From NCBI GenBank assembly GCA_001873565.1, contig MNZJ01000039.1, forward strand, positions 1 through 59,143: 59,143 bases of DNA, given 5' to 3'. This DNA is from Candidatus Peregrinibacteria bacterium CG2_30_44_17 (GTDB lineage Bacteria > Patescibacteriota > Gracilibacteria > UBA1369 > UBA12470). Every line of letters begins with the position of its first letter. The first letter of the stretch is position 1. The notes under the pieces are model-generated. The model worked only from the letters and a program-made list of their open reading frames with translations. It had not been told where the DNA came from and did not search any database. The position numbers and the translations under genes were made by a program. Below are positions 1 to 59,143 of the stretch, piece after piece.

Positions 1-56
1 GTGCTAGGATAAAGCCCTTTTGAGGGTCCCTTTCATTAATATTAATATCAATAATT

Positions 57-320
57 ATGGAACTTTCGAATTCACCAACAACGAAGCAGACTGTATTGGC
101 AGGGTTGATGTCACTCATTGCAGCATGCGCACAGCAGCCAGAAGCCCCTGAGAACTCTTCATATCGTCCCAGATGCGTTGATGAATGTCATAATATTGAT
201 TCATTTGATGCTCCGAGTCCTTGCGGCGACGAATGTCATGAGGCGTTCGATACTGGATTACAAGATACTCGGCACTCGATACATGACGATGTACATGCGT
301 GTACGGTATGTCAGACATAG
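57..320 (+). CDS. Small putative lipoprotein with two CX3CH motifs and a CXXC
   Basis: 87 aa ORF; lipobox-like LIAAC after a short hydrophobic stretch; CVDECH, CGDECH, CTVC motifs; lies upstream of mntP in the same frame. Confidence 0.4.
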   Translation: MELSNSPTTKQTVLAGLMSLIAACAQQPEAPENSSYRPRCVDECHNIDSFDAPSPCGDECHEAFDTGLQDTRHSIHDDVHACTVCQT

Positions 321-383
321 GAAGACCTATGTGACTTTTATGGCGATCATGTTAATATCACGGCAATTCATTAATGTCATGAT

Positions 384-944
384 ATGAGTTTTGTAACGCT
401 ATTACTTATTGCCGTAGGTCTTTCGATGGACTCTTTTTCCGTCGCTGTCGCTATCGGAGCTGCCAAGAAGACAAAGCCGAAGGTAATACTTAAGTTGGCT
501 GTAGCTTTTATGGTCTTTCACGTTGTCATGACGCTTGCCGGATGGATCAGTGGAAAAGGGCTTCAAAGTATTATATCAGGGATAGATCACTGGATTGCAT
601 TCGGGCTGTTATCTGTGATAGGAGGTAAGATGATTTACGAAGGCGTAAGGGATATGGGAAAAGGAGCACATGCCAAAAATTTAAACTCAGGAACACTCAT
701 AATGTTATCGATCGCGACAAGCATTGATGCCTTAGTGATAGGTATCGGCTTTGCATTCTTAAAAATATCGCTACTGCCGGCTACAACTGTAATCGGGGTG
801 GTGATTTTTGTTATGACATGCGCTGGAGTAGTAATCGGAGGGAAATTTCGTAACCTGATAGGAAAGAAAGCCGAGATAGCAGGTGGCATGACTTTGATTT
901 TCATAGGAACTAAAATACTAGTAGAGCATTTGGGATATTTGTAA
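384..944 (+). CDS. mntP: MntP-family manganese efflux pump
   Basis: 186 aa, six hydrophobic segments; N-terminal GLSMDSFSVAVAIG and repeat SIATSIDALVIGIGFAFL typical of MntP. Confidence 0.9.
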   Translation: MSFVTLLLIAVGLSMDSFSVAVAIGAAKKTKPKVILKLAVAFMVFHVVMTLAGWISGKGLQSIISGIDHWIAFGLLSVIGGKMIYEGVRDMGKGAHAKNLNSGTLIMLSIATSIDALVIGIGFAFLKISLLPATTVIGVVIFVMTCAGVVIGGKFRNLIGKKAEIAGGMTLIFIGTKILVEHLGYL

Positions 945-1003
945 AAAAAACACGATCCCGACGTGTTTGCGGGATCATGTTTTGGCTTTGGTAGCAATGT
1001 TTT

Positions 1004-1426
1004 TCAGCTCTCGACAGGGATTTTCTTTGGACCTCCGATAGAGGCTTCTTTTTTTGGAAGAGTGATGACAAGGACTCCATCTTTGGCTTTTGCCGTTATG
1101 TTGTCTTCGAGAACAGCACAAGGTAATGGAACTTGTCTCTGGAATGATCCGTAGCGGCGTTCTTTGTGGTAATAATTCTTGTCTTTGATTTCGTCTTCGC
1201 TTTCGGACTTGCCGCTGATGGTGAGGTAACTGTCCATCAGTTCGATTTGGATATCCTTAGGATTTACACCTGGTAGGTCCACTTTTACGATCATCTCCTT
1301 GTCCGTCTCTTCAACATCAACCTGAGGCGAGTCGAGGAACTTGGAGAATGGATCCGAGAGCCATCCTTTGCCAAAAAAATGACTAAAAAACGGATCGTTA
1401 CCAAAGGGCATGAGGTCTCTAGACAT
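1004..1426 (-). CDS. Hsp20/alpha-crystallin small heat shock protein (start at internal Met, MSRDLMPFG)
   Basis: VDVEETDKEMIVKVDLPGVNPKDIQIELMDSYLTISG and C-terminal GVLVITLPKKE; tracked start at 1465 would overlap the CIRCE element. Confidence 0.9.
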   Translation of the reverse strand: MSRDLMPFGNDPFFSHFFGKGWLSDPFSKFLDSPQVDVEETDKEMIVKVDLPGVNPKDIQIELMDSYLTISGKSESEDEIKDKNYYHKERRYGSFQRQVPLPCAVLEDNITAKAKDGVLVITLPKKEASIGGPKKIPVES

Positions 1427-1458
1427 GTTTTTTTGGGTTAAATGATAAGAGAGCCATG

Positions 1459-1485
1459 CTGGCACTCTCTAGTATAGAGTGCCAA
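1459..1485 (-). promoter_or_regulatory. CIRCE-like operator (HrcA binding site)
   Basis: CTGGCACTC-N9-GAGTGCCAA inverted repeat; matches consensus TTAGCACTC-N9-GAGTGCTAA with exact 9-nt spacer, just upstream of hsp20. Confidence 0.88.
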
Positions 1486-1644
1486 GCCAGAGTTGTCAAG
1501 TGCTTGACGCGGAACAAAATCGGCTTATCTGTGGCTCAGCGTTATGGACGTATCATAGTTATAAAAAAATACATGGTTACATGTGAATATTTTTTTGGTA
1601 AAATCCACAAGAGAACCATTTGCACCATATAAACAAAAACAAAA

Positions 1645-4044
1645 ATGAAACCGAAAATGATTGTGTCGTTTTTTGTTGTAGCGACAATGACGTTGTTCAG
1701 CATGTTGACGATTGTCCAAGCCGAAACCGACGATACGGGCTCGGCATACGACCTTGGTAGCGTTATGACTTTTGGCGATATTGATTCCACGCATGTGAAT
1801 TTCGATGCGATTTACTTCCTCCACAATACAGGTGTTATACAGGGCTATGACATGGGAGATGGTGCTGCCGAATATAGACCTGATAACAGCATAAACCGTG
1901 CTGAATTTTTAAAAATAATTCTCGAAGGTACGGGAATGGCTACGAATGAGGATTACGAAACATGTTTTCCGGATCTTATTGAAGATGCGTGGTACGAAAC
2001 GTATATCTGTCAGGCTAAAGCAATGGGAGTTGTACAAGGATATCCTGATGAGACTTTCAAGCCGGAACAGGAAATTAACGAAGCGGAATCACTGAAAATT
2101 CTGGGCAATGTGATGAATTGGGAAGTGGAAACGGAAGAAAATCAATTGTGGTACGAGCCTTATTTTGATTATGCCAATGGGAAGAACATAATTCCGGTAC
2201 AGGATGTCGCTGCAACTATGACACGTGGAGACATAGCCGAGATGATTTTTAGGAACGAAGAGGTGAAAACCCTGGAACTCGAAATGTACTCCGAGGATAG
2301 TATTGAGGAGCTGTTTGCGATATATGGCATACCAATTTATGATATTTATATGATTGGTTCGGACGATGATACGAATGTAGCGACTGATGACTTGAATGAT
2401 GGAACAAACATAGTGGCTTACATATCGGAAGATGGACCGGTCATAGCAAATGGCGAAGAGGAAATCACCGTCTATGTGAATCTGATTGCCGGTGATGGTA
2501 GTTATGTAGAGGGTCATGAACTTGAAGGGTCCATTATGGTGCCTCGTAATATTGAGAGGTACGATTTCGAAGATAGTGGCAATGGCTTGTATACGCTTGT
2601 ATTGAGTTCTTATGACGCGGGCACTTTCGGTTTGTACATCAAAGACACATCGTCAGGGGATATATTTACAACGGAAGTGACTTTTGCGCCGGGAGAGCCT
2701 GATTATATAGATGTGGTTGATGTTTTGTATCCATATGAAACAGAAGATCATTATGCATACATATACGCATCGTTACATGATGAATACGGCAACATTTTAA
2801 CATTGGATGATGGCTACGCGCTTTGGTTCGAAACCGATTTAGGGCAGTTTGTTGAAAGACAATACGACGCGGAGACTCATACGTGGTATGCCTCTTTGGC
2901 GGCGGATGTTTTTGGCGAAGCAAATATTAATATAACGGAATTCAGTGATTTGTCGATTAACGAAAATGTCACGGTAGGATTCGACATGGTCTATATAGAT
3001 GTTCCGGAAGCCGTTTACGAGGGCGAAACATTCGAAGTGCCTGTTTATATAAATTACGCGGGATACGATTCTCTGGCTGATTATGATTTGAGGATCAGTT
3101 ATAACTCCGGGTATACAATGTTTGTTGAGGCCTCGGATCCTATTGAGGGTGATGAGTTTGATGAGCCGGTTTACGATGTTCAAGGGAATGAAATAATCCT
3201 ATATCAGGCAACCAATAGTGTGCCTGCGGAAGATGAGAACCATATAAAGCATGTTGCAAATTTGGTTTTTCAAGGGGCTGTGGTGGGAGGATCGACAATT
3301 TACGTGAGTGATGGCGCTATTACAACGGGTGGGGAAGAGGTGGTAGACGCGGATTTGCCTGCTGAGCCGGAAGAAGCGGGGCAGGAGATCAACGTCAAGA
3401 GTACAAAATTAATTTGTATAGACGTGTATACATTGGAAGGTTCGGATGACACTGATTACATGGAAGCGAACTTTGATGTCGATTATGCTGAAAACATTTT
3501 CAATACAGCGGCGGAAAACTGTAATTGTCCGCATTACGTGAATTTCACGTTTTTTTATCAAGAAATTGCGCAAGATGTATGGCAAGGAATAACAGAGTTT
3601 TCCGGTATGGATATCGGTGAAGAAGATGATGTTATTGAAGAAGATGAAATGGAAGATATAGCCTCGGCACTTGTGGCATATGACGGATGTATACAGGTTT
3701 TTTACGTGCCACAACTTGAGGTCGATGATGAAACGGGTGCCGCCGATCCCAATGGAGTTACAATGGGATGGAGTGATATAAGTCCGACAGAATATATAGT
3801 TGTCGATAATTCGAGAGATGCCGGTGATGATATGACAATGGCTCATGAACTCCTGCACATGATGAGTGGAAATACTGTGTTGGACGGACATAATGCCAAT
3901 GCCACGGCTCAAGAACAAAACGATTCTATTAATCAGGGAGCGGAACAACCGGGTAACTTGATGAATTATGACGAGCCCGGAGAAAACATAACAAAAAATC
4001 AATGCGATTTGGTTGAATGGGCTAATTACCAAGATCAGCCTTGA
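1645..4044 (+). CDS. Secreted SLH-domain protein with cohesin-like region and C-terminal HExxH metalloprotease-like region
   Basis: Signal peptide; SLH-like YRPDNSINRAEFLKIIL and YPDETFKPEQEINEAESLKIL; cohesin-like VYIDVPEAVYEGETFEVPVYINYAG; HELLHMMSGNTVLDGHN followed by NLMNY. Confidence 0.75.
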   Translation: MKPKMIVSFFVVATMTLFSMLTIVQAETDDTGSAYDLGSVMTFGDIDSTHVNFDAIYFLHNTGVIQGYDMGDGAAEYRPDNSINRAEFLKIILEGTGMATNEDYETCFPDLIEDAWYETYICQAKAMGVVQGYPDETFKPEQEINEAESLKILGNVMNWEVETEENQLWYEPYFDYANGKNIIPVQDVAATMTRGDIAEMIFRNEEVKTLELEMYSEDSIEELFAIYGIPIYDIYMIGSDDDTNVATDDLNDGTNIVAYISEDGPVIANGEEEITVYVNLIAGDGSYVEGHELEGSIMVPRNIERYDFEDSGNGLYTLVLSSYDAGTFGLYIKDTSSGDIFTTEVTFAPGEPDYIDVVDVLYPYETEDHYAYIYASLHDEYGNILTLDDGYALWFETDLGQFVERQYDAETHTWYASLAADVFGEANINITEFSDLSINENVTVGFDMVYIDVPEAVYEGETFEVPVYINYAGYDSLADYDLRISYNSGYTMFVEASDPIEGDEFDEPVYDVQGNEIILYQATNSVPAEDENHIKHVANLVFQGAVVGGSTIYVSDGAITTGGEEVVDADLPAEPEEAGQEINVKSTKLICIDVYTLEGSDDTDYMEANFDVDYAENIFNTAAENCNCPHYVNFTFFYQEIAQDVWQGITEFSGMDIGEEDDVIEEDEMEDIASALVAYDGCIQVFYVPQLEVDDETGAADPNGVTMGWSDISPTEYIVVDNSRDAGDDMTMAHELLHMMSGNTVLDGHNANATAQEQNDSINQGAEQPGNLMNYDEPGENITKNQCDLVEWANYQDQP

Positions 4045-4061
4045 GCAAGAAAAGAGTGCCT

Positions 4062-5357
4062 TTACGCCTCTCTCAAATACCCCCAACTGTGTAGCTTATC
4101 ACTATCCTCAAACCATCTGTCGCCAATATCTTTTCTGTAATACATATTGGGAATAATGATGTTATTGATTCTCTGATACATTTGTTGTTGAGCCTGTTTC
4201 ATAGTCATTCCGGTGCCAGCAACAATCAGAGCGATACCGGAGTGTCCGGTAAGAAGCCATTCTCCTTTGTCAATTTTTACGTCTTCGATATGGATACCTT
4301 CCAGATTGTTTTTCTTAAAAATAATGACCGCATCTTTCGAGAAAGAGTCGAAAGTTTTCTTGTCCTTATACGGGAATGGAGGGGTGACGACGCGCGCGCC
4401 TATATGAAAACCTTTCTTGACCTTGATTTCGAATTTCTCTCCGGCGGCGAGCTTGTATAGGAATTCGCCAATCGGAGTAATCATGGAATCTTGCTGAATA
4501 CTTATCGTCGGATAACCGAATCTGGAAGTGAATTCGAGAGGATATACACCGGTGCCATTAACTATACAATTAATATCTATGTAGCCGACGTATCCTTCTT
4601 CCTTCAGAGTCGGTTCAAGCTTCTTAAGAGTCATGTTAAAGAGCTTATTAGGTCCACCCCAAAACATACTCGTACCCATCTCGCCAGTTGCGACGCCGAG
4701 ATCACCAGGGAAGAGCTTTTTATGCTCAAAATTAATATTGATTGGATAAATGAACTCGTTGCCGTTAAAAAAAGCTCCAACAGCAACCTCTACGCCTGAT
4801 GAAACTTTCTTTTGCAGTTGGTACTCCTTAACCTCCTCACTCCATGTTTTGCGATACGCAGCAAGGATTCTGATGACATCGCTACCATCATCCTCTTGCC
4901 CGACAAATAGCAGTCTCTTGATATTTTGAGCTTCGCCGCTCGGCTTGAGTACGTATTTGCCAGGATTATTTTTGATATACTCGATGCCATCGTCAAAATA
5001 ACTAAAATCCTTGTAAGGCAATATGGAGATTTTATGTTTTTTCATTTGCTCCTGTCCAAAAGCACGACTGTCCTCAAGCTTATCTGTGTATGGAGTCCCC
5101 CCGACTACAAGCTTGCCGCGTGCACGCAGATCTTTTGCTTTTTGCCCTTGCCCGAGGACGTCATCAAAGACAATGACGTCGGCCCAATCAACTTCGGCTT
5201 CCCAGTTGTTAGTCTTTGTGACAAAGCCATTACCAATCTGCCTTTCGGATTTTTCGTCGATGTAATACTTGACGCTGTTGCCTTCTTTTTTTACATGCCA
5301 AGCGATGTCGCCGATGAGACCTGAGATGGAAACAAATAAGAATTTTGTTTTTTTCAT
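4062..5357 (-). CDS. PurD-like (phosphoribosylamine-glycine ligase family) ATP-grasp protein
   Basis: ATP-grasp features KYVLKPSGEAQNIKRLLFVG, GVEVAVGAFFNG, YIDINCIVNGTGVYPLEFTSRFGYP. Confidence 0.65.
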   Translation of the reverse strand: MKKTKFLFVSISGLIGDIAWHVKKEGNSVKYYIDEKSERQIGNGFVTKTNNWEAEVDWADVIVFDDVLGQGQKAKDLRARGKLVVGGTPYTDKLEDSRAFGQEQMKKHKISILPYKDFSYFDDGIEYIKNNPGKYVLKPSGEAQNIKRLLFVGQEDDGSDVIRILAAYRKTWSEEVKEYQLQKKVSSGVEVAVGAFFNGNEFIYPININFEHKKLFPGDLGVATGEMGTSMFWGGPNKLFNMTLKKLEPTLKEEGYVGYIDINCIVNGTGVYPLEFTSRFGYPTISIQQDSMITPIGEFLYKLAAGEKFEIKVKKGFHIGARVVTPPFPYKDKKTFDSFSKDAVIIFKKNNLEGIHIEDVKIDKGEWLLTGHSGIALIVAGTGMTMKQAQQQMYQRINNIIIPNMYYRKDIGDRWFEDSDKLHSWGYLREA

Positions 5358-5420
5358 TTTTTTTGTAGCAAATAGCTATCAATATCTTTATATGCTTATG
5401 TGTTTGTAAGTAAAGCTATT

Positions 5421-5443
5421 CTAGGTTGTGTTAACACGCCCTA
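5421..5443. repeat. 23-bp palindromic repeat copy 1
   Basis: ctaggttgtgttaacacgcccta, identical to 32607-32629. Confidence 0.85.
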
Positions 5444-6048
5444 TTAAGCCTCTTCTTCACATATGCCAAAGTCACCAAGACGGTGACGATAATCATGAAA
5501 TACAGCGCAACATCTTTTCCTATAGCAAGAAATACATATAGAGCTCCAGCATAGAAGTAGGCATAAGCTAATCTCTGTATACGCTTCCAGTTTTTCTTAA
5601 GAACCCTCTGGCAAAACTCATTGGAAGTCAAAAGCAGGATAACCCCTGTGACGTCACCAAGATGCGCGAAAAAGGTATAGTTCTCAAAAGACCAAAAAGA
5701 AGGCTCGAAATAACCCGCCATATATGCAACGCCTCCTATCATGACCTTGGACAAAACGATGCTAACGATAATCGCGGAGGATATAATTCCTAAGCCTTTT
5801 CGTAGTATGATAAGAGGGCGCAGCCATGTCAGCTTGGATAGTAGATCGGCAAGAGGTCTGATCGCCATGACAATGAATACAGTCCAGTGGGAAATATCAT
5901 ACATAAAAGGCATAAACCATTTAGGTAGCTGCTCAGAGTAGTAAGTAATAGCTATGGGCATAGTCATAAGCAAGATCATCGATGCAACGACGAGCACTGT
6001 GTTAATGACGCGAATCAATTTGATATAAATCGTTGTGAGAGAGGACAT
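5431..6048 (-). CDS. Ferric reductase-like transmembrane protein
   Basis: 205 aa multi-pass protein with His residues in TM segments (DISHWTVF, FFAHLGDVTG), cotranscribed with apbE. Confidence 0.6.
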   Translation of the reverse strand: MSSLTTIYIKLIRVINTVLVVASMILLMTMPIAITYYSEQLPKWFMPFMYDISHWTVFIVMAIRPLADLLSKLTWLRPLIILRKGLGIISSAIIVSIVLSKVMIGGVAYMAGYFEPSFWSFENYTFFAHLGDVTGVILLLTSNEFCQRVLKKNWKRIQRLAYAYFYAGALYVFLAIGKDVALYFMIIVTVLVTLAYVKKRLNRAC

Positions 6049-6954
6049 TCAAGATGTTTTTATTTGCGAATTTTCGGAAGACATTATAACACCATCTTTT
6101 TTTATTAGAACAAAATCGACTTTTCGGCTGCACAGGAACTCATTGGCAGCGCTAGAACCTAGAATCATACAGGTTGTAGCATATGCGTCAGCGAGATAAC
6201 CTTCGTCGGCAATGACTGTAGCGGAAGCTAAGTCCGTATCGATGACTTCTTGATCAGCGCTGATTATATGCGAATATTCAGTATCTCCGCTCTCCCAACG
6301 TCTTTTGTATTCTCCGCTCGTAGCCAAGCTCCGATTATGTAGAGGTACGTGTATGTCATATTGCTTTGATACCGGATTGTATATGTTAAAAACGAACCTC
6401 TCTCCATTTAAATTAAGACCTCTAGTACTAATGTCTCCGCCCAAATTAACTACTACTCCGCAAGCATCAGAAAGGCTCGACGCGATCTCATGTGCCAGTA
6501 GTCCTTTCACAAGTCCGCCAAAATCGAGACATTGCCCGTCTTTAAGCTCTATAAATAGGCTATCTCTATCGTAAGAGATTTGAGAAAAATCAGTATTGTA
6601 GCTGGATAGTTTTGTATGGAATTCTTTTGTCGTTTCAAAATCCGAATCGTAACCAAGTAGGTCCAATCTCACCAGAGGGTTAAAAACACCGTCAGTATCG
6701 CGCCACAGCTCAATAACTTTTTCAAAAACATAAAAAAACCGTTCTGACACAGAGGATTGCTTGTGACGATTGAGATAAGACAGCGCACTATCATGGATAA
6801 AACGTGAAAACTCCACCTCATAGCTTTGCGCCAGATGCAAAACTTCAAGATACTTATCGTCAACAGTGTTCTCATCCAAGACGCCATCGTCTACGATAAT
6901 AGAGACGAAAAAATCAGTGCCCATCAGTTTTTGCAGGTACTTATGCTCTTTCAT
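6049..6954 (-). CDS. apbE: ApbE-family FAD:protein FMN transferase
   Basis: MGTDFFVSI start region, LDFGGLVKGLLAHEIA, GVVVNLGGDISTRG, ATSGEYKRRW. Confidence 0.87.
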   Translation of the reverse strand: MKEHKYLQKLMGTDFFVSIIVDDGVLDENTVDDKYLEVLHLAQSYEVEFSRFIHDSALSYLNRHKQSSVSERFFYVFEKVIELWRDTDGVFNPLVRLDLLGYDSDFETTKEFHTKLSSYNTDFSQISYDRDSLFIELKDGQCLDFGGLVKGLLAHEIASSLSDACGVVVNLGGDISTRGLNLNGERFVFNIYNPVSKQYDIHVPLHNRSLATSGEYKRRWESGDTEYSHIISADQEVIDTDLASATVIADEGYLADAYATTCMILGSSAANEFLCSRKVDFVLIKKDGVIMSSENSQIKTS

Positions 6955-6965
6955 ATAGGTTGATT

Positions 6966-7157
6966 TTAGCTGGCTGCAGAATTCAGTATAGCATTGTCGG
7001 ATGACGATGTTGCTGCACTCTTCGCTTCAATAGCCTCCTGCCTAGTGTTAATCAGATGGAAAGTTGAGAGTACGCTTATAATCAGAGCGGTGGTGGCAAA
7101 AAATCTAAGGGTATCTTTCTTCACAATACATCGTAGGTTAAGGTCGCCTAAAATCAA
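6966..7157 (-). CDS. Small single-pass membrane protein upstream of apbE (probable GTG start at VKKDTLRFF)
   Basis: 63 aa ORF with one hydrophobic segment FFATTALIISVLSTFHLI; close spacing to apbE. Confidence 0.45.
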   Translation of the reverse strand: MILGDLNLRCIVKKDTLRFFATTALIISVLSTFHLINTRQEAIEAKSAATSSSDNAILNSAAS

Positions 7158-7371
7158 TACTAAAGTATGTTAACATAACCACCTTCAAAGCGGAACAAAT
7201 AGATTTTGTTCAATACAGGGAAGGATGACAAAATTGCTAATGAGGCAAGGATTTTTCTATTGCAAAAAGTAGCGAGAAATCCGAATGGAGCTCGCATATG
7301 GGTATTAATAGCAAACCAAAGCCTTGGTTTTCTTCAAACCAATCGAGGAGATTTTAAAAAAAAACGCAAGC

Positions 7372-7953
7372 CTAGATCATTTTGAAAAGCTTCCAAAAAT
7401 TCTCCACGTATTCCGGCCTTCTATTTTGATATCTGAGATAGTAAGCATGCTCCCAGACGTCCAAAGCGATAATCGGAGTGTGTCCGTTGGACAAAGGAGA
7501 ATCTTGATTGAGTGTTGAATAGACTTCAAGCTTTCCATTGCCATCTCTGACAAGCCAGGCCCATCCGCTGCCGAACTGCCCAAGAGCAGCTTTGGTAAAA
7601 GCCTCTTTGAACACGTCGACCGAACCAAATATGTCGGAAATTTCTTGGACCAGTTTCTCATCACGCTGGTTGGTCGGATCGATCACCTTCCAGAACAGCG
7701 CGTGATTGATATATCCTCCACCATTGTTGCGCAAACTAACACGGTCCTCGCCGCTGATATCGAGTTTGTCGATATCACGAATCAAATCTTCAACACTTCC
7801 GGCATTAAGGTCGGGATATTTCTCAAGGACGGCATTGGTCTTATCGGTATAGGCTTGATGGTGCTTAGAATGGTGAACCTCCATTGTCATGGCGTCGATG
7901 AACGGTTCGAGCGCATCGTAAGCGTAGCCTAATTGTGGTAATTCAGCTCTCAT
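7372..7953 (-). CDS. sodA: Fe/Mn superoxide dismutase, Mn-type signature
   Basis: ELPQLGYAYDALEPFIDAMTMEVHHSKHHQAY, NNGGGYINHALFW, NQDSPL and ALDVWEHAYYLRYQNRR. Confidence 0.93.
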   Translation of the reverse strand: MRAELPQLGYAYDALEPFIDAMTMEVHHSKHHQAYTDKTNAVLEKYPDLNAGSVEDLIRDIDKLDISGEDRVSLRNNGGGYINHALFWKVIDPTNQRDEKLVQEISDIFGSVDVFKEAFTKAALGQFGSGWAWLVRDGNGKLEVYSTLNQDSPLSNGHTPIIALDVWEHAYYLRYQNRRPEYVENFWKLFKMI

Positions 7954-7997
7954 ATAGTTAAGGGGTTAAGAAGTACAAAGAGCGTAATTCGTATCAT

Positions 7998-8903
7998 CTA
8001 AAATCGCACAGGAACGAAGATTTTGTTGATTTCGCTACCATCCATGGCGGAAACCGAAAAAACTTCGACCATTCCTGTGTCCGTACGAGGCTCGTCATAA
8101 GAAATCCAAACTTCAAACGGACCGAACTCTCCTATGTCGGAAGGCGTTGCAGTCGTGATACCTTCGGCCAGAATATTCCCATCATCATCGGTCAAACGAT
8201 AGTTTACAGTATTCTCAAAAACACGTGCCTCGCCACTGATAAGAAGTTCGCCGGAGGCAAGAGCATCCGTCAGGGGAGTCTCAAGGATAATATTGATCTC
8301 GGACTCAGAGGCAAGCAGTTCGACGCTAGATAGCATGCGATCCGCCATGCTTTCAAATCCCATGCCTGTAGGATCTGCAACAAGGATGCTAATCTCAAGT
8401 GCTACAGAAGTGCTGAGAGGAAGAAAAATCCGTCGTTGGGAAGGTCCAACCGTAATCCCCGAAAACTCAAAACCTTCTTGTCCGTCAATAACAATTGTAT
8501 CAATCGGCTCAGTGATTTCGCCAACTGCTTGGACGTCGGCCATTTCCTGTTCGACTAAACTTCGCAAGGTCTCGGCTTCCAAGTCATGACGCGTGAACCG
8601 CACACTCAATCCGTCAAAAAGTTCGGTATCCTCTGTCTGAGTTGGCCCCCAAAGAGAAAAAGCAATGGTGTTTTCGCCTTCCTCCCGAAGAGTCATGTCT
8701 TGTTGGTACTCGGTGCGAAAACCAATGGAACTGTTTTCGTAAGTATCCCAGCCGTCATCGGCGGAGCTTTCTACGTCTGTACCATCAGCGATTTCTTCAG
8801 GGGACTCTTCCGTAATTGGAGCTTTGTCCTCACTATCGAAGCATCCGGTCAAAAACACAGCTGACAAAATAATGAGCGGCAAAGAGATCAGATAAGTTCT
8901 CAT
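7998..8903 (-). CDS. Lipoprotein with C-terminal Gmad2-like Ig domain
   Basis: Lipobox LTGC; C-terminal ETPLTDALASGELLISGEARVFENTVNYRLTDDDGNILAEG resembles Gmad2. Confidence 0.65.
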   Translation of the reverse strand: MRTYLISLPLIILSAVFLTGCFDSEDKAPITEESPEEIADGTDVESSADDGWDTYENSSIGFRTEYQQDMTLREEGENTIAFSLWGPTQTEDTELFDGLSVRFTRHDLEAETLRSLVEQEMADVQAVGEITEPIDTIVIDGQEGFEFSGITVGPSQRRIFLPLSTSVALEISILVADPTGMGFESMADRMLSSVELLASESEINIILETPLTDALASGELLISGEARVFENTVNYRLTDDDGNILAEGITTATPSDIGEFGPFEVWISYDEPRTDTGMVEVFSVSAMDGSEINKIFVPVRF

Positions 8904-9047
8904 GATAGAAGGGTAAAAAAATATTTTAAGAGGATCACTTGATGATATTACACCGTATCATAATGAAAATGCGTTGTCATGATGGTGGGCATCAATTAGA
9001 CTTGACGTATTATGACCGGACTCATCTGATTTTGAAAAACAAGCATC

Positions 9048-9854
9048 GTGAAAACCAAACAAGTGAATGATATAAAACACTCTGTCCCTCTGCAGCGATT
9101 CCTGACAATCGATCTGCTAAAAGTCTTCGCGATCACGGGAATGGTTATTTTTCATTTTTTCTATATTTTGAATTTTCTAGGGGTAAGATATGCCGATATG
9201 CACCATGGAGTGTTTGGGATTTTGGGCGATACGGTGCGGATTCTATTTATAAGCTTGGTGGGAGTGACATTGGTGCTTAGCAAACGGAAGTCGGAAGCTT
9301 TGGGAGAGCGGCCGAAGGAGTTCCTCCGGAGGAAGCTTCTGCAAGGGATGACTGTCTTGGGCTTGGCGCTGATGATAAATCTGGTGACGTATATAGTGGT
9401 CCCCGATCAATTCGTCAAATTCGGAGTGTTGCATCTAATCTCTTTGGGTGTTTTTTGCGGAAGCCTGCTGGCTGGCCACCCATATGTGAGCGCCCAAATC
9501 GGACTTGGAATAATTATCATCGGTACTTGGCTGACTCCGGCAAGCGAGATGTCTTTCATCTCATATGTATTAGGATGGACCAAGGAAACAGGTATGTCGC
9601 TCGATTATTTCCCTGTTTTTCCGTGGCTCGGGGTGGTTTTTGTAGGGATGCTCGGAGGCCACTGGTTTTTGGAAATCGCCAAGAAGAGAGGAATTTCGCG
9701 AAGGCATACCGACATAGGCAAAAAAGCTCGGCTTATTCATTTGATCAGTAGCAAGGCTCTATGGATTTACATCATCCATATTCCCGTTTTATTGCTGGTC
9801 GTTTATGGAATCAAAATGGTTCAAGACGGCCTGATCTCCGTTTTTACGCAGTAA
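9048..9854 (+). CDS. DUF1624/HGSNAT-catalytic-like integral membrane acyltransferase
   Basis: RFLTIDLLKVFAITGMVIFHFFYIL and FPVFPWLGVVFVGMLGG motifs, multi-pass. Confidence 0.7.
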   Translation: MKTKQVNDIKHSVPLQRFLTIDLLKVFAITGMVIFHFFYILNFLGVRYADMHHGVFGILGDTVRILFISLVGVTLVLSKRKSEALGERPKEFLRRKLLQGMTVLGLALMINLVTYIVVPDQFVKFGVLHLISLGVFCGSLLAGHPYVSAQIGLGIIIIGTWLTPASEMSFISYVLGWTKETGMSLDYFPVFPWLGVVFVGMLGGHWFLEIAKKRGISRRHTDIGKKARLIHLISSKALWIYIIHIPVLLLVVYGIKMVQDGLISVFTQ

Positions 9855-9884
9855 CGCGAAAACGAGGATAAGCGCGGATAATCT

Positions 9885-9915
9885 CTTGTGCCTGCTCGTT
9901 GCACAAGGCTTTTTT
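9885..9915 (+). terminator. Intrinsic terminator
   Basis: cttgtgc-ctgctcgtt-gcacaag hairpin followed by gctttttt. Confidence 0.75.
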
Positions 9916-9998
9916 GACAAAACATCAAATAAATGCTATTATAATGCGATGATATCTGAAATTCATTGTAAAAACATTACTTCTAAAACAAAAAAAAC

Positions 9999-12428
9999 AT
10001 GCAGAAACAACAGATTTCACTCAAACGAGTGCTGCTTGGCGTGATGGTTGGCGTTGTCGCACTTGGTACTTTCGCCGGTGTTGGACGAACTATGCAAGCC
10101 AATGTGTTCGATAACCTCGTGGCCTGGTTGGTAGCGGACGATAATTGTTATTACAATGAGTACGGAGAGTATATGTGCGATGATAGTGCTCTGTATGATG
10201 AACAGTATGATCAGTCGTCATCCGACTGTGACGCTTCTTGTACATGGATAGAATCCGATGGTGGAGGCTATTGCGAATGTACGGATGGAGGATATGATGG
10301 GGATACGGGAGGCGAAGAGTGGTCCGACGATGGATCTGAGGAATACGATTGGTATGATGAAAGCTGGGTAGAGGAGCAGATGACGGATATGGCGGAAAGA
10401 CTTGCAGACATGTCCGAATCTGTCGAAGAGTCGGGCGAATACATAGAGGAAGCCGAAGAAATGATTACGGACCTGCTTGAGGATCAGGCGGATTTGGAAG
10501 AAGAGTTCGCCGAATGGCAGGAGGATGAGGCAGATGACGAAGGGAAATCCGCAAGGATGGGTGCTATCATGGAAGATGCTCTGACCAATTATTATCCCGT
10601 TGCGGTAAGTTATCTTGAGGAATGGAAAGTCGATTTGGAAGGCTTGATTGCCGAATCACAGTCAGCGTTGGTAGAGATGGAGGACGCATACGCGGATTTT
10701 CTGGCGACAAACGACAGCGAGACTTTCTGGGATTTGGAAAACTCCAATCCTGTATATTTGATGGATATCTATACTCAGATGATGCAAGTGTATTCAGACA
10801 TGGGACACATTTACAAATTTTTAGAGGAAGCAGCTAGAATCCAAGACGAGCTTGACATGGAAGCTTCCGAAATCAACGAAAAACTTGCTGTGGAAATAGA
10901 AAAAGCGAATTTGGCATTAGAGGTAGTGCCGAACTTGTTAACGTCAACGATCTCAGGTCTCCTTGATGATGCGATGGACGCTATGAACAATGGCGAAGAG
11001 TATTGGGACATCACAGGTGATATTTGGGATGAAATGGAAGATATTTGGAAAGATTATTTGGAGTTGGATTGGGACGTAATGGAAGATTCATGGGAAGCTG
11101 TGCAAATGCAAGAAGTGGCAAATTTCAAAACGAACGAGCTTGAATCACTAAAGGAAGAATTTGCCGACGTTGAGGAAGAGCTGAATCGGCTGGAGGCGAA
11201 TGGATATGATGTCGCAGAAGCGACTGCACTTCTTTCCAAAGCGTATGAACTTGTATCGGAGCTGGAAGCGGCCGAAGATTGGGATGATGTTGACGACGTA
11301 TTCGATGAACTTGATGATCTTGAGGAAGAGTTCAGACGGGCCTTGAAAAAACTCGGTATTGAAGACTTCGGATCGGATAAAAGAGAACTTTACGCGGAAA
11401 CGGTAGGTTATGAAGAAGTGCTCAATTTCTTATATGCGATCCCGGAAGATGTGCTTGAGCAAGTCATAGACATGCTCCTTGCAAATATGACACAGAGCCA
11501 GATCGAATCTTTTATCCAGTATGGTGATAAATTCGAAGACGTTGGATTCTTCGGAAGCGCTTCCAACGGTTATATCGATGAAGAAACATTTAATGAGTTG
11601 ATCGAGCAAAAGCTCGCGCTCCTAGAAGAACTGGATCAAAAAATTCAGATGGCCCAGGGCAAACTCCGCGACTTGACGAACTCTATCGCTGCATACAATT
11701 TCGGTATCGGCGATGCATCGGATCAGGCCAATGAACTCATCGCGATGCTTGATTCCGACCTCACGGATTCCGAGGTTGGAGAGCTCGAGGTGAAGCTTGG
11801 AGAAATAAAGGAGCAAGCCAAGGAAGAAAAGTATGAAGACGGTTTGATCCCTTATAGAGATGTGGACGACAACGAATGGTATACATCTTACGTTTGGGAT
11901 CTCACAAACGAAGGCGTTGTGAGCGGAGGGACAGGGGAGAACGAGGGTAAATTCATCCCGACCAACGATGTCACTGCTGCGGAAATCCTCAAAATGGCAT
12001 TGGGAGCAGCCGGTTACGAACCTACGGACGGAGTGCCGAATAACCCTTACGCCCAGAATCATTGGAGTGCCGGATATTTCGATAAAGCCGAAGAGCTTGG
12101 TATGGAATTTGTCGCCGATGTGACACAAGATCCGAATCAGGCTGCAACAAGGGCAGAAGTCCTTTACGCGCTGTTTGATGCGATAGGCGTTTCCGTTCCA
12201 GATGCGACAGGCATGCAATTCAATGATGTGGGTGCGACTCATGAATATGCGGATTTCATCCAGTATGCATACGAACTCGGCATTGTCAGTGGAGATAACG
12301 GTCTTGGTCAGACATTTAGGCCGGATGATTCTATCAACAGAGCCGAAACAGCCAAAATCGTCGACCAATTCATGGAAATCGCCACTCAGGAGGGATGGGC
12401 CGAAATAAACCCACTTCCAACTCCTTAG
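9999..12428 (+). CDS. Acidic secreted coiled-coil protein with C-terminal SLH domains
   Basis: N-terminal hydrophobic segment; long Glu/Asp-rich helical region; YRDVDDNEWYTSYVWDLTNEGVVSGG and FRPDDSINRAETAKIV SLH motifs. Confidence 0.75.
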   Translation: MQKQQISLKRVLLGVMVGVVALGTFAGVGRTMQANVFDNLVAWLVADDNCYYNEYGEYMCDDSALYDEQYDQSSSDCDASCTWIESDGGGYCECTDGGYDGDTGGEEWSDDGSEEYDWYDESWVEEQMTDMAERLADMSESVEESGEYIEEAEEMITDLLEDQADLEEEFAEWQEDEADDEGKSARMGAIMEDALTNYYPVAVSYLEEWKVDLEGLIAESQSALVEMEDAYADFLATNDSETFWDLENSNPVYLMDIYTQMMQVYSDMGHIYKFLEEAARIQDELDMEASEINEKLAVEIEKANLALEVVPNLLTSTISGLLDDAMDAMNNGEEYWDITGDIWDEMEDIWKDYLELDWDVMEDSWEAVQMQEVANFKTNELESLKEEFADVEEELNRLEANGYDVAEATALLSKAYELVSELEAAEDWDDVDDVFDELDDLEEEFRRALKKLGIEDFGSDKRELYAETVGYEEVLNFLYAIPEDVLEQVIDMLLANMTQSQIESFIQYGDKFEDVGFFGSASNGYIDEETFNELIEQKLALLEELDQKIQMAQGKLRDLTNSIAAYNFGIGDASDQANELIAMLDSDLTDSEVGELEVKLGEIKEQAKEEKYEDGLIPYRDVDDNEWYTSYVWDLTNEGVVSGGTGENEGKFIPTNDVTAAEILKMALGAAGYEPTDGVPNNPYAQNHWSAGYFDKAEELGMEFVADVTQDPNQAATRAEVLYALFDAIGVSVPDATGMQFNDVGATHEYADFIQYAYELGIVSGDNGLGQTFRPDDSINRAETAKIVDQFMEIATQEGWAEINPLPTP

Positions 12429-12449
12429 TACCATTGTGATTTTTACTCA

Positions 12450-12488
12450 AAAAAGCCCAAGGAAGCGAAAGCGACCTCGGGTTTTTTT
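12450..12488 (+). terminator. Intrinsic terminator after SLH gene
   Basis: agcccaagg-aagcgaaagcga-cctcgggttttttt. Confidence 0.65.
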
Positions 12489-12565
12489 ATAAGAGGCTTT
12501 TTAAGGTGGCTTGCCAACTGCAAAAACCGTGGTCTGCCACGGCGCAAAAACCAGGATTTCTCATT

Positions 12566-12640
12566 TGGAGCGGGTGACGGGAATCGAACCCGTATCAACA
12601 GCTTGGAAGGCTGTGGTAATAGCCATTATACGACACCCGC
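12566..12640 (-). tRNA. tRNA-Gly(TCC), CCA encoded
   Basis: Minus strand gcgggtgtcgtataatggctattaccacagccttccaagctgttgatacgggttcgattcccgtcacccgctcca; cloverleaf with anticodon TCC. Confidence 0.95.
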
Positions 12641-12803
12641 TAGTTTTGAAACAGCACAGGCTATTTTATATAATATTCTAATAGTTTCAAGCTTTTTTAA
12701 AAAAAACTCCAAAGAAACGAACAAAGGCCGCAGGTAAAATGAGCATTAGGGATTAACGCAGCTTTTATTTGATAAAAAATCATTTTCTGGTATTTTCTTA
12801 TCC

Positions 12804-14826
12804 GTGAGCAAAAAAACAAACACAATTATTACAGAAGACAAGTACGTCTGGCGCAAAATAGCAGCCGTACTCTCAGGTTTATTAGTGGTATTTTTGGTGC
12901 TGCAAGTGTTCGCCCTGAAAGCTGAAATAGCAGAGATCAAGGAGACGACAGACAAGGCGCAAGAGGCTACGGGATACATAATGGATTTCGGTACGGATCT
13001 TAATGAAATCAGGGAACTCCTACTGCTGCCTACGGAGAACTATGCGACTTTGAATGGCGATGATATCGAGACGGAAGATGAAGGAGATACGGTGATAGAA
13101 GATATGTTCGCTTATGTGCATCAAATCGGAGTATCGAAAACTATAGAAGAAAATACAACTCAAGTAGATGAGTACTTATCTACGGAGGAAATAGGCACTC
13201 TTTTGCAAGAACAAGGGTTGTCACGTGCGGACGGAGAATATGAGATCAAGGATGCGCTAGACAGAGCATTACTAAGAGTAGGGGTGTCGGAGGAGGATGG
13301 TGCAATCTACTTGCAGAATTATTTTGACGAAGATATCGAAATCAATGGCGATCTGTCAGTGGCTTTCGAGTCGGAAATCGCAAATATGAGCGCTCTCACC
13401 GGTCGTATAGATGTACTGGACAATGCAAGAACAGAACTGTCAAGTATGCTCTATGAATCAGGAGATGCGTACGATGCATTAATGGAAAAAGGGATGAAGG
13501 CGGAAGCGGAATATGATAACGGATCTTCTTATGATTATTATCTTGTGAATCAAGACCAAACAAGACTTGCAACGCTTACGTTGGCAAAAGCTTCTCCGGA
13601 GGTTGTTACATGGTCTGACCTGACAACTGGAGATATGGCACCTGTAGAGATAGATGCGGCGGTACTTGCGGCACTTATAGAGCCGCTTGATGCCAGCACT
13701 TTATTGGAGCAGAAAGTTGCAGAAAATCGAGAAAAGCTTGAAAGTCTTTTAAGTGACGCGGCTTTCACAAAAGCACTATCGGAGAACTCCGTTGAGATGT
13801 CGGAAGCCCGCGAAGACGACACCGGAATATACTACGATCTTCTTGCTTTGGACGGCAGCGTCCTGAGCACAATATATGTAGACAAGCATACCGGTAAGGT
13901 GATGGTCACGAATGGCGAGACAAAGTTGGAACTCATGGCAGCCGTTCAAGAGGCGGAGAGTAAAAAAAAACCTTGCTTTGCCTGAAACACTCCCGGAATA
14001 TGACGAGCTAGCCGCTTCAGGAGAAGGCGTGAATATTCTCATATGTGGTAAGCATGGGTCCAATGTGGACACCATCATTTTTGCCAATGTGAATCCGGAG
14101 AATAAGAAGGTTACGTTAATCAGCCTCCCAAGAGATCTGTACTATCAGGAGCGTAAAATCAACAGTGTCTACTACTACTATGGAATGGACGAATTCATCA
14201 GGGAAGTAGAAGACATAACAGGGCAACAGATAGACAAGTATATGCTTATAGACATGTATGTCTTTGCAGATATTATCGATGCGATGGGCGGCATTGATAT
14301 AACGCTTACAGAAGACTTGATAGACCCAAGCTACACGACATATGACAATGGAATTTGGAGTACGCTTTACTATCCCGCTGGAGACTATCATTTGAACGGA
14401 ACTCAGACTCTTAGGGTGGCAAGATCACGTCACTATTCATCGGATTATGACAGGGCGGAGAGGCAGCAAATGATTTTGGAGTCAATAAAAGACAAAGGAC
14501 TCAGCATGGGACTCAGCGATACAACAGCTCTATTTGAGATAGTCGAGCTGGTTATGGACAACACAGAAACAGACATAGGCATAAACGAGGCGCTTATGTA
14601 TTACGTTCAATACAAAGATTACGACATCTCTCGAGGGAATGTGCTTAGTACGGGCAACATCCTCGAAAACCAGCATGTCTACGTAGATTACGATACTTCA
14701 GCCGAAGAAGAGGTATGCGATGAAGTCTCAGGAGAGTGCGAAGTCCAGAATTTCGTATACACATTAATACCGGCAGGCGGGAATTGGGACTACATCAAAT
14801 GGTATTTCACACAGCTGCTAAGATGA
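12804..14826 (+). pseudogene. LytR-CpsA-Psr family protein split by frameshift at A9 (two ORFs 12804-13985 and 13912-14826); true pseudogene status uncertain
   Basis: N-terminal ORF has the TM anchor and ends SKKKPCFA; second ORF encodes the LCP core VNILICGKHGSNVDTIIFANVNPENKKVTLISLPRDLYY without an anchor; one fewer A in the A9 run at 13962-13970 fuses them. Confidence 0.75.
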
Positions 14827-14963
14827 TATAACCGCACTACAATAAAATGGCAAAACAGACTTTAGAATTTCTGCCGTTTTATGGTAGTTCGGCTATAAGT
14901 AGAATTTGGCATTGAATTACAGAAATGATTTATATAAACTGCTCCTTGCTTGTTTGAAAATTA

Positions 14964-15038
14964 GCCGCGGTAGCTCAGTGGTAGAGCAGTGGACTGAAAA
15001 TCCTCGTGTCGGTGGTTCAATTCCGCCCCGCGGCACCA
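14964..15038 (+). tRNA. tRNA-Phe(GAA), CCA encoded
   Basis: gccgcggtagctcagtggtagagcagtggactgaaaatcctcgtgtcggtggttcaattccgccccgcggcacca. Confidence 0.95.
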
Positions 15039-15229
15039 TCTTGACAGAAGCAAATAAACTAGTTATAATCAGCCTCAGTTTAGTAATTTTAGGGATATAG
15101 GGAAAAAACGTCTGCTAGAAATTCTCTAACATGTAATCAATCATCTTCTTTCTGCGTTGTTTGGAAATCCCTCTGTGTATTAAGATTTTTTGTTTGATGT
15201 GAGAAAAGAGTCCGTCACAGTGATTTGTT

Positions 15230-15583
15230 GTGTTTGGCATGCCTAAAGCAGGTAGCAGGTACTCATTAGTAGCGATGATGGACGTTCTAGGTACGGAATT
15301 AGATATGGAGTTCCTAGCAGGCGACCTACCTGGGCTAGAAGCGACACTGAGAGCACAAACAGTAGGAGAGTTATTAAGAATAAAAAATCCACAAGGAACA
15401 CCTCGTCTAGATATAATGAGAGTAGACATGGATGAATTCATAATCGAAGCTGCTTTTGGAGTGAACCCTCACGTCCACAATCAAAGAGCGATTTGCACTG
15501 CGCCTGATGCAAGTGATCTTCCTATGGGGCAAGCTTTCGCGGCGATGGGAGGCAACAGCTACTACAGAGGTGGAGGGCGCTAG
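15230..15583 (+). CDS. Hypothetical protein (possible start at 15239)
   Basis: 117 aa ORF with no recognised domain; converges with the 15580-16518 lipoprotein gene. Confidence 0.4.
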   Translation: MFGMPKAGSRYSLVAMMDVLGTELDMEFLAGDLPGLEATLRAQTVGELLRIKNPQGTPRLDIMRVDMDEFIIEAAFGVNPHVHNQRAICTAPDASDLPMGQAFAAMGGNSYYRGGGR

Positions 15584-16518
15584 GCACCAAACCACAGCAT
15601 ATCCACGATAGAATTGTGGATATCGATAAGCTGATCGTAATAGTCAAAAGCAGCATTGTAATCAGCGCTGTTCTCAGATGTAATAAGACCGGCTTTGCCA
15701 TCTGTGATGATCTTGAAGATTGCTTCTTCAAAGCTCGTCAAAATACCCAAGTAGCTGACTTGAAAAGCGTCAAAAATATCAGAATACTGCTCGTCATAAA
15801 GAGCTGCAACCTCGGCAGCTTCTTCGGTATGTATGGCGACAAGGTCGTTGTATAGCTGCTCAATAGAGTCTATATTCGGGTTCTCGAAATCCCAATAAGA
15901 AAGCTCGTAGACAAGATCATCAGCAGACCTGTAAATCAGGGTCATGGAGATGGAAATTTTTTCAATAGGATCTGCAGTGTCCTCATTGAGGTCACCAAGA
16001 TAATCCATCTGGTACTGAGTGATGATATTAAGAAGGGTCAATTGCATGGAAGCAGCAGCGTAGTAAGTCTCTATAACCGCTTCATCCAGCTGATAAGCAT
16101 AATCAACATCTGTTTTGTGACCATCCGAAGCATAGAACTCTGCCGCGCTTTGGTAAGTGGCATAGAAATAAGCCAAAGATTCAAAGAAATCATAAGCCGC
16201 CATCTCTATCTCAATTTGCTTGTCCTCGTCAGCAATGTACATATCGTCAGCTGCAAGCGCAATTTGTACAGACTCGAGGTTGGCAATCGCAGTACTGTAA
16301 TAAGTGCCATAAAACTCTATATCCTCGTTAACATCAATATCTTCCGGAACATTGGCCAAATAATCATCCATTGCATAATCAAGATCGTCCGTCAGGCTAT
16401 TAATATAGTCTATATAATTATTGTAGTATTGCATCTCATCCATCGCCAACAAAGAGGAGAAGCAGCCAGTGGCAAAAACCAAAGTTGTCAGCGTAAGTAC
16501 AGATAGTATTTTTTTCAT
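15580..16518 (-). CDS. Putative lipoprotein, DUF3829-like helical protein
   Basis: MKKILSVLTLTTLVFATGCFSS lipobox; all-helical Tyr/Asp-rich sequence. Confidence 0.6.
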   Translation of the reverse strand: MKKILSVLTLTTLVFATGCFSSLLAMDEMQYYNNYIDYINSLTDDLDYAMDDYLANVPEDIDVNEDIEFYGTYYSTAIANLESVQIALAADDMYIADEDKQIEIEMAAYDFFESLAYFYATYQSAAEFYASDGHKTDVDYAYQLDEAVIETYYAAASMQLTLLNIITQYQMDYLGDLNEDTADPIEKISISMTLIYRSADDLVYELSYWDFENPNIDSIEQLYNDLVAIHTEEAAEVAALYDEQYSDIFDAFQVSYLGILTSFEEAIFKIITDGKAGLITSENSADYNAAFDYYDQLIDIHNSIVDMLWFGA

Positions 16519-16535
16519 ATTTGTTTGTTTATTTT

Positions 16536-17231
16536 TTAAAAAATTTCATGCCTAATGTCTTGTACGGAAACGCCGTGCTCAACAAAAAAATGCTTAGTTT
16601 CGTCAACCATGGCTTTGTTCCCGCATAGATAAACTTGGATATTGGAAAAATCAAAATTCTCTTCTGCAATGATAGAAGTGACTCGTCCTTGACGGCCATC
16701 CCAAGGGCTGTCATCAGGACGTGACAGTGAGAGTATGACATCGAAATTCTCATGTTCGGCAGCCAATTTCTCAAACTCTTCACGCCAAAATACATCATTG
16801 AAATGTCTCAGACCGAAGAAAAGCCTCATCTTGCGGGCATCGCCACTCTCCAAAAGAGATCGTATCATCGAGTTGATAGGAGCAATTCCGGTTCCCGTGG
16901 CGATAAAAACAAGATCCTTGCCGGAACTCTTATCGATGGCAAAATGCCCAAAAGGTCCTTTCATGGAAACGGAGTCACCTTCGGAAAGACCTCTTAAGAA
17001 ATTTGAGCCACGCCCGTCGCGTAGTTTGATTACAAGTTCTATCACGCCACTACCAGGTGTGCTGGCAATAGAGTAAGCACGACTTGCGGTTGGAGCCTGT
17101 TCATCGATAATATCAATCATTACAAATTGGCCCGCCTCAAAATGGAAATCCGTGTCCGGCTCGAATGAAAACTGCCTGACATCGGCAGTTAGCTCTTTTA
17201 CAGAAACAAGTTTTGCTCTAAAGTCTTTCAT
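16536..17231 (-). CDS. Ferredoxin-NADP reductase-like FAD/NAD oxidoreductase
   Basis: RAYSIASTPG FAD motif, KGPFGHF, LVFIATGTGIAPINSMIR, VYLCGNKAMVDE. Confidence 0.88.
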   Translation of the reverse strand: MKDFRAKLVSVKELTADVRQFSFEPDTDFHFEAGQFVMIDIIDEQAPTASRAYSIASTPGSGVIELVIKLRDGRGSNFLRGLSEGDSVSMKGPFGHFAIDKSSGKDLVFIATGTGIAPINSMIRSLLESGDARKMRLFFGLRHFNDVFWREEFEKLAAEHENFDVILSLSRPDDSPWDGRQGRVTSIIAEENFDFSNIQVYLCGNKAMVDETKHFFVEHGVSVQDIRHEIF

Positions 17232-17271
17232 AGCGACACGCAGTTTAACAGAAAATTAATAATAAAGCACA

Positions 17272-17931
17272 TTGCAAAATAAGATCAAATATTGTTTGCC
17301 GATACAGGCAAAAACATTAGAAGAGATTGAAACTAGAATATCCAAAAAAGCTGATATTATAGAAATCTGGCTCGATCACCTGCATGAGATCGATTTTGCA
17401 AAGCTTAAAAGCCTAAGACGCAAGGTCGGCAAACCATTCTTGTACGTATGCAAAGGCAAGCGTGAAAAAGGACTTTTTCGCGGGACGGAAAAGGAACGCA
17501 TAGAGGTGCTAATCAAGGCGACCAGTTGTGGTGACTATATAGATGTAGATATCAGAACGGATAAGGCGCTGATCAAAAAGCTGGCACTTAGTGCGAAAAA
17601 ACTAATAATTTCGTACCATAATTTCGAAAAGACGCCAATAAACCTTGCAAGGACTTACGACAAGATGCGCAGTCTCAAGCCTGACGTAATCAAATTTTCC
17701 ACTAAGATTAATAAGAGCCGTGATATAGGCGAACTTTTCAAACTAATAATAAAAGCGGAGGCCGACAATCAACCAATTATTACTCTGGGAATGGGTGAAA
17801 AAGGAAAAATCACAAGAATCCTTGCGCCTCAGGCAGGAAATTACTTATACTATGCCCCGCTCAACAAAGAAGACGCTACGGCTCCTGGACAAATGACGTA
17901 CAATGAGCTGCAGGAATACTGGAACTACTAA
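17272..17931 (+). CDS. aroD: Type I 3-dehydroquinate dehydratase (TTG start)
   Basis: ADIIEIWLDHL, LIISYHNFEKTP, VIKFSTKI, GQMTYNEL. Confidence 0.8.
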   Translation: MQNKIKYCLPIQAKTLEEIETRISKKADIIEIWLDHLHEIDFAKLKSLRRKVGKPFLYVCKGKREKGLFRGTEKERIEVLIKATSCGDYIDVDIRTDKALIKKLALSAKKLIISYHNFEKTPINLARTYDKMRSLKPDVIKFSTKINKSRDIGELFKLIIKAEADNQPIITLGMGEKGKITRILAPQAGNYLYYAPLNKEDATAPGQMTYNELQEYWNY

Positions 17932-17942
17932 CTACCTCCACT

Positions 17943-19037
17943 TTGGGACTTAAAATAGGCATCGTAGGACTACCAAACGTAGGGAAATCAACGCTTTTCA
18001 ACGCACTTACAAGGACAAAAGGCGCAGAAGCTGCGAACTATCCTTTTTGCACTATAGAGCCTAATGTCGGGATAGTAGAGGTCCCGGACGAAAGGATGAA
18101 ACAGCTTTCCGACATAGTGAATCCGCAAAAAATCATACCGACTATTATAGAGTTTGTTGATATTGCCGGACTTGTTGAAGGTGCGAGTAAGGGCGAGGGG
18201 CTTGGTAATAAATTCCTTGCCCACATAAGGGAATGTGACGCCATTGCACAAGTGGTCAGGGTCTTTGAAGACCCAAACATCACTCATGTACATGAGAAAA
18301 TAGACCCGAAACGCGATATAGAGATTATAGAATCGGAGTTACTGCTGGCCGATCTGCAGACTCTGGAGAGTCGTCTGACAAAAGCAAGGACAGCGGCAAA
18401 ATCCAACGACAAAGATGCCGTGAAATACGCCGACTTGGTCGGGAAAATACACGACGAACTTAATGCGGGCAATCTCGCGCACCGTCTCGATTTAACGCCT
18501 GATGAAAAAGTGGCTATCAAGGACTTACATCTTTTGACGGCAAAGCCTGTGATGTATATAGCCAACATGCATGAAAACGATGTGGCAAGAGCAAGTACTG
18601 ACGAACTTAGAGCATTACTAAGCACACACGAATCGGCCAGAATCATACCGATTTCAGCCAGGATCGAAGAAGAACTTATCGGTTTTTCGGATGAAGAAGC
18701 TCGTGAGTTTCTTGCCGAAATGGGACTCAAGGAAACAGGACTCAACGCATTAATACGCCACGCGTATGACATTTTGGATCTCCGAACTTACTTCACTGCA
18801 AGTGAAAAAGAGGTAAGGGCATGGACGATCAAAGCAGGTGATCTTGCACCGCGTGCAGCAGGTGTGATTCACACGGATTTTGAAAAAGGATTTATCAAAG
18901 CAGAGGTAATAAATTGCGAACATTATATAAATCATGGAGGCGAGACTGGCGCAAAAGAAAAAGGTCTGCTAAAAATAGAAGGGAAAGATTACGAAGTACA
19001 AGATGGTGACGTTATGCATTTCAGATTTTCTTCATAA
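17943..19037 (+). CDS. ychF: Ribosome-binding ATPase YchF (TTG start)
   Basis: [72 protein letters not shown]. Confidence 0.97.
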
Positions 19038-19075
19038 AAACAAACTCTTTAAAATATACTTTAACCCAAACCAAA

Positions 19076-19558
19076 ATGAAAAAGGTTATATCGCTTCTAG
19101 CAGTGACTTCTCTGATGGTTGTCCTAACCGGATGTCTAAACATAGAACTTACATCTCCGGACGAAGGAACAACAACAACATCAAGCACAACAAGCACTAC
19201 AACAACGACTGCTGATGCAACATGGCCTTCAGATTTCCCGCTTAACCCAGCGTGGGAAGTTTCAAGCCAGTCAAGTTCTAACTACGGTTCTGACGTATAC
19301 TTGTCTGTAACTCAAACTTGCGACAGCTGTACGGCTGAAGAAGTTATGGAATATTACAGGGGAGTTATGGCAGACAACGGATGGACGGAATACTCTTACT
19401 CAGAATCTTCAGATGAGTACTGGGGAGACTCTGTTATGATCAGCTTTGACAAAGGCCTCGATAAATATGCATCTATAGATTACAGCGTATACGATTACGG
19501 ATACGGAGACGGACCGGAAGTCTCAATCTACATCAGTTACAGCGAATATTACTACTAG
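19076..19558 (+). CDS. Small lipoprotein with Thr/Ser linker
   Basis: Lipobox LTGC followed by TTTTSSTTSTTTTT linker and an acidic Tyr-rich C-terminus. Confidence 0.65.
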   Translation: MKKVISLLAVTSLMVVLTGCLNIELTSPDEGTTTTSSTTSTTTTTADATWPSDFPLNPAWEVSSQSSSNYGSDVYLSVTQTCDSCTAEEVMEYYRGVMADNGWTEYSYSESSDEYWGDSVMISFDKGLDKYASIDYSVYDYGYGDGPEVSIYISYSEYYY

Positions 19559-20502
19559 AGTAAAAACAGCTTAACGCTAACGAATAGAGCGTAAATTGCT
19601 ACTAGAATCGACGCCTCACCGCGACTCAGGGTGAGGCGTTTTCTATGAAGCAGCAATAGTGCTGCGACAGAAGAAACAAACCAGAAAGGTATGTCAAAAG
19701 TCAGCATAGACAAATCAGCCTCGAATCCATGAAAGAGAGCTCCAAGACTTGTGGAGAGCAGGGGATCGGTAATATTGCTACCTATAAGAGTGCCTATGGC
19801 AATGCCGGGCGACCTCTTTATAGCGCCTGTAACAGCCGTGCTAAGTTCTGGAAGGCAAGTTGCAACGCCAACGATCATCACTCCGATAAAAGACTCAGAC
19901 AGTCCGTAAGCTTGTGCGATAAGGATGGAATGATCAAGGACGATATCAGCTGAAACAATAAGCAGAGCTATCCCAATGAGTAAGAACAAAATCCTAACTC
20001 CAAAAGGGTAGCCTTGAGGCTCATGTTCGCCAAGGTCTACAGCTTGTTTCGCCAAGTGGTCGTGCTTTGTCGTAAAAATCAAGTAGCTTATATAAATTGC
20101 AATGAGTAGCACAGCTTCAATTTGCGTCATATGTCCCCCTGTAAAAAGCATAATCCAGAAAAGGGCGATTGATATAAGAAGCATTACTCCATCGATTCTT
20201 AGAGCCTTCTCGTCGGCGGTGATCTTGTGAATAAGACCGGCGATTCCAAGGATCAAGGTGATCTGAGCCAAACAAGAACCGACCATGCTTCCTATAGCTA
20301 TGTCGGAAGCCTCTCTTGCTCCAGAGAATATAGAGACCATGATCTCGGGTAAGCTTGTTCCAATACTGACGATAGTTAGACCTATAAGCATTTCCGAAAC
20401 GCCAAATCTGTGAGCTATTGATTTGCCGGAGCTGACGACTAGGTTTGATCCGAGCCAGAGTCCGATAAGTCCTCCAATCATAATCAATATTTCACTTTGC
20501 AT
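19555..20502 (-). CDS. CaCA-family sodium/calcium exchanger (YrbG-like)
   Basis: Two alpha repeats: GLTIVSIGTSLPEIMVSIFSG and GVMIVGVATCLPELSTAVTGA. Confidence 0.88.
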   Translation of the reverse strand: MQSEILIMIGGLIGLWLGSNLVVSSGKSIAHRFGVSEMLIGLTIVSIGTSLPEIMVSIFSGAREASDIAIGSMVGSCLAQITLILGIAGLIHKITADEKALRIDGVMLLISIALFWIMLFTGGHMTQIEAVLLIAIYISYLIFTTKHDHLAKQAVDLGEHEPQGYPFGVRILFLLIGIALLIVSADIVLDHSILIAQAYGLSESFIGVMIVGVATCLPELSTAVTGAIKRSPGIAIGTLIGSNITDPLLSTSLGALFHGFEADLSMLTFDIPFWFVSSVAALLLLHRKRLTLSRGEASILVAIYALFVSVKLFLL

Positions 20503-20543
20503 CGGTATTTGTTTTTAAAAAGGTAAGCAAGTATTATCACAGT

Positions 20544-21263
20544 ATGGAAATTATCCCAAGCATATACTTACAGGAAGGGAAGATAGTCTCTTGGTACAAA
20601 GGTAAGCAAAACGACCAAAAGAAAACATACTACAAAGAGCCTCTGCACATGGCTCGGTTCTTCGCGTCGGAAGGTGCGATCAAACTGCAAATAATAGATT
20701 TGGGTGGGACTTTGTCGGGATCATTGCAACATACCAAAATGATTAAGAAAATCTGTAGCGGTATTAAGTCGGAGGTCCAACTCGGCGGAGGTATAAGAAC
20801 CATGGAAGAAGTTGAAAGGGCTTTTGAATTAGGCGCAACAAGAGTCCTGCTCGGAGTGTCATCGATCAAGATATTAAAAGAAGCCCTGACAAAATACGGA
20901 CCGAATAAAATAATCATGGGAATCAAAGGAAACTATAATAAGGTCGACACAGATTTCACCTTGGACGGAGGGGTGCCGGAGGTCACAGACTTGGCGAAGC
21001 AAATACAGAAGGTTGGAGTGACGCAATTGATTTACAAAGACATGCAGACGGAAGGAGCTATGTATCATCCCAATTTCGACATGATAGAAAAGATTATTTA
21101 CGAAACAGACGGCAAAATGGACATATATAGTTCCGGAGGTACTGCGGACGAATATGACTTAAAGCTCCTGCGAGAAACCGGAACAAAAGGCGTAATTATC
21201 GGCAGAGCATTCATGGAGAACGCGCTGGATTTTAGAAAACTGAGAGAGATGTATGAAGGTTAG
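20544..21263 (+). CDS. Divergent HisA-like (beta/alpha)8 paralogue, catalytic residues altered
   Basis: HisA-like [26 protein letters not shown] and [22 protein letters not shown] replaces PAIDIIDGK. Confidence 0.75.
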
Positions 21264-21817
21264 GTTTTGGACCGTTTTTTAAGCTCATCGACGATGTCAG
21301 ACAACCCCATATCCCTTGCAGCAAGCAGGACTAACATGTGATACGTGAGGTCCGCACATTCTTCAGAGAGACGCTGGTCGGATTCATCAAGGGCAGCTCT
21401 TACAACCTCATCGGCCTCTTCGGTAATTTTCGGACAGATGCCATCAAGACCTTTCTCAAACAAAGAAGTTGTATATGATCCTTCTGGCATTTTTGATTTG
21501 CGGTCAACTATCAAACTCTCGAGTGTTCGCAAAAAAGCGTTAGAGAAACAACTTACGCTTCCTGTGTGACAAGTAGGTCCTTTTGGATTAACTTTGATTA
21601 GAAGCGCATCACTATCACAATCATCAACAATTTCACATACTCGCAGAATATTGCCGGAAGTTTCGCCTTTCATCCAGAGAGTCTTGCGACTGCGACTCCA
21701 AAAGTGGACGTTGCCGGTTTCCTCTGTTAGACGCAGAGCATCGTCATTCATATAGCCAAGCATAAGTACCTGTTTGGTATTAACATCTTGAATTATTGCC
21801 GGTATCAACTTTTTCAT
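21260..21817 (-). CDS. hisIE: Bifunctional phosphoribosyl-AMP cyclohydrolase / phosphoribosyl-ATP pyrophosphatase
   Basis: [46 protein letters not shown]. Confidence 0.95.
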
Positions 21818-22566
21818 AATCTTACGGTTATATTTTTAGATCTTAAAAATTCTTTGGCCTCACGAATCGAATATTCAGAGTAGTGAAAAATGCTTGCAGC
21901 GAGCAGTGCGTCGGCACCGGCAGAGGCACCTTCGTACAAATGCTCCAAATTGCCAACTCCACCCGATGCGATCACGGGAATTTCAACATTCTCGGAAATT
22001 AATCTTAGTAGTTCAAGATCGTACCCTTCGTAAGTACCATCGGCATCAATTGAGTTAAGACAAATTTCACCGGCACCAAGACGAGCCACTTCCTGCGCCC
22101 AAGTAAGGGCATCAATACTGGTTGCAACACGTCCGCCATTGATAACAACTTGAAAACCGTTGGAGACACGCAAAGCATCTATTCCTACAACAACACATTG
22201 GGATCCGAAAGCGCGAGCACCTTCGCTGATGAGCGAAGGATTTTTCACAGCGGCTGAGTTTATAGAAACTTTCTCAGCCCCGGATAATAAGACGGACCGC
22301 ATATCACCTACAGTACGAATACCACCTCCGACAGAGAACGGTATGAAGATCTCTTTGGCAACTTGTCTAACGACATCAAGCATAATTTCCCTGCCACGAG
22401 GAGAAGCGGAAATATCATAAAAAACTATCTCATCCGCACCTTGTTCATAATACTTACGCGCAGCCAGGACGGGGTCTCCAATATCTACGTTTTTCTGGAA
22501 CTTTATACCTTTCGTAAGGCGCCCGTCACGCACATCAAGGCATGGAATAATACGTTTGGCTAACAT
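21814..22566 (-). CDS. hisF: Imidazole glycerol phosphate synthase subunit HisF
   Basis: [49 protein letters not shown]. Confidence 0.97.
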
Positions 22567-23255
22567 GATAAGGCTTGTTTAAGTGTTAATGTCCCCTCGT
22601 ACAAAGCTTTGCCAATAATAGCTCCATTTGCGCCAAGTTCACGCAGTTGCTTAATATCGTCAATACTTGAAACTCCGCCGGCAACAATTATTTCAAAACC
22701 TTTGTTAAGAAACTGTGAGACAGCATCTGTGTTAACTCCGGCAAGCATGCCGTCACGACTGATGTCGGTAACAATTAGAGTGCGTATGCCAACTAGTCTC
22801 ATTCTTTGCAAAAAATCCTCTATCGATATATCAGAAGTCTCACGCCAACCACGTATGGCAATGAGGCCATCCTTGATATCCAATGAGATCACGATTCTGT
22901 TATCACCAAAATCACTAATAATCCGCTGTATCAAGCTTGTATCATCAACTGCAGCTGTGCTCATGATGATACGCTCAGCTCCGGAATCAAGAAGCATTTT
23001 GGCATCATTGTAAGTACGAATCCCTCCGCCGACTTGTTTTGGCACATCAATTCTGGAGATGGTGTCAAAATTCACAGGCAGGCCTTGTTTGGCTCCATCC
23101 AGGTCAACAACATGGACCATACCGGCTCCGTCATTTTGAAAAGTCCGCGCAACTTCAAGCGGATCTAGGTTGTACTTTTGTACATTGTCATATTCGCCAC
23201 GAGTAAGCCTAACGCATTTGCCGTCGATAATGTCTATTGCCGGATAGATTTTCAT
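22560..23255 (-). CDS. hisA: HisA, ProFAR isomerase (start at MKIYPAIDI)
   Basis: [50 protein letters not shown]. Confidence 0.95.
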
Positions 23256-23830
23256 AACTCGCAAAAATTAAGTAATAATCGTAGGCCCACCTCTCCGGAT
23301 TTCTCGGGGTGGAACTGCACACCGTAGAAGTTGTCTTTTTTTAGGGCAGAGGCGAAATGGTATCCATAATCGGTCTGTGAGATAGCATAAGGCGTCTCTA
23401 CGCAGTAAGAGTTCACAAAATAAAAATAAGCATCATCGGAGATTCCTGCAAAAAGAGGATCATTGTAAATCTGCGAGACAGTATTCCATCCGATCTGAGG
23501 CACTTTAAGATCACATGTGAATTTTCTCGCTTCGCCATCAACGATATCAAGGCAAGCAGTATCATTCTCTTCGGAATAAGGCATCAAAAGCTGCATCCCA
23601 AGGCAAATTCCAAGAAATGGGCGAGTAATAGTAGGAAGCACTGCGTCAAAGCCGGTAGCACGTAACATCGCCATTGCACTGCCGGCAGCACCGACACCCG
23701 GAAAAATAATTTTGGAATCATCTCGAAGCTCGATAGGAGACGAAATGATCTCGTATTCTTGTCCTAATTTTGTAAGCGCATTCGCAACACTTGCAAGATT
23801 ACCTGCGCCATAGTCAATGATTTGAATCAT
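23252..23830 (-). CDS. hisH: Imidazole glycerol phosphate synthase glutamine amidotransferase subunit
   Basis: IDYGAGNLASVANAL, FLGICLGMQLL, GVQFHPEKSG. Confidence 0.96.
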   Translation of the reverse strand: MIQIIDYGAGNLASVANALTKLGQEYEIISSPIELRDDSKIIFPGVGAAGSAMAMLRATGFDAVLPTITRPFLGICLGMQLLMPYSEENDTACLDIVDGEARKFTCDLKVPQIGWNTVSQIYNDPLFAGISDDAYFYFVNSYCVETPYAISQTDYGYHFASALKKDNFYGVQFHPEKSGEVGLRLLLNFCEL

Positions 23831-24411
23831 AATGTTCCTTTTGTAGATGGTAATAGGTCGGGATTCTTCATGTCCTTGGATATGGCCATTTTCATCGCTC
23901 TGGCAAAAGCCTTGAAAATAGCTTCGATTTTGTGGTGTTCATTCCTTCCATATTTGAGTTCTATGTGTACATTCGCAATGAGGTTATCAGCAATCGCCTG
24001 AAAAAAATCTTGTAGGAGTTCGGTAGGGAACTGCCCAACGTATTCGCGCTTTGGCTTGTAATTGAATACGAGATAACTGCGACCTCCCAGATCAAGTGCA
24101 CACATAGCCAAAGTTTCGTCCATAGGGAGCAGGAATCCATACCTCTCAATGCCTTTCTTGTCACCTAGGGCCTCCCTAAGGGCTTGGCCAAGACAAATCC
24201 CTATGTCTTCAACAGTGTGGTGTTCGTCGATATTCAGATCCCCATTCGCTTTTACAGCAACGTCTATGCCAGAGTGTTTCGCAAAAAGCTCAAGCATGTG
24301 GTCAAAAAATCCAATTCCGGTGGAGATGTCGCGCTCTCCTGTTCCATCAAGGTTTACGGACACCTCTATTTGAGTCTCGTAAGTTTTACGTTTGACTGTG
24401 GATTTACGCAT
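23827..24411 (-). CDS. hisB: Imidazoleglycerol-phosphate dehydratase (monofunctional)
   Basis: TGIGFFDHMLELFAKHSG, DEHHTVEDIGICLGQAL, GRNEHHKIEAIFKAFARA. Confidence 0.96.
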   Translation of the reverse strand: MRKSTVKRKTYETQIEVSVNLDGTGERDISTGIGFFDHMLELFAKHSGIDVAVKANGDLNIDEHHTVEDIGICLGQALREALGDKKGIERYGFLLPMDETLAMCALDLGGRSYLVFNYKPKREYVGQFPTELLQDFFQAIADNLIANVHIELKYGRNEHHKIEAIFKAFARAMKMAISKDMKNPDLLPSTKGTL

Positions 24412-25894
24412 TTGCAATTGTGGTTAAAAAATTACCATTCAGTTCTCCCTTAATTCCTCGTATGCCAATGTTTGATGCAAGTTCCATGTCGCTCTCGCGA
24501 TCACCAACAACAAAAGACGCGGCATAATTCATAGGGGTCGTATCCAAAAACTTGCGAACCATGCCGATTTTTGGTTTGCGACACTCGCAGTTGTCTTGCG
24601 GGAAGTGTGGACATATAAAAACATCATCAAACTCTATGCCGACGTCGCGCAGATCTCGAATCATCTTGTCCTGAACGAGCCAAAAATTTTCTTCGGGGAA
24701 ACTGTCGGTACCGAGACCATCTTGGTTGGTCACCATGACAAGCATGTAGCCTTCCTTTCGCAGTTTTCGTAGTCCCTCGATAACTCCTGGCAGCATCTCA
24801 TATTTTTCCAGCGAGTCATTCTGGAAATCTATTTGGTTCTCAGAGAGGATAACGCCGTCACGATCAATGAATGCAACTTTTTTGAGAAGTTTCGCAAGTT
24901 CGGTTAAGAATCGATCATTCTCGTAGGTGGTGCCAATAGAAATCCTCAAGCAATTCTCCATCTTCGGCATACTACTGCGATCCCTAATAACAACGCCGCA
25001 CTCTTGGAGAGCACGTTGGATATCGGATGCATTAGGTACTTTAAAAACTAAGAAATTCGCATCAGAAGGAAGTACGGTAAGGCCGAACATCTGCAGGGCA
25101 GACTTGACGCGATCTCTCTCGCTTAAAATCGAAGTCACATCAAATCCTTCACGCAAAACACCTGCGGCAATCTCTTGAGATGGCACCGGCACGTTGTATG
25201 GTGGCTTAACCTTGTTTAGAGCATCAATAATCTCCTCGCAAGCGATTGCAAATCCTACGCGAACTCCGGCAGCACCCCAAGCCTTGGAAAGCGTTCTCGT
25301 AACAACAAGATTTTTGTATCCCAAAACTTCTTTCGCCAAAGATATATCGCCTGCGAATTCAATATAAGCCTCATCCACAACGACAATTCCGTCAAACCCT
25401 TCGCACAGTGCAAAAACATCCTGTTCCCGAATCAAATTGCCGGTTGGATTATTTGGGCTACACACAAAAATAATCTTAGTATCCGGGACACAAGCCGAGA
25501 GCGTAGTCTCAACATCAATCTGGAAATCATCTGTGAGCATTATAGAAATCACTTGAACATCATTAATGTCAGCGCAGACACGATACATGCCATAAGTTGG
25601 ATCAAGGGTGATAACACAGTCCCTCTTGGGCTCGCAAAAAACACGAAATAGCAGGTCGATCACCTCATCAGAACCACTTCCTGCGAATATGTTTGAACTT
25701 GGAATGCCAACAAAATCACTATATAGATTCCTGACTTCTGTAGAATATGGATCAGGATATCGATTGTACCGCCCACGTGGATTTTCATTAGCATCAAGGA
25801 GTATACCGGTATCCGCATTGGCCGTTTGTCTAGCCGAAGTATATGCCTTGAGATTGGCAATATTAGGCCTAAAAAGTTTTGTAACGTCTTTCAT
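24404..25894 (-). CDS. hisC: Fusion: histidinol-phosphate aminotransferase (HisC) + HisB-N-type HAD histidinol-phosphatase
   Basis: HisC: LDANENPRGRYNRYPDP, SGSDEVIDLLFR, VTRTLSKAWGAAGVRVG; then VAFIDRDGVIL, VTNQDGLGTDSF and Zn loop CPHFPQDNCECRKPK in one 496-aa ORF. Confidence 0.93.
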   Translation of the reverse strand: MKDVTKLFRPNIANLKAYTSARQTANADTGILLDANENPRGRYNRYPDPYSTEVRNLYSDFVGIPSSNIFAGSGSDEVIDLLFRVFCEPKRDCVITLDPTYGMYRVCADINDVQVISIMLTDDFQIDVETTLSACVPDTKIIFVCSPNNPTGNLIREQDVFALCEGFDGIVVVDEAYIEFAGDISLAKEVLGYKNLVVTRTLSKAWGAAGVRVGFAIACEEIIDALNKVKPPYNVPVPSQEIAAGVLREGFDVTSILSERDRVKSALQMFGLTVLPSDANFLVFKVPNASDIQRALQECGVVIRDRSSMPKMENCLRISIGTTYENDRFLTELAKLLKKVAFIDRDGVILSENQIDFQNDSLEKYEMLPGVIEGLRKLRKEGYMLVMVTNQDGLGTDSFPEENFWLVQDKMIRDLRDVGIEFDDVFICPHFPQDNCECRKPKIGMVRKFLDTTPMNYAASFVVGDRESDMELASNIGIRGIKGELNGNFLTTIANA

Positions 25895-27111
25895 TGTTTT
25901 TTGAAATTAGTAAATCTTAATGATACAGCCTTTGCGTGAGCGGGCAGGCCTTCTAGATCCGCAAATCTAGGGACGAACGAAGCACTGTTTGTGTCAGTTG
26001 CTTCCGTGTATTCTGTGCGAATCATGAAGTCCTCCACAGACACAGGAGACTGAAATCTGGCAGCACCTCCGGTTGGGATGACGTGATTGGAGCCCGAGAC
26101 TCCGTAATCTCCCATTGGGACGCAAGTGTTCTGTCCGATAAATACAGCTCCACCTTGAATCTCCATCGAATCCCCTCTGGAATCTTTTGTCATGACTTCA
26201 GTGTGTTCAGCCTTGTACCAATTTGCGAAATCGATACCTTCGTTGATGGAATTAACAAGTACAATGAACCCATTCGCCTCAAGATCGGAAATCTCTACAG
26301 CCAACTTCTTACTTGTAGTGACCAAAACACATGGGCTATCAGCCCCATGTTCCAACTGAGACAGAAGATCAGCTCTGATTAATTCAGCGTTAGCAGTCTC
26401 ATCTGCTAGAACAAGGATCTCTGAAGGCCCTGCGAAAATATCCACGCCGCATTTATCTCCGAGAAACATTTTGGCAGCGGCGACATATTTGTTGCCGGGT
26501 CCGAAGATCTTATCTACGGGTTTTATAGAATCTGTTCCATAAGCCATGCCAAATACCGCTTGAGCCCCACCTACTTGATAGACCTCATCAATACCGACAA
26601 GTTTTGCAGTAGCTAATGTGATTGGCGGAATACCTTTATCTGCAGCATTAGGAGGAGTGCATAGAACAATCCTAGGCACACCGGCAACTTTTGCAGCAAT
26701 GCCAAGCATTAATACGCTGGATGGATAAAAAGCAGTTCCGCCGGGGACGTACAGTCCAACACTGCTGATAGGAGTTGAGACAAGTTTGAAACTATATCCA
26801 TCTCCATTCACTTCGATGTCGCCTTTCGAGGCTAGAACAGCTTCGTTTACTTTGCGAATACGGCGAGCAGCTGTTTTTAGCATTGCAAGATCGTCTTTGG
26901 CAATCGAATTATACGCGGCATTCATCTTCGCAGGTGATGCCAGGAATCCATCAATCCTAATCTTATCGAACATCAAAGTGAGTTCGCGAAGAGCATCGTC
27001 TCCACGATTAATGACGTCAGATTTTATCTCAAGTACGGTTCCTATGACAGCTTCCGCATCAAAAGATACCCTTTCCCGTTTTTTAGCATTTTTTGGTGTT
27101 AGAATCTCCAT
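25891..27111 (-). CDS. hisD: Histidinol dehydrogenase
   Basis: VGLYVPGGTAFYPSSVLMLGIAAKVAGV, GPGNKYVAAAKMFL, GPSEILVLAD, LEHGADSPCVLVT. Confidence 0.96.
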   Translation of the reverse strand: MEILTPKNAKKRERVSFDAEAVIGTVLEIKSDVINRGDDALRELTLMFDKIRIDGFLASPAKMNAAYNSIAKDDLAMLKTAARRIRKVNEAVLASKGDIEVNGDGYSFKLVSTPISSVGLYVPGGTAFYPSSVLMLGIAAKVAGVPRIVLCTPPNAADKGIPPITLATAKLVGIDEVYQVGGAQAVFGMAYGTDSIKPVDKIFGPGNKYVAAAKMFLGDKCGVDIFAGPSEILVLADETANAELIRADLLSQLEHGADSPCVLVTTSKKLAVEISDLEANGFIVLVNSINEGIDFANWYKAEHTEVMTKDSRGDSMEIQGGAVFIGQNTCVPMGDYGVSGSNHVIPTGGAARFQSPVSVEDFMIRTEYTEATDTNSASFVPRFADLEGLPAHAKAVSLRFTNFKKQ

Positions 27112-27665
27112 TTTTTTGTAGAGTTAGGATTGGAAATCAAAACAGCCTGAGACTCCAAGACCGTGGCGATAGGTACGAGATTATTATCCTTAAGAGTGCT
27201 GCCTGTTTGCACAAGATCGCACACTGCGTCAGCAAGGCCCATAGCAGGTATAACTTCGACAGACCCTTGGACTTCAATGATCGAAGCATTGATTTTGTTC
27301 TTCTGTAAAAAAGACCTGAGCAAGTTGGGGAAAGAAGTTGCAATACGTTCTCCGTTAAGGGCTGTAATAGAGATATTCGATGGCCCTGCGATAACCAGAG
27401 AACACTTGCAAAATCCAAGTTCCTTAATGATGTCGACCTTGGATTGCTTCTCGAGGATGGCGTTTGTACCAACAATACCGAAATCGATAATGCCTCGTTC
27501 AACAAATTCTGGAATATCCTTTTGCCTTAGAAACAAAATTTTAAAATCCCCAGCAAGAATCATGAGTTCGCGACCATTTCGTGGCACCTCGATGCCTAGC
27601 GAAGCAAGATATTCAATGCTAGGTGTGGTCAGCCTCCCACCTTTTTGTATTCCTATTTTAAACAT
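27099..27665 (-). CDS. hisG: ATP phosphoribosyltransferase, short form (start at MFKIGIQKGG)
   Basis: IGIQKGGRL, DFGIVGTNAILE, EVQGSVEVIPAMGLADAVCDLVQTGSTL; about 188 aa, no C-terminal regulatory domain. Confidence 0.92.
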   Translation of the reverse strand: MFKIGIQKGGRLTTPSIEYLASLGIEVPRNGRELMILAGDFKILFLRQKDIPEFVERGIIDFGIVGTNAILEKQSKVDIIKELGFCKCSLVIAGPSNISITALNGERIATSFPNLLRSFLQKNKINASIIEVQGSVEVIPAMGLADAVCDLVQTGSTLKDNNLVPIATVLESQAVLISNPNSTKKWRF

Positions 27666-28923
27666 AGCCTTTGATATAAGAAATAAGTTGATTAACAGGT
27701 ATAGTTTTTTGATTGCCACTATCCATGAATTTGACGGTCACCTCGCTTTTTGCACGTTCATCTGGGCCACTTACGACTACAAAAGGAACCTGTTTTTTCG
27801 CAGCGTATTTGAATTGTTCGGAAAGCTTAGCAGGTTCGAAATAAATCTCGGAATTAATTCCGGCGCAAACCAATTCATTATAAATGGCCAAAGAAGCCGC
27901 AGTGCTGACGGAGTCAAATAGAGTAACTAGCACCTTGGAACTCAAAGGCACATCGGCAAGTCTATTCATTTTTTCGAGTGCAAGCATTATCCTTTCAAAT
28001 CCAAAAGCGACGCCAACACCGGAAAAATCTTCTTTGCAGAAAAGCCCACAAAGGTCATCGTATCGTCCGCCGGCACAGAGTGTGCCAAAGTCCACATCGT
28101 CACTTACAACTTCATAAATTATGCCTGTATAGTAATCCAAGCCACGTGCCAAACAAGGATCGAATTCGATGTACTTATCATCAATACAAAGATCTTTGCA
28201 CAGCCCCATGAATTCTTCTATTTCACTCATGTCATAAGCAGAGAAATCACCTTTTGAAAAAGCATCAAACAGCTCGGTAATTTTGTTTTGAGATACGCCA
28301 ATAGAAGACAATTCGTTTTTCACGCCGTCTTCGCCAATCTTAGCCATCTTGTCGATGATACGTATGAGGGCCAAAGGATCATCATCCAAGCCAAAAGAGT
28401 CCAAGATAGCGTTCATAAGCCTTCTGGAATTTACTTTTATACGGAAATTTTCGAATCCCAGCTCTTCAAAAACACTAACAATAATACGTGCAACTTCAGC
28501 CTCGGCGAGAAGGCTCTTTGTGCCGATAACATCTATATCGCATTGATAGAATTCCCTGAGTCTGCCTTTCTGAGGTTTCTCAGCACGCCATACGCGTTGA
28601 ATTTGATAACGCTTAAAAGGCATAGGCAAATTCGAGTAGTTTGCAGCCACGAGCCTGGCAAAAGGTACGGTAAGATCGTAGGGGAGTGCAATGCCTCGAT
28701 CACCGGAGTCTTTGAAATTGTAAGTCAATCGATCACCCTCTTCTCCATACTTCCCAAGGATAGTCTCGGCGTAGTTGATTACGGGAGTTTCTATGGTGTC
28801 GTATCCATACTTCCTAAATACGGAGCGCATAACATCCATGACGTAATCTCGTTTCGCCATATCTGTTGGGAGGAAATCGCGGGTGCCTTTCAAAATTTTC
28901 GGATCAATAATTGTTCTGGACAT
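27658..28923 (-). CDS. hisS: Histidyl-tRNA synthetase
   Basis: ILKGTRDFLP, PYDLTVPFAR, RYQIQRVWRAEKPQKGRLREFYQCDIDVIG, LARGLDYYTGIIYE, AGGRYDDL, C-terminal anticodon-binding-like domain. Confidence 0.93.
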   Translation of the reverse strand: MSRTIIDPKILKGTRDFLPTDMAKRDYVMDVMRSVFRKYGYDTIETPVINYAETILGKYGEEGDRLTYNFKDSGDRGIALPYDLTVPFARLVAANYSNLPMPFKRYQIQRVWRAEKPQKGRLREFYQCDIDVIGTKSLLAEAEVARIIVSVFEELGFENFRIKVNSRRLMNAILDSFGLDDDPLALIRIIDKMAKIGEDGVKNELSSIGVSQNKITELFDAFSKGDFSAYDMSEIEEFMGLCKDLCIDDKYIEFDPCLARGLDYYTGIIYEVVSDDVDFGTLCAGGRYDDLCGLFCKEDFSGVGVAFGFERIMLALEKMNRLADVPLSSKVLVTLFDSVSTAASLAIYNELVCAGINSEIYFEPAKLSEQFKYAAKKQVPFVVVSGPDERAKSEVTVKFMDSGNQKTIPVNQLISYIKGYV

Positions 28924-28945
28924 TGTTAAATTGATTTAAAGATAC

Positions 28946-28969
28946 AAAAAAAGCTCGGAATCGAGCTTT
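28946..28969 (-). terminator. Attenuator-type intrinsic terminator in the his operon leader
   Basis: Minus strand aaagctcg-attc-cgagcttt then a U run; lies between leader ORF and hisS start, with no upstream same-strand gene. Confidence 0.85.
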
Positions 28970-29010
28970 GGGTAAGTGAGTACGCAGAAATGTAGTACCA
29001 GCGCCTCACT

Positions 29011-29067
29011 TTAACTGTGGTGATGAGTCATATATCTTGGTGTCGAATTGTTCTGGTTCTGAGTCAT
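29011..29067 (-). CDS. his leader peptide MTQNQNNSTPRYMTHHHS
   Basis: 18 codons plus TAA with three consecutive His codons (cat cac cac); between promoter and terminator. Confidence 0.8.
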   Translation of the reverse strand: MTQNQNNSTPRYMTHHHS

Positions 29068-29092
29068 AGCGTTTTAATTGATTAACACGCTA
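29067..29092. promoter_or_regulatory. 26-bp near-perfect palindrome, candidate operator
   Basis: tagcgttttaattgattaacacgcta; self-complementary except one arm pair and the centre; directly downstream of the his -10. Confidence 0.7.
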
Positions 29093-29094
29093 CC

Positions 29095-29123
29095 ATAATA
29101 TCAGCTTCGCAAAAGGCTGTCAA
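29095..29123 (-). promoter_or_regulatory. sigma70-type promoter of the his operon
   Basis: Minus strand TTGACA-N17-TATTAT. Confidence 0.85.
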
Positions 29124-29173
29124 TGTTTTTTATTTTCTGGTACGATGCGTCATATCAAATTAACAATTTCTCA

Positions 29174-29476
29174 ATGCGAAAAGGTGAAGACAAACATCAT
29201 TGGGAGAAAGAACTTACTGGTTTATGTAAGGCTCTTCTAACAATGAAAACAGTAACGGAATGTAAGCACTTCCTACGTGACATATGTACGATAACGGAAA
29301 TGCGTGCAATCACGGAGAGGTGGCAGGTTGCACAAATGATAGACGAGAAAATTCCATACAGGAAAATTACAGAACAAACAGGAGTCAGTACGGCCACGAT
29401 CACTAGGGTAGGTAGGTGGCTTACGCACGGAGAGAACGGATACAAAACAGCAATAAGAAGACTCAAGAAGGGTTAG
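29174..29476 (+). CDS. TrpR/YerC-family transcriptional regulator (probable start at MRKGEDKHHW)
   Basis: FLRDICTITEMRAITERWQVAQMIDEKIPYRKITEQTGVSTATITRVGRWL is TrpR/YerC-like. Confidence 0.88.
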   Translation: MRKGEDKHHWEKELTGLCKALLTMKTVTECKHFLRDICTITEMRAITERWQVAQMIDEKIPYRKITEQTGVSTATITRVGRWLTHGENGYKTAIRRLKKG

Positions 29477-31512
29477 CGGTCCTTGTAGACTCTAATGACG
29501 TCCTTAATGCTCTTAATAGCACGCACAGCTCTATCGAAATGGTCCAAATCATAGACCTCGATTTTTAGTAGCATCTTTTTTACATGTTTCTTGGGAGTAT
29601 TGGAGACACCTACTTTGTAAATATTCACACCTAATCTGGAGAGTTTCATCGCTATATCGCGCAGCATGCCAACTCGATCATTTGCATCGATAGAAACATT
29701 TACTCTGTAAATTTGCAAAGCCTCGTAAGCGGCCTTCTCGGATAACTCCTCATTGCCAAGTACGATAGACATGGCCCTATCCATGCGATGTCTGGAAAGC
29801 AAGTCCTTGTTGGTAATATTGTCGGTTACAGCAGGTTTTCCAAGGAGTTCTTCGTCTGTATAGAATCCATGTATCATGTTTTTCACGTTGATGGTGCCAT
29901 CACCAACAGAGACAATGAGCCCCTTCATATTTGTAACGTTAAACTTCTCAAATATAGTTTGTAGCACTTCAGAAGTAGGCTTTTTGAGTTTGTCATATCC
30001 GAACATAGCAAGTTCACTATTAATGAGTTGCAGTCCTGCTTTGTAGTTTTTGGTAGATCCCTGACGTTTGAAATACTCTTTGATTTTCGTGCGCGCATGA
30101 CTGGTTTTTACAATGGAAAGCCACTCTCTATCAGGATGCGCTTTGGGGTCGGTTATGATCTTGACTGTATCGCCCGTCTTAAGTTGCGTTGAGAGAGGGA
30201 GGTATTCACCGCTAACGTCGGCGGATACCGCATGATCTCCAACATCTGTATGTATGTGATATGCAAAATCGATAGCGTTGGCGCCAAAAGGCAAGTCTAT
30301 GACATCGCCCTTGGGTGTAAAAGAAAAAATCCTGTCTTGGAATACGTCGAATTTCAAGCTTGCTACGAAATCATAATCACTACTGACCTCTTTCTGAATT
30401 GCAAGAACCTTCTTTGCCCATTCAGCATGCTTACTGAATATTGCTGGCATCGTTTCCTTGTCTTTCGCAGCGCTCCTTGATAAATCATAAAAATAATGAG
30501 CAGCGATTCCATATTCGGATTCAAGATGCATAGTCTCTGTGCGGATTTGGAACTCCGTAATAGTGCCATCGATACCAAAGACGGTAGTGTGTAAACTTTG
30601 GTAGCCATTCACTTTCGGTACCGCGATATAATCCTTGATTCTCTTATGTTTGGGTCGAAATGTTTGATGAATAATTCCAAGGGTTCTATAACAATTATCA
30701 ATATTGGTCACGATAATGCGAAGTGCAATAAGGTCATAAATATCGTGAAAAGTTTTTCCGGTATGCAGCATCTTTTTAAAAATGCTGTATAAGCTTTTTC
30801 TCCTTGCCTGGATTTTCGCTTTGATACGTTTCGATTTCAGAACACTTTGAATTTTTCTCACTGTCGACTTGAGGATATTGTCGTTTTGGAGAGCGCTGGT
30901 CTCAACAAGCTCGCGGGTCTTCTCGTAATCGGTGGGATATATGTATTTAAAACACAAGTCTTCCATTTCGGATTTGATTTCCCATATTCCAAGCAGATTT
31001 GCGATGGGAACATATATTTCAAGCGTCTCTTTTGAGATACGCAGCCTTTTGCCGGGTATACTGACGAACTCAAGAGTTCTCATATTATGCAAGCGGTCTG
31101 CAAGTTTTACCAAGATAATTCTCAGGTCCTCGGCGCTATGTATAAAAAGTCTCTTAAGAGACTCAATCTGTCTTTCCGCCATATTATGCTTGTAGTACAC
31201 CTTTGACAGCTTGGTAACCCCTTGTACAAGATAAGCAACCTTTTTCCCAAAGTGCTTTTCAATATCTTTTATAGTTGCATTTGTATCTTCGGGGACATCG
31301 TGTAGCAAAGCTGTAATCAAAGTATCTTCATCTACTTTGTAATTCAAAAGAATTGCGCAAGTCGACAAAGGATGCATAATGTACGGGCTCCCATCATTTC
31401 GTTTCTGATCTCCATGAGCATCTCGGGCGAATTCATAAGCTTCAAGTAGCCTCTCATCATCAAGATCAGGCATGTACTCTTTCGCAAGTTTTATGACTGT
31501 ACCAATTCTCAT
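29473..31512 (-). CDS. rel: Bifunctional (p)ppGpp synthetase/hydrolase, Rel/SpoT family
   Basis: HD motif LITALLHDVPEDT, NGYQSLHTTVFG, EFQIRTETMHLESEYGIAAHY, TGS and ACT-like regions. Confidence 0.96.
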   Translation of the reverse strand: MRIGTVIKLAKEYMPDLDDERLLEAYEFARDAHGDQKRNDGSPYIMHPLSTCAILLNYKVDEDTLITALLHDVPEDTNATIKDIEKHFGKKVAYLVQGVTKLSKVYYKHNMAERQIESLKRLFIHSAEDLRIILVKLADRLHNMRTLEFVSIPGKRLRISKETLEIYVPIANLLGIWEIKSEMEDLCFKYIYPTDYEKTRELVETSALQNDNILKSTVRKIQSVLKSKRIKAKIQARRKSLYSIFKKMLHTGKTFHDIYDLIALRIIVTNIDNCYRTLGIIHQTFRPKHKRIKDYIAVPKVNGYQSLHTTVFGIDGTITEFQIRTETMHLESEYGIAAHYFYDLSRSAAKDKETMPAIFSKHAEWAKKVLAIQKEVSSDYDFVASLKFDVFQDRIFSFTPKGDVIDLPFGANAIDFAYHIHTDVGDHAVSADVSGEYLPLSTQLKTGDTVKIITDPKAHPDREWLSIVKTSHARTKIKEYFKRQGSTKNYKAGLQLINSELAMFGYDKLKKPTSEVLQTIFEKFNVTNMKGLIVSVGDGTINVKNMIHGFYTDEELLGKPAVTDNITNKDLLSRHRMDRAMSIVLGNEELSEKAAYEALQIYRVNVSIDANDRVGMLRDIAMKLSRLGVNIYKVGVSNTPKKHVKKMLLKIEVYDLDHFDRAVRAIKSIKDVIRVYKDR

Positions 31513-31560
31513 ACATTATCCATATTACGACAAAATTATTATCCCATAAACCTATATACA

Positions 31561-32604
31561 ATGAAAGTTGCTATTGCAATGTCAGGAGGAATTGACTCCT
31601 CTGTTACGGCGGCAATTCTCAAAGAACAAGGGCATGAATGTTTTGGTGTCCATCTTGATCTCGGTAACGCGTGCACGGCAGACAATGTCAGAGATGCAAC
31701 GGCAATATGCGATCAGATCGGGATCAAGCTTCATGTGATTGATTTGGCAGACGCGTTCAAGGGGAAAATTATCAAGTACTATCTGGATGCCTATAAGAGA
31801 GGAGAGACTCCGAATCCGTGTATAATGTGTAACCCGGAAATCAAATTCGGTGAGCTGCTGGAGCAGGTTCTGGAGATGGGAGCCGACTGTATGGCGACAG
31901 GTCACTACGCGAGAGTCACGGAAAATAACGGAGAGTACGAACTGCATAGAGGAGTTGATGACACAAAAGACCAGACATATTTCCTGTATAGGTTGAATCA
32001 GGACCAGCTCTCTCGTGCCATTTTCCCTCTGGGGGGTACCAGGAAAACCGAAACACGCAAAAAGGCCAAGGACCTCGGCTTCACGGCTGTGGTAAACAAG
32101 CAGGAGAGCTCGGGAATGTGTTTCATTCCAGAAAAAACCTATGCTGAATTCTTGAAGAAAAATCTCGCAGACTCATATTTCAAAGAAGGTTTGATTGTTG
32201 ATACGGAAGGGAATAAGCACGGTCGTCACATGGGATTGCCTAACTACACGTGCGGACAGCGGAAAGGAATTAGGGTGGGAGGACTCGCCAAAGCTCATTA
32301 TGTCATCAAAGCGGATCACGAAAAAAACGAACTTGTGATCGGTACGGATGAACAGTTATGGCGAAACGAGATTACAGCGGACAACCTGAGCTTCATCTCG
32401 GGAGAGCTGCCAAAGGAGCCGACGCAATGCTATGCCAGAATCAGACATCTAGGTACGCTCCATCCAGTGATGCTGCACATCACTGGCGAAGATTCGTTAA
32501 CAGCTGTATTTGATAAACCGGTTCGCGCGTTCACAGAAGGGCAGTCGATAGTATTCTACGATAAATCAAAAGTGATTGGCGGAGGCATTATGCGCTTCGG
32601 GTAA
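31561..32604 (+). CDS. mnmA: tRNA-specific 2-thiouridylase
   Basis: VAIAMSGGIDSSVTAAIL, TPNPCIMCNPEIKFG, ATGHYARV, ESSGMCFIPE. Confidence 0.95.
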   Translation: MKVAIAMSGGIDSSVTAAILKEQGHECFGVHLDLGNACTADNVRDATAICDQIGIKLHVIDLADAFKGKIIKYYLDAYKRGETPNPCIMCNPEIKFGELLEQVLEMGADCMATGHYARVTENNGEYELHRGVDDTKDQTYFLYRLNQDQLSRAIFPLGGTRKTETRKKAKDLGFTAVVNKQESSGMCFIPEKTYAEFLKKNLADSYFKEGLIVDTEGNKHGRHMGLPNYTCGQRKGIRVGGLAKAHYVIKADHEKNELVIGTDEQLWRNEITADNLSFISGELPKEPTQCYARIRHLGTLHPVMLHITGEDSLTAVFDKPVRAFTEGQSIVFYDKSKVIGGGIMRFG

Positions 32605-32606
32605 AA

Positions 32607-32629
32607 CTAGGTTGTGTTAACACGCCCTA
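32607..32629. repeat. 23-bp palindromic repeat copy 2
   Basis: ctaggttgtgttaacacgcccta, identical to 5421-5443. Confidence 0.85.
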
Positions 32630-32726
32630 AACAACATACGAAGGATGCGTCAAACACCCTCGATTGAATAACATAGTAAAAACAGGTATAATATACGGAT
32701 AAAACTATGTTTATTAAAGGTAGGAA

Positions 32727-33605
32727 ATGGGCAAGAAGCACACCATTGAGGAGATCGTAAAAAAAGTTGATCGGAAGATCGCTTATAAACGTGAAGCCGA
32801 ATTCTACAGAATAGACTTTCCGCCACCCGGCGAGCCTTTTGACATTAATGCAGCACTGGCCTACGAGATATCGCCTGATACAGCTGTGCAGTTCTCAAAA
32901 AAAGCCGGAGAGTTCATCAAGGTTGTCGCAACGTCTCTTGTACTGTTCATACTTTTCTTTTTTCTGTTCAATGCATCGGCATATTTGCAAATAGCCAAGA
33001 CAAGCATATTGGAGGTTGCGAATATAGCGCAAACGGATTTGTTTGACGGATACATAGTGGACGAGGAAGAGATTGCACAAGATTTGGTAACTCTTAGCAA
33101 AGATCCGGAAGTCCAGAAGACCCAAATCCCTGAGCTTGATATAGCACTAACTCCGCCTGACAACAGAATAATCATACCTAAAATCAACAAAAACATTCCA
33201 ATTGTCGAAGTAGACTCAAGTAGCCTTGCCCAGAACGACTGGACAGCGCTGGATGACGAGATCCTAGATGCGTTAAAAAACGGGGTTGTCAGATATCCTG
33301 GTACGGCATTGCCGGGCGAGGAAGGCAATACATTCATAACAGGACACAGTAGCTATTATTTCTGGGATGATGGTGATTACATAGATGTGTTTGCACTACT
33401 CCCTCAGCTGGAAATAGGAGATCAAATTGTTATGTATTACAACCAAGAGAAATACACATACGAAATCAAAGAGAAAAAGGAAGTGTCTCCGTCGGAAGTG
33501 GATGTTCTTAGGCAGCCAGAAGGTGTGAGCCAGCTTACTCTGATGACATGCACTCCCGTAGGAACTAATATACGCAGACTGATATTGGTCGCAGAGCTTA
33601 TATAA
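32727..33605 (+). CDS. Sortase family transpeptidase
   Basis: N-terminal TM; IIIPKINKNIPIVEV, TFITGHSSYYFWDDGDYIDVF, LTLMTCTPVGTNIRRLIL. Confidence 0.9.
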   Translation: MGKKHTIEEIVKKVDRKIAYKREAEFYRIDFPPPGEPFDINAALAYEISPDTAVQFSKKAGEFIKVVATSLVLFILFFFLFNASAYLQIAKTSILEVANIAQTDLFDGYIVDEEEIAQDLVTLSKDPEVQKTQIPELDIALTPPDNRIIIPKINKNIPIVEVDSSSLAQNDWTALDDEILDALKNGVVRYPGTALPGEEGNTFITGHSSYYFWDDGDYIDVFALLPQLEIGDQIVMYYNQEKYTYEIKEKKEVSPSEVDVLRQPEGVSQLTLMTCTPVGTNIRRLILVAELI

Positions 33606-33621
33606 AAACGTTTCGCGCAGC

Positions 33622-33667
33622 GAAACTCCATTCACTAAATCCTAAGTCCTAAATCCTAAGTCCTACC
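33622..33667. repeat. 46-bp dispersed repeat copy 1
   Basis: gaaactccattcactaaatcctaagtcctaaatcctaagtcctacc; 42/46 identical by hand count to 56691-56736. Confidence 0.8.
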
Positions 33668-33668
33668 A

Positions 33669-34124
33669 CTACACATCATTCAGCTTAGACAAGATATCTT
33701 CCTCAGCTTTAGCTTCCTCGTCATCGGCAGCAGCCTCTTCACGTTGTCTCATTTCGCGAGACTTTTTGGTTTCAAAATCTTTCCACTCAATAAGATGTTT
33801 GTCGTTGATACGCTTAAGTTCTTTCTCGTATTCGGAATCGAGCTTTGTAAGCTGCTCTTTTTCTTTAGTCAGAATCTTCTTGAGTTTGTCGACTTGCTCA
33901 TCTGTCATGATTGGCAAAATCTGGAACCAGTAAATCTTCTCGGCATCGGTCATCGACTCAGTAGCTTTGATTAGCTCAACGAGCTGTGGATACTTAGCCT
34001 TAACTTCATCAGAGATGTTGTACTTGGTATCATCCTGCTGCGTCTGTTGGGCACCACCACTATTGCCGGTTGCGCCGGTGCCGTTAGGGTCTTTGAGATT
34101 GATTGTGCTCTTATCGTCTGCCAT
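33669..34124 (-). CDS. Hypothetical cytoplasmic helical protein, paralogue of the C-terminal domain of 55632-56669
   Basis: SMTDAEKIYWFQILPIMTDEQVDKLKKILTKEKEQLTKLDSEYEKELKRINDKHLIEWKDFE aligns with SLTKDEKKRIVDSIPKLRQEQVDELIKILEEEKDKFIELSPKHAAQLKKLEDEHRQDWQDIE. Confidence 0.75.
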   Translation of the reverse strand: MADDKSTINLKDPNGTGATGNSGGAQQTQQDDTKYNISDEVKAKYPQLVELIKATESMTDAEKIYWFQILPIMTDEQVDKLKKILTKEKEQLTKLDSEYEKELKRINDKHLIEWKDFETKKSREMRQREEAAADDEEAKAEEDILSKLNDV

Positions 34125-34181
34125 TTTTTATTTTAGTTTTACTAAAGGTTATTGTAAGTGAGTTTTGAAAAAAAGCAATTT

Positions 34182-35672
34182 TTAACCTGCGGTTGATTGC
34201 CCGGGATCGGTATATAACTCGGACGCGACAAGCTCTGCTACGGTCTTGCTGTCCCAATCGGAAGTATTTCCTGCGGCAGTTATTACCTCGTTATATACGC
34301 CACGGACAATGTCTAGGTCGTCCATTAGGTCGTTTGGCAAATCTTCTTCTTCTATGACGGAAGGATTGTCGCCCTTCTTGGCAAGTTCTTTGAACTCTCC
34401 GACGGTGAACTCCGAATTGAATATCGCTTTTACAACATTCCTCTTAGGTCCTACTTCTTTGCCATCGATCCTGAGCTCCTTCTCAAGCCAGTAAGTAGCA
34501 CGCAATTTGTATCCTCTCATGTTCTGCCATGTGGTATCGACAGCTTCGTATGTTTTGTGTTTAAACTCGCCATCGGCAAGAAGATCTATGAAATATTCAT
34601 CAGTCTCGGTATCTTGAATCTTTTCAAAAGATTCTGGGTTTGAATCCCTCATGTAAGTCGCGAGCATTTTAAAAAGCCAACCAATGAGAGGTAGTTCGGA
34701 CATATTCATAAGAGTCTGCGATAGGCTGCTTGTTTTTTGTAAATCTTGCGCAAAATATTCCGCCATAGCCCCTGGATCCATCAAGCTTGGTGCATCGGCA
34801 GGTGGTGGCGTAGCAGGTGGGGTTGCCGGAGGATTTGTGGGAGGCTGAGTAGTCGGTTGTGCGGGAGGAGCCTGCATCGATGCTGCGGCATCTATCTCAA
34901 GTTCAGCGACAACTGCGGAAAGCTCATCAAGAAATGCTTTAGGATCATTCAATACCTGAAGAGCGGTCACTTTGTCGGCAGGGGCTTTCTTGCCACTCAG
35001 TTCAGTAACTTTAGCAGTCTTAAAGTCAACAAAGATCTGTTTTAGTTGAGGCTCGATTGAGGTACGTTTAGCCGTCAAGCCGGCGACAATATCATCGGAT
35101 TTATCAAGGACGAATATGACGTCATTCAAATAAGTATCTATGTCGCCTGTTAGAGTGGAAATTTGACTCTGCACGTCCGCAGGCACTTGATCATGGTCAG
35201 ACATCTCTTGATAACTTGCTTTGAGCGCAAGGAGCTTGTCTTTCTCCTTCTGCATTTGGCGCATTTTTACGACTTCCAACTCGTAAACCGCAAGAACGCT
35301 TTTAAATTTCACCATGGCCGCCTCAAGTTTATCAGGGGTGCTGACATCGGAGAAAGCCGTTGCAACATCACCATAATCTGAGACATTTGATAGAGCGGCA
35401 TCTATTGCTTGCGTCAGGAGATCGTCTTCATATGTATGTCCGACCAGAGCACGGAAAGTTGCGCTTGGATACGATTCATTCTGAGCGAAGTAAGCGGAGA
35501 CAGCCTTTATAAAAGGCTCTTTTTGACTCTCATCTATCTTAGCAGTCAAAGCTTCGAGGAACTTGCTCAAAGTTGGCGGCAAATTAGTCGCGACTTCGGT
35601 GGACTCCTGCCCTTGTTCTGGAGCTTCTACAGCTTCGCACGGATTTTGTGTTGGTTGATTGCCTGGAGCCAT
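34182..35672 (-). CDS. Hypothetical helical protein with Pro-rich linker, no signal peptide
   Basis: 496 aa; central APPAQPTTQPPTNPPATPPATPPPADAP linker; in a cluster with an M23 peptidase. Confidence 0.7.
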   Translation of the reverse strand: MAPGNQPTQNPCEAVEAPEQGQESTEVATNLPPTLSKFLEALTAKIDESQKEPFIKAVSAYFAQNESYPSATFRALVGHTYEDDLLTQAIDAALSNVSDYGDVATAFSDVSTPDKLEAAMVKFKSVLAVYELEVVKMRQMQKEKDKLLALKASYQEMSDHDQVPADVQSQISTLTGDIDTYLNDVIFVLDKSDDIVAGLTAKRTSIEPQLKQIFVDFKTAKVTELSGKKAPADKVTALQVLNDPKAFLDELSAVVAELEIDAAASMQAPPAQPTTQPPTNPPATPPATPPPADAPSLMDPGAMAEYFAQDLQKTSSLSQTLMNMSELPLIGWLFKMLATYMRDSNPESFEKIQDTETDEYFIDLLADGEFKHKTYEAVDTTWQNMRGYKLRATYWLEKELRIDGKEVGPKRNVVKAIFNSEFTVGEFKELAKKGDNPSVIEEEDLPNDLMDDLDIVRGVYNEVITAAGNTSDWDSKTVAELVASELYTDPGQSTAG

Positions 35673-35686
35673 ATTAATCTAGGTCT

Positions 35687-36112
35687 TTAAAATACATAAA
35701 CGTCGCCAATTTCTCCTTCGGTCTCCTCTTTTTGTAATCTTAACTTGCGAACCATGTTCTGGAACTGATAACTGTTATTTGTAAAAGCAGACTTGTTGTA
35801 GTTGTAAATTTCACGAACAGTAGAGAGCATATTAAAAGCTTGTTGGTCCACTTTGCCTTTTTTTTCATCATTAAGCCCGTCATAAACCTCCTGATTTAGC
35901 AGGGTTGAAGGCTGGTATAAATTAATCTTGCCTTCATCGACAAGACTGACAAGCATATTTACGAAAGCCTGGTCGTCATCATCCAGCCCTGTCGGATCTT
36001 CGATAGGGTTGTTTACGATTTGCTGAGCTTCATCCGAGATAGCGGCGTTGTCCGTCGCCGGATCATATAACGGATTATATTTTACTGGTTTTTGATTTTT
36101 TTGATCGTCCAT
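35687..36112 (-). CDS. Hypothetical protein
   Basis: 141 aa acidic ORF between cluster genes, tight spacing. Confidence 0.65.
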   Translation of the reverse strand: MDDQKNQKPVKYNPLYDPATDNAAISDEAQQIVNNPIEDPTGLDDDDQAFVNMLVSLVDEGKINLYQPSTLLNQEVYDGLNDEKKGKVDQQAFNMLSTVREIYNYNKSAFTNNSYQFQNMVRKLRLQKEETEGEIGDVYVF

Positions 36113-36123
36113 ATAGTGATAAA

Positions 36124-37704
36124 TTATGAAGTGCTCATTGGATCAATAGCTTGACCATCAATCCTGATTTCAAAGTGCAAATGTGGTCCTGTAGAATGTC
36201 CTGTAGTTCCGATAGCCCCAAGATTCTGATTTTTCTCTACATGTTGGCCTTTGCTCACATTAATACTACTCAAATGAGCATAACGACTTTCTGAGCCATC
36301 CGGATGTTTTACTTTTACAAGATTTCCATATCCACCGGATAACCCTGCGAAGATGACTTCGCCACCTCTCCACGAATTGACGGGAGAACCTATAGGAGCT
36401 GCGATATCAACACCTTGATGTACTCTGTATACATGATCGATAGGATGGAACCTCATACCGAAACCTGAACCTGCGCCACGGTAATTGGACGGTACTATGT
36501 CGTTAACGCTCATGCCTCCACGCATGATTTGATTAATTTGTTCTCGATCGACAGGATGCTTGGCTTCATGTCTCGATGAGACACCTCCCATGTATTGATC
36601 CGCTAATTTTCTGCCGGTAGCGATTTCATCTTTGATATTACTTGGGATACTTTCTCCTCTATACTGGAAATAGCTCCTGTGCAGAGGGTCAAAACGGTCT
36701 GCCGCAGCAGCGCCTGGAGAGTACAATTTTGAGAAATAAGCCAAGAAGGCAGCAGAGTACTTGCCACCTCTAAGGGCTCTGTCACCCGATAGGGCTTTGT
36801 ATGACACTTCGTGTTCTCTTATATTCCTGAGCATCAGCTCAAGTTGTATTCCAAAACCGACAGCACCTTCCTCGGCAATTCCAAAGAATTGTCCGCTATT
36901 ACCATCCTCTAGCTTGAGTAGTGACATCACAAGGTACGGATCGACTCCGTAATTTGCTGATGTCTCAACTATCATCTTGGCTATCACCTGTGGATCGTCA
37001 GAGATGCGTTTGTATTTGTCATTATCGAGCATCGCCATGAACTGCGTGAACCTTGGAGAGTCTTTTGATTTTTCAAATTCGGCTACTGTGTCGGCAGCTT
37101 GTTTTTGCATTCTCTCGAGAGCGGGTGACCCTTCGGCAAACTCGCGTACGATGGAAACTTTGTAACGGGAATGTACTTCTACATAACCTTGGTTGTCGTA
37201 GAAGCTGCCTTGAAGTCCTTGTCTGTGGCCGGTACGACTATGTCCTCCTTTATCAGGTGGATAAGTGACCTCTACGACTCTCACGCCGGGTTTGGATTTA
37301 AGTATCCAGCTAAGGCCGATAAGGCTCTCGGCAGCACCATTACCGCGAAAATTGACCTCGAAGTTCTTTTCATCAATCTGCTCAGTAAAAAGATCTATAA
37401 GGGCTCCGGGGGATTTGCTTTCTATTTCATTCAAAACTTCGACAGGTATAGACGCAGCAACTTCGCGAGCTTTTTCCAGATCGAATTTTCCTTCGATGTC
37501 GAAGAAATTTGCGCTACTCGCAACTTGCTCTTTGACTCTGTCCAGCATGTCGCCGACAGCAGCATTACTGGCGTCTTTTAGGTCTCCATTCGTCTCTTCG
37601 GCACGTTGTCCTTCCGGAGTTGGCGCGCTGTCTTGGACCTCAGGCAACGCTTCCGTATGAGGAATAGGCTGTTTCTCTGATTGTTCATTACCTTCTCCTG
37701 CCAT
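36124..37704 (-). CDS. M23-family peptidase with long N-terminal region, no signal peptide
   Basis: C-terminal GFGMRFHPIDHVYRVHQGVDIAAPIGSPV, YGNLVKVKHPDGSESRYAHLS, TGHSTGPHLHFEIRIDG. Confidence 0.88.
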   Translation of the reverse strand: MAGEGNEQSEKQPIPHTEALPEVQDSAPTPEGQRAEETNGDLKDASNAAVGDMLDRVKEQVASSANFFDIEGKFDLEKAREVAASIPVEVLNEIESKSPGALIDLFTEQIDEKNFEVNFRGNGAAESLIGLSWILKSKPGVRVVEVTYPPDKGGHSRTGHRQGLQGSFYDNQGYVEVHSRYKVSIVREFAEGSPALERMQKQAADTVAEFEKSKDSPRFTQFMAMLDNDKYKRISDDPQVIAKMIVETSANYGVDPYLVMSLLKLEDGNSGQFFGIAEEGAVGFGIQLELMLRNIREHEVSYKALSGDRALRGGKYSAAFLAYFSKLYSPGAAAADRFDPLHRSYFQYRGESIPSNIKDEIATGRKLADQYMGGVSSRHEAKHPVDREQINQIMRGGMSVNDIVPSNYRGAGSGFGMRFHPIDHVYRVHQGVDIAAPIGSPVNSWRGGEVIFAGLSGGYGNLVKVKHPDGSESRYAHLSSINVSKGQHVEKNQNLGAIGTTGHSTGPHLHFEIRIDGQAIDPMSTS

Positions 37705-37757
37705 AAGTTTGTTTTTTGTGTTTTTTTATCTTAATATTGTATCATATTAACAGATAA

Positions 37758-40805
<3,048 letters not shown>

Positions 40806-40917
40806 GACGATATTCTATCTCCTTTGTAGCAATCTTGGAATACAACTCAGCTATATTGAAAGAGCATCAGCAGGCCTGAAAGGCCGATGCCGCGAACGAA
40901 ATACATCTTAATACAAT

Positions 40918-41032
40918 TAGCTTTTATAATGATTAAGGCTATATCTGCAGCGCACATATTTGTCTGAAGCGAACATGTTCGCTGAAGCAAATAAGTAAGC
41001 GAAGCCATAGCCGCGAATCATTATAAAAGCTA
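40918..41032. repeat. About 115-bp imperfect palindrome downstream of dnaX
   Basis: Perfect 17-bp arms tagcttttataatgatt / aatcattataaaagcta with further partially self-complementary interior around gcgaacatgttcgc. Confidence 0.75.
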
Positions 41033-42568
41033 TATCTCGTCCCACCCAACTTCGGTAATAGCTGCCTCGACGACTTTAGCAGTTCGTGGGTCTTCGTGAC
41101 TGTCAGAAGGGTTAAAAGAAGGTTCGATATTCACCTTGGCAAGTTCGCACTCCAGCTTGATATTTTTGCCAAAAACTTTCTTAAAAGCCCTCTCAATAAC
41201 ATCATGGCCCTGCACATTGTTGACTTTTTCCAGATGGAAGTTGGTTGAGAATCCGATTGTTATAACTCCATTCTCCACTTTCATAATACTGCCTGTCTGG
41301 AAAGATCTCTTCACCGAAGGGGTTGTGACATTCTCAATAATGCGTGGGAAATTCTTTTTGACACTCTCAAGAGACAGATCAATAACTTTGTCAGCCTTCT
41401 CTTGAGGAGTTGATACAATAGGCGTGTTTTCTGCGATCGAGGTCTTGCTACTACTACTCGCTACTGATTTCTGACTACTTCCTGCGTCTTCTGCCTTGCT
41501 CTCACTGCTACTCGCTACTGACTTCTGACTACTTCCCATGTCTTGTGTATTGCTGACTTTTATAGCGGCAACTTCAAGTGGCAGTTGAGGTATCACCGAT
41601 GTCCTGCCATCTTCATAGGCCTCCTGAAATGTCTCAATCATTTCCAAAATGCGACCAATCTTTGCGTGGTCATTTGCTTTCACCGCTTCCAGCATTCTTT
41701 CTCGTAAAAACTCGAGGAAATCACGCGTGAATTGACTCAAGTCATATCCGTCAAAATGTATGTCACTTATCGTAGAAAGTGCTTTGCCTATTTCTTCGCT
41801 AACAAGGTACTCATATAATTGCGTAATAGCTTTGTGTCCGGTTATTCCAAGACTTTTTTTAACAGCTTCATAAGTCAATTTGCCTTCAAAAGTTATTTGT
41901 TCCATGAGCCCGATAGCGTCGCGAAGACCGCCATCAACATTGCGAGCTATAAGTTCCAAAGCATCAAGCTCCGCTTCAACTTTCTCATGCTGAGCGATAT
42001 AACCAAGCCGCGCAACTATCGATTTAACATCAACTCTCTTAAAATCGAACCTCTGACATCTCGAAATAATGGTCTCAGGCACTTTGTGCGACTCTGTTGT
42101 AGCTAATATAAAATAGACATGCTCAGGCGGTTCTTCAAGGGTCTTAAGAAGTGCGTTAAAAGCGTCCTTGGAAAGCATATGTACCTCATCAATAATATAG
42201 ATCTTCGATTTAGCATGAGTTGGCGAAAACTGAATCTTTTCTTTTAGAGCGCGAATCTCGTCAATACCACGATTCGATGCGGCATCGATTTCGATAAGAT
42301 CTATAAGCCTGCCTTCAGTGGCGCCAATACAAAGGTCGCACTTTTCGCAAGGTTCGCCATTGTCAGACAAATTTTCGCAGTTAATAGTCTTGGCAACAAG
42401 TCTGGCTGTCGTTGTCTTGCCGGTACCGCGAGGCCCGCAAAAAAGATATGCATGTGAGATAGAGCCACCCTTGACGGCATTGAGAAGAGTTTGACGAATA
42501 TGATCTTGCCCGACAAGGTTGCCGAAATTCTGTGGTCTGTATTTCCGATAAAGAGCAATATCTGACAT
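41030..42568 (-). CDS. dnaX: DNA polymerase III subunit gamma/tau (start at MSDIALYRKYRPQ)
   Basis: LYRKYRPQNFGNLVGQDHIRQTL, AYLFCGPRGTGKTTTARLVAK, CEKCDLC zinc module, IIDEVHMLSKDAFNALLKTLEEPP. Confidence 0.95.
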   Translation of the reverse strand: MSDIALYRKYRPQNFGNLVGQDHIRQTLLNAVKGGSISHAYLFCGPRGTGKTTTARLVAKTINCENLSDNGEPCEKCDLCIGATEGRLIDLIEIDAASNRGIDEIRALKEKIQFSPTHAKSKIYIIDEVHMLSKDAFNALLKTLEEPPEHVYFILATTESHKVPETIISRCQRFDFKRVDVKSIVARLGYIAQHEKVEAELDALELIARNVDGGLRDAIGLMEQITFEGKLTYEAVKKSLGITGHKAITQLYEYLVSEEIGKALSTISDIHFDGYDLSQFTRDFLEFLRERMLEAVKANDHAKIGRILEMIETFQEAYEDGRTSVIPQLPLEVAAIKVSNTQDMGSSQKSVASSSESKAEDAGSSQKSVASSSSKTSIAENTPIVSTPQEKADKVIDLSLESVKKNFPRIIENVTTPSVKRSFQTGSIMKVENGVITIGFSTNFHLEKVNNVQGHDVIERAFKKVFGKNIKLECELAKVNIEPSFNPSDSHEDPRTAKVVEAAITEVGWDEI

Positions 42569-42612
42569 GAAAGTAGAAAGTTTTATGGAAAGGAGTGCCA
42601 ATATACCCTTTA

Positions 42613-43701
42613 TCAAAGGGTTTTTAAAGCCTTTTTCATTTTGTCTACAAATATCTCGCGATCAAATGTCAAAGCATGCTTGCGTGTATTCATGAATCTG
42701 TAATGCGGCTCGTTTAGCAGTAATTTCGCGAGGCCGTCTTCGACAGATTCCAGCGTAGGCTCGTCGAAGAACTCCCCAGTTACGCCCTCAAGGATAGTCT
42801 CCGTAGCTCCGCCACCTCGATAAGCAAGCACTGGTTTACCGCAAGCCATAGCTTCAACAGGTACAATCCCGAAGTCGTCTTCCCCGGGAAAAAGCAATGC
42901 TCGGCAGTTCTCCATATACTCTTTAACTACGCTATCGGATTTGAAACCAAGGAAATCGATCGAAGGACCGGAAATGCTTTCAAGATATTCTCTTGCGCTC
43001 CCGTCTCCAATAATAACAAGTCGTCTGCCAAGGCGATTAAATAAGGAAATGGCCAAATCGATTCTCTTGTATGGGGTCAAAGCGGACACTATCAGAAAGT
43101 AATTCTCATGGGTATTGCGTGGTGAGAAACGCCTCACGTCAACAGGAGGGAAGATCACCTCCGAATCACGTCTGTAATATTTGCGAATACGACCTCTTAC
43201 GGTCTCCGAGTTAGCGACATAATGATCAACTCTGTCGGAAGCTGTTCGGTCCCACATGCGAACTTTTTCAACTCGTTTGGCGACAATCCTCTTTGTGAAA
43301 TCGCTCATGTTTTGTTCCGCAAGATAGTTATGAGTCCAGTCCCACGCATATCGCATAGGGGAGTGGCAATAGCATAGATGTTTTGTGCGCAAATTAGGAA
43401 CAATCCCATGTGCATATGCATTGCTGGAACTGATCACAACGTCGAACTTCGACAGGTCGAATTGCTCGATGGCGGCAGGCATAAAAGGGAAAAAGTATTT
43501 GTGCCGCTTCTTTAAAAAGTTAGGAAGTTTGTGAAGAGAGGAAGGACGTACCCGCTCACTTGGGAAAATCCCACCAGCGACTTTTTCGTCGTATAGCAGC
43601 GTGTAAATAGGTGCCTTAGGATACATCTGAGCAAGCTCGGCGAGTACTCTTTCGGCGCCGCCCATGCGTATCAAGAAGTCATGTACGAGAGCAACGTTCA
43701 A
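42613..43701 (-). CDS. Family 4 glycosyltransferase
   Basis: MNVALVHDFLIRMGGAERVLAEL, CYCHSPMRYAWDW, PFGEDDFGIVPVEAMACGKPVLAY-type motif. Confidence 0.87.
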   Translation of the reverse strand: MNVALVHDFLIRMGGAERVLAELAQMYPKAPIYTLLYDEKVAGGIFPSERVRPSSLHKLPNFLKKRHKYFFPFMPAAIEQFDLSKFDVVISSSNAYAHGIVPNLRTKHLCYCHSPMRYAWDWTHNYLAEQNMSDFTKRIVAKRVEKVRMWDRTASDRVDHYVANSETVRGRIRKYYRRDSEVIFPPVDVRRFSPRNTHENYFLIVSALTPYKRIDLAISLFNRLGRRLVIIGDGSAREYLESISGPSIDFLGFKSDSVVKEYMENCRALLFPGEDDFGIVPVEAMACGKPVLAYRGGGATETILEGVTGEFFDEPTLESVEDGLAKLLLNEPHYRFMNTRKHALTFDREIFVDKMKKALKTL

Positions 43702-44777
43702 TTTTTTGTTTGTATTAGTATTTCAAAAGTTTGCTTAGCGGCCTTATCCCAGTCAAAATCAAGAAGTCTCTCCGTACCCATCTTAACCATCCTTTCCCTC
43801 ATCGACAAGTCACGAATCATTTGATCCAGCCCTTGTGCTATGTCGCTCTCATCAAGAGGCTGGACGCCGTAGCAAGCTTGCATGCCAACTTCGCGCAGAA
43901 CAGGTATGTCAGAGACAAGCACAGGTGTTTTTGTTAGGAAAGCCTCCAAAACAGGCAACCCGAAACCTTCATAAAGAGAAGGAAAAGCAAAAAGAGAAGC
44001 GTTATTCAGCAGGCACGATTTCTCTTCCTCGTTCACGTAATCGGTAAAGATAATGCGATCACGCGCATCGGAAGTGCTCGCGGCATCAAAGACGTCCTGC
44101 GCGCCATAACCACCTTTGCCAACCAAGACTAATTTCCAGTCGCGATGCGGCAGACTCGAAAAAGCACGTACAAGTCTCGATAGATTTTTCTTGTATTCGA
44201 TTCTGCCTATAAAGATGACATATTTGTCGTCTTTCGTTAGCCCAAACTTGTGCAAATACTTGTCATCAGATGGGGGAAGCTTGGAAACGCCATGATGCAC
44301 GACGTGTATCTTGGATTTCGGACATTTATAAACCTCCTGCAGCTCATTGCTTGTAAACTCGCTCGGCACCAAAATGGTAGTAGCATGTCTGACGGCGTAT
44401 TTGGTACTCCAATTGAGATAGAGTCTCTGACGCAGTGTATAAACCTTGGGATACCTCTTGAAAGCAATATCATGGATCATAATTGCACTTCGTTTCGGCC
44501 TTATTAGAGGCAAAACATGCGAAGGCACAAACAAAACATCGGGCCTGCCAAAAAGCATTTTCAGACTTAGCCCGGCAATGGTCCACAGTCTTCTGCGTTT
44601 GATGACGATTTGGTGCTCCTGCGGAAAATCCGGAAGAATATCACGCACATAAAGCCTGACATCATGGCCCAGGTCTGTCGCCAGCTTATAGATTCGATTA
44701 ATTATTTCAAAAGAATACTTCTCGACTCCTGTCGACTGCTGCCGTCCATACCGAGATGCATCGATTGCGATTTTCAA
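43698..44777 (-). CDS. Family 4 glycosyltransferase (probable TTG start at LKIAIDAS)
   Basis: IAIDASRYGRQQSTGVEKYSFEII, YVIFIGRIEYKKNLSRLVRAF, FAFPSLYEGFGLPVLEAF. Confidence 0.87.
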   Translation of the reverse strand: MKIAIDASRYGRQQSTGVEKYSFEIINRIYKLATDLGHDVRLYVRDILPDFPQEHQIVIKRRRLWTIAGLSLKMLFGRPDVLFVPSHVLPLIRPKRSAIMIHDIAFKRYPKVYTLRQRLYLNWSTKYAVRHATTILVPSEFTSNELQEVYKCPKSKIHVVHHGVSKLPPSDDKYLHKFGLTKDDKYVIFIGRIEYKKNLSRLVRAFSSLPHRDWKLVLVGKGGYGAQDVFDAASTSDARDRIIFTDYVNEEEKSCLLNNASLFAFPSLYEGFGLPVLEAFLTKTPVLVSDIPVLREVGMQACYGVQPLDESDIAQGLDQMIRDLSMRERMVKMGTERLLDFDWDKAAKQTFEILIQTKN

Positions 44778-45004
44778 AATAGATAATAGATAGCAAGTAA
44801 CAGATAGCAAAGAGCAGTATACACAAAATACAACAATAGCAGAATAGATTGCAGACTGGCCTGTATATGAGAAATAGAGGACAGAGACCGGCAAAGCTAC
44901 AATGCATGTTGATAGATCCGGCAGCAGGCAAAAAACAATCCCCTTGGTGGGTTTAATAGCTAAATTCAAAGATTTTCATGTTGTTTTGAATGATCTTGAA
45001 ATCT

Positions 45005-45652
45005 CTATCCATGCCCGAGCACAACTCCCCATACCTCTTTAGCTCCAGCTTCTTTTAGCGTTCTTGCACACTCGGATAGGGTAGCCCCTGTAGTGCATAT
45101 ATCGTCAATTAGTATGATGTTCTTTCCACTGACGTCTCCACAAACTGCAAAAGCATTGCGCAGATTGGACAGCCTGTCAGCCCTGTGGAGTTCAGCTTGA
45201 GGCTTGGTGTGTACTTTTCTTGTCAAAAAATCACATCGTGGAAAATCTATGCAATAAAGCAGCTCGGCAGCTTGATTGAAACCGCGCCATTTCTCCCTCT
45301 TGCGATGTAGCGGGACAGCCGCAGCAATATAATCATTTGCAAAATTGCACTTCAAAACACATTCGATATCATGGCGAAAATACCCAGAGACTTCTCTAAT
45401 AAAGCGGTATTTGATAGCTTTCACAGCCTTCTGCAGTACGCCACCTTTTTCATATCTATATATAGAAAAAACACCGCTCAAATACTTAGCGGGAATCAGC
45501 TCGTCAACTCTATGTATTTGGGCAAAACACGTTCCGCAAATAAGCTCACCGCTTGCGCCACAAGATACGCATTTGCTTGGAAACAAGAGATCAAGCATCA
45601 ACCTTCTGATTGCAGATAGAGACGAAACCATATACGATAGAAAAGCACACAA
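45005..45652 (-). CDS. comF: ComF-family phosphoribosyltransferase-like protein
   Basis: LLFPSKCVSCG zinc motif, KREKWRGFNQAAELL, IILIDDICTTGATLSECARTLKEAGAKEV. Confidence 0.9.
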   Translation of the reverse strand: MCAFLSYMVSSLSAIRRLMLDLLFPSKCVSCGASGELICGTCFAQIHRVDELIPAKYLSGVFSIYRYEKGGVLQKAVKAIKYRFIREVSGYFRHDIECVLKCNFANDYIAAAVPLHRKREKWRGFNQAAELLYCIDFPRCDFLTRKVHTKPQAELHRADRLSNLRNAFAVCGDVSGKNIILIDDICTTGATLSECARTLKEAGAKEVWGVVLGHG

Positions 45653-45673
45653 ATATTAAATTTTACTGAAAAA

Positions 45674-46105
45674 ATGGCTCGAGAACATTCCGCAGGAATA
45701 ATTGTTTTCAGACGAGTAAGAGACAAACAACTCTATCTTATTTTGCATTATCAGGCAGGGCATTGGGGATTTCCAAAAGGACATATCGAGTTTGAAGAAA
45801 CAGACAAGGAGGCTGCGACAAGGGAAGTGGCCGAAGAAACCGGTATCTACAGCATAGATATTGATGACAATTTTCACGAGGAGCTTAAATACATGTTCAC
45901 CGACGGAGACCACAAGATATTAAAAACTGTGACATTCTTCCTTGGCGAAACGAATCAGGAAGAAGTAACTCTATCCAAAGAGCACAAGGACTACAAATGG
46001 CTGCCATTCAACTTCGCATACAAGACAGTAACTTTTGAATCAACAAAGGAACTACTCAGGAAAGCGGATGATTATTTAAACAGTCAGTCGGACGGAAATC
46101 TTTAA
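45674..46105 (+). CDS. Nudix hydrolase, Ap4A-type
   Basis: HSAGIIVFRR, WGFPKGHIEFEETDKEAATREVAEETGI Nudix box. Confidence 0.9.
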   Translation: MAREHSAGIIVFRRVRDKQLYLILHYQAGHWGFPKGHIEFEETDKEAATREVAEETGIYSIDIDDNFHEELKYMFTDGDHKILKTVTFFLGETNQEEVTLSKEHKDYKWLPFNFAYKTVTFESTKELLRKADDYLNSQSDGNL

Positions 46106-46180
46106 GCCCGAGAGCCTTAGGCAATAAAAAGCTTGAGGAAGAGTAGTGTTTGCATTAAAATTGCGCCGCTCAAACAGCAA

Positions 46181-46202
46181 ATTAAAAATTAGGGCGATTA
46201 GC
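46181..46202 (+). repeat. Direct repeat of the tRNA-Val 5' end and its upstream flank
   Basis: attaaaaattagggcgattagc versus attaaaaatcagggcgattagc at 46319-46340, one mismatch. Confidence 0.75.
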
Positions 46203-46329
46203 GAAAGTTGGGGAGCCATCAGCTCGGTGCCTAAGAAGCGCATAGCGATTCTGGCACCATATAAAAAGCGCAAAAGCGCTCCGACAGAAATCGATCGTTC
46301 AGCAGGAACAAAAAGCACATTAAAAATCA

Positions 46330-46406
46330 GGGCGATTAGCTCAGTTGGTTAGAGCGCAACATTGACGTTGTTGAGGTCAGTGGTTCGACTCCACTATCGC
46401 CCACCA
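46330..46406 (+). tRNA. tRNA-Val(GAC), CCA encoded
   Basis: gggcgattagctcagttggttagagcgcaacattgacgttgttgaggtcagtggttcgactccactatcgcccacca. Confidence 0.94.
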
Positions 46407-46486
46407 CCTTCGTTTCCGACTTAATAACGCTATTTATAGCTTCTAGAAGAAGTGTTTTTGTGGTATAATCGAGAGATATAATTTTA

Positions 46487-48565
46487 ATGCATATGGACGA
46501 AAATAAATACAGTGTGCCGAGAAGGGAGGGAGAAAAGTTCCGTGCATATGATGTCCGTGTTGAAGAAACAGAATTGGATGAATTTGCTCAGAATGGTGAT
46601 GATTGTATCAGAGTACAGCATGCAACCAGACAAGGTGCTTTCAGTGTTGTTAGCGGCAAAGGACCAAAAGCTTATCTTGAAGAGAGACAGCCAGAACCTT
46701 ACTGTGGATTTTCTCCGGATTCAGATAGTCGCTGGAGAAAAATATATGATGCCATTGATCGTGCGATTACTGATTTAAACGAGGATGCTTTCGGCGATTT
46801 TTATCGTGGAACAGACAATGTGCGATTGGAAATCCCTTTAAATCAATTGACCGACATCGATTTCGCTGAAGAAATCATTGAATTTGATGGAGATACTTTT
46901 CAGAAAGTCGGCTTGAATAATAGAAAAGCTTGGGTGTGTGAAATGTTTGAATATATACAAGAACGCATAAAAACATCTTTGTTTTCGGATTCGCCGATAG
47001 GGGTTAAAGCAGGCAAAATTAGGGACTCTTTGGCGAAAAAAATTTGTGGTAGACAAGACGTGGGATGTCGATTCGAAATCAAAGATAATGTTCTGATTTT
47101 GACAGTGTCTTGTAGTAGACCAAGGAATCTCCGTAATAATATCGATACAGGTGCGATTATTACAGATGGTGTGCTATCTTTTGGAAGTAGTGATGTCCCT
47201 GCTGATGTTGATGATTTTGATGCAGGGAGTATTGCTGATGAAAATAGAATGAATTCCCAAAAACGTATCGGCGCTTATTTCGAGATTTTGAAGGATCGTT
47301 GTTTGATTGCATGGAAGGAACATAAACTTTTGAAATTGGACATACCCGGGCTTTTAAACAGTGAGTTCCGTGATTTTATGAGGTTGGTTGATAAAATTAA
47401 CGACGAGGAGGGATTTGAAAATGCTTTTAGGTTACAGAGTGGGTACATGTTCGATTTGATTTCAGCATTGGAGTTGAAGTGGAAATCTATTTTTCAAACT
47501 CCTAAAGAAATAAAAAAAGAAAATGTAGATATCCCAATGGTAGGTCAAGTTGACGTTCATGTCCCTCTGGCTACCAAAGCGGCTTTTGATAAATTTGGAG
47601 CTGATATTTCTAAGAAGGTTGATGTTGATGGATATACATTTTTATTTACTCCTATTTCGATATCGGATAATGATTATATGGAATGTAGATTTTTCGTTAT
47701 AACGCCTGACGGTTTTTTCTATCCACGATTGGCTTATAAATCCAAGTCCGGAGTTAGGTGGAGGGTTTCTTCATCTGTTAAACCGGGGAGTTCGTATGGG
47801 AAAGGTTCTCTCTCTTACGCATCTGAAACAATCCCTATCGAGGAAGTCGATAACGTCCTGAATGAACTTGAAGGTTCGGTCGACAGACGCAGAAGATCTG
47901 AGGATTTTGAATGTGACAGCGGTTCGTTGTCGGAAGTCGATACTTATTATACGGAAGGTATTCGTAAAAGATTGCCGTTGCCGAGGTTTTATCATTTGTC
48001 GGATATTGATCCGAATTCCGCTTTGTGCAACAAAGCAGATGTTGATAGGTTTTTTGCCTCAAATTCGGTACCTGAAGATTTTATACCGGATTTTAGTCGC
48101 GATCCGATAAGTTCTTGTGTTCGTACGGATGGTGTAACGATAGAAAAATATAAGCATAATTATCACGAAGTACAGCTTCTTTTCCATATGGCTTCAGATG
48201 GGAAAGGTCGTGTTTGGGTTGACCATATCGAGGAAATCGGTGGTAAAATAACAAGTTTTGGTACGAGAAAATCAGTTTTGGTTTGCGGACCATTTTCAGT
48301 TAAACCATATCAATATAATCACGATATAGGAGGGTTGAATCCTGATAAAGTTACTCAATGGACCAAGGATTGTTATGTTTATGATCCTAGGGCTGGTGAT
48401 AACTTGAATATTAAAAAAACTTTTATTGTAAGCAATGATCCTGCTCGTCCTATCGATACTGTTCTAGCTGATATTGGCTATGATTATTCCGATATCACTC
48501 CATTGTTCGATAGATTGCCCTTGATTCAGGCCTACAGAAACGCAAGAGGGATAGAACGAAAATGA
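46487..48565 (+). CDS. Large orphan protein, 692 aa, no recognised domain
   Basis: Uninterrupted ORF, no signal peptide, immediately downstream of tRNA-Val. Confidence 0.75.
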   Translation: MHMDENKYSVPRREGEKFRAYDVRVEETELDEFAQNGDDCIRVQHATRQGAFSVVSGKGPKAYLEERQPEPYCGFSPDSDSRWRKIYDAIDRAITDLNEDAFGDFYRGTDNVRLEIPLNQLTDIDFAEEIIEFDGDTFQKVGLNNRKAWVCEMFEYIQERIKTSLFSDSPIGVKAGKIRDSLAKKICGRQDVGCRFEIKDNVLILTVSCSRPRNLRNNIDTGAIITDGVLSFGSSDVPADVDDFDAGSIADENRMNSQKRIGAYFEILKDRCLIAWKEHKLLKLDIPGLLNSEFRDFMRLVDKINDEEGFENAFRLQSGYMFDLISALELKWKSIFQTPKEIKKENVDIPMVGQVDVHVPLATKAAFDKFGADISKKVDVDGYTFLFTPISISDNDYMECRFFVITPDGFFYPRLAYKSKSGVRWRVSSSVKPGSSYGKGSLSYASETIPIEEVDNVLNELEGSVDRRRRSEDFECDSGSLSEVDTYYTEGIRKRLPLPRFYHLSDIDPNSALCNKADVDRFFASNSVPEDFIPDFSRDPISSCVRTDGVTIEKYKHNYHEVQLLFHMASDGKGRVWVDHIEEIGGKITSFGTRKSVLVCGPFSVKPYQYNHDIGGLNPDKVTQWTKDCYVYDPRAGDNLNIKKTFIVSNDPARPIDTVLADIGYDYSDITPLFDRLPLIQAYRNARGIERK

Positions 48566-48956
48566 TGCAAGCCGACCATGATTCTTAACGAGGGTTGCAT
48601 TTGTTAAACACAAACACTAGATACCAAAGGTGACCAATATTATAAATTCGTTTTGCGAAACTCAAATCCAAACAAAAAATAAGTAGAAGAAAGTGTGTTA
48701 CCATAGACCAAGGAAGCGAAGCGGTTCTTGGTCTCTATTATCAGTTGATTGCGATAGCAATCTTCTTATTGGTATTGGCCTGATGAGTGAGTTGTCTTTA
48801 TCAGATTAGTCAGTAACGTCTTTGTTAAAATCATGCTTGAAATTTAACGTTAGGTAACGGATATGTTAAATGAATGCGCATTATAAAAAAGTCATATAAG
48901 CCCTTTTAAACAAACCCTTATTTTGTTAAACTAGAATCAGATAAAAACAACAAACA

Positions 48957-49100
48957 ATGAGATTTAAAATCGCAAAATTTTCAGCCCAAAAAGCACAAAA
49001 AACAGTTGCCAACTCATCTAGAATCGAAGGCTACAAGGGCACAAAAGATAGGAGCCTTAAGATGAAAACACGCAAGATAGCCTCAAATCTTTGTTCATGA
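48957..49100 (+). CDS. Putative Fic antitoxin (47 aa) with SSRIEG inhibitory motif
   Basis: MRFKIAKFSAQKAQKTVANSSRIEGYKGTKDRSLKMKTRKIASNLCS; overlaps fic start by ATGA. Confidence 0.75.
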   Translation: MRFKIAKFSAQKAQKTVANSSRIEGYKGTKDRSLKMKTRKIASNLCS

Positions 49101-49714
49101 AATATTCTTCGGATCAAGATTATATTTATTATTCGGGGACTAATATTCCGGTTAATAAACTTGGGATACAAAACCAAACAGAAATCGATGAATTGGAAGC
49201 TCAGTTGTTTTTGAAAACATACGAACATTTCCATGAAAATTTAAATGAAAAAACTCTTTTCAATCAGAAGTACTTAAAAGATTTACATAAATTCGCATTT
49301 GCAAAACTTTACTCTTGGGCAGGGAAGTATAGGACTAAAAATATCTCAAAAGGTGATACGGTTTTTTGCCAAGCAAGACATCTTGAAGAGCAGATTGAAA
49401 AATTCTTCGCGGAATTTAAAAAAGAAAATTATCTCAGAGATTATCACGATAAAACATCTGAAGAATTTGCTGAGGTAGTAGCATACTTCATGTGCGAGCT
49501 GATTGCGTTGCATCCGTTCAATGAGCTCAACGGAAGAACTATTAGGTTGTTTTTCGACATGATAGCCGTATATAACGGCTATGAGTATATAAATTACGAC
49601 AATATAAGCGCCAGAGCAGATAACAAATTCATTCAAGCCTCAAAACGTTGTATGCATAAGGATTGCAAACCGATGGAGGAAATCATTTTGAAAGGGTTGA
49701 AGAAGGCGAAATAA
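49097..49714 (+). CDS. fic: Fic/DOC domain protein (toxin candidate)
   Basis: FAFAKLYSWAGKYRTKNISKGDTVFCQARHLEEQIEKFF and Fic motif HPFNELNGRTIRLFFD. Confidence 0.92.
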   Translation: MKYSSDQDYIYYSGTNIPVNKLGIQNQTEIDELEAQLFLKTYEHFHENLNEKTLFNQKYLKDLHKFAFAKLYSWAGKYRTKNISKGDTVFCQARHLEEQIEKFFAEFKKENYLRDYHDKTSEEFAEVVAYFMCELIALHPFNELNGRTIRLFFDMIAVYNGYEYINYDNISARADNKFIQASKRCMHKDCKPMEEIILKGLKKAK

Positions 49715-49836
49715 AATTATTTCTACCTGTTAAAAGAGAACCCGAACAAAAAATAAGTAGAAAAATGTGTGTTTGGCACAGCGCAAGGAAGAAAAGCGAT
49801 CCACTCGCCACACAGCACGAAATTCCTGAGAGTGAT

Positions 49837-50658
49837 CTAGTGCTTCCCATTCAAGACAGCAGAGATCATAGCAGCTAACTTAGGACTGCTAAGTAGCCCT
49901 GCATGAGTAACAGCCTGTTGGCCACGCAGTAATACATTTAATGCTGCTCTATCGAGAATACAATTTCTCCAAGGAGCTATCTTGTCATCAGTAGAAGAAA
50001 CGGAGATTACTCTGCCTCTTGTGTCGTCACTGACAGCAGCTAAACGGCGTGTTAGAAAGTCGCTACCGGGCGACAGTTCCCGTAGGGCAGAGTCTTGCCT
50101 TACCAGACCAACCAGATGTGCCACAGGCGCACCTTGCCACGGTGTCCCTAATGTAACAATACGACCAATCCTTGCGCGCGTATCATCGTCAAGGCTGTCG
50201 CATGCAAGTACAGCAAGTATACCGCCTCTACTATGACAAACTAGATTGATCACTTCATCATCTCTGCTTTTAATTTCACGCCTCAACTCTTCGGCTGCAT
50301 CATCAGCTGGAAGAGGACTACGGAATCGTGGCTCTTCGTAATTAGTAGAGGTAGACATACCGGGCACCATGCTGGCTAATGGGCGGAAGACCCTATTCGC
50401 AGATGCGTAGCCAGGCACTACAATATGTGAAGCGTTGTGGCCGTTGCGTGGTGGCGCAGGACTATGTACTCCATTGCGTCCTGTCAGCATAAGACGAGCC
50501 AAATAATCGGCATTACCAACGACATTACTTGGAGTTATCCATGGCCTCAATCGTTCCATCCTAGAAAGTCGAGGATCTTGATTCGGATCGTCAATAAAAG
50601 CAACATCCCCCGAACCCATCGTACTGAGAATAGTCGCCTTAAGCTGTGATTTTCCCAT
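49837..50658 (-). CDS. Alpha/beta hydrolase, lipase-like
   Basis: HIVVPGYASANRVFRPL, VINLVCHSRGGILAVL nucleophile elbow, GRIVTLGTPWQGAPVAH. Confidence 0.75.
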   Translation of the reverse strand: MGKSQLKATILSTMGSGDVAFIDDPNQDPRLSRMERLRPWITPSNVVGNADYLARLMLTGRNGVHSPAPPRNGHNASHIVVPGYASANRVFRPLASMVPGMSTSTNYEEPRFRSPLPADDAAEELRREIKSRDDEVINLVCHSRGGILAVLACDSLDDDTRARIGRIVTLGTPWQGAPVAHLVGLVRQDSALRELSPGSDFLTRRLAAVSDDTRGRVISVSSTDDKIAPWRNCILDRAALNVLLRGQQAVTHAGLLSSPKLAAMISAVLNGKH

Positions 50659-50804
50659 ATCAAAAATGGATATATTAGTCAGAAATATACCACTTATTGA
50701 ATTTTGTTCAATGGTTTTAGAGATTCCTCAAATCAAAAAAACTCCCATGGCATAAATATAGTCTACGCCACGAGAGTTTTTAATACTTAGCTCAAAACTT
50801 CAAT

Positions 50805-50966
50805 CTACTTCTTTGTAGACAAAATCTTGTACATTCCACAACCACATGTGCCGCAAGAACCTTTCATAGCTGGGCGACCATTTTTCATTTTGACTTCTGT
50901 TGTGTCCACCATAGGGCAGGTGGCTTTACACTTCATACACCATCCTGTGACTTGATCATCTGACAT
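50805..50966 (-). CDS. Small zinc-ribbon-like protein (DUF5679-like)
   Basis: MSDDQVTGWCMKCKATCPMVDTTEVKMKNGRPAMKGSCGTCGCGMYKILSTKK, 53 aa, CxxC pairs. Confidence 0.7.
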   Translation of the reverse strand: MSDDQVTGWCMKCKATCPMVDTTEVKMKNGRPAMKGSCGTCGCGMYKILSTKK

Positions 50967-51039
50967 GGAGGCAGGGTTTAAAATATATTAATTAGATTGT
51001 ATCATATTAATAAAGATAAGTCGCACTATATCCACAAAC

Positions 51040-51073
51040 AAAAAACCCCTCTCATGTATGGGGGGGGCTTTTT
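51040..51073 (-). terminator. Intrinsic terminator
   Basis: Minus strand agccccccc-atacatga-gaggggttttttg. Confidence 0.65.
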
Positions 51074-51078
51074 GATAT

Positions 51079-51207
51079 TTAATAGTCGTCTTCTTCTAAT
51101 TCATCGTCATCAGAACCATCCATTAAGTCGCAGTAACACTCGCACTGTGGGAACTCACAACGGACGCAATCTTCGCATCCAGCGCCACAACGGCAATCGT
51201 TTTGCAT
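51079..51207 (-). CDS. 42-aa Cys-rich, acidic-tailed protein
   Basis: MQNDCRCGAGCEDCVRCEFPQCECYCDLMDGSDDDELEEDDY; eight Cys. Confidence 0.55.
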   Translation of the reverse strand: MQNDCRCGAGCEDCVRCEFPQCECYCDLMDGSDDDELEEDDY

Positions 51208-51241
51208 AGATCGTTTTGTGAATGAACTAACGATAGAAAAA

Positions 51242-51406
51242 CTATCTCCTTTTTTTCGCAGGAGCCTTCTTGGCAACCTTCTTCTTAGGAGCAGCTTTCT
51301 TGACTACTTTCTTAACTGTTTTCTTAACAACTTTCTTAACAGCCTTCTTTGGGGCTGCCTTTTTTGCTACTTTCTTCTTTGGAGTAGCTTTCTTTTTTGC
51401 TGGCAT
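51242..51406 (-). CDS. 54-aa Lys/Ala/Pro-rich histone H1 C-terminal-like protein
   Basis: MPAKKKATPKKKVAKKAAPKKAVKKVVKKTVKKVVKKAAPKKKVAKKAPAKKRR. Confidence 0.75.
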   Translation of the reverse strand: MPAKKKATPKKKVAKKAAPKKAVKKVVKKTVKKVVKKAAPKKKVAKKAPAKKRR

Positions 51407-51640
51407 TTTTGTTTTTTTGTTAGGTTATTTGAAACCGAGGAAATTATCTTACTTTTTAAAAAAAAAGCAATAGCGAAATAACGGCTTATTTAAGCCGTTA
51501 TCAAGGCGGAAGATTTTTTATAATTTTTTTTAAAAAAAACGTATTGACCGCACCGAATAAAGTAAATAGAATCGGCTCAGTTTTTATGCATTTTATTTCC
51601 TTTTATGGGAGCCTAAAAAACTCCTCCTCCTATAAAAGAG

Positions 51641-52240
51641 ATGACTAATCTAACTCCACCCCTACTATCGAGGCAACAGCAGAATATTCTAAAAAGCAAT
51701 AGGATACCTAGTCTTGTAATAGGGAACAGAATACCAAAGGATTATTTCATTGCAAAAGGCACCGGTGAAAGTGATATAACAGTACACGCGGGATCTTACC
51801 ATCTTGCTCTTCATGCTGCGAGGATAGAGATGTGCAATATGATGTCTTATTCATCAATCTTGCCCGGCATTGCGAACTTGATAGAGAGGCCGGAGAAATT
51901 AGTTCACGGATGCGTTATGGAGGCGATAGTTGCAGCAGCCGATTCGTCGGCCGGAGAGAGGGCAACAGCGGGTATTATCTATGGATGGCTATATGATCGT
52001 AAAAGCGGTGATAAGTACGGAGGCTTGGTATGTGAATACAATGGTAAGCTGCCGGTAGAAGAGGCAACAGAGAGTTTGAACTTAAGTTTGCAAGAACTAT
52101 ATACCAACGGATATTCAGATGATTACGAAATGAGAGACATCACTCTCAATACGGAGAGTTTTATGGTGAAGAAGAAGCATGGTACGGCACTTGTTGCACT
52201 TTGCTTCACGAGTTACGAATATCCGATACTTAACCAGTAG
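51641..52240 (+). CDS. pdaD: Pyruvoyl-dependent arginine decarboxylase
   Basis: IPKDYFIAKGTGESDITVHAGSYHLALHAARIEMCNMMSYSSILP with Ser-Ser self-cleavage site; VMEAIVAAADSSAGERATAGIIYG. Confidence 0.88.
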   Translation: MTNLTPPLLSRQQQNILKSNRIPSLVIGNRIPKDYFIAKGTGESDITVHAGSYHLALHAARIEMCNMMSYSSILPGIANLIERPEKLVHGCVMEAIVAAADSSAGERATAGIIYGWLYDRKSGDKYGGLVCEYNGKLPVEEATESLNLSLQELYTNGYSDDYEMRDITLNTESFMVKKKHGTALVALCFTSYEYPILNQ

Positions 52241-52248
52241 TACCAGCT

Positions 52249-53091
52249 ATGGAGGATAATATAAACTTCGGCGGATTACCGCCAGAATTGAGTATGTACA
52301 GTAACTCAAGGTTTGTCATTTTGCCGGTTCCTTACGACGGTACAAGCACATGGATCAAAGGAGCGGACAAAGGTCCAGGCGCGATCATTGAGGCGTCAAT
52401 GAATATGGAGCTATATGATATCGAGACAGATTCTGAGCCATGCGAAGAGGGAATATTTACCGACGCTCCCATTAATTGTGACGGCACGCCTGATGAACTG
52501 TCGGAGCTAGTGGAAGAGCAAGTATCAAAGCACCTGACGGCAAACAAATTGGTTTGCGTCGTAGGAGGCGAACACTCTGTAAGTATAGGTGCGATGAGAG
52601 CTCACCAAGGTAAAGATTTCTCGGTTTTGCAACTGGATGCTCACTCAGACATGAGGGATGAATATCATGGATCAAAATGCAATCATGCTTGCGTAATGGC
52701 GCGCGCCAAAGAAGTAGCAAGCGTTGTACAAGTGGGAATACGAAGCATGGACGCAAGTGAAAGAGATAACTTGGGTGATGTATTTTTCGCACATGACATC
52801 CAGGAGAACAAAAATTGGATCAGCGATGTTGTCAGTAAGCTCAAAGACGATGTCTACATCACAATAGACTTGGACGTATTTGACCATTCGCAAATGCCAT
52901 CGACAGGCACGCCGGAACCGGGAGGACTAATGTGGTATCAAGTTAATGATTTGTTAAAGCAAGTTGCCAAACACAAGAATATAATCGGGTTCGATGTCGT
53001 TGAACTATGCCCACATGCGGATAACAAAGCACCGGATTTTCTGGCTGCAAAACTCATATATAAGACGATGGCCTACTACTTAAATAAATAA
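52249..53091 (+). CDS. speB: Agmatinase/ureohydrolase
   Basis: GGEHSVSIGAM, LQLDAHSDMRDEYHGSKCNHACVM, ITIDLDVFDHSQMPSTGTPEPGGL. Confidence 0.92.
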   Translation: MEDNINFGGLPPELSMYSNSRFVILPVPYDGTSTWIKGADKGPGAIIEASMNMELYDIETDSEPCEEGIFTDAPINCDGTPDELSELVEEQVSKHLTANKLVCVVGGEHSVSIGAMRAHQGKDFSVLQLDAHSDMRDEYHGSKCNHACVMARAKEVASVVQVGIRSMDASERDNLGDVFFAHDIQENKNWISDVVSKLKDDVYITIDLDVFDHSQMPSTGTPEPGGLMWYQVNDLLKQVAKHKNIIGFDVVELCPHADNKAPDFLAAKLIYKTMAYYLNK

Positions 53092-53094
53092 ATA

Positions 53095-54111
53095 ATGAAA
53101 AAAGAAGATCTGCTAAAAGACGTTGTAAAGCATATCGATATCTCAAAAATCGATGCGGCTTCAATCATCGATGCAATGCGCGAAATGTCATTCACATCCC
53201 GTGATACCGCCCGTGCCGCCGATATTTTGAATATGATGATTCGTGAGGAAGGGGCGGCCAATATACTGACTCTTGCCGGTAGTACAAGCGCTGGAGGATG
53301 TATGCAGGTGTATGTAGACATGGTGAAATACGGAATGATAGATGCAATAGTCGCAACCGGCGCAAGTATAGTGGATATGGATTTTTTTGAAGCACTTGGA
53401 TTCAAACATTACAAGGGCAGTCCGTACGTAGACGATAACGAACTAAGGGCCCTATATATAGATCGTATATACGATACATATATAGATGAGGGCGAACTAC
53501 AAACATGTGACAAAACTGTGAAAGAAATCGCAGATAGTCTTGAGCCAAGACCATATTCGTCACGAGAATTTATCAAAGAGATGGGCAAATATTTAGTTAA
53601 GCATTCAAAGAAAAAAGAATCGCTAATACAAGTAGCATACGAGAATAATGTGCCAATATTCTGTCCGGCTTTCTCCGACTCAAGTGCGGGATTTGGATTG
53701 GTACTGCATCAAGTAGGTAGTCCAGATAAACACGTCACTATAGATTCCGTTAGAGATTTCCGTGAACTTACGGAGGTAAAGATGGAAGCTGGAGGTTCGG
53801 GATTATTTATGATCGGTGGTGGAGTTCCAAAAAACTTTGCGCAAGATACAGTTGTTTGCGCAGAGCTGCTTGGGAAAGAAGTACCGATGCATAAATATGC
53901 TATCCAAATAACAGTCGCAGACGTACGTGACGGAGCATGTTCGAGTTCGACTTTGAAAGAAGCGAGCTCATGGGGCAAAGTAGATACAACATACGAGCAA
54001 ATGGTATACGCGGAAGCTACTACCGTAGTTCCTCTGATTGTTGGATACGCTTACCAAAAAGGCTACTGGAAGACCAGAGGTAAAAGAGAGTACTCCAAGC
54101 TTTTTGATTAG
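53095..54111 (+). CDS. Deoxyhypusine synthase-like protein
   Basis: LTLAGSTSAGGCMQVYVDMVKYGMIDAIVATGASIVDMDFFEALG; C-terminal SSWGKVD with the expected active-site Lys. Confidence 0.85.
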   Translation: MKKEDLLKDVVKHIDISKIDAASIIDAMREMSFTSRDTARAADILNMMIREEGAANILTLAGSTSAGGCMQVYVDMVKYGMIDAIVATGASIVDMDFFEALGFKHYKGSPYVDDNELRALYIDRIYDTYIDEGELQTCDKTVKEIADSLEPRPYSSREFIKEMGKYLVKHSKKKESLIQVAYENNVPIFCPAFSDSSAGFGLVLHQVGSPDKHVTIDSVRDFRELTEVKMEAGGSGLFMIGGGVPKNFAQDTVVCAELLGKEVPMHKYAIQITVADVRDGACSSSTLKEASSWGKVDTTYEQMVYAEATTVVPLIVGYAYQKGYWKTRGKREYSKLFD

Positions 54112-54123
54112 TGTGGACAGGCA

Positions 54124-55461
54124 CTAGACGGACAATCTCTTCATCTCGACTTGCATCATGGCGGCTGTAATTAAAACCGACACTACATCGGCGGCAGGGA
54201 ACGCAAAGAATACGCCGTTTAAGTCGTAGAATATCGGTAGAATCAGCACAAATGGAAGCAAGCACAGAACCTGTCTTAGTATTGATAAAAAGAAAGCGGG
54301 CCCAGCTTTTCCTATTGCTTGATAATAACCGCCGGCAATTGCTTGAAAACCGATAAAAGGCAACATGATGACAATAATTCTTGTTGCATATGTAGCTAAG
54401 TTAATCAGCTCAGCATCGGAGCTGAATACTTTGGCAAGCACCTCGGCAAATATCAGGAGCAAAACAAAACCTATCATCGACATGACAGTAGCAACCTTCA
54501 TAGAGAGCTTTGTAACGTGTTTTGCGCGGCCGTAATCTTTGGCTCCATAGTTGTATCCCAAAATAGGCTGCAAGCCCTGTACCAGTCCAAACATAGGCAT
54601 CATGACGATCATAAAGATGCGATTGACTACGCCAAACGCAGCAATGGCAATATCGCCACCATAAATCGCTAGTGAGTGATTAATAACAATCGCCATTGCG
54701 CTACCGGCGACATGTCTTCCGAGAGACGCAGCCCCGATAGCAAAGATCTCTTTCACAGTCCGTAATTTTAGAGCAAGATTTTTAAAATGGATATAAACGC
54801 CACTCCTTCCCGTAGCAAAATAGTAAACAGCACACGCAGCAGCTGAGAACTGAGCAATCACAGTAGCTATTGCAGCGCCTTTGATACCCATATCAAGTCC
54901 AAAAATAAATATTGGATCAAGTACAACATTGACGCCAGCCGACATCATCATAACCATCATTGCAAACTTAGCATTTCCCTCTGCTCTGATTATGCTATTG
55001 CCTCCCATCGCAAAGAATATAAAAAGAGTACCAAGGAAAATAGTGCTCATGTACTCGGCGGCATAAGGGAGGATAGTTTCAGTCGCACCAAACAGTGACA
55101 GGATCGGCTTTGTAAACAAAAGACCTACAATGGTAAGAAGAAGACCGCTTAACATAGAAAGCGAGAAAAAATTGCCCAAGACTCGCTCAGCTTTTTTGAA
55201 ATCCTTTGATCCCAAAGCTCGAGAAATGATAGAGGAACTGCCTATGCCGACCGTCTGAGCCAGTGCCATAACAATCATCTGTATCGGAAAAGCGATAGCA
55301 AGACCGGCAATACCCAAAGTCCCGACACTATGACCGATGAAGATAGTATCCGCAACATTATAAAGGCTCATTACAAGAAGTCCGATCGTTGCAGGAAGAG
55401 ACTGTTGAAACAGAAGCTTAGGGATTTTCTCGGATTCAAGGCGTTTATGATATCCTGACAT
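54124..55461 (-). CDS. MATE-family efflux transporter
   Basis: LFQQSLPATIGLLVMSLYNVADTIFIGHSVG, QPILGYNYGAKDYGRA, 12-TM pattern. Confidence 0.93.
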   Translation of the reverse strand: MSGYHKRLESEKIPKLLFQQSLPATIGLLVMSLYNVADTIFIGHSVGTLGIAGLAIAFPIQMIVMALAQTVGIGSSSIISRALGSKDFKKAERVLGNFFSLSMLSGLLLTIVGLLFTKPILSLFGATETILPYAAEYMSTIFLGTLFIFFAMGGNSIIRAEGNAKFAMMVMMMSAGVNVVLDPIFIFGLDMGIKGAAIATVIAQFSAAACAVYYFATGRSGVYIHFKNLALKLRTVKEIFAIGAASLGRHVAGSAMAIVINHSLAIYGGDIAIAAFGVVNRIFMIVMMPMFGLVQGLQPILGYNYGAKDYGRAKHVTKLSMKVATVMSMIGFVLLLIFAEVLAKVFSSDAELINLATYATRIIVIMLPFIGFQAIAGGYYQAIGKAGPAFFLSILRQVLCLLPFVLILPIFYDLNGVFFAFPAADVVSVLITAAMMQVEMKRLSV

Positions 55462-55631
55462 CAGGTCTATTAGTAGAATAAATTGCGCTTAAGTATAATC
55501 GAAAACATTGAGAAACCTAGTATAAGGCTATGGACTCCCGAGGACTTTCGTGGTATAATTTAATATGAGAATGTAATTGACTGTAGAATTCTTTTTGATA
55601 ATACTAAACAAACTTAAGTTAAGTATCTTAC

Positions 55632-56669
55632 ATGGATAATACAGACCCTACAGGTCAGGGATCAAATAATGGTAATGGTAGAGGCGACAACGGCGCCTAT
55701 ACTCCTCCAACTTTTTTACAAGGAAATCAAGGAGGGGCGGCAGGAAGTTCGGCCACTGATAATACATCAGTCACTACACCTACGCCACCAGTACCAGCAC
55801 CGCCAGCGCCAGTAGGATTTGGATCATACGCACCGCCAGCAGCACCGACTGCACCAGCACCTACGCCAGCACCGCCAGCGCCAGTAGGATTTGGATCATA
55901 CGCACCGCCAGCAGCACCGGCTACACCTACACCACCAGCACCGCCAGCGCCAGTAGGATTTGGATCATACGCACCGCCAGCAGCACCGACTGCACCAGCA
56001 CCAGTACCAGCACCGCCAGCGCCAGTAGGATTTGGATCATACGCACCGCCAGCAGCACCGGCTGCACCAGCACCTACAACATCACCTACAGCCCAAGCTG
56101 GAGGATTTGGAGCTTACACCCCACCACCGCCACCAGCCCAAGCTGGAGGATTTGGAGCTTACGCCCCGCCACCGCCACCAGCCCAAGCTGGAGGATTCGG
56201 GACTTACAATCCGCCACCGGCTGGAGGATTCGGAGGAGGATTCGGTGCGGGAGCATCAGGCGGTTTTGGACCAAAAGTTGACCCAGCTCTTGCTAATTAC
56301 AGATTCTGGGATCATATGAATACGTTCAAAACTACTGTGAAAATTCCACTACACAGCTTGAATTTTGATGAGAACTACTTCATTAAACTTCTTGCAGGAT
56401 CTATATCTCTTACAAAAGATGAGAAGAAAAGAATCGTAGATTCCATACCTAAGCTTAGACAAGAACAGGTAGATGAACTTATCAAGATTCTCGAGGAAGA
56501 AAAGGACAAATTCATTGAACTGTCACCAAAACACGCAGCGCAACTTAAGAAGCTTGAGGATGAGCACAGGCAAGATTGGCAAGACATTGAGCTTATGTAC
56601 GAACAAGAGAACCGTAGCCACGCTGAGCAAGGGCAAGTTGATGACATCAAGAAACAGCTCGGGATTTAA
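55632..56669 (+). CDS. Pro/Ala/Gly-repeat protein with C-terminal helical domain paralogous to 33669-34124
   Basis: Four PPAPVGFGSYAPPAAP units and three AQAGGFG(A/T)Y units; C-terminal LTKDEKKRIVDSIPKLRQEQVDELIKIL. Confidence 0.8.
   Translation: MDNTDPTGQGSNNGNGRGDNGAYTPPTFLQGNQGGAAGSSATDNTSVTTPTPPVPAPPAPVGFGSYAPPAAPTAPAPTPAPPAPVGFGSYAPPAAPATPTPPAPPAPVGFGSYAPPAAPTAPAPVPAPPAPVGFGSYAPPAAPAAPAPTTSPTAQAGGFGAYTPPPPPAQAGGFGAYAPPPPPAQAGGFGTYNPPPAGGFGGGFGAGASGGFGPKVDPALANYRFWDHMNTFKTTVKIPLHSLNFDENYFIKLLAGSISLTKDEKKRIVDSIPKLRQEQVDELIKILEEEKDKFIELSPKHAAQLKKLEDEHRQDWQDIELMYEQENRSHAEQGQVDDIKKQLGI
55801..56215 (+). repeat. Tandem coding repeats (69-72 bp period, then shorter Gly-rich units)
   Basis: cgccagcgccagtaggatttggatcatacgcaccgccagcagcaccg at 55801, 55873, 55942, 56014. 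Confidence 0.85.
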
Positions 56670-56690
56670 GGGCTAGGTCCTACCTGAAAA

Positions 56691-56736
56691 GAAACTCCTT
56701 TCACTAATCCCTGAGTCCTAAATCCTAAGTCCTACC
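56691..56736. repeat. 46-bp dispersed repeat copy 2
   Basis: gaaactcctttcactaatccctgagtcctaaatcctaagtcctacc; matches 33622-33667. Confidence 0.8.
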
Positions 56737-57934
56737 CAAGTATTCTGCCTTTAAATCTGCCACTGCTTTTCAGCATGCCGAGCCTTACATTCTTGAGCTC
56801 GTATCTCAGCTTGGATTTACTCACAACCTCAACTTGCAGGTAATTGTCAGTAGTGCCGACCCAGACATCATCTTTTTGATGTTCAAAAAGTACTGACTGT
56901 GTGGAGCCTACGAACTTCTCTTTATACGATCCACGCATCTTGTCGGATAGGTCGCGTATCTCACGTGAGCGCTCAACCTTGATAACATACGGGATTTGGT
57001 TTTTTGCTTTTGCGGCTGGAGTACCGTCTCTTTTGGAATATCTGAAGGTATGTATTTTTGCGAAATTAATATCCGAAAGCAGATCCAAAGTTTGCTTATG
57101 TTCAACGTCGGTCTCACCGGGGAAGCCGGTGATGATATCTGTTGTAACCGCAATGTCAGGGGAAGCGTCACGTATATCGGCAATCAACTTTTTGAAATCA
57201 GATGTACTATAATTACGTCCCATCCTTTTAAGAACACTATCGCAGCCGGATTGTGCACAGATATGGAGATGACGACAGAAGTTAGGATGGGAAAGCACTT
57301 CGGCAACTCTCTCGTCAAAGACAAACGGCTCTAGCGAACTGATTCTTATCCTAGCTGGCAGCTCTGCTAATAAAATCAACATGAGGTCCCAGAAATCCAT
57401 GCCATTATCTTGCCACTCGCCAATATTTATACCGGTAAGTACAAGCTCTTTGGATCCTCCAATAATCAGCCTGGAAGCATCATAAAGCACTTCATCATAT
57501 GGCTTGCTTTCGCATTTACCACGTGCGAAAGGGATCACGCAGTACGTACAATAATTCTCGCATCCATCTTGGATTTTGAGATTAGATCTGGTCACCAAAA
57601 CATTATCAATGCCTCCCGATTCTCCATCCCCAAGGAACTCAAGAATTTCGGCAGGATCTTGCGCAACTAAATCGACACCATCGATTTGATAAGCATTCTC
57701 AGAGACACGCGGGCCACAGCCAAACACGATAACTTTTTTATCAAGGTATGGATAAATCTCTTGCCTCGACTTACGATCGGCAACATGTGTGACAGTGCAG
57801 GTGTTAACGATGACAACATCGGCATCCTCCGGATCAGCAACGATAGAATGAGAACGAGAAGCGAGCTGATCAATCAGCTTTTCGGACTCGTATCTGTTTG
57901 AACGACAACCGAGTGTTTTAATAAAAATACGCAT
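56732..57934 (-). CDS. mtaB: MtaB-type tRNA methylthiotransferase (radical SAM)
   Basis: FIKTLGCRSNRYESEKLIDQL, VNTCTVTHVADRKSRQEI, QDGCENYCTYCVIPFARGKC. Confidence 0.9.
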   Translation of the reverse strand: MRIFIKTLGCRSNRYESEKLIDQLASRSHSIVADPEDADVVIVNTCTVTHVADRKSRQEIYPYLDKKVIVFGCGPRVSENAYQIDGVDLVAQDPAEILEFLGDGESGGIDNVLVTRSNLKIQDGCENYCTYCVIPFARGKCESKPYDEVLYDASRLIIGGSKELVLTGINIGEWQDNGMDFWDLMLILLAELPARIRISSLEPFVFDERVAEVLSHPNFCRHLHICAQSGCDSVLKRMGRNYSTSDFKKLIADIRDASPDIAVTTDIITGFPGETDVEHKQTLDLLSDINFAKIHTFRYSKRDGTPAAKAKNQIPYVIKVERSREIRDLSDKMRGSYKEKFVGSTQSVLFEHQKDDVWVGTTDNYLQVEVVSKSKLRYELKNVRLGMLKSSGRFKGRILG

Positions 57935-58017
57935 TATGTGAACAGATAGACTTTAAAAAGGGGCTCAAGTATAGTAAATTAAAAGGCGGATTTCTATCAT
58001 TAAAACAAAAAAACAAA

Positions 58018-58392
58018 ATGAAAAAACTTATAGCTATTTTTGGAGTTGTCTCAATTCTTACGATGTCAGGATGTTGGCTCAAAGATAAGGATGATGATGG
58101 TGAAGAGATGACCGACGAAGAAATAGAAGAGATTTTGGAAGAGTCCGCAGCAGACGAACCTGATCCTGTAGACGCAGAGTTCGAGGCGGAACTCAATTCT
58201 TATATCGAAATACTAAGTAAGGAAGATTCCTCCGTAGCTGACTGTGACTCTTTGACAGATTCGGATTTGAAAGACACTTGCCAGCAGAAGTTTGTATACG
58301 AGGAAGCTGTGGCATCAGGAAATCAGGATAAGTGCAGCGAGCTTACTGACGCATACGATCAAGAGACGTGCATGGCGGCCATCGCGCAATAA
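58018..58392 (+). CDS. Small acidic lipoprotein
   Basis: MKKLIAIFGVVSILTMSGCW lipobox; acidic linker; paired Cys in the C-terminal half. Confidence 0.65.
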   Translation: MKKLIAIFGVVSILTMSGCWLKDKDDDGEEMTDEEIEEILEESAADEPDPVDAEFEAELNSYIEILSKEDSSVADCDSLTDSDLKDTCQQKFVYEEAVASGNQDKCSELTDAYDQETCMAAIAQ

Positions 58393-58393
58393 A

Positions 58394-58428
58394 AAAAGCG
58401 CCTGCCATAATTACGACAAGCGCTCTTT
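58394..58428 (-). terminator. Intrinsic terminator
   Basis: Minus strand agcgcttgtcgtaattatggcaggcgctttttttat. Confidence 0.6.
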
Positions 58429-58451
58429 AAACATTGTTACTGATATATATT

Positions 58452-59143
58452 TTACCTGCTAGGGAAAGTGGTTGATGATGGAAGCTTGGTATTTACATAT
58501 GATTGAGTTGCAAAGTTGTAAGTATCAATGTAGGTATCAAACGTTGTTTCTGTTACATATCCCATGTCTACCAATATGGTATCAAGCTCGGTGGTGACAT
58601 ACTCGTTGAGATAATCATCAAGATAGTTGTCGAATTCTGCGACTGTAGATAACGTAGTCAGTGTTGGATAAGCTTCGGTCATATAGTCATCAACAGAGTC
58701 CGAGAAGCTCGTTGGAAGCGAAGCACCAATAGAACTCACCGAAGCAAGTGTTGTAGTAGATGTTCTTTCGCCATCAGGGCTAAAACAAATAGCCTGAGTC
58801 TGTATGCCGGGCGCATCACTCATAGTAAAACAACTGTTGCTATCATTAGCCCAAGAATAATATGACGCAGGGTCATCCGAACTCATAGGCCAACCTTCAC
58901 AAGCAACAACGGTATCTCCGGTATCGCAAGATGCCTCTAGCTGATTCCATGCACTGTTATATGTGTAGGCGGTGCAGTTGGTAATTGACGATGCGGCATC
59001 GTTACAATATTCGTTCACGGTATAAAAAACGCCGAAAGAATTTGCAGTCATACCACCTGCAACTGTAAGATCGTCCTCAACAGACAGTGAACCAAGAACG
59101 GAAATAGATGTTGATGTAGGCATCAAATTAGATGTCTTGATGG
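58452..59143 (-). CDS. Ser/Thr-rich probable surface protein, 5' end beyond window
   Basis: Frame stays open to window edge; SISVLGSLSVEDDLTVAGGMTANSFGVFYTVNEYC. Confidence 0.55.
   Translation of the reverse strand, partial: IKTSNLMPTSTSISVLGSLSVEDDLTVAGGMTANSFGVFYTVNEYCNDAASSITNCTAYTYNSAWNQLEASCDTGDTVVACEGWPMSSDDPASYYSWANDSNSCFTMSDAPGIQTQAICFSPDGERTSTTTLASVSSIGASLPTSFSDSVDDYMTEAYPTLTTLSTVAEFDNYLDDYLNEYVTTELDTILVDMGYVTETTFDTYIDTYNFATQSYVNTKLPSSTTFPSR

Follow-up and report, generated by a model that had tools for sequence, protein, structure and literature searches.

Organization of the his operon and its leader region

We analyzed a 59,143-nt stretch of DNA (hereafter, the window) from Candidatus Peregrinibacteria bacterium CG2_30_44_17. 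Its minus strand carries a his operon of nine genes. The first structural gene is a HisRS-family paralogue, hisS2 (27658..28923; TIGR00442, 394 bits, above the cut-off), and the remaining genes are hisG, hisD, a hisC-phosphatase fusion, hisB, hisH, hisA, hisF, and hisI(E) (21260..27719). The standard bacterial code suits the genes of the window. We consider the hisS copy of the operon to be a paralogue because the genome has a second, higher-scoring hisS (457 bits), the canonical one, on a different contig (G000:C2:56015-57229). The score of hisS2 exceeds the hisS cut-off and falls under the hisZ cut-off, and the HisG encoded by the operon is short (206 aa). It is possible that hisS2, paired with this short HisG, serves as HisZ or as a second synthetase. 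At 24404-25894, hisC is fused to a HAD-type histidinol-phosphatase domain of the hisB N-terminal type.

The region upstream of hisS2 contains, on the same strand, a promoter, a short open reading frame (ORF), a hairpin, and a terminator. The -35 hexamer TTGACA (29118..29123) and the -10 hexamer TATTAT (29095..29100) are separated by a 17-nt spacer, and the same TTGACA-17-nt-TAnnnT layout was found ahead of the operator in relatives. The promoter has 11 of 12 consensus matches; such a site is expected about once per 600 bases and is unremarkable alone. The leader ORF, MTQNQNNSTPRYMTHHHS, comprises 18 codons from the ATG at 29067 to the TAA at 29011 and ends in HHHS, with the His codons at 29025-29017. 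No obvious Shine-Dalgarno sequence was found upstream of it. The 5' strand of a helix (AAGUGAGGCGC, 29001..29011) begins 5 nt past the last His codon, and the 3' strand (GCGUACUCACUU, 28974..28985) ends 4 nt (ACCC) short of the stem of an intrinsic terminator. This terminator, AAAGCTCG-ATTC-CGAGCTTT-TTTT (28946..28969), has an 8-bp stem (28969-28950) and is located 22 nt upstream of the hisS start at 28923; the distance from the leader stop to that start is 87 nt. Only 8 of 20,000 dinucleotide-shuffled versions of the region from the -10 hexamer to the terminator contained an ATG-started HHH ORF that closed before the terminator (chance 4e-4). The 162-nt leader RNA folded better than every one of 200 shuffled versions (z -3.1).

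A divergent yerC/hisR gene encoding a TrpR-family repressor is located on the plus strand (29174..29476; TIGR02531, E 3.6e-26; Trp_repressor domain). The protein matches 3G1C, the E. eligens HisR. The yerC frame is open from 29123, overlying the -35 box of the his promoter, and we consider the ATG at 29174 the likelier start because homologues align only from residue 17-18. Between the -10 hexamer and the leader ATG we found a HisR-type palindromic operator, AGCGTGTTAATCAATTAAAACGCT (29068..29091, minus strand; core GTTA-N6-TAAA). It is a near-perfect 24-bp inverted repeat with arms of 12+12 nt (92%), and the chance expectation for such a repeat in the window is 0 (<=3 mismatches). Besides this operator, the 1.17-Mb genome contains a single other site matching GTNTTAN6TAANAC (G000:C8:248-265, locus L245). 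In relatives, GTTTTAN6TAAAAC (GTTTTAnnnnnnTAAAAC or near variants) was found at the corresponding place, after TTGACA-~17-TAnnnT. The core TTTA-N6-TAAA is that of the published HisR consensus, cacTTTAnnnnnnTAAAgtg (PMC9413887), from which the GTTA-N6-TAAA of the window departs at one position. Binding of the window operator by HisR with histidine is inferred from the motif and the family, and there are no binding data. As the palindromic HisR operator faces a divergent hisR, control of the operon looks dual.

The initial annotation, made from the sequence alone, had described TTGACA-N17-TATTAT, an HHH leader, a stem, and an intrinsic terminator before hisS. All of these parts are present in the sequence; the gene named hisS is a second member of the HisRS family. 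The operator (29091-29068) and the divergent TrpR-family gene had been missed, and they add a second layer of control.

The position of the leader ahead of a HisRS-family gene and a his operon would also suit a T-box or a his leader of the proteobacterial type. Against this, searches with Rfam families including RF00514 his_leader and T-box gave no match at the gathering score and nothing relevant at a relaxed E-value in the window, and nothing was found in relatives either. We consider this explanation to be very nearly excluded.

A free-standing leader in a relative of the same family

The genomes available numbered 89 for the order and three for the family. In one family member (G065) there was no match to hisG and no his operon was seen. 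The other (G066) has a full his operon behind a TTGACA-17-TAACAT promoter. Its leader, MKTGKTTISDRAITPSGFDVHHHIARS (ending ...VHHHIARS before the stop codon), is followed by a 16-bp hairpin, four bases, a U-tract terminator, and then hisS2. The gap between helix and terminator is thus 4 nt, as in the window. An HHH ORF occurred in 15 of 20,000 shuffles of the G066 leader (chance 7.5e-4). The leader peptides of G066 and the window have only the His run in common. This shows that the architecture, including HHH and the terminator, is conserved between the two loci and the leader sequence is not. The distance from the last His codon to the helix is 5 nt in the window, 7 nt in G066, and 5-7 nt in the hisR-embedded versions described below. 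G066 was the only locus besides the window in which a free-standing HHH leader was found.

In folding, the 3' strand of the G066 helix is able to pair with the 3' arm of the terminator (GACCGUU/AAGCGGUC), giving partial exclusion. A long-range AAGACCG-CGGUCUU pairing in G066 was set aside, since it requires the completed 3' arm of the terminator and is missing from the window. We also do not claim that the short leaders derive from the tail of hisR, as the homology scores were at the level of shuffles (p 0.2-0.8).

An attenuator-like element at the 3' end of hisR in other Patescibacteria

Elsewhere in the order, most his operons begin with hisR (yerC), which is followed after ~20-30 nt by an intrinsic terminator. 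The distance from the terminator to the start of hisS or hisG is mostly ~25-35 nt at these loci, which in most of them leaves no room for a second promoter. One exception is L031, where a promoter-operator is located between hisR and hisG and the terminator is absent. A U-tract terminator ahead of the next gene is retained in most relatives. The 3' end of hisR in relatives encodes ...HW(L/F/M/V)HHGxGGYxLxLxR, and the Gly-Gly-Tyr-x-Leu codons pair with the spacer directly upstream of the terminator.

To evaluate this helix we used a covariation test on a plain MAFFT alignment of 19 loci, counting one named 19-bp helix. In 77.8% of cells the helix was paired, compared with 39-47% when it was slid by 1-3 columns and 69.0 +/- 1.3 in shuffles. 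Double changes were found at 11 of the 19 pairs (36 double-change cells versus 18.9 in shuffled alignments), and the covariation score was 0.374, compared with at most 0.165 for slid and 0.237 +/- 0.018 for shuffled versions. The named helix came from single-sequence folds of alignment members, which biases the comparison against slid versions. Two observations argue that this bias is not the whole effect, namely the shuffle control and an out-of-sample hisR-hisG junction (L237) that has a long helix built from different codons. RNAalifold predicted no structure on the plain alignment, which we attribute to register shifts in the alignment; counting the named helix was more successful.

Single-locus folds of the hisR-embedded element gave z values of -1.4 to -7.0. 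Pairing between the Gly-Gly-Tyr codons and the spacer had a significant duplex energy relative to shuffled spacers in L017, L138, L025, L010, and L033 and not in the others; we preferred the alignment covariation test to this one. Of 353 genomes of the class, 25 contained matches to a covariance model of the hisR-embedded element, including loci outside the building set. The model had no match in the window. When it was run on the window together with the G066 locus, its one match was a weak one on the G066 leader, spanning the first His codon through the terminator (E 0.33).

The loci can be described as three designs. In design (i), the HW-x-HHG codons are located within hisR. In design (ii), a His-rich tail (HHH, HQHH, or HGHHSH) is appended to hisR, in the distant lineages L209, L210, L211, L206, and L216, and hisG is located downstream of the His-tailed hisR. 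The window and G066 represent design (iii), a free-standing HHH leader. Designs (i) and (iii) have a common geometry in which the helix starts 5-7 nt past the last His codon, so that the helix would stay clear of a ribosome whose A site holds an early His codon. It is possible that HW-x-HHG in design (i) is conserved for protein function rather than for sensing; this account fits design (ii), with its low-complexity tails, and design (iii), with its free leaders, less readily. When L241 is counted together with the five lineages above, the His-rich tails (HHH, HQHH, HGHHSH, and HHHH) are located right before the stop codon and upstream of the terminator.

At nine further loci (L012, L013, L022, L025, L026, L028, L035, L235, and L242), hisR, mostly with helix and terminator, precedes non-his or divergent genes. 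The genes there are HisG-like, radical SAM, AstE/AspA-like, SLOG-like, aminotransferase-like, and acetyltransferase-like (the last two by eye). Genes outside histidine synthesis may therefore also be under the control of the hisR-embedded attenuator.

Folding of the leader with a ribosome in place

When the window leader was folded with a ribosome in place, the probability of the helix was 0.97, 0.82, and 0.42 with the first, second, and third His codon in the A site and 0.0 with the ribosome at the stop codon. For the G066 helix, the corresponding values were 0.97, 0.97, and 0.83, and again 0.0 at the stop. The model thus predicts that helix formation in the window depends on whether the ribosome is stalled or at the stop.

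In many relatives the same contrast was found in the pairing of the 5' arm of the terminator, for which we masked 12 nt from the A-site codon and cut the RNA before the 3' arm of the terminator. With the ribosome at the first His codon and at the stop, respectively, this arm was paired with probabilities of 0.94 and 0.05 in L138, 1.0 and 0.01 in L207, 0.85 and 0.11 in L019, and 0.70 and 0.07 in L017. Among the loci with His-rich tails, the values were 0.83 and 0.02 (L210), 0.85 and 0.04 (L211), 1.0 and 0.01 (L216), and 0.71 and 0.02 (L206). The E. coli trp leader, our positive control, gave 0.71 at the stall and 0.03 at the stop. The E. coli his leader gave 0.69 and 0.68, so that a known attenuator was missed and folding of cut RNA must be regarded as a limited test. 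At many HW-x-HHG loci only the first His codon, or the first two, gave the effect. In folding, the helix overlaps the terminator and excludes it or competes with it directly at ~15 loci of relatives. In ~9 others (for example L018, L022, L028, L023, and L010), it is flush with the terminator and does not sequester it. The model predicts that the equivalent helix acts as a genuine antiterminator in the HHH-tail loci and in the overlapping subset of relatives.

The initial annotation had left the antiterminator pairing unclear. In folding of the window, the hairpin was ribosome-dependent, yet it stands 4 nt from the terminator, and no classical exclusive antiterminator was found: pairing of the 5' arm of the terminator was 0.01 at His and 0.07 at the stop. 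The window would work like a leader-peptide attenuator without meeting the defining feature of a helix that shares the 5' arm of the terminator. In equilibrium folding, the terminator of the window was paired at ~0.95 at every ribosome position. Since the E. coli his and trp leaders are also at ~1.0 everywhere, this probability is uninformative for the window, and we replaced it with the folding of cut RNA.

The main rival explanation is a constitutive partial terminator that sets a fixed his level, with HisR alone regulating and HHH incidental. In its favor, no exclusive antiterminator was found in folding of the window, the HisR gene adjoins, and an operator is present. Against it, HHH is located at the matching place in two unrelated leaders, each with a chance of less than 1 in 1,000. 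Several distant relatives also have an HHH hisR tail immediately before an antiterminator overlapping the terminator, and the covarying helix starting 5-7 nt past the His codons would be left unexplained. We consider this rival unlikely.

A second rival is that translation of the leader acts by another route than antitermination, namely ribosome-RNA polymerase coupling, mRNA stability, or re-initiation at hisS. The lack of overlap between helix and terminator in the window and the short distance from leader stop to hisS start favor it, as does the proposal that leader ORFs boost downstream translation through re-initiation (PMC4833913). Against it stand the retention of the terminator before the next gene in most relatives and the direct competition between helix and terminator at the ~15 loci. 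This rival seems highly improbable to us.

Proposed mechanism

We regard ribosome-mediated His attenuation downstream of HisR repression as the likely mode of control in the window. The logic of ribosome-mediated his attenuation had been put forward in the initial annotation, and it is well supported by the architecture of G066, by the covarying helix in ~20 relatives, and by folding. This support is comparative; there is no wet-lab evidence, and both ribosome stalling and conditional termination are inferred.

Under this proposal, histidine-bound HisR (yerC) would repress initiation at the operator over +1, and transcripts that escape repression would be tested through translation of the leader. 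When charged tRNA-His is scarce, the ribosome would stall on HHH, and the RNA exposed 5 nt past the last His codon would fold into the 29011-28974 helix beside the terminator, leading to readthrough into hisS-hisG-hisD and the remaining genes. When tRNA-His is ample, the ribosome would reach the stop codon and mask the 5' strand of the helix, so that no helix would form and the terminator would work. A helix located 0-4 nt from the terminator stem would have to block the terminator, presumably by a steric clash in the exit channel of the polymerase. Such steric action is needed because the window and the ~9 flush hisR-embedded relatives have no overlap between helix and terminator; antitermination by an adjacent helix remains an unproven inference.

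Discussion

The window resembles the proteobacterial his leader (hisL, RF00514) and the trp leader in having a short ORF in which regulatory codons stand in tandem, hairpins whose formation depends on the ribosome, and a terminator before the operon, and many relatives show the same stall/stop contrast in folding as E. coli trp. It differs from them in lacking a covariance-model match and an overlapping antiterminator, in having a HisR operator, and in belonging to another phylum. The E. coli his leader has seven His codons (MTRVQFKHHHHHHHPD), compared with three in the window.

For bacilli, His-leader attenuators have been described ahead of hisS paralogues (Naville and Gautheret 2010, PMC2965389), and Ashniev et al. 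2022 (PMC9413887) reported his-operon attenuators with three to five His codons in the Bacillus cereus group, Peptostreptococcaceae, and Erysipelotrichales. These Firmicutes systems are similar in combining a His-codon run, an attenuator, and a terminator, and one of them stands ahead of hisS paralogues. In PMC9413887, both the search for attenuators and the reported cases concern lineages that lack HisR. Here, in contrast, a single promoter has both HisR and a likely attenuator, and most relatives have the sensing codons inside hisR. The main HisR survey did not consider this arrangement, since it sought attenuators only where HisR is absent. The HisR (YerC) regulons of that survey share with our loci a TrpR-family protein, a TTTA-N6-TAAA palindrome at his promoters, and a hisR that is sometimes the first gene of the operon. 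The survey covered Firmicutes, Actinobacteria, Proteobacteria, Synergistetes, and a few others; the word Patescibacteria is absent, and no attenuator at the 3' end of hisR is described in the sections consulted (PMC9413887).

The E. coli trp operon combines the TrpR repressor with attenuation at the trpL leader. The loci described here are similar in pairing an amino-acid-sensing TrpR-family repressor with leader attenuation; they differ in that the amino acid is histidine rather than tryptophan and that in relatives the repressor and the leader are one ORF. The open-licence literature that we searched contained no report of ribosome-mediated attenuation in Patescibacteria or the candidate phyla radiation, which is weak evidence of absence.

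On balance we lean towards a bolder reading, in which the his genes of Patescibacteria are controlled by a compound switch whose repressor gene is its own leader ORF. HisR would sense free histidine. Charged tRNA-His would be sensed through translation of His codons close to the 3' end of hisR, either HW-x-HHG or an appended HHH tail, by way of an antiterminator formed by hisR codons. The window and G066 would represent a split version, with hisR elsewhere and a short HHH leader doing the sensing, and the same element would also stand before non-his genes.

If attenuation operates as proposed, these bacteria with reduced genomes would have transcription and translation coupled closely enough for the charging of a tRNA to be sensed, and this sensing would be joined to the HisR repressor at one promoter. 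The flush helix raises the question of whether a hairpin adjacent to a terminator, without overlapping it, can block it. The hisR-embedded form, if true, would provide a concrete case in which the coding end of a repressor gene serves as leader to the very operon under its repression.
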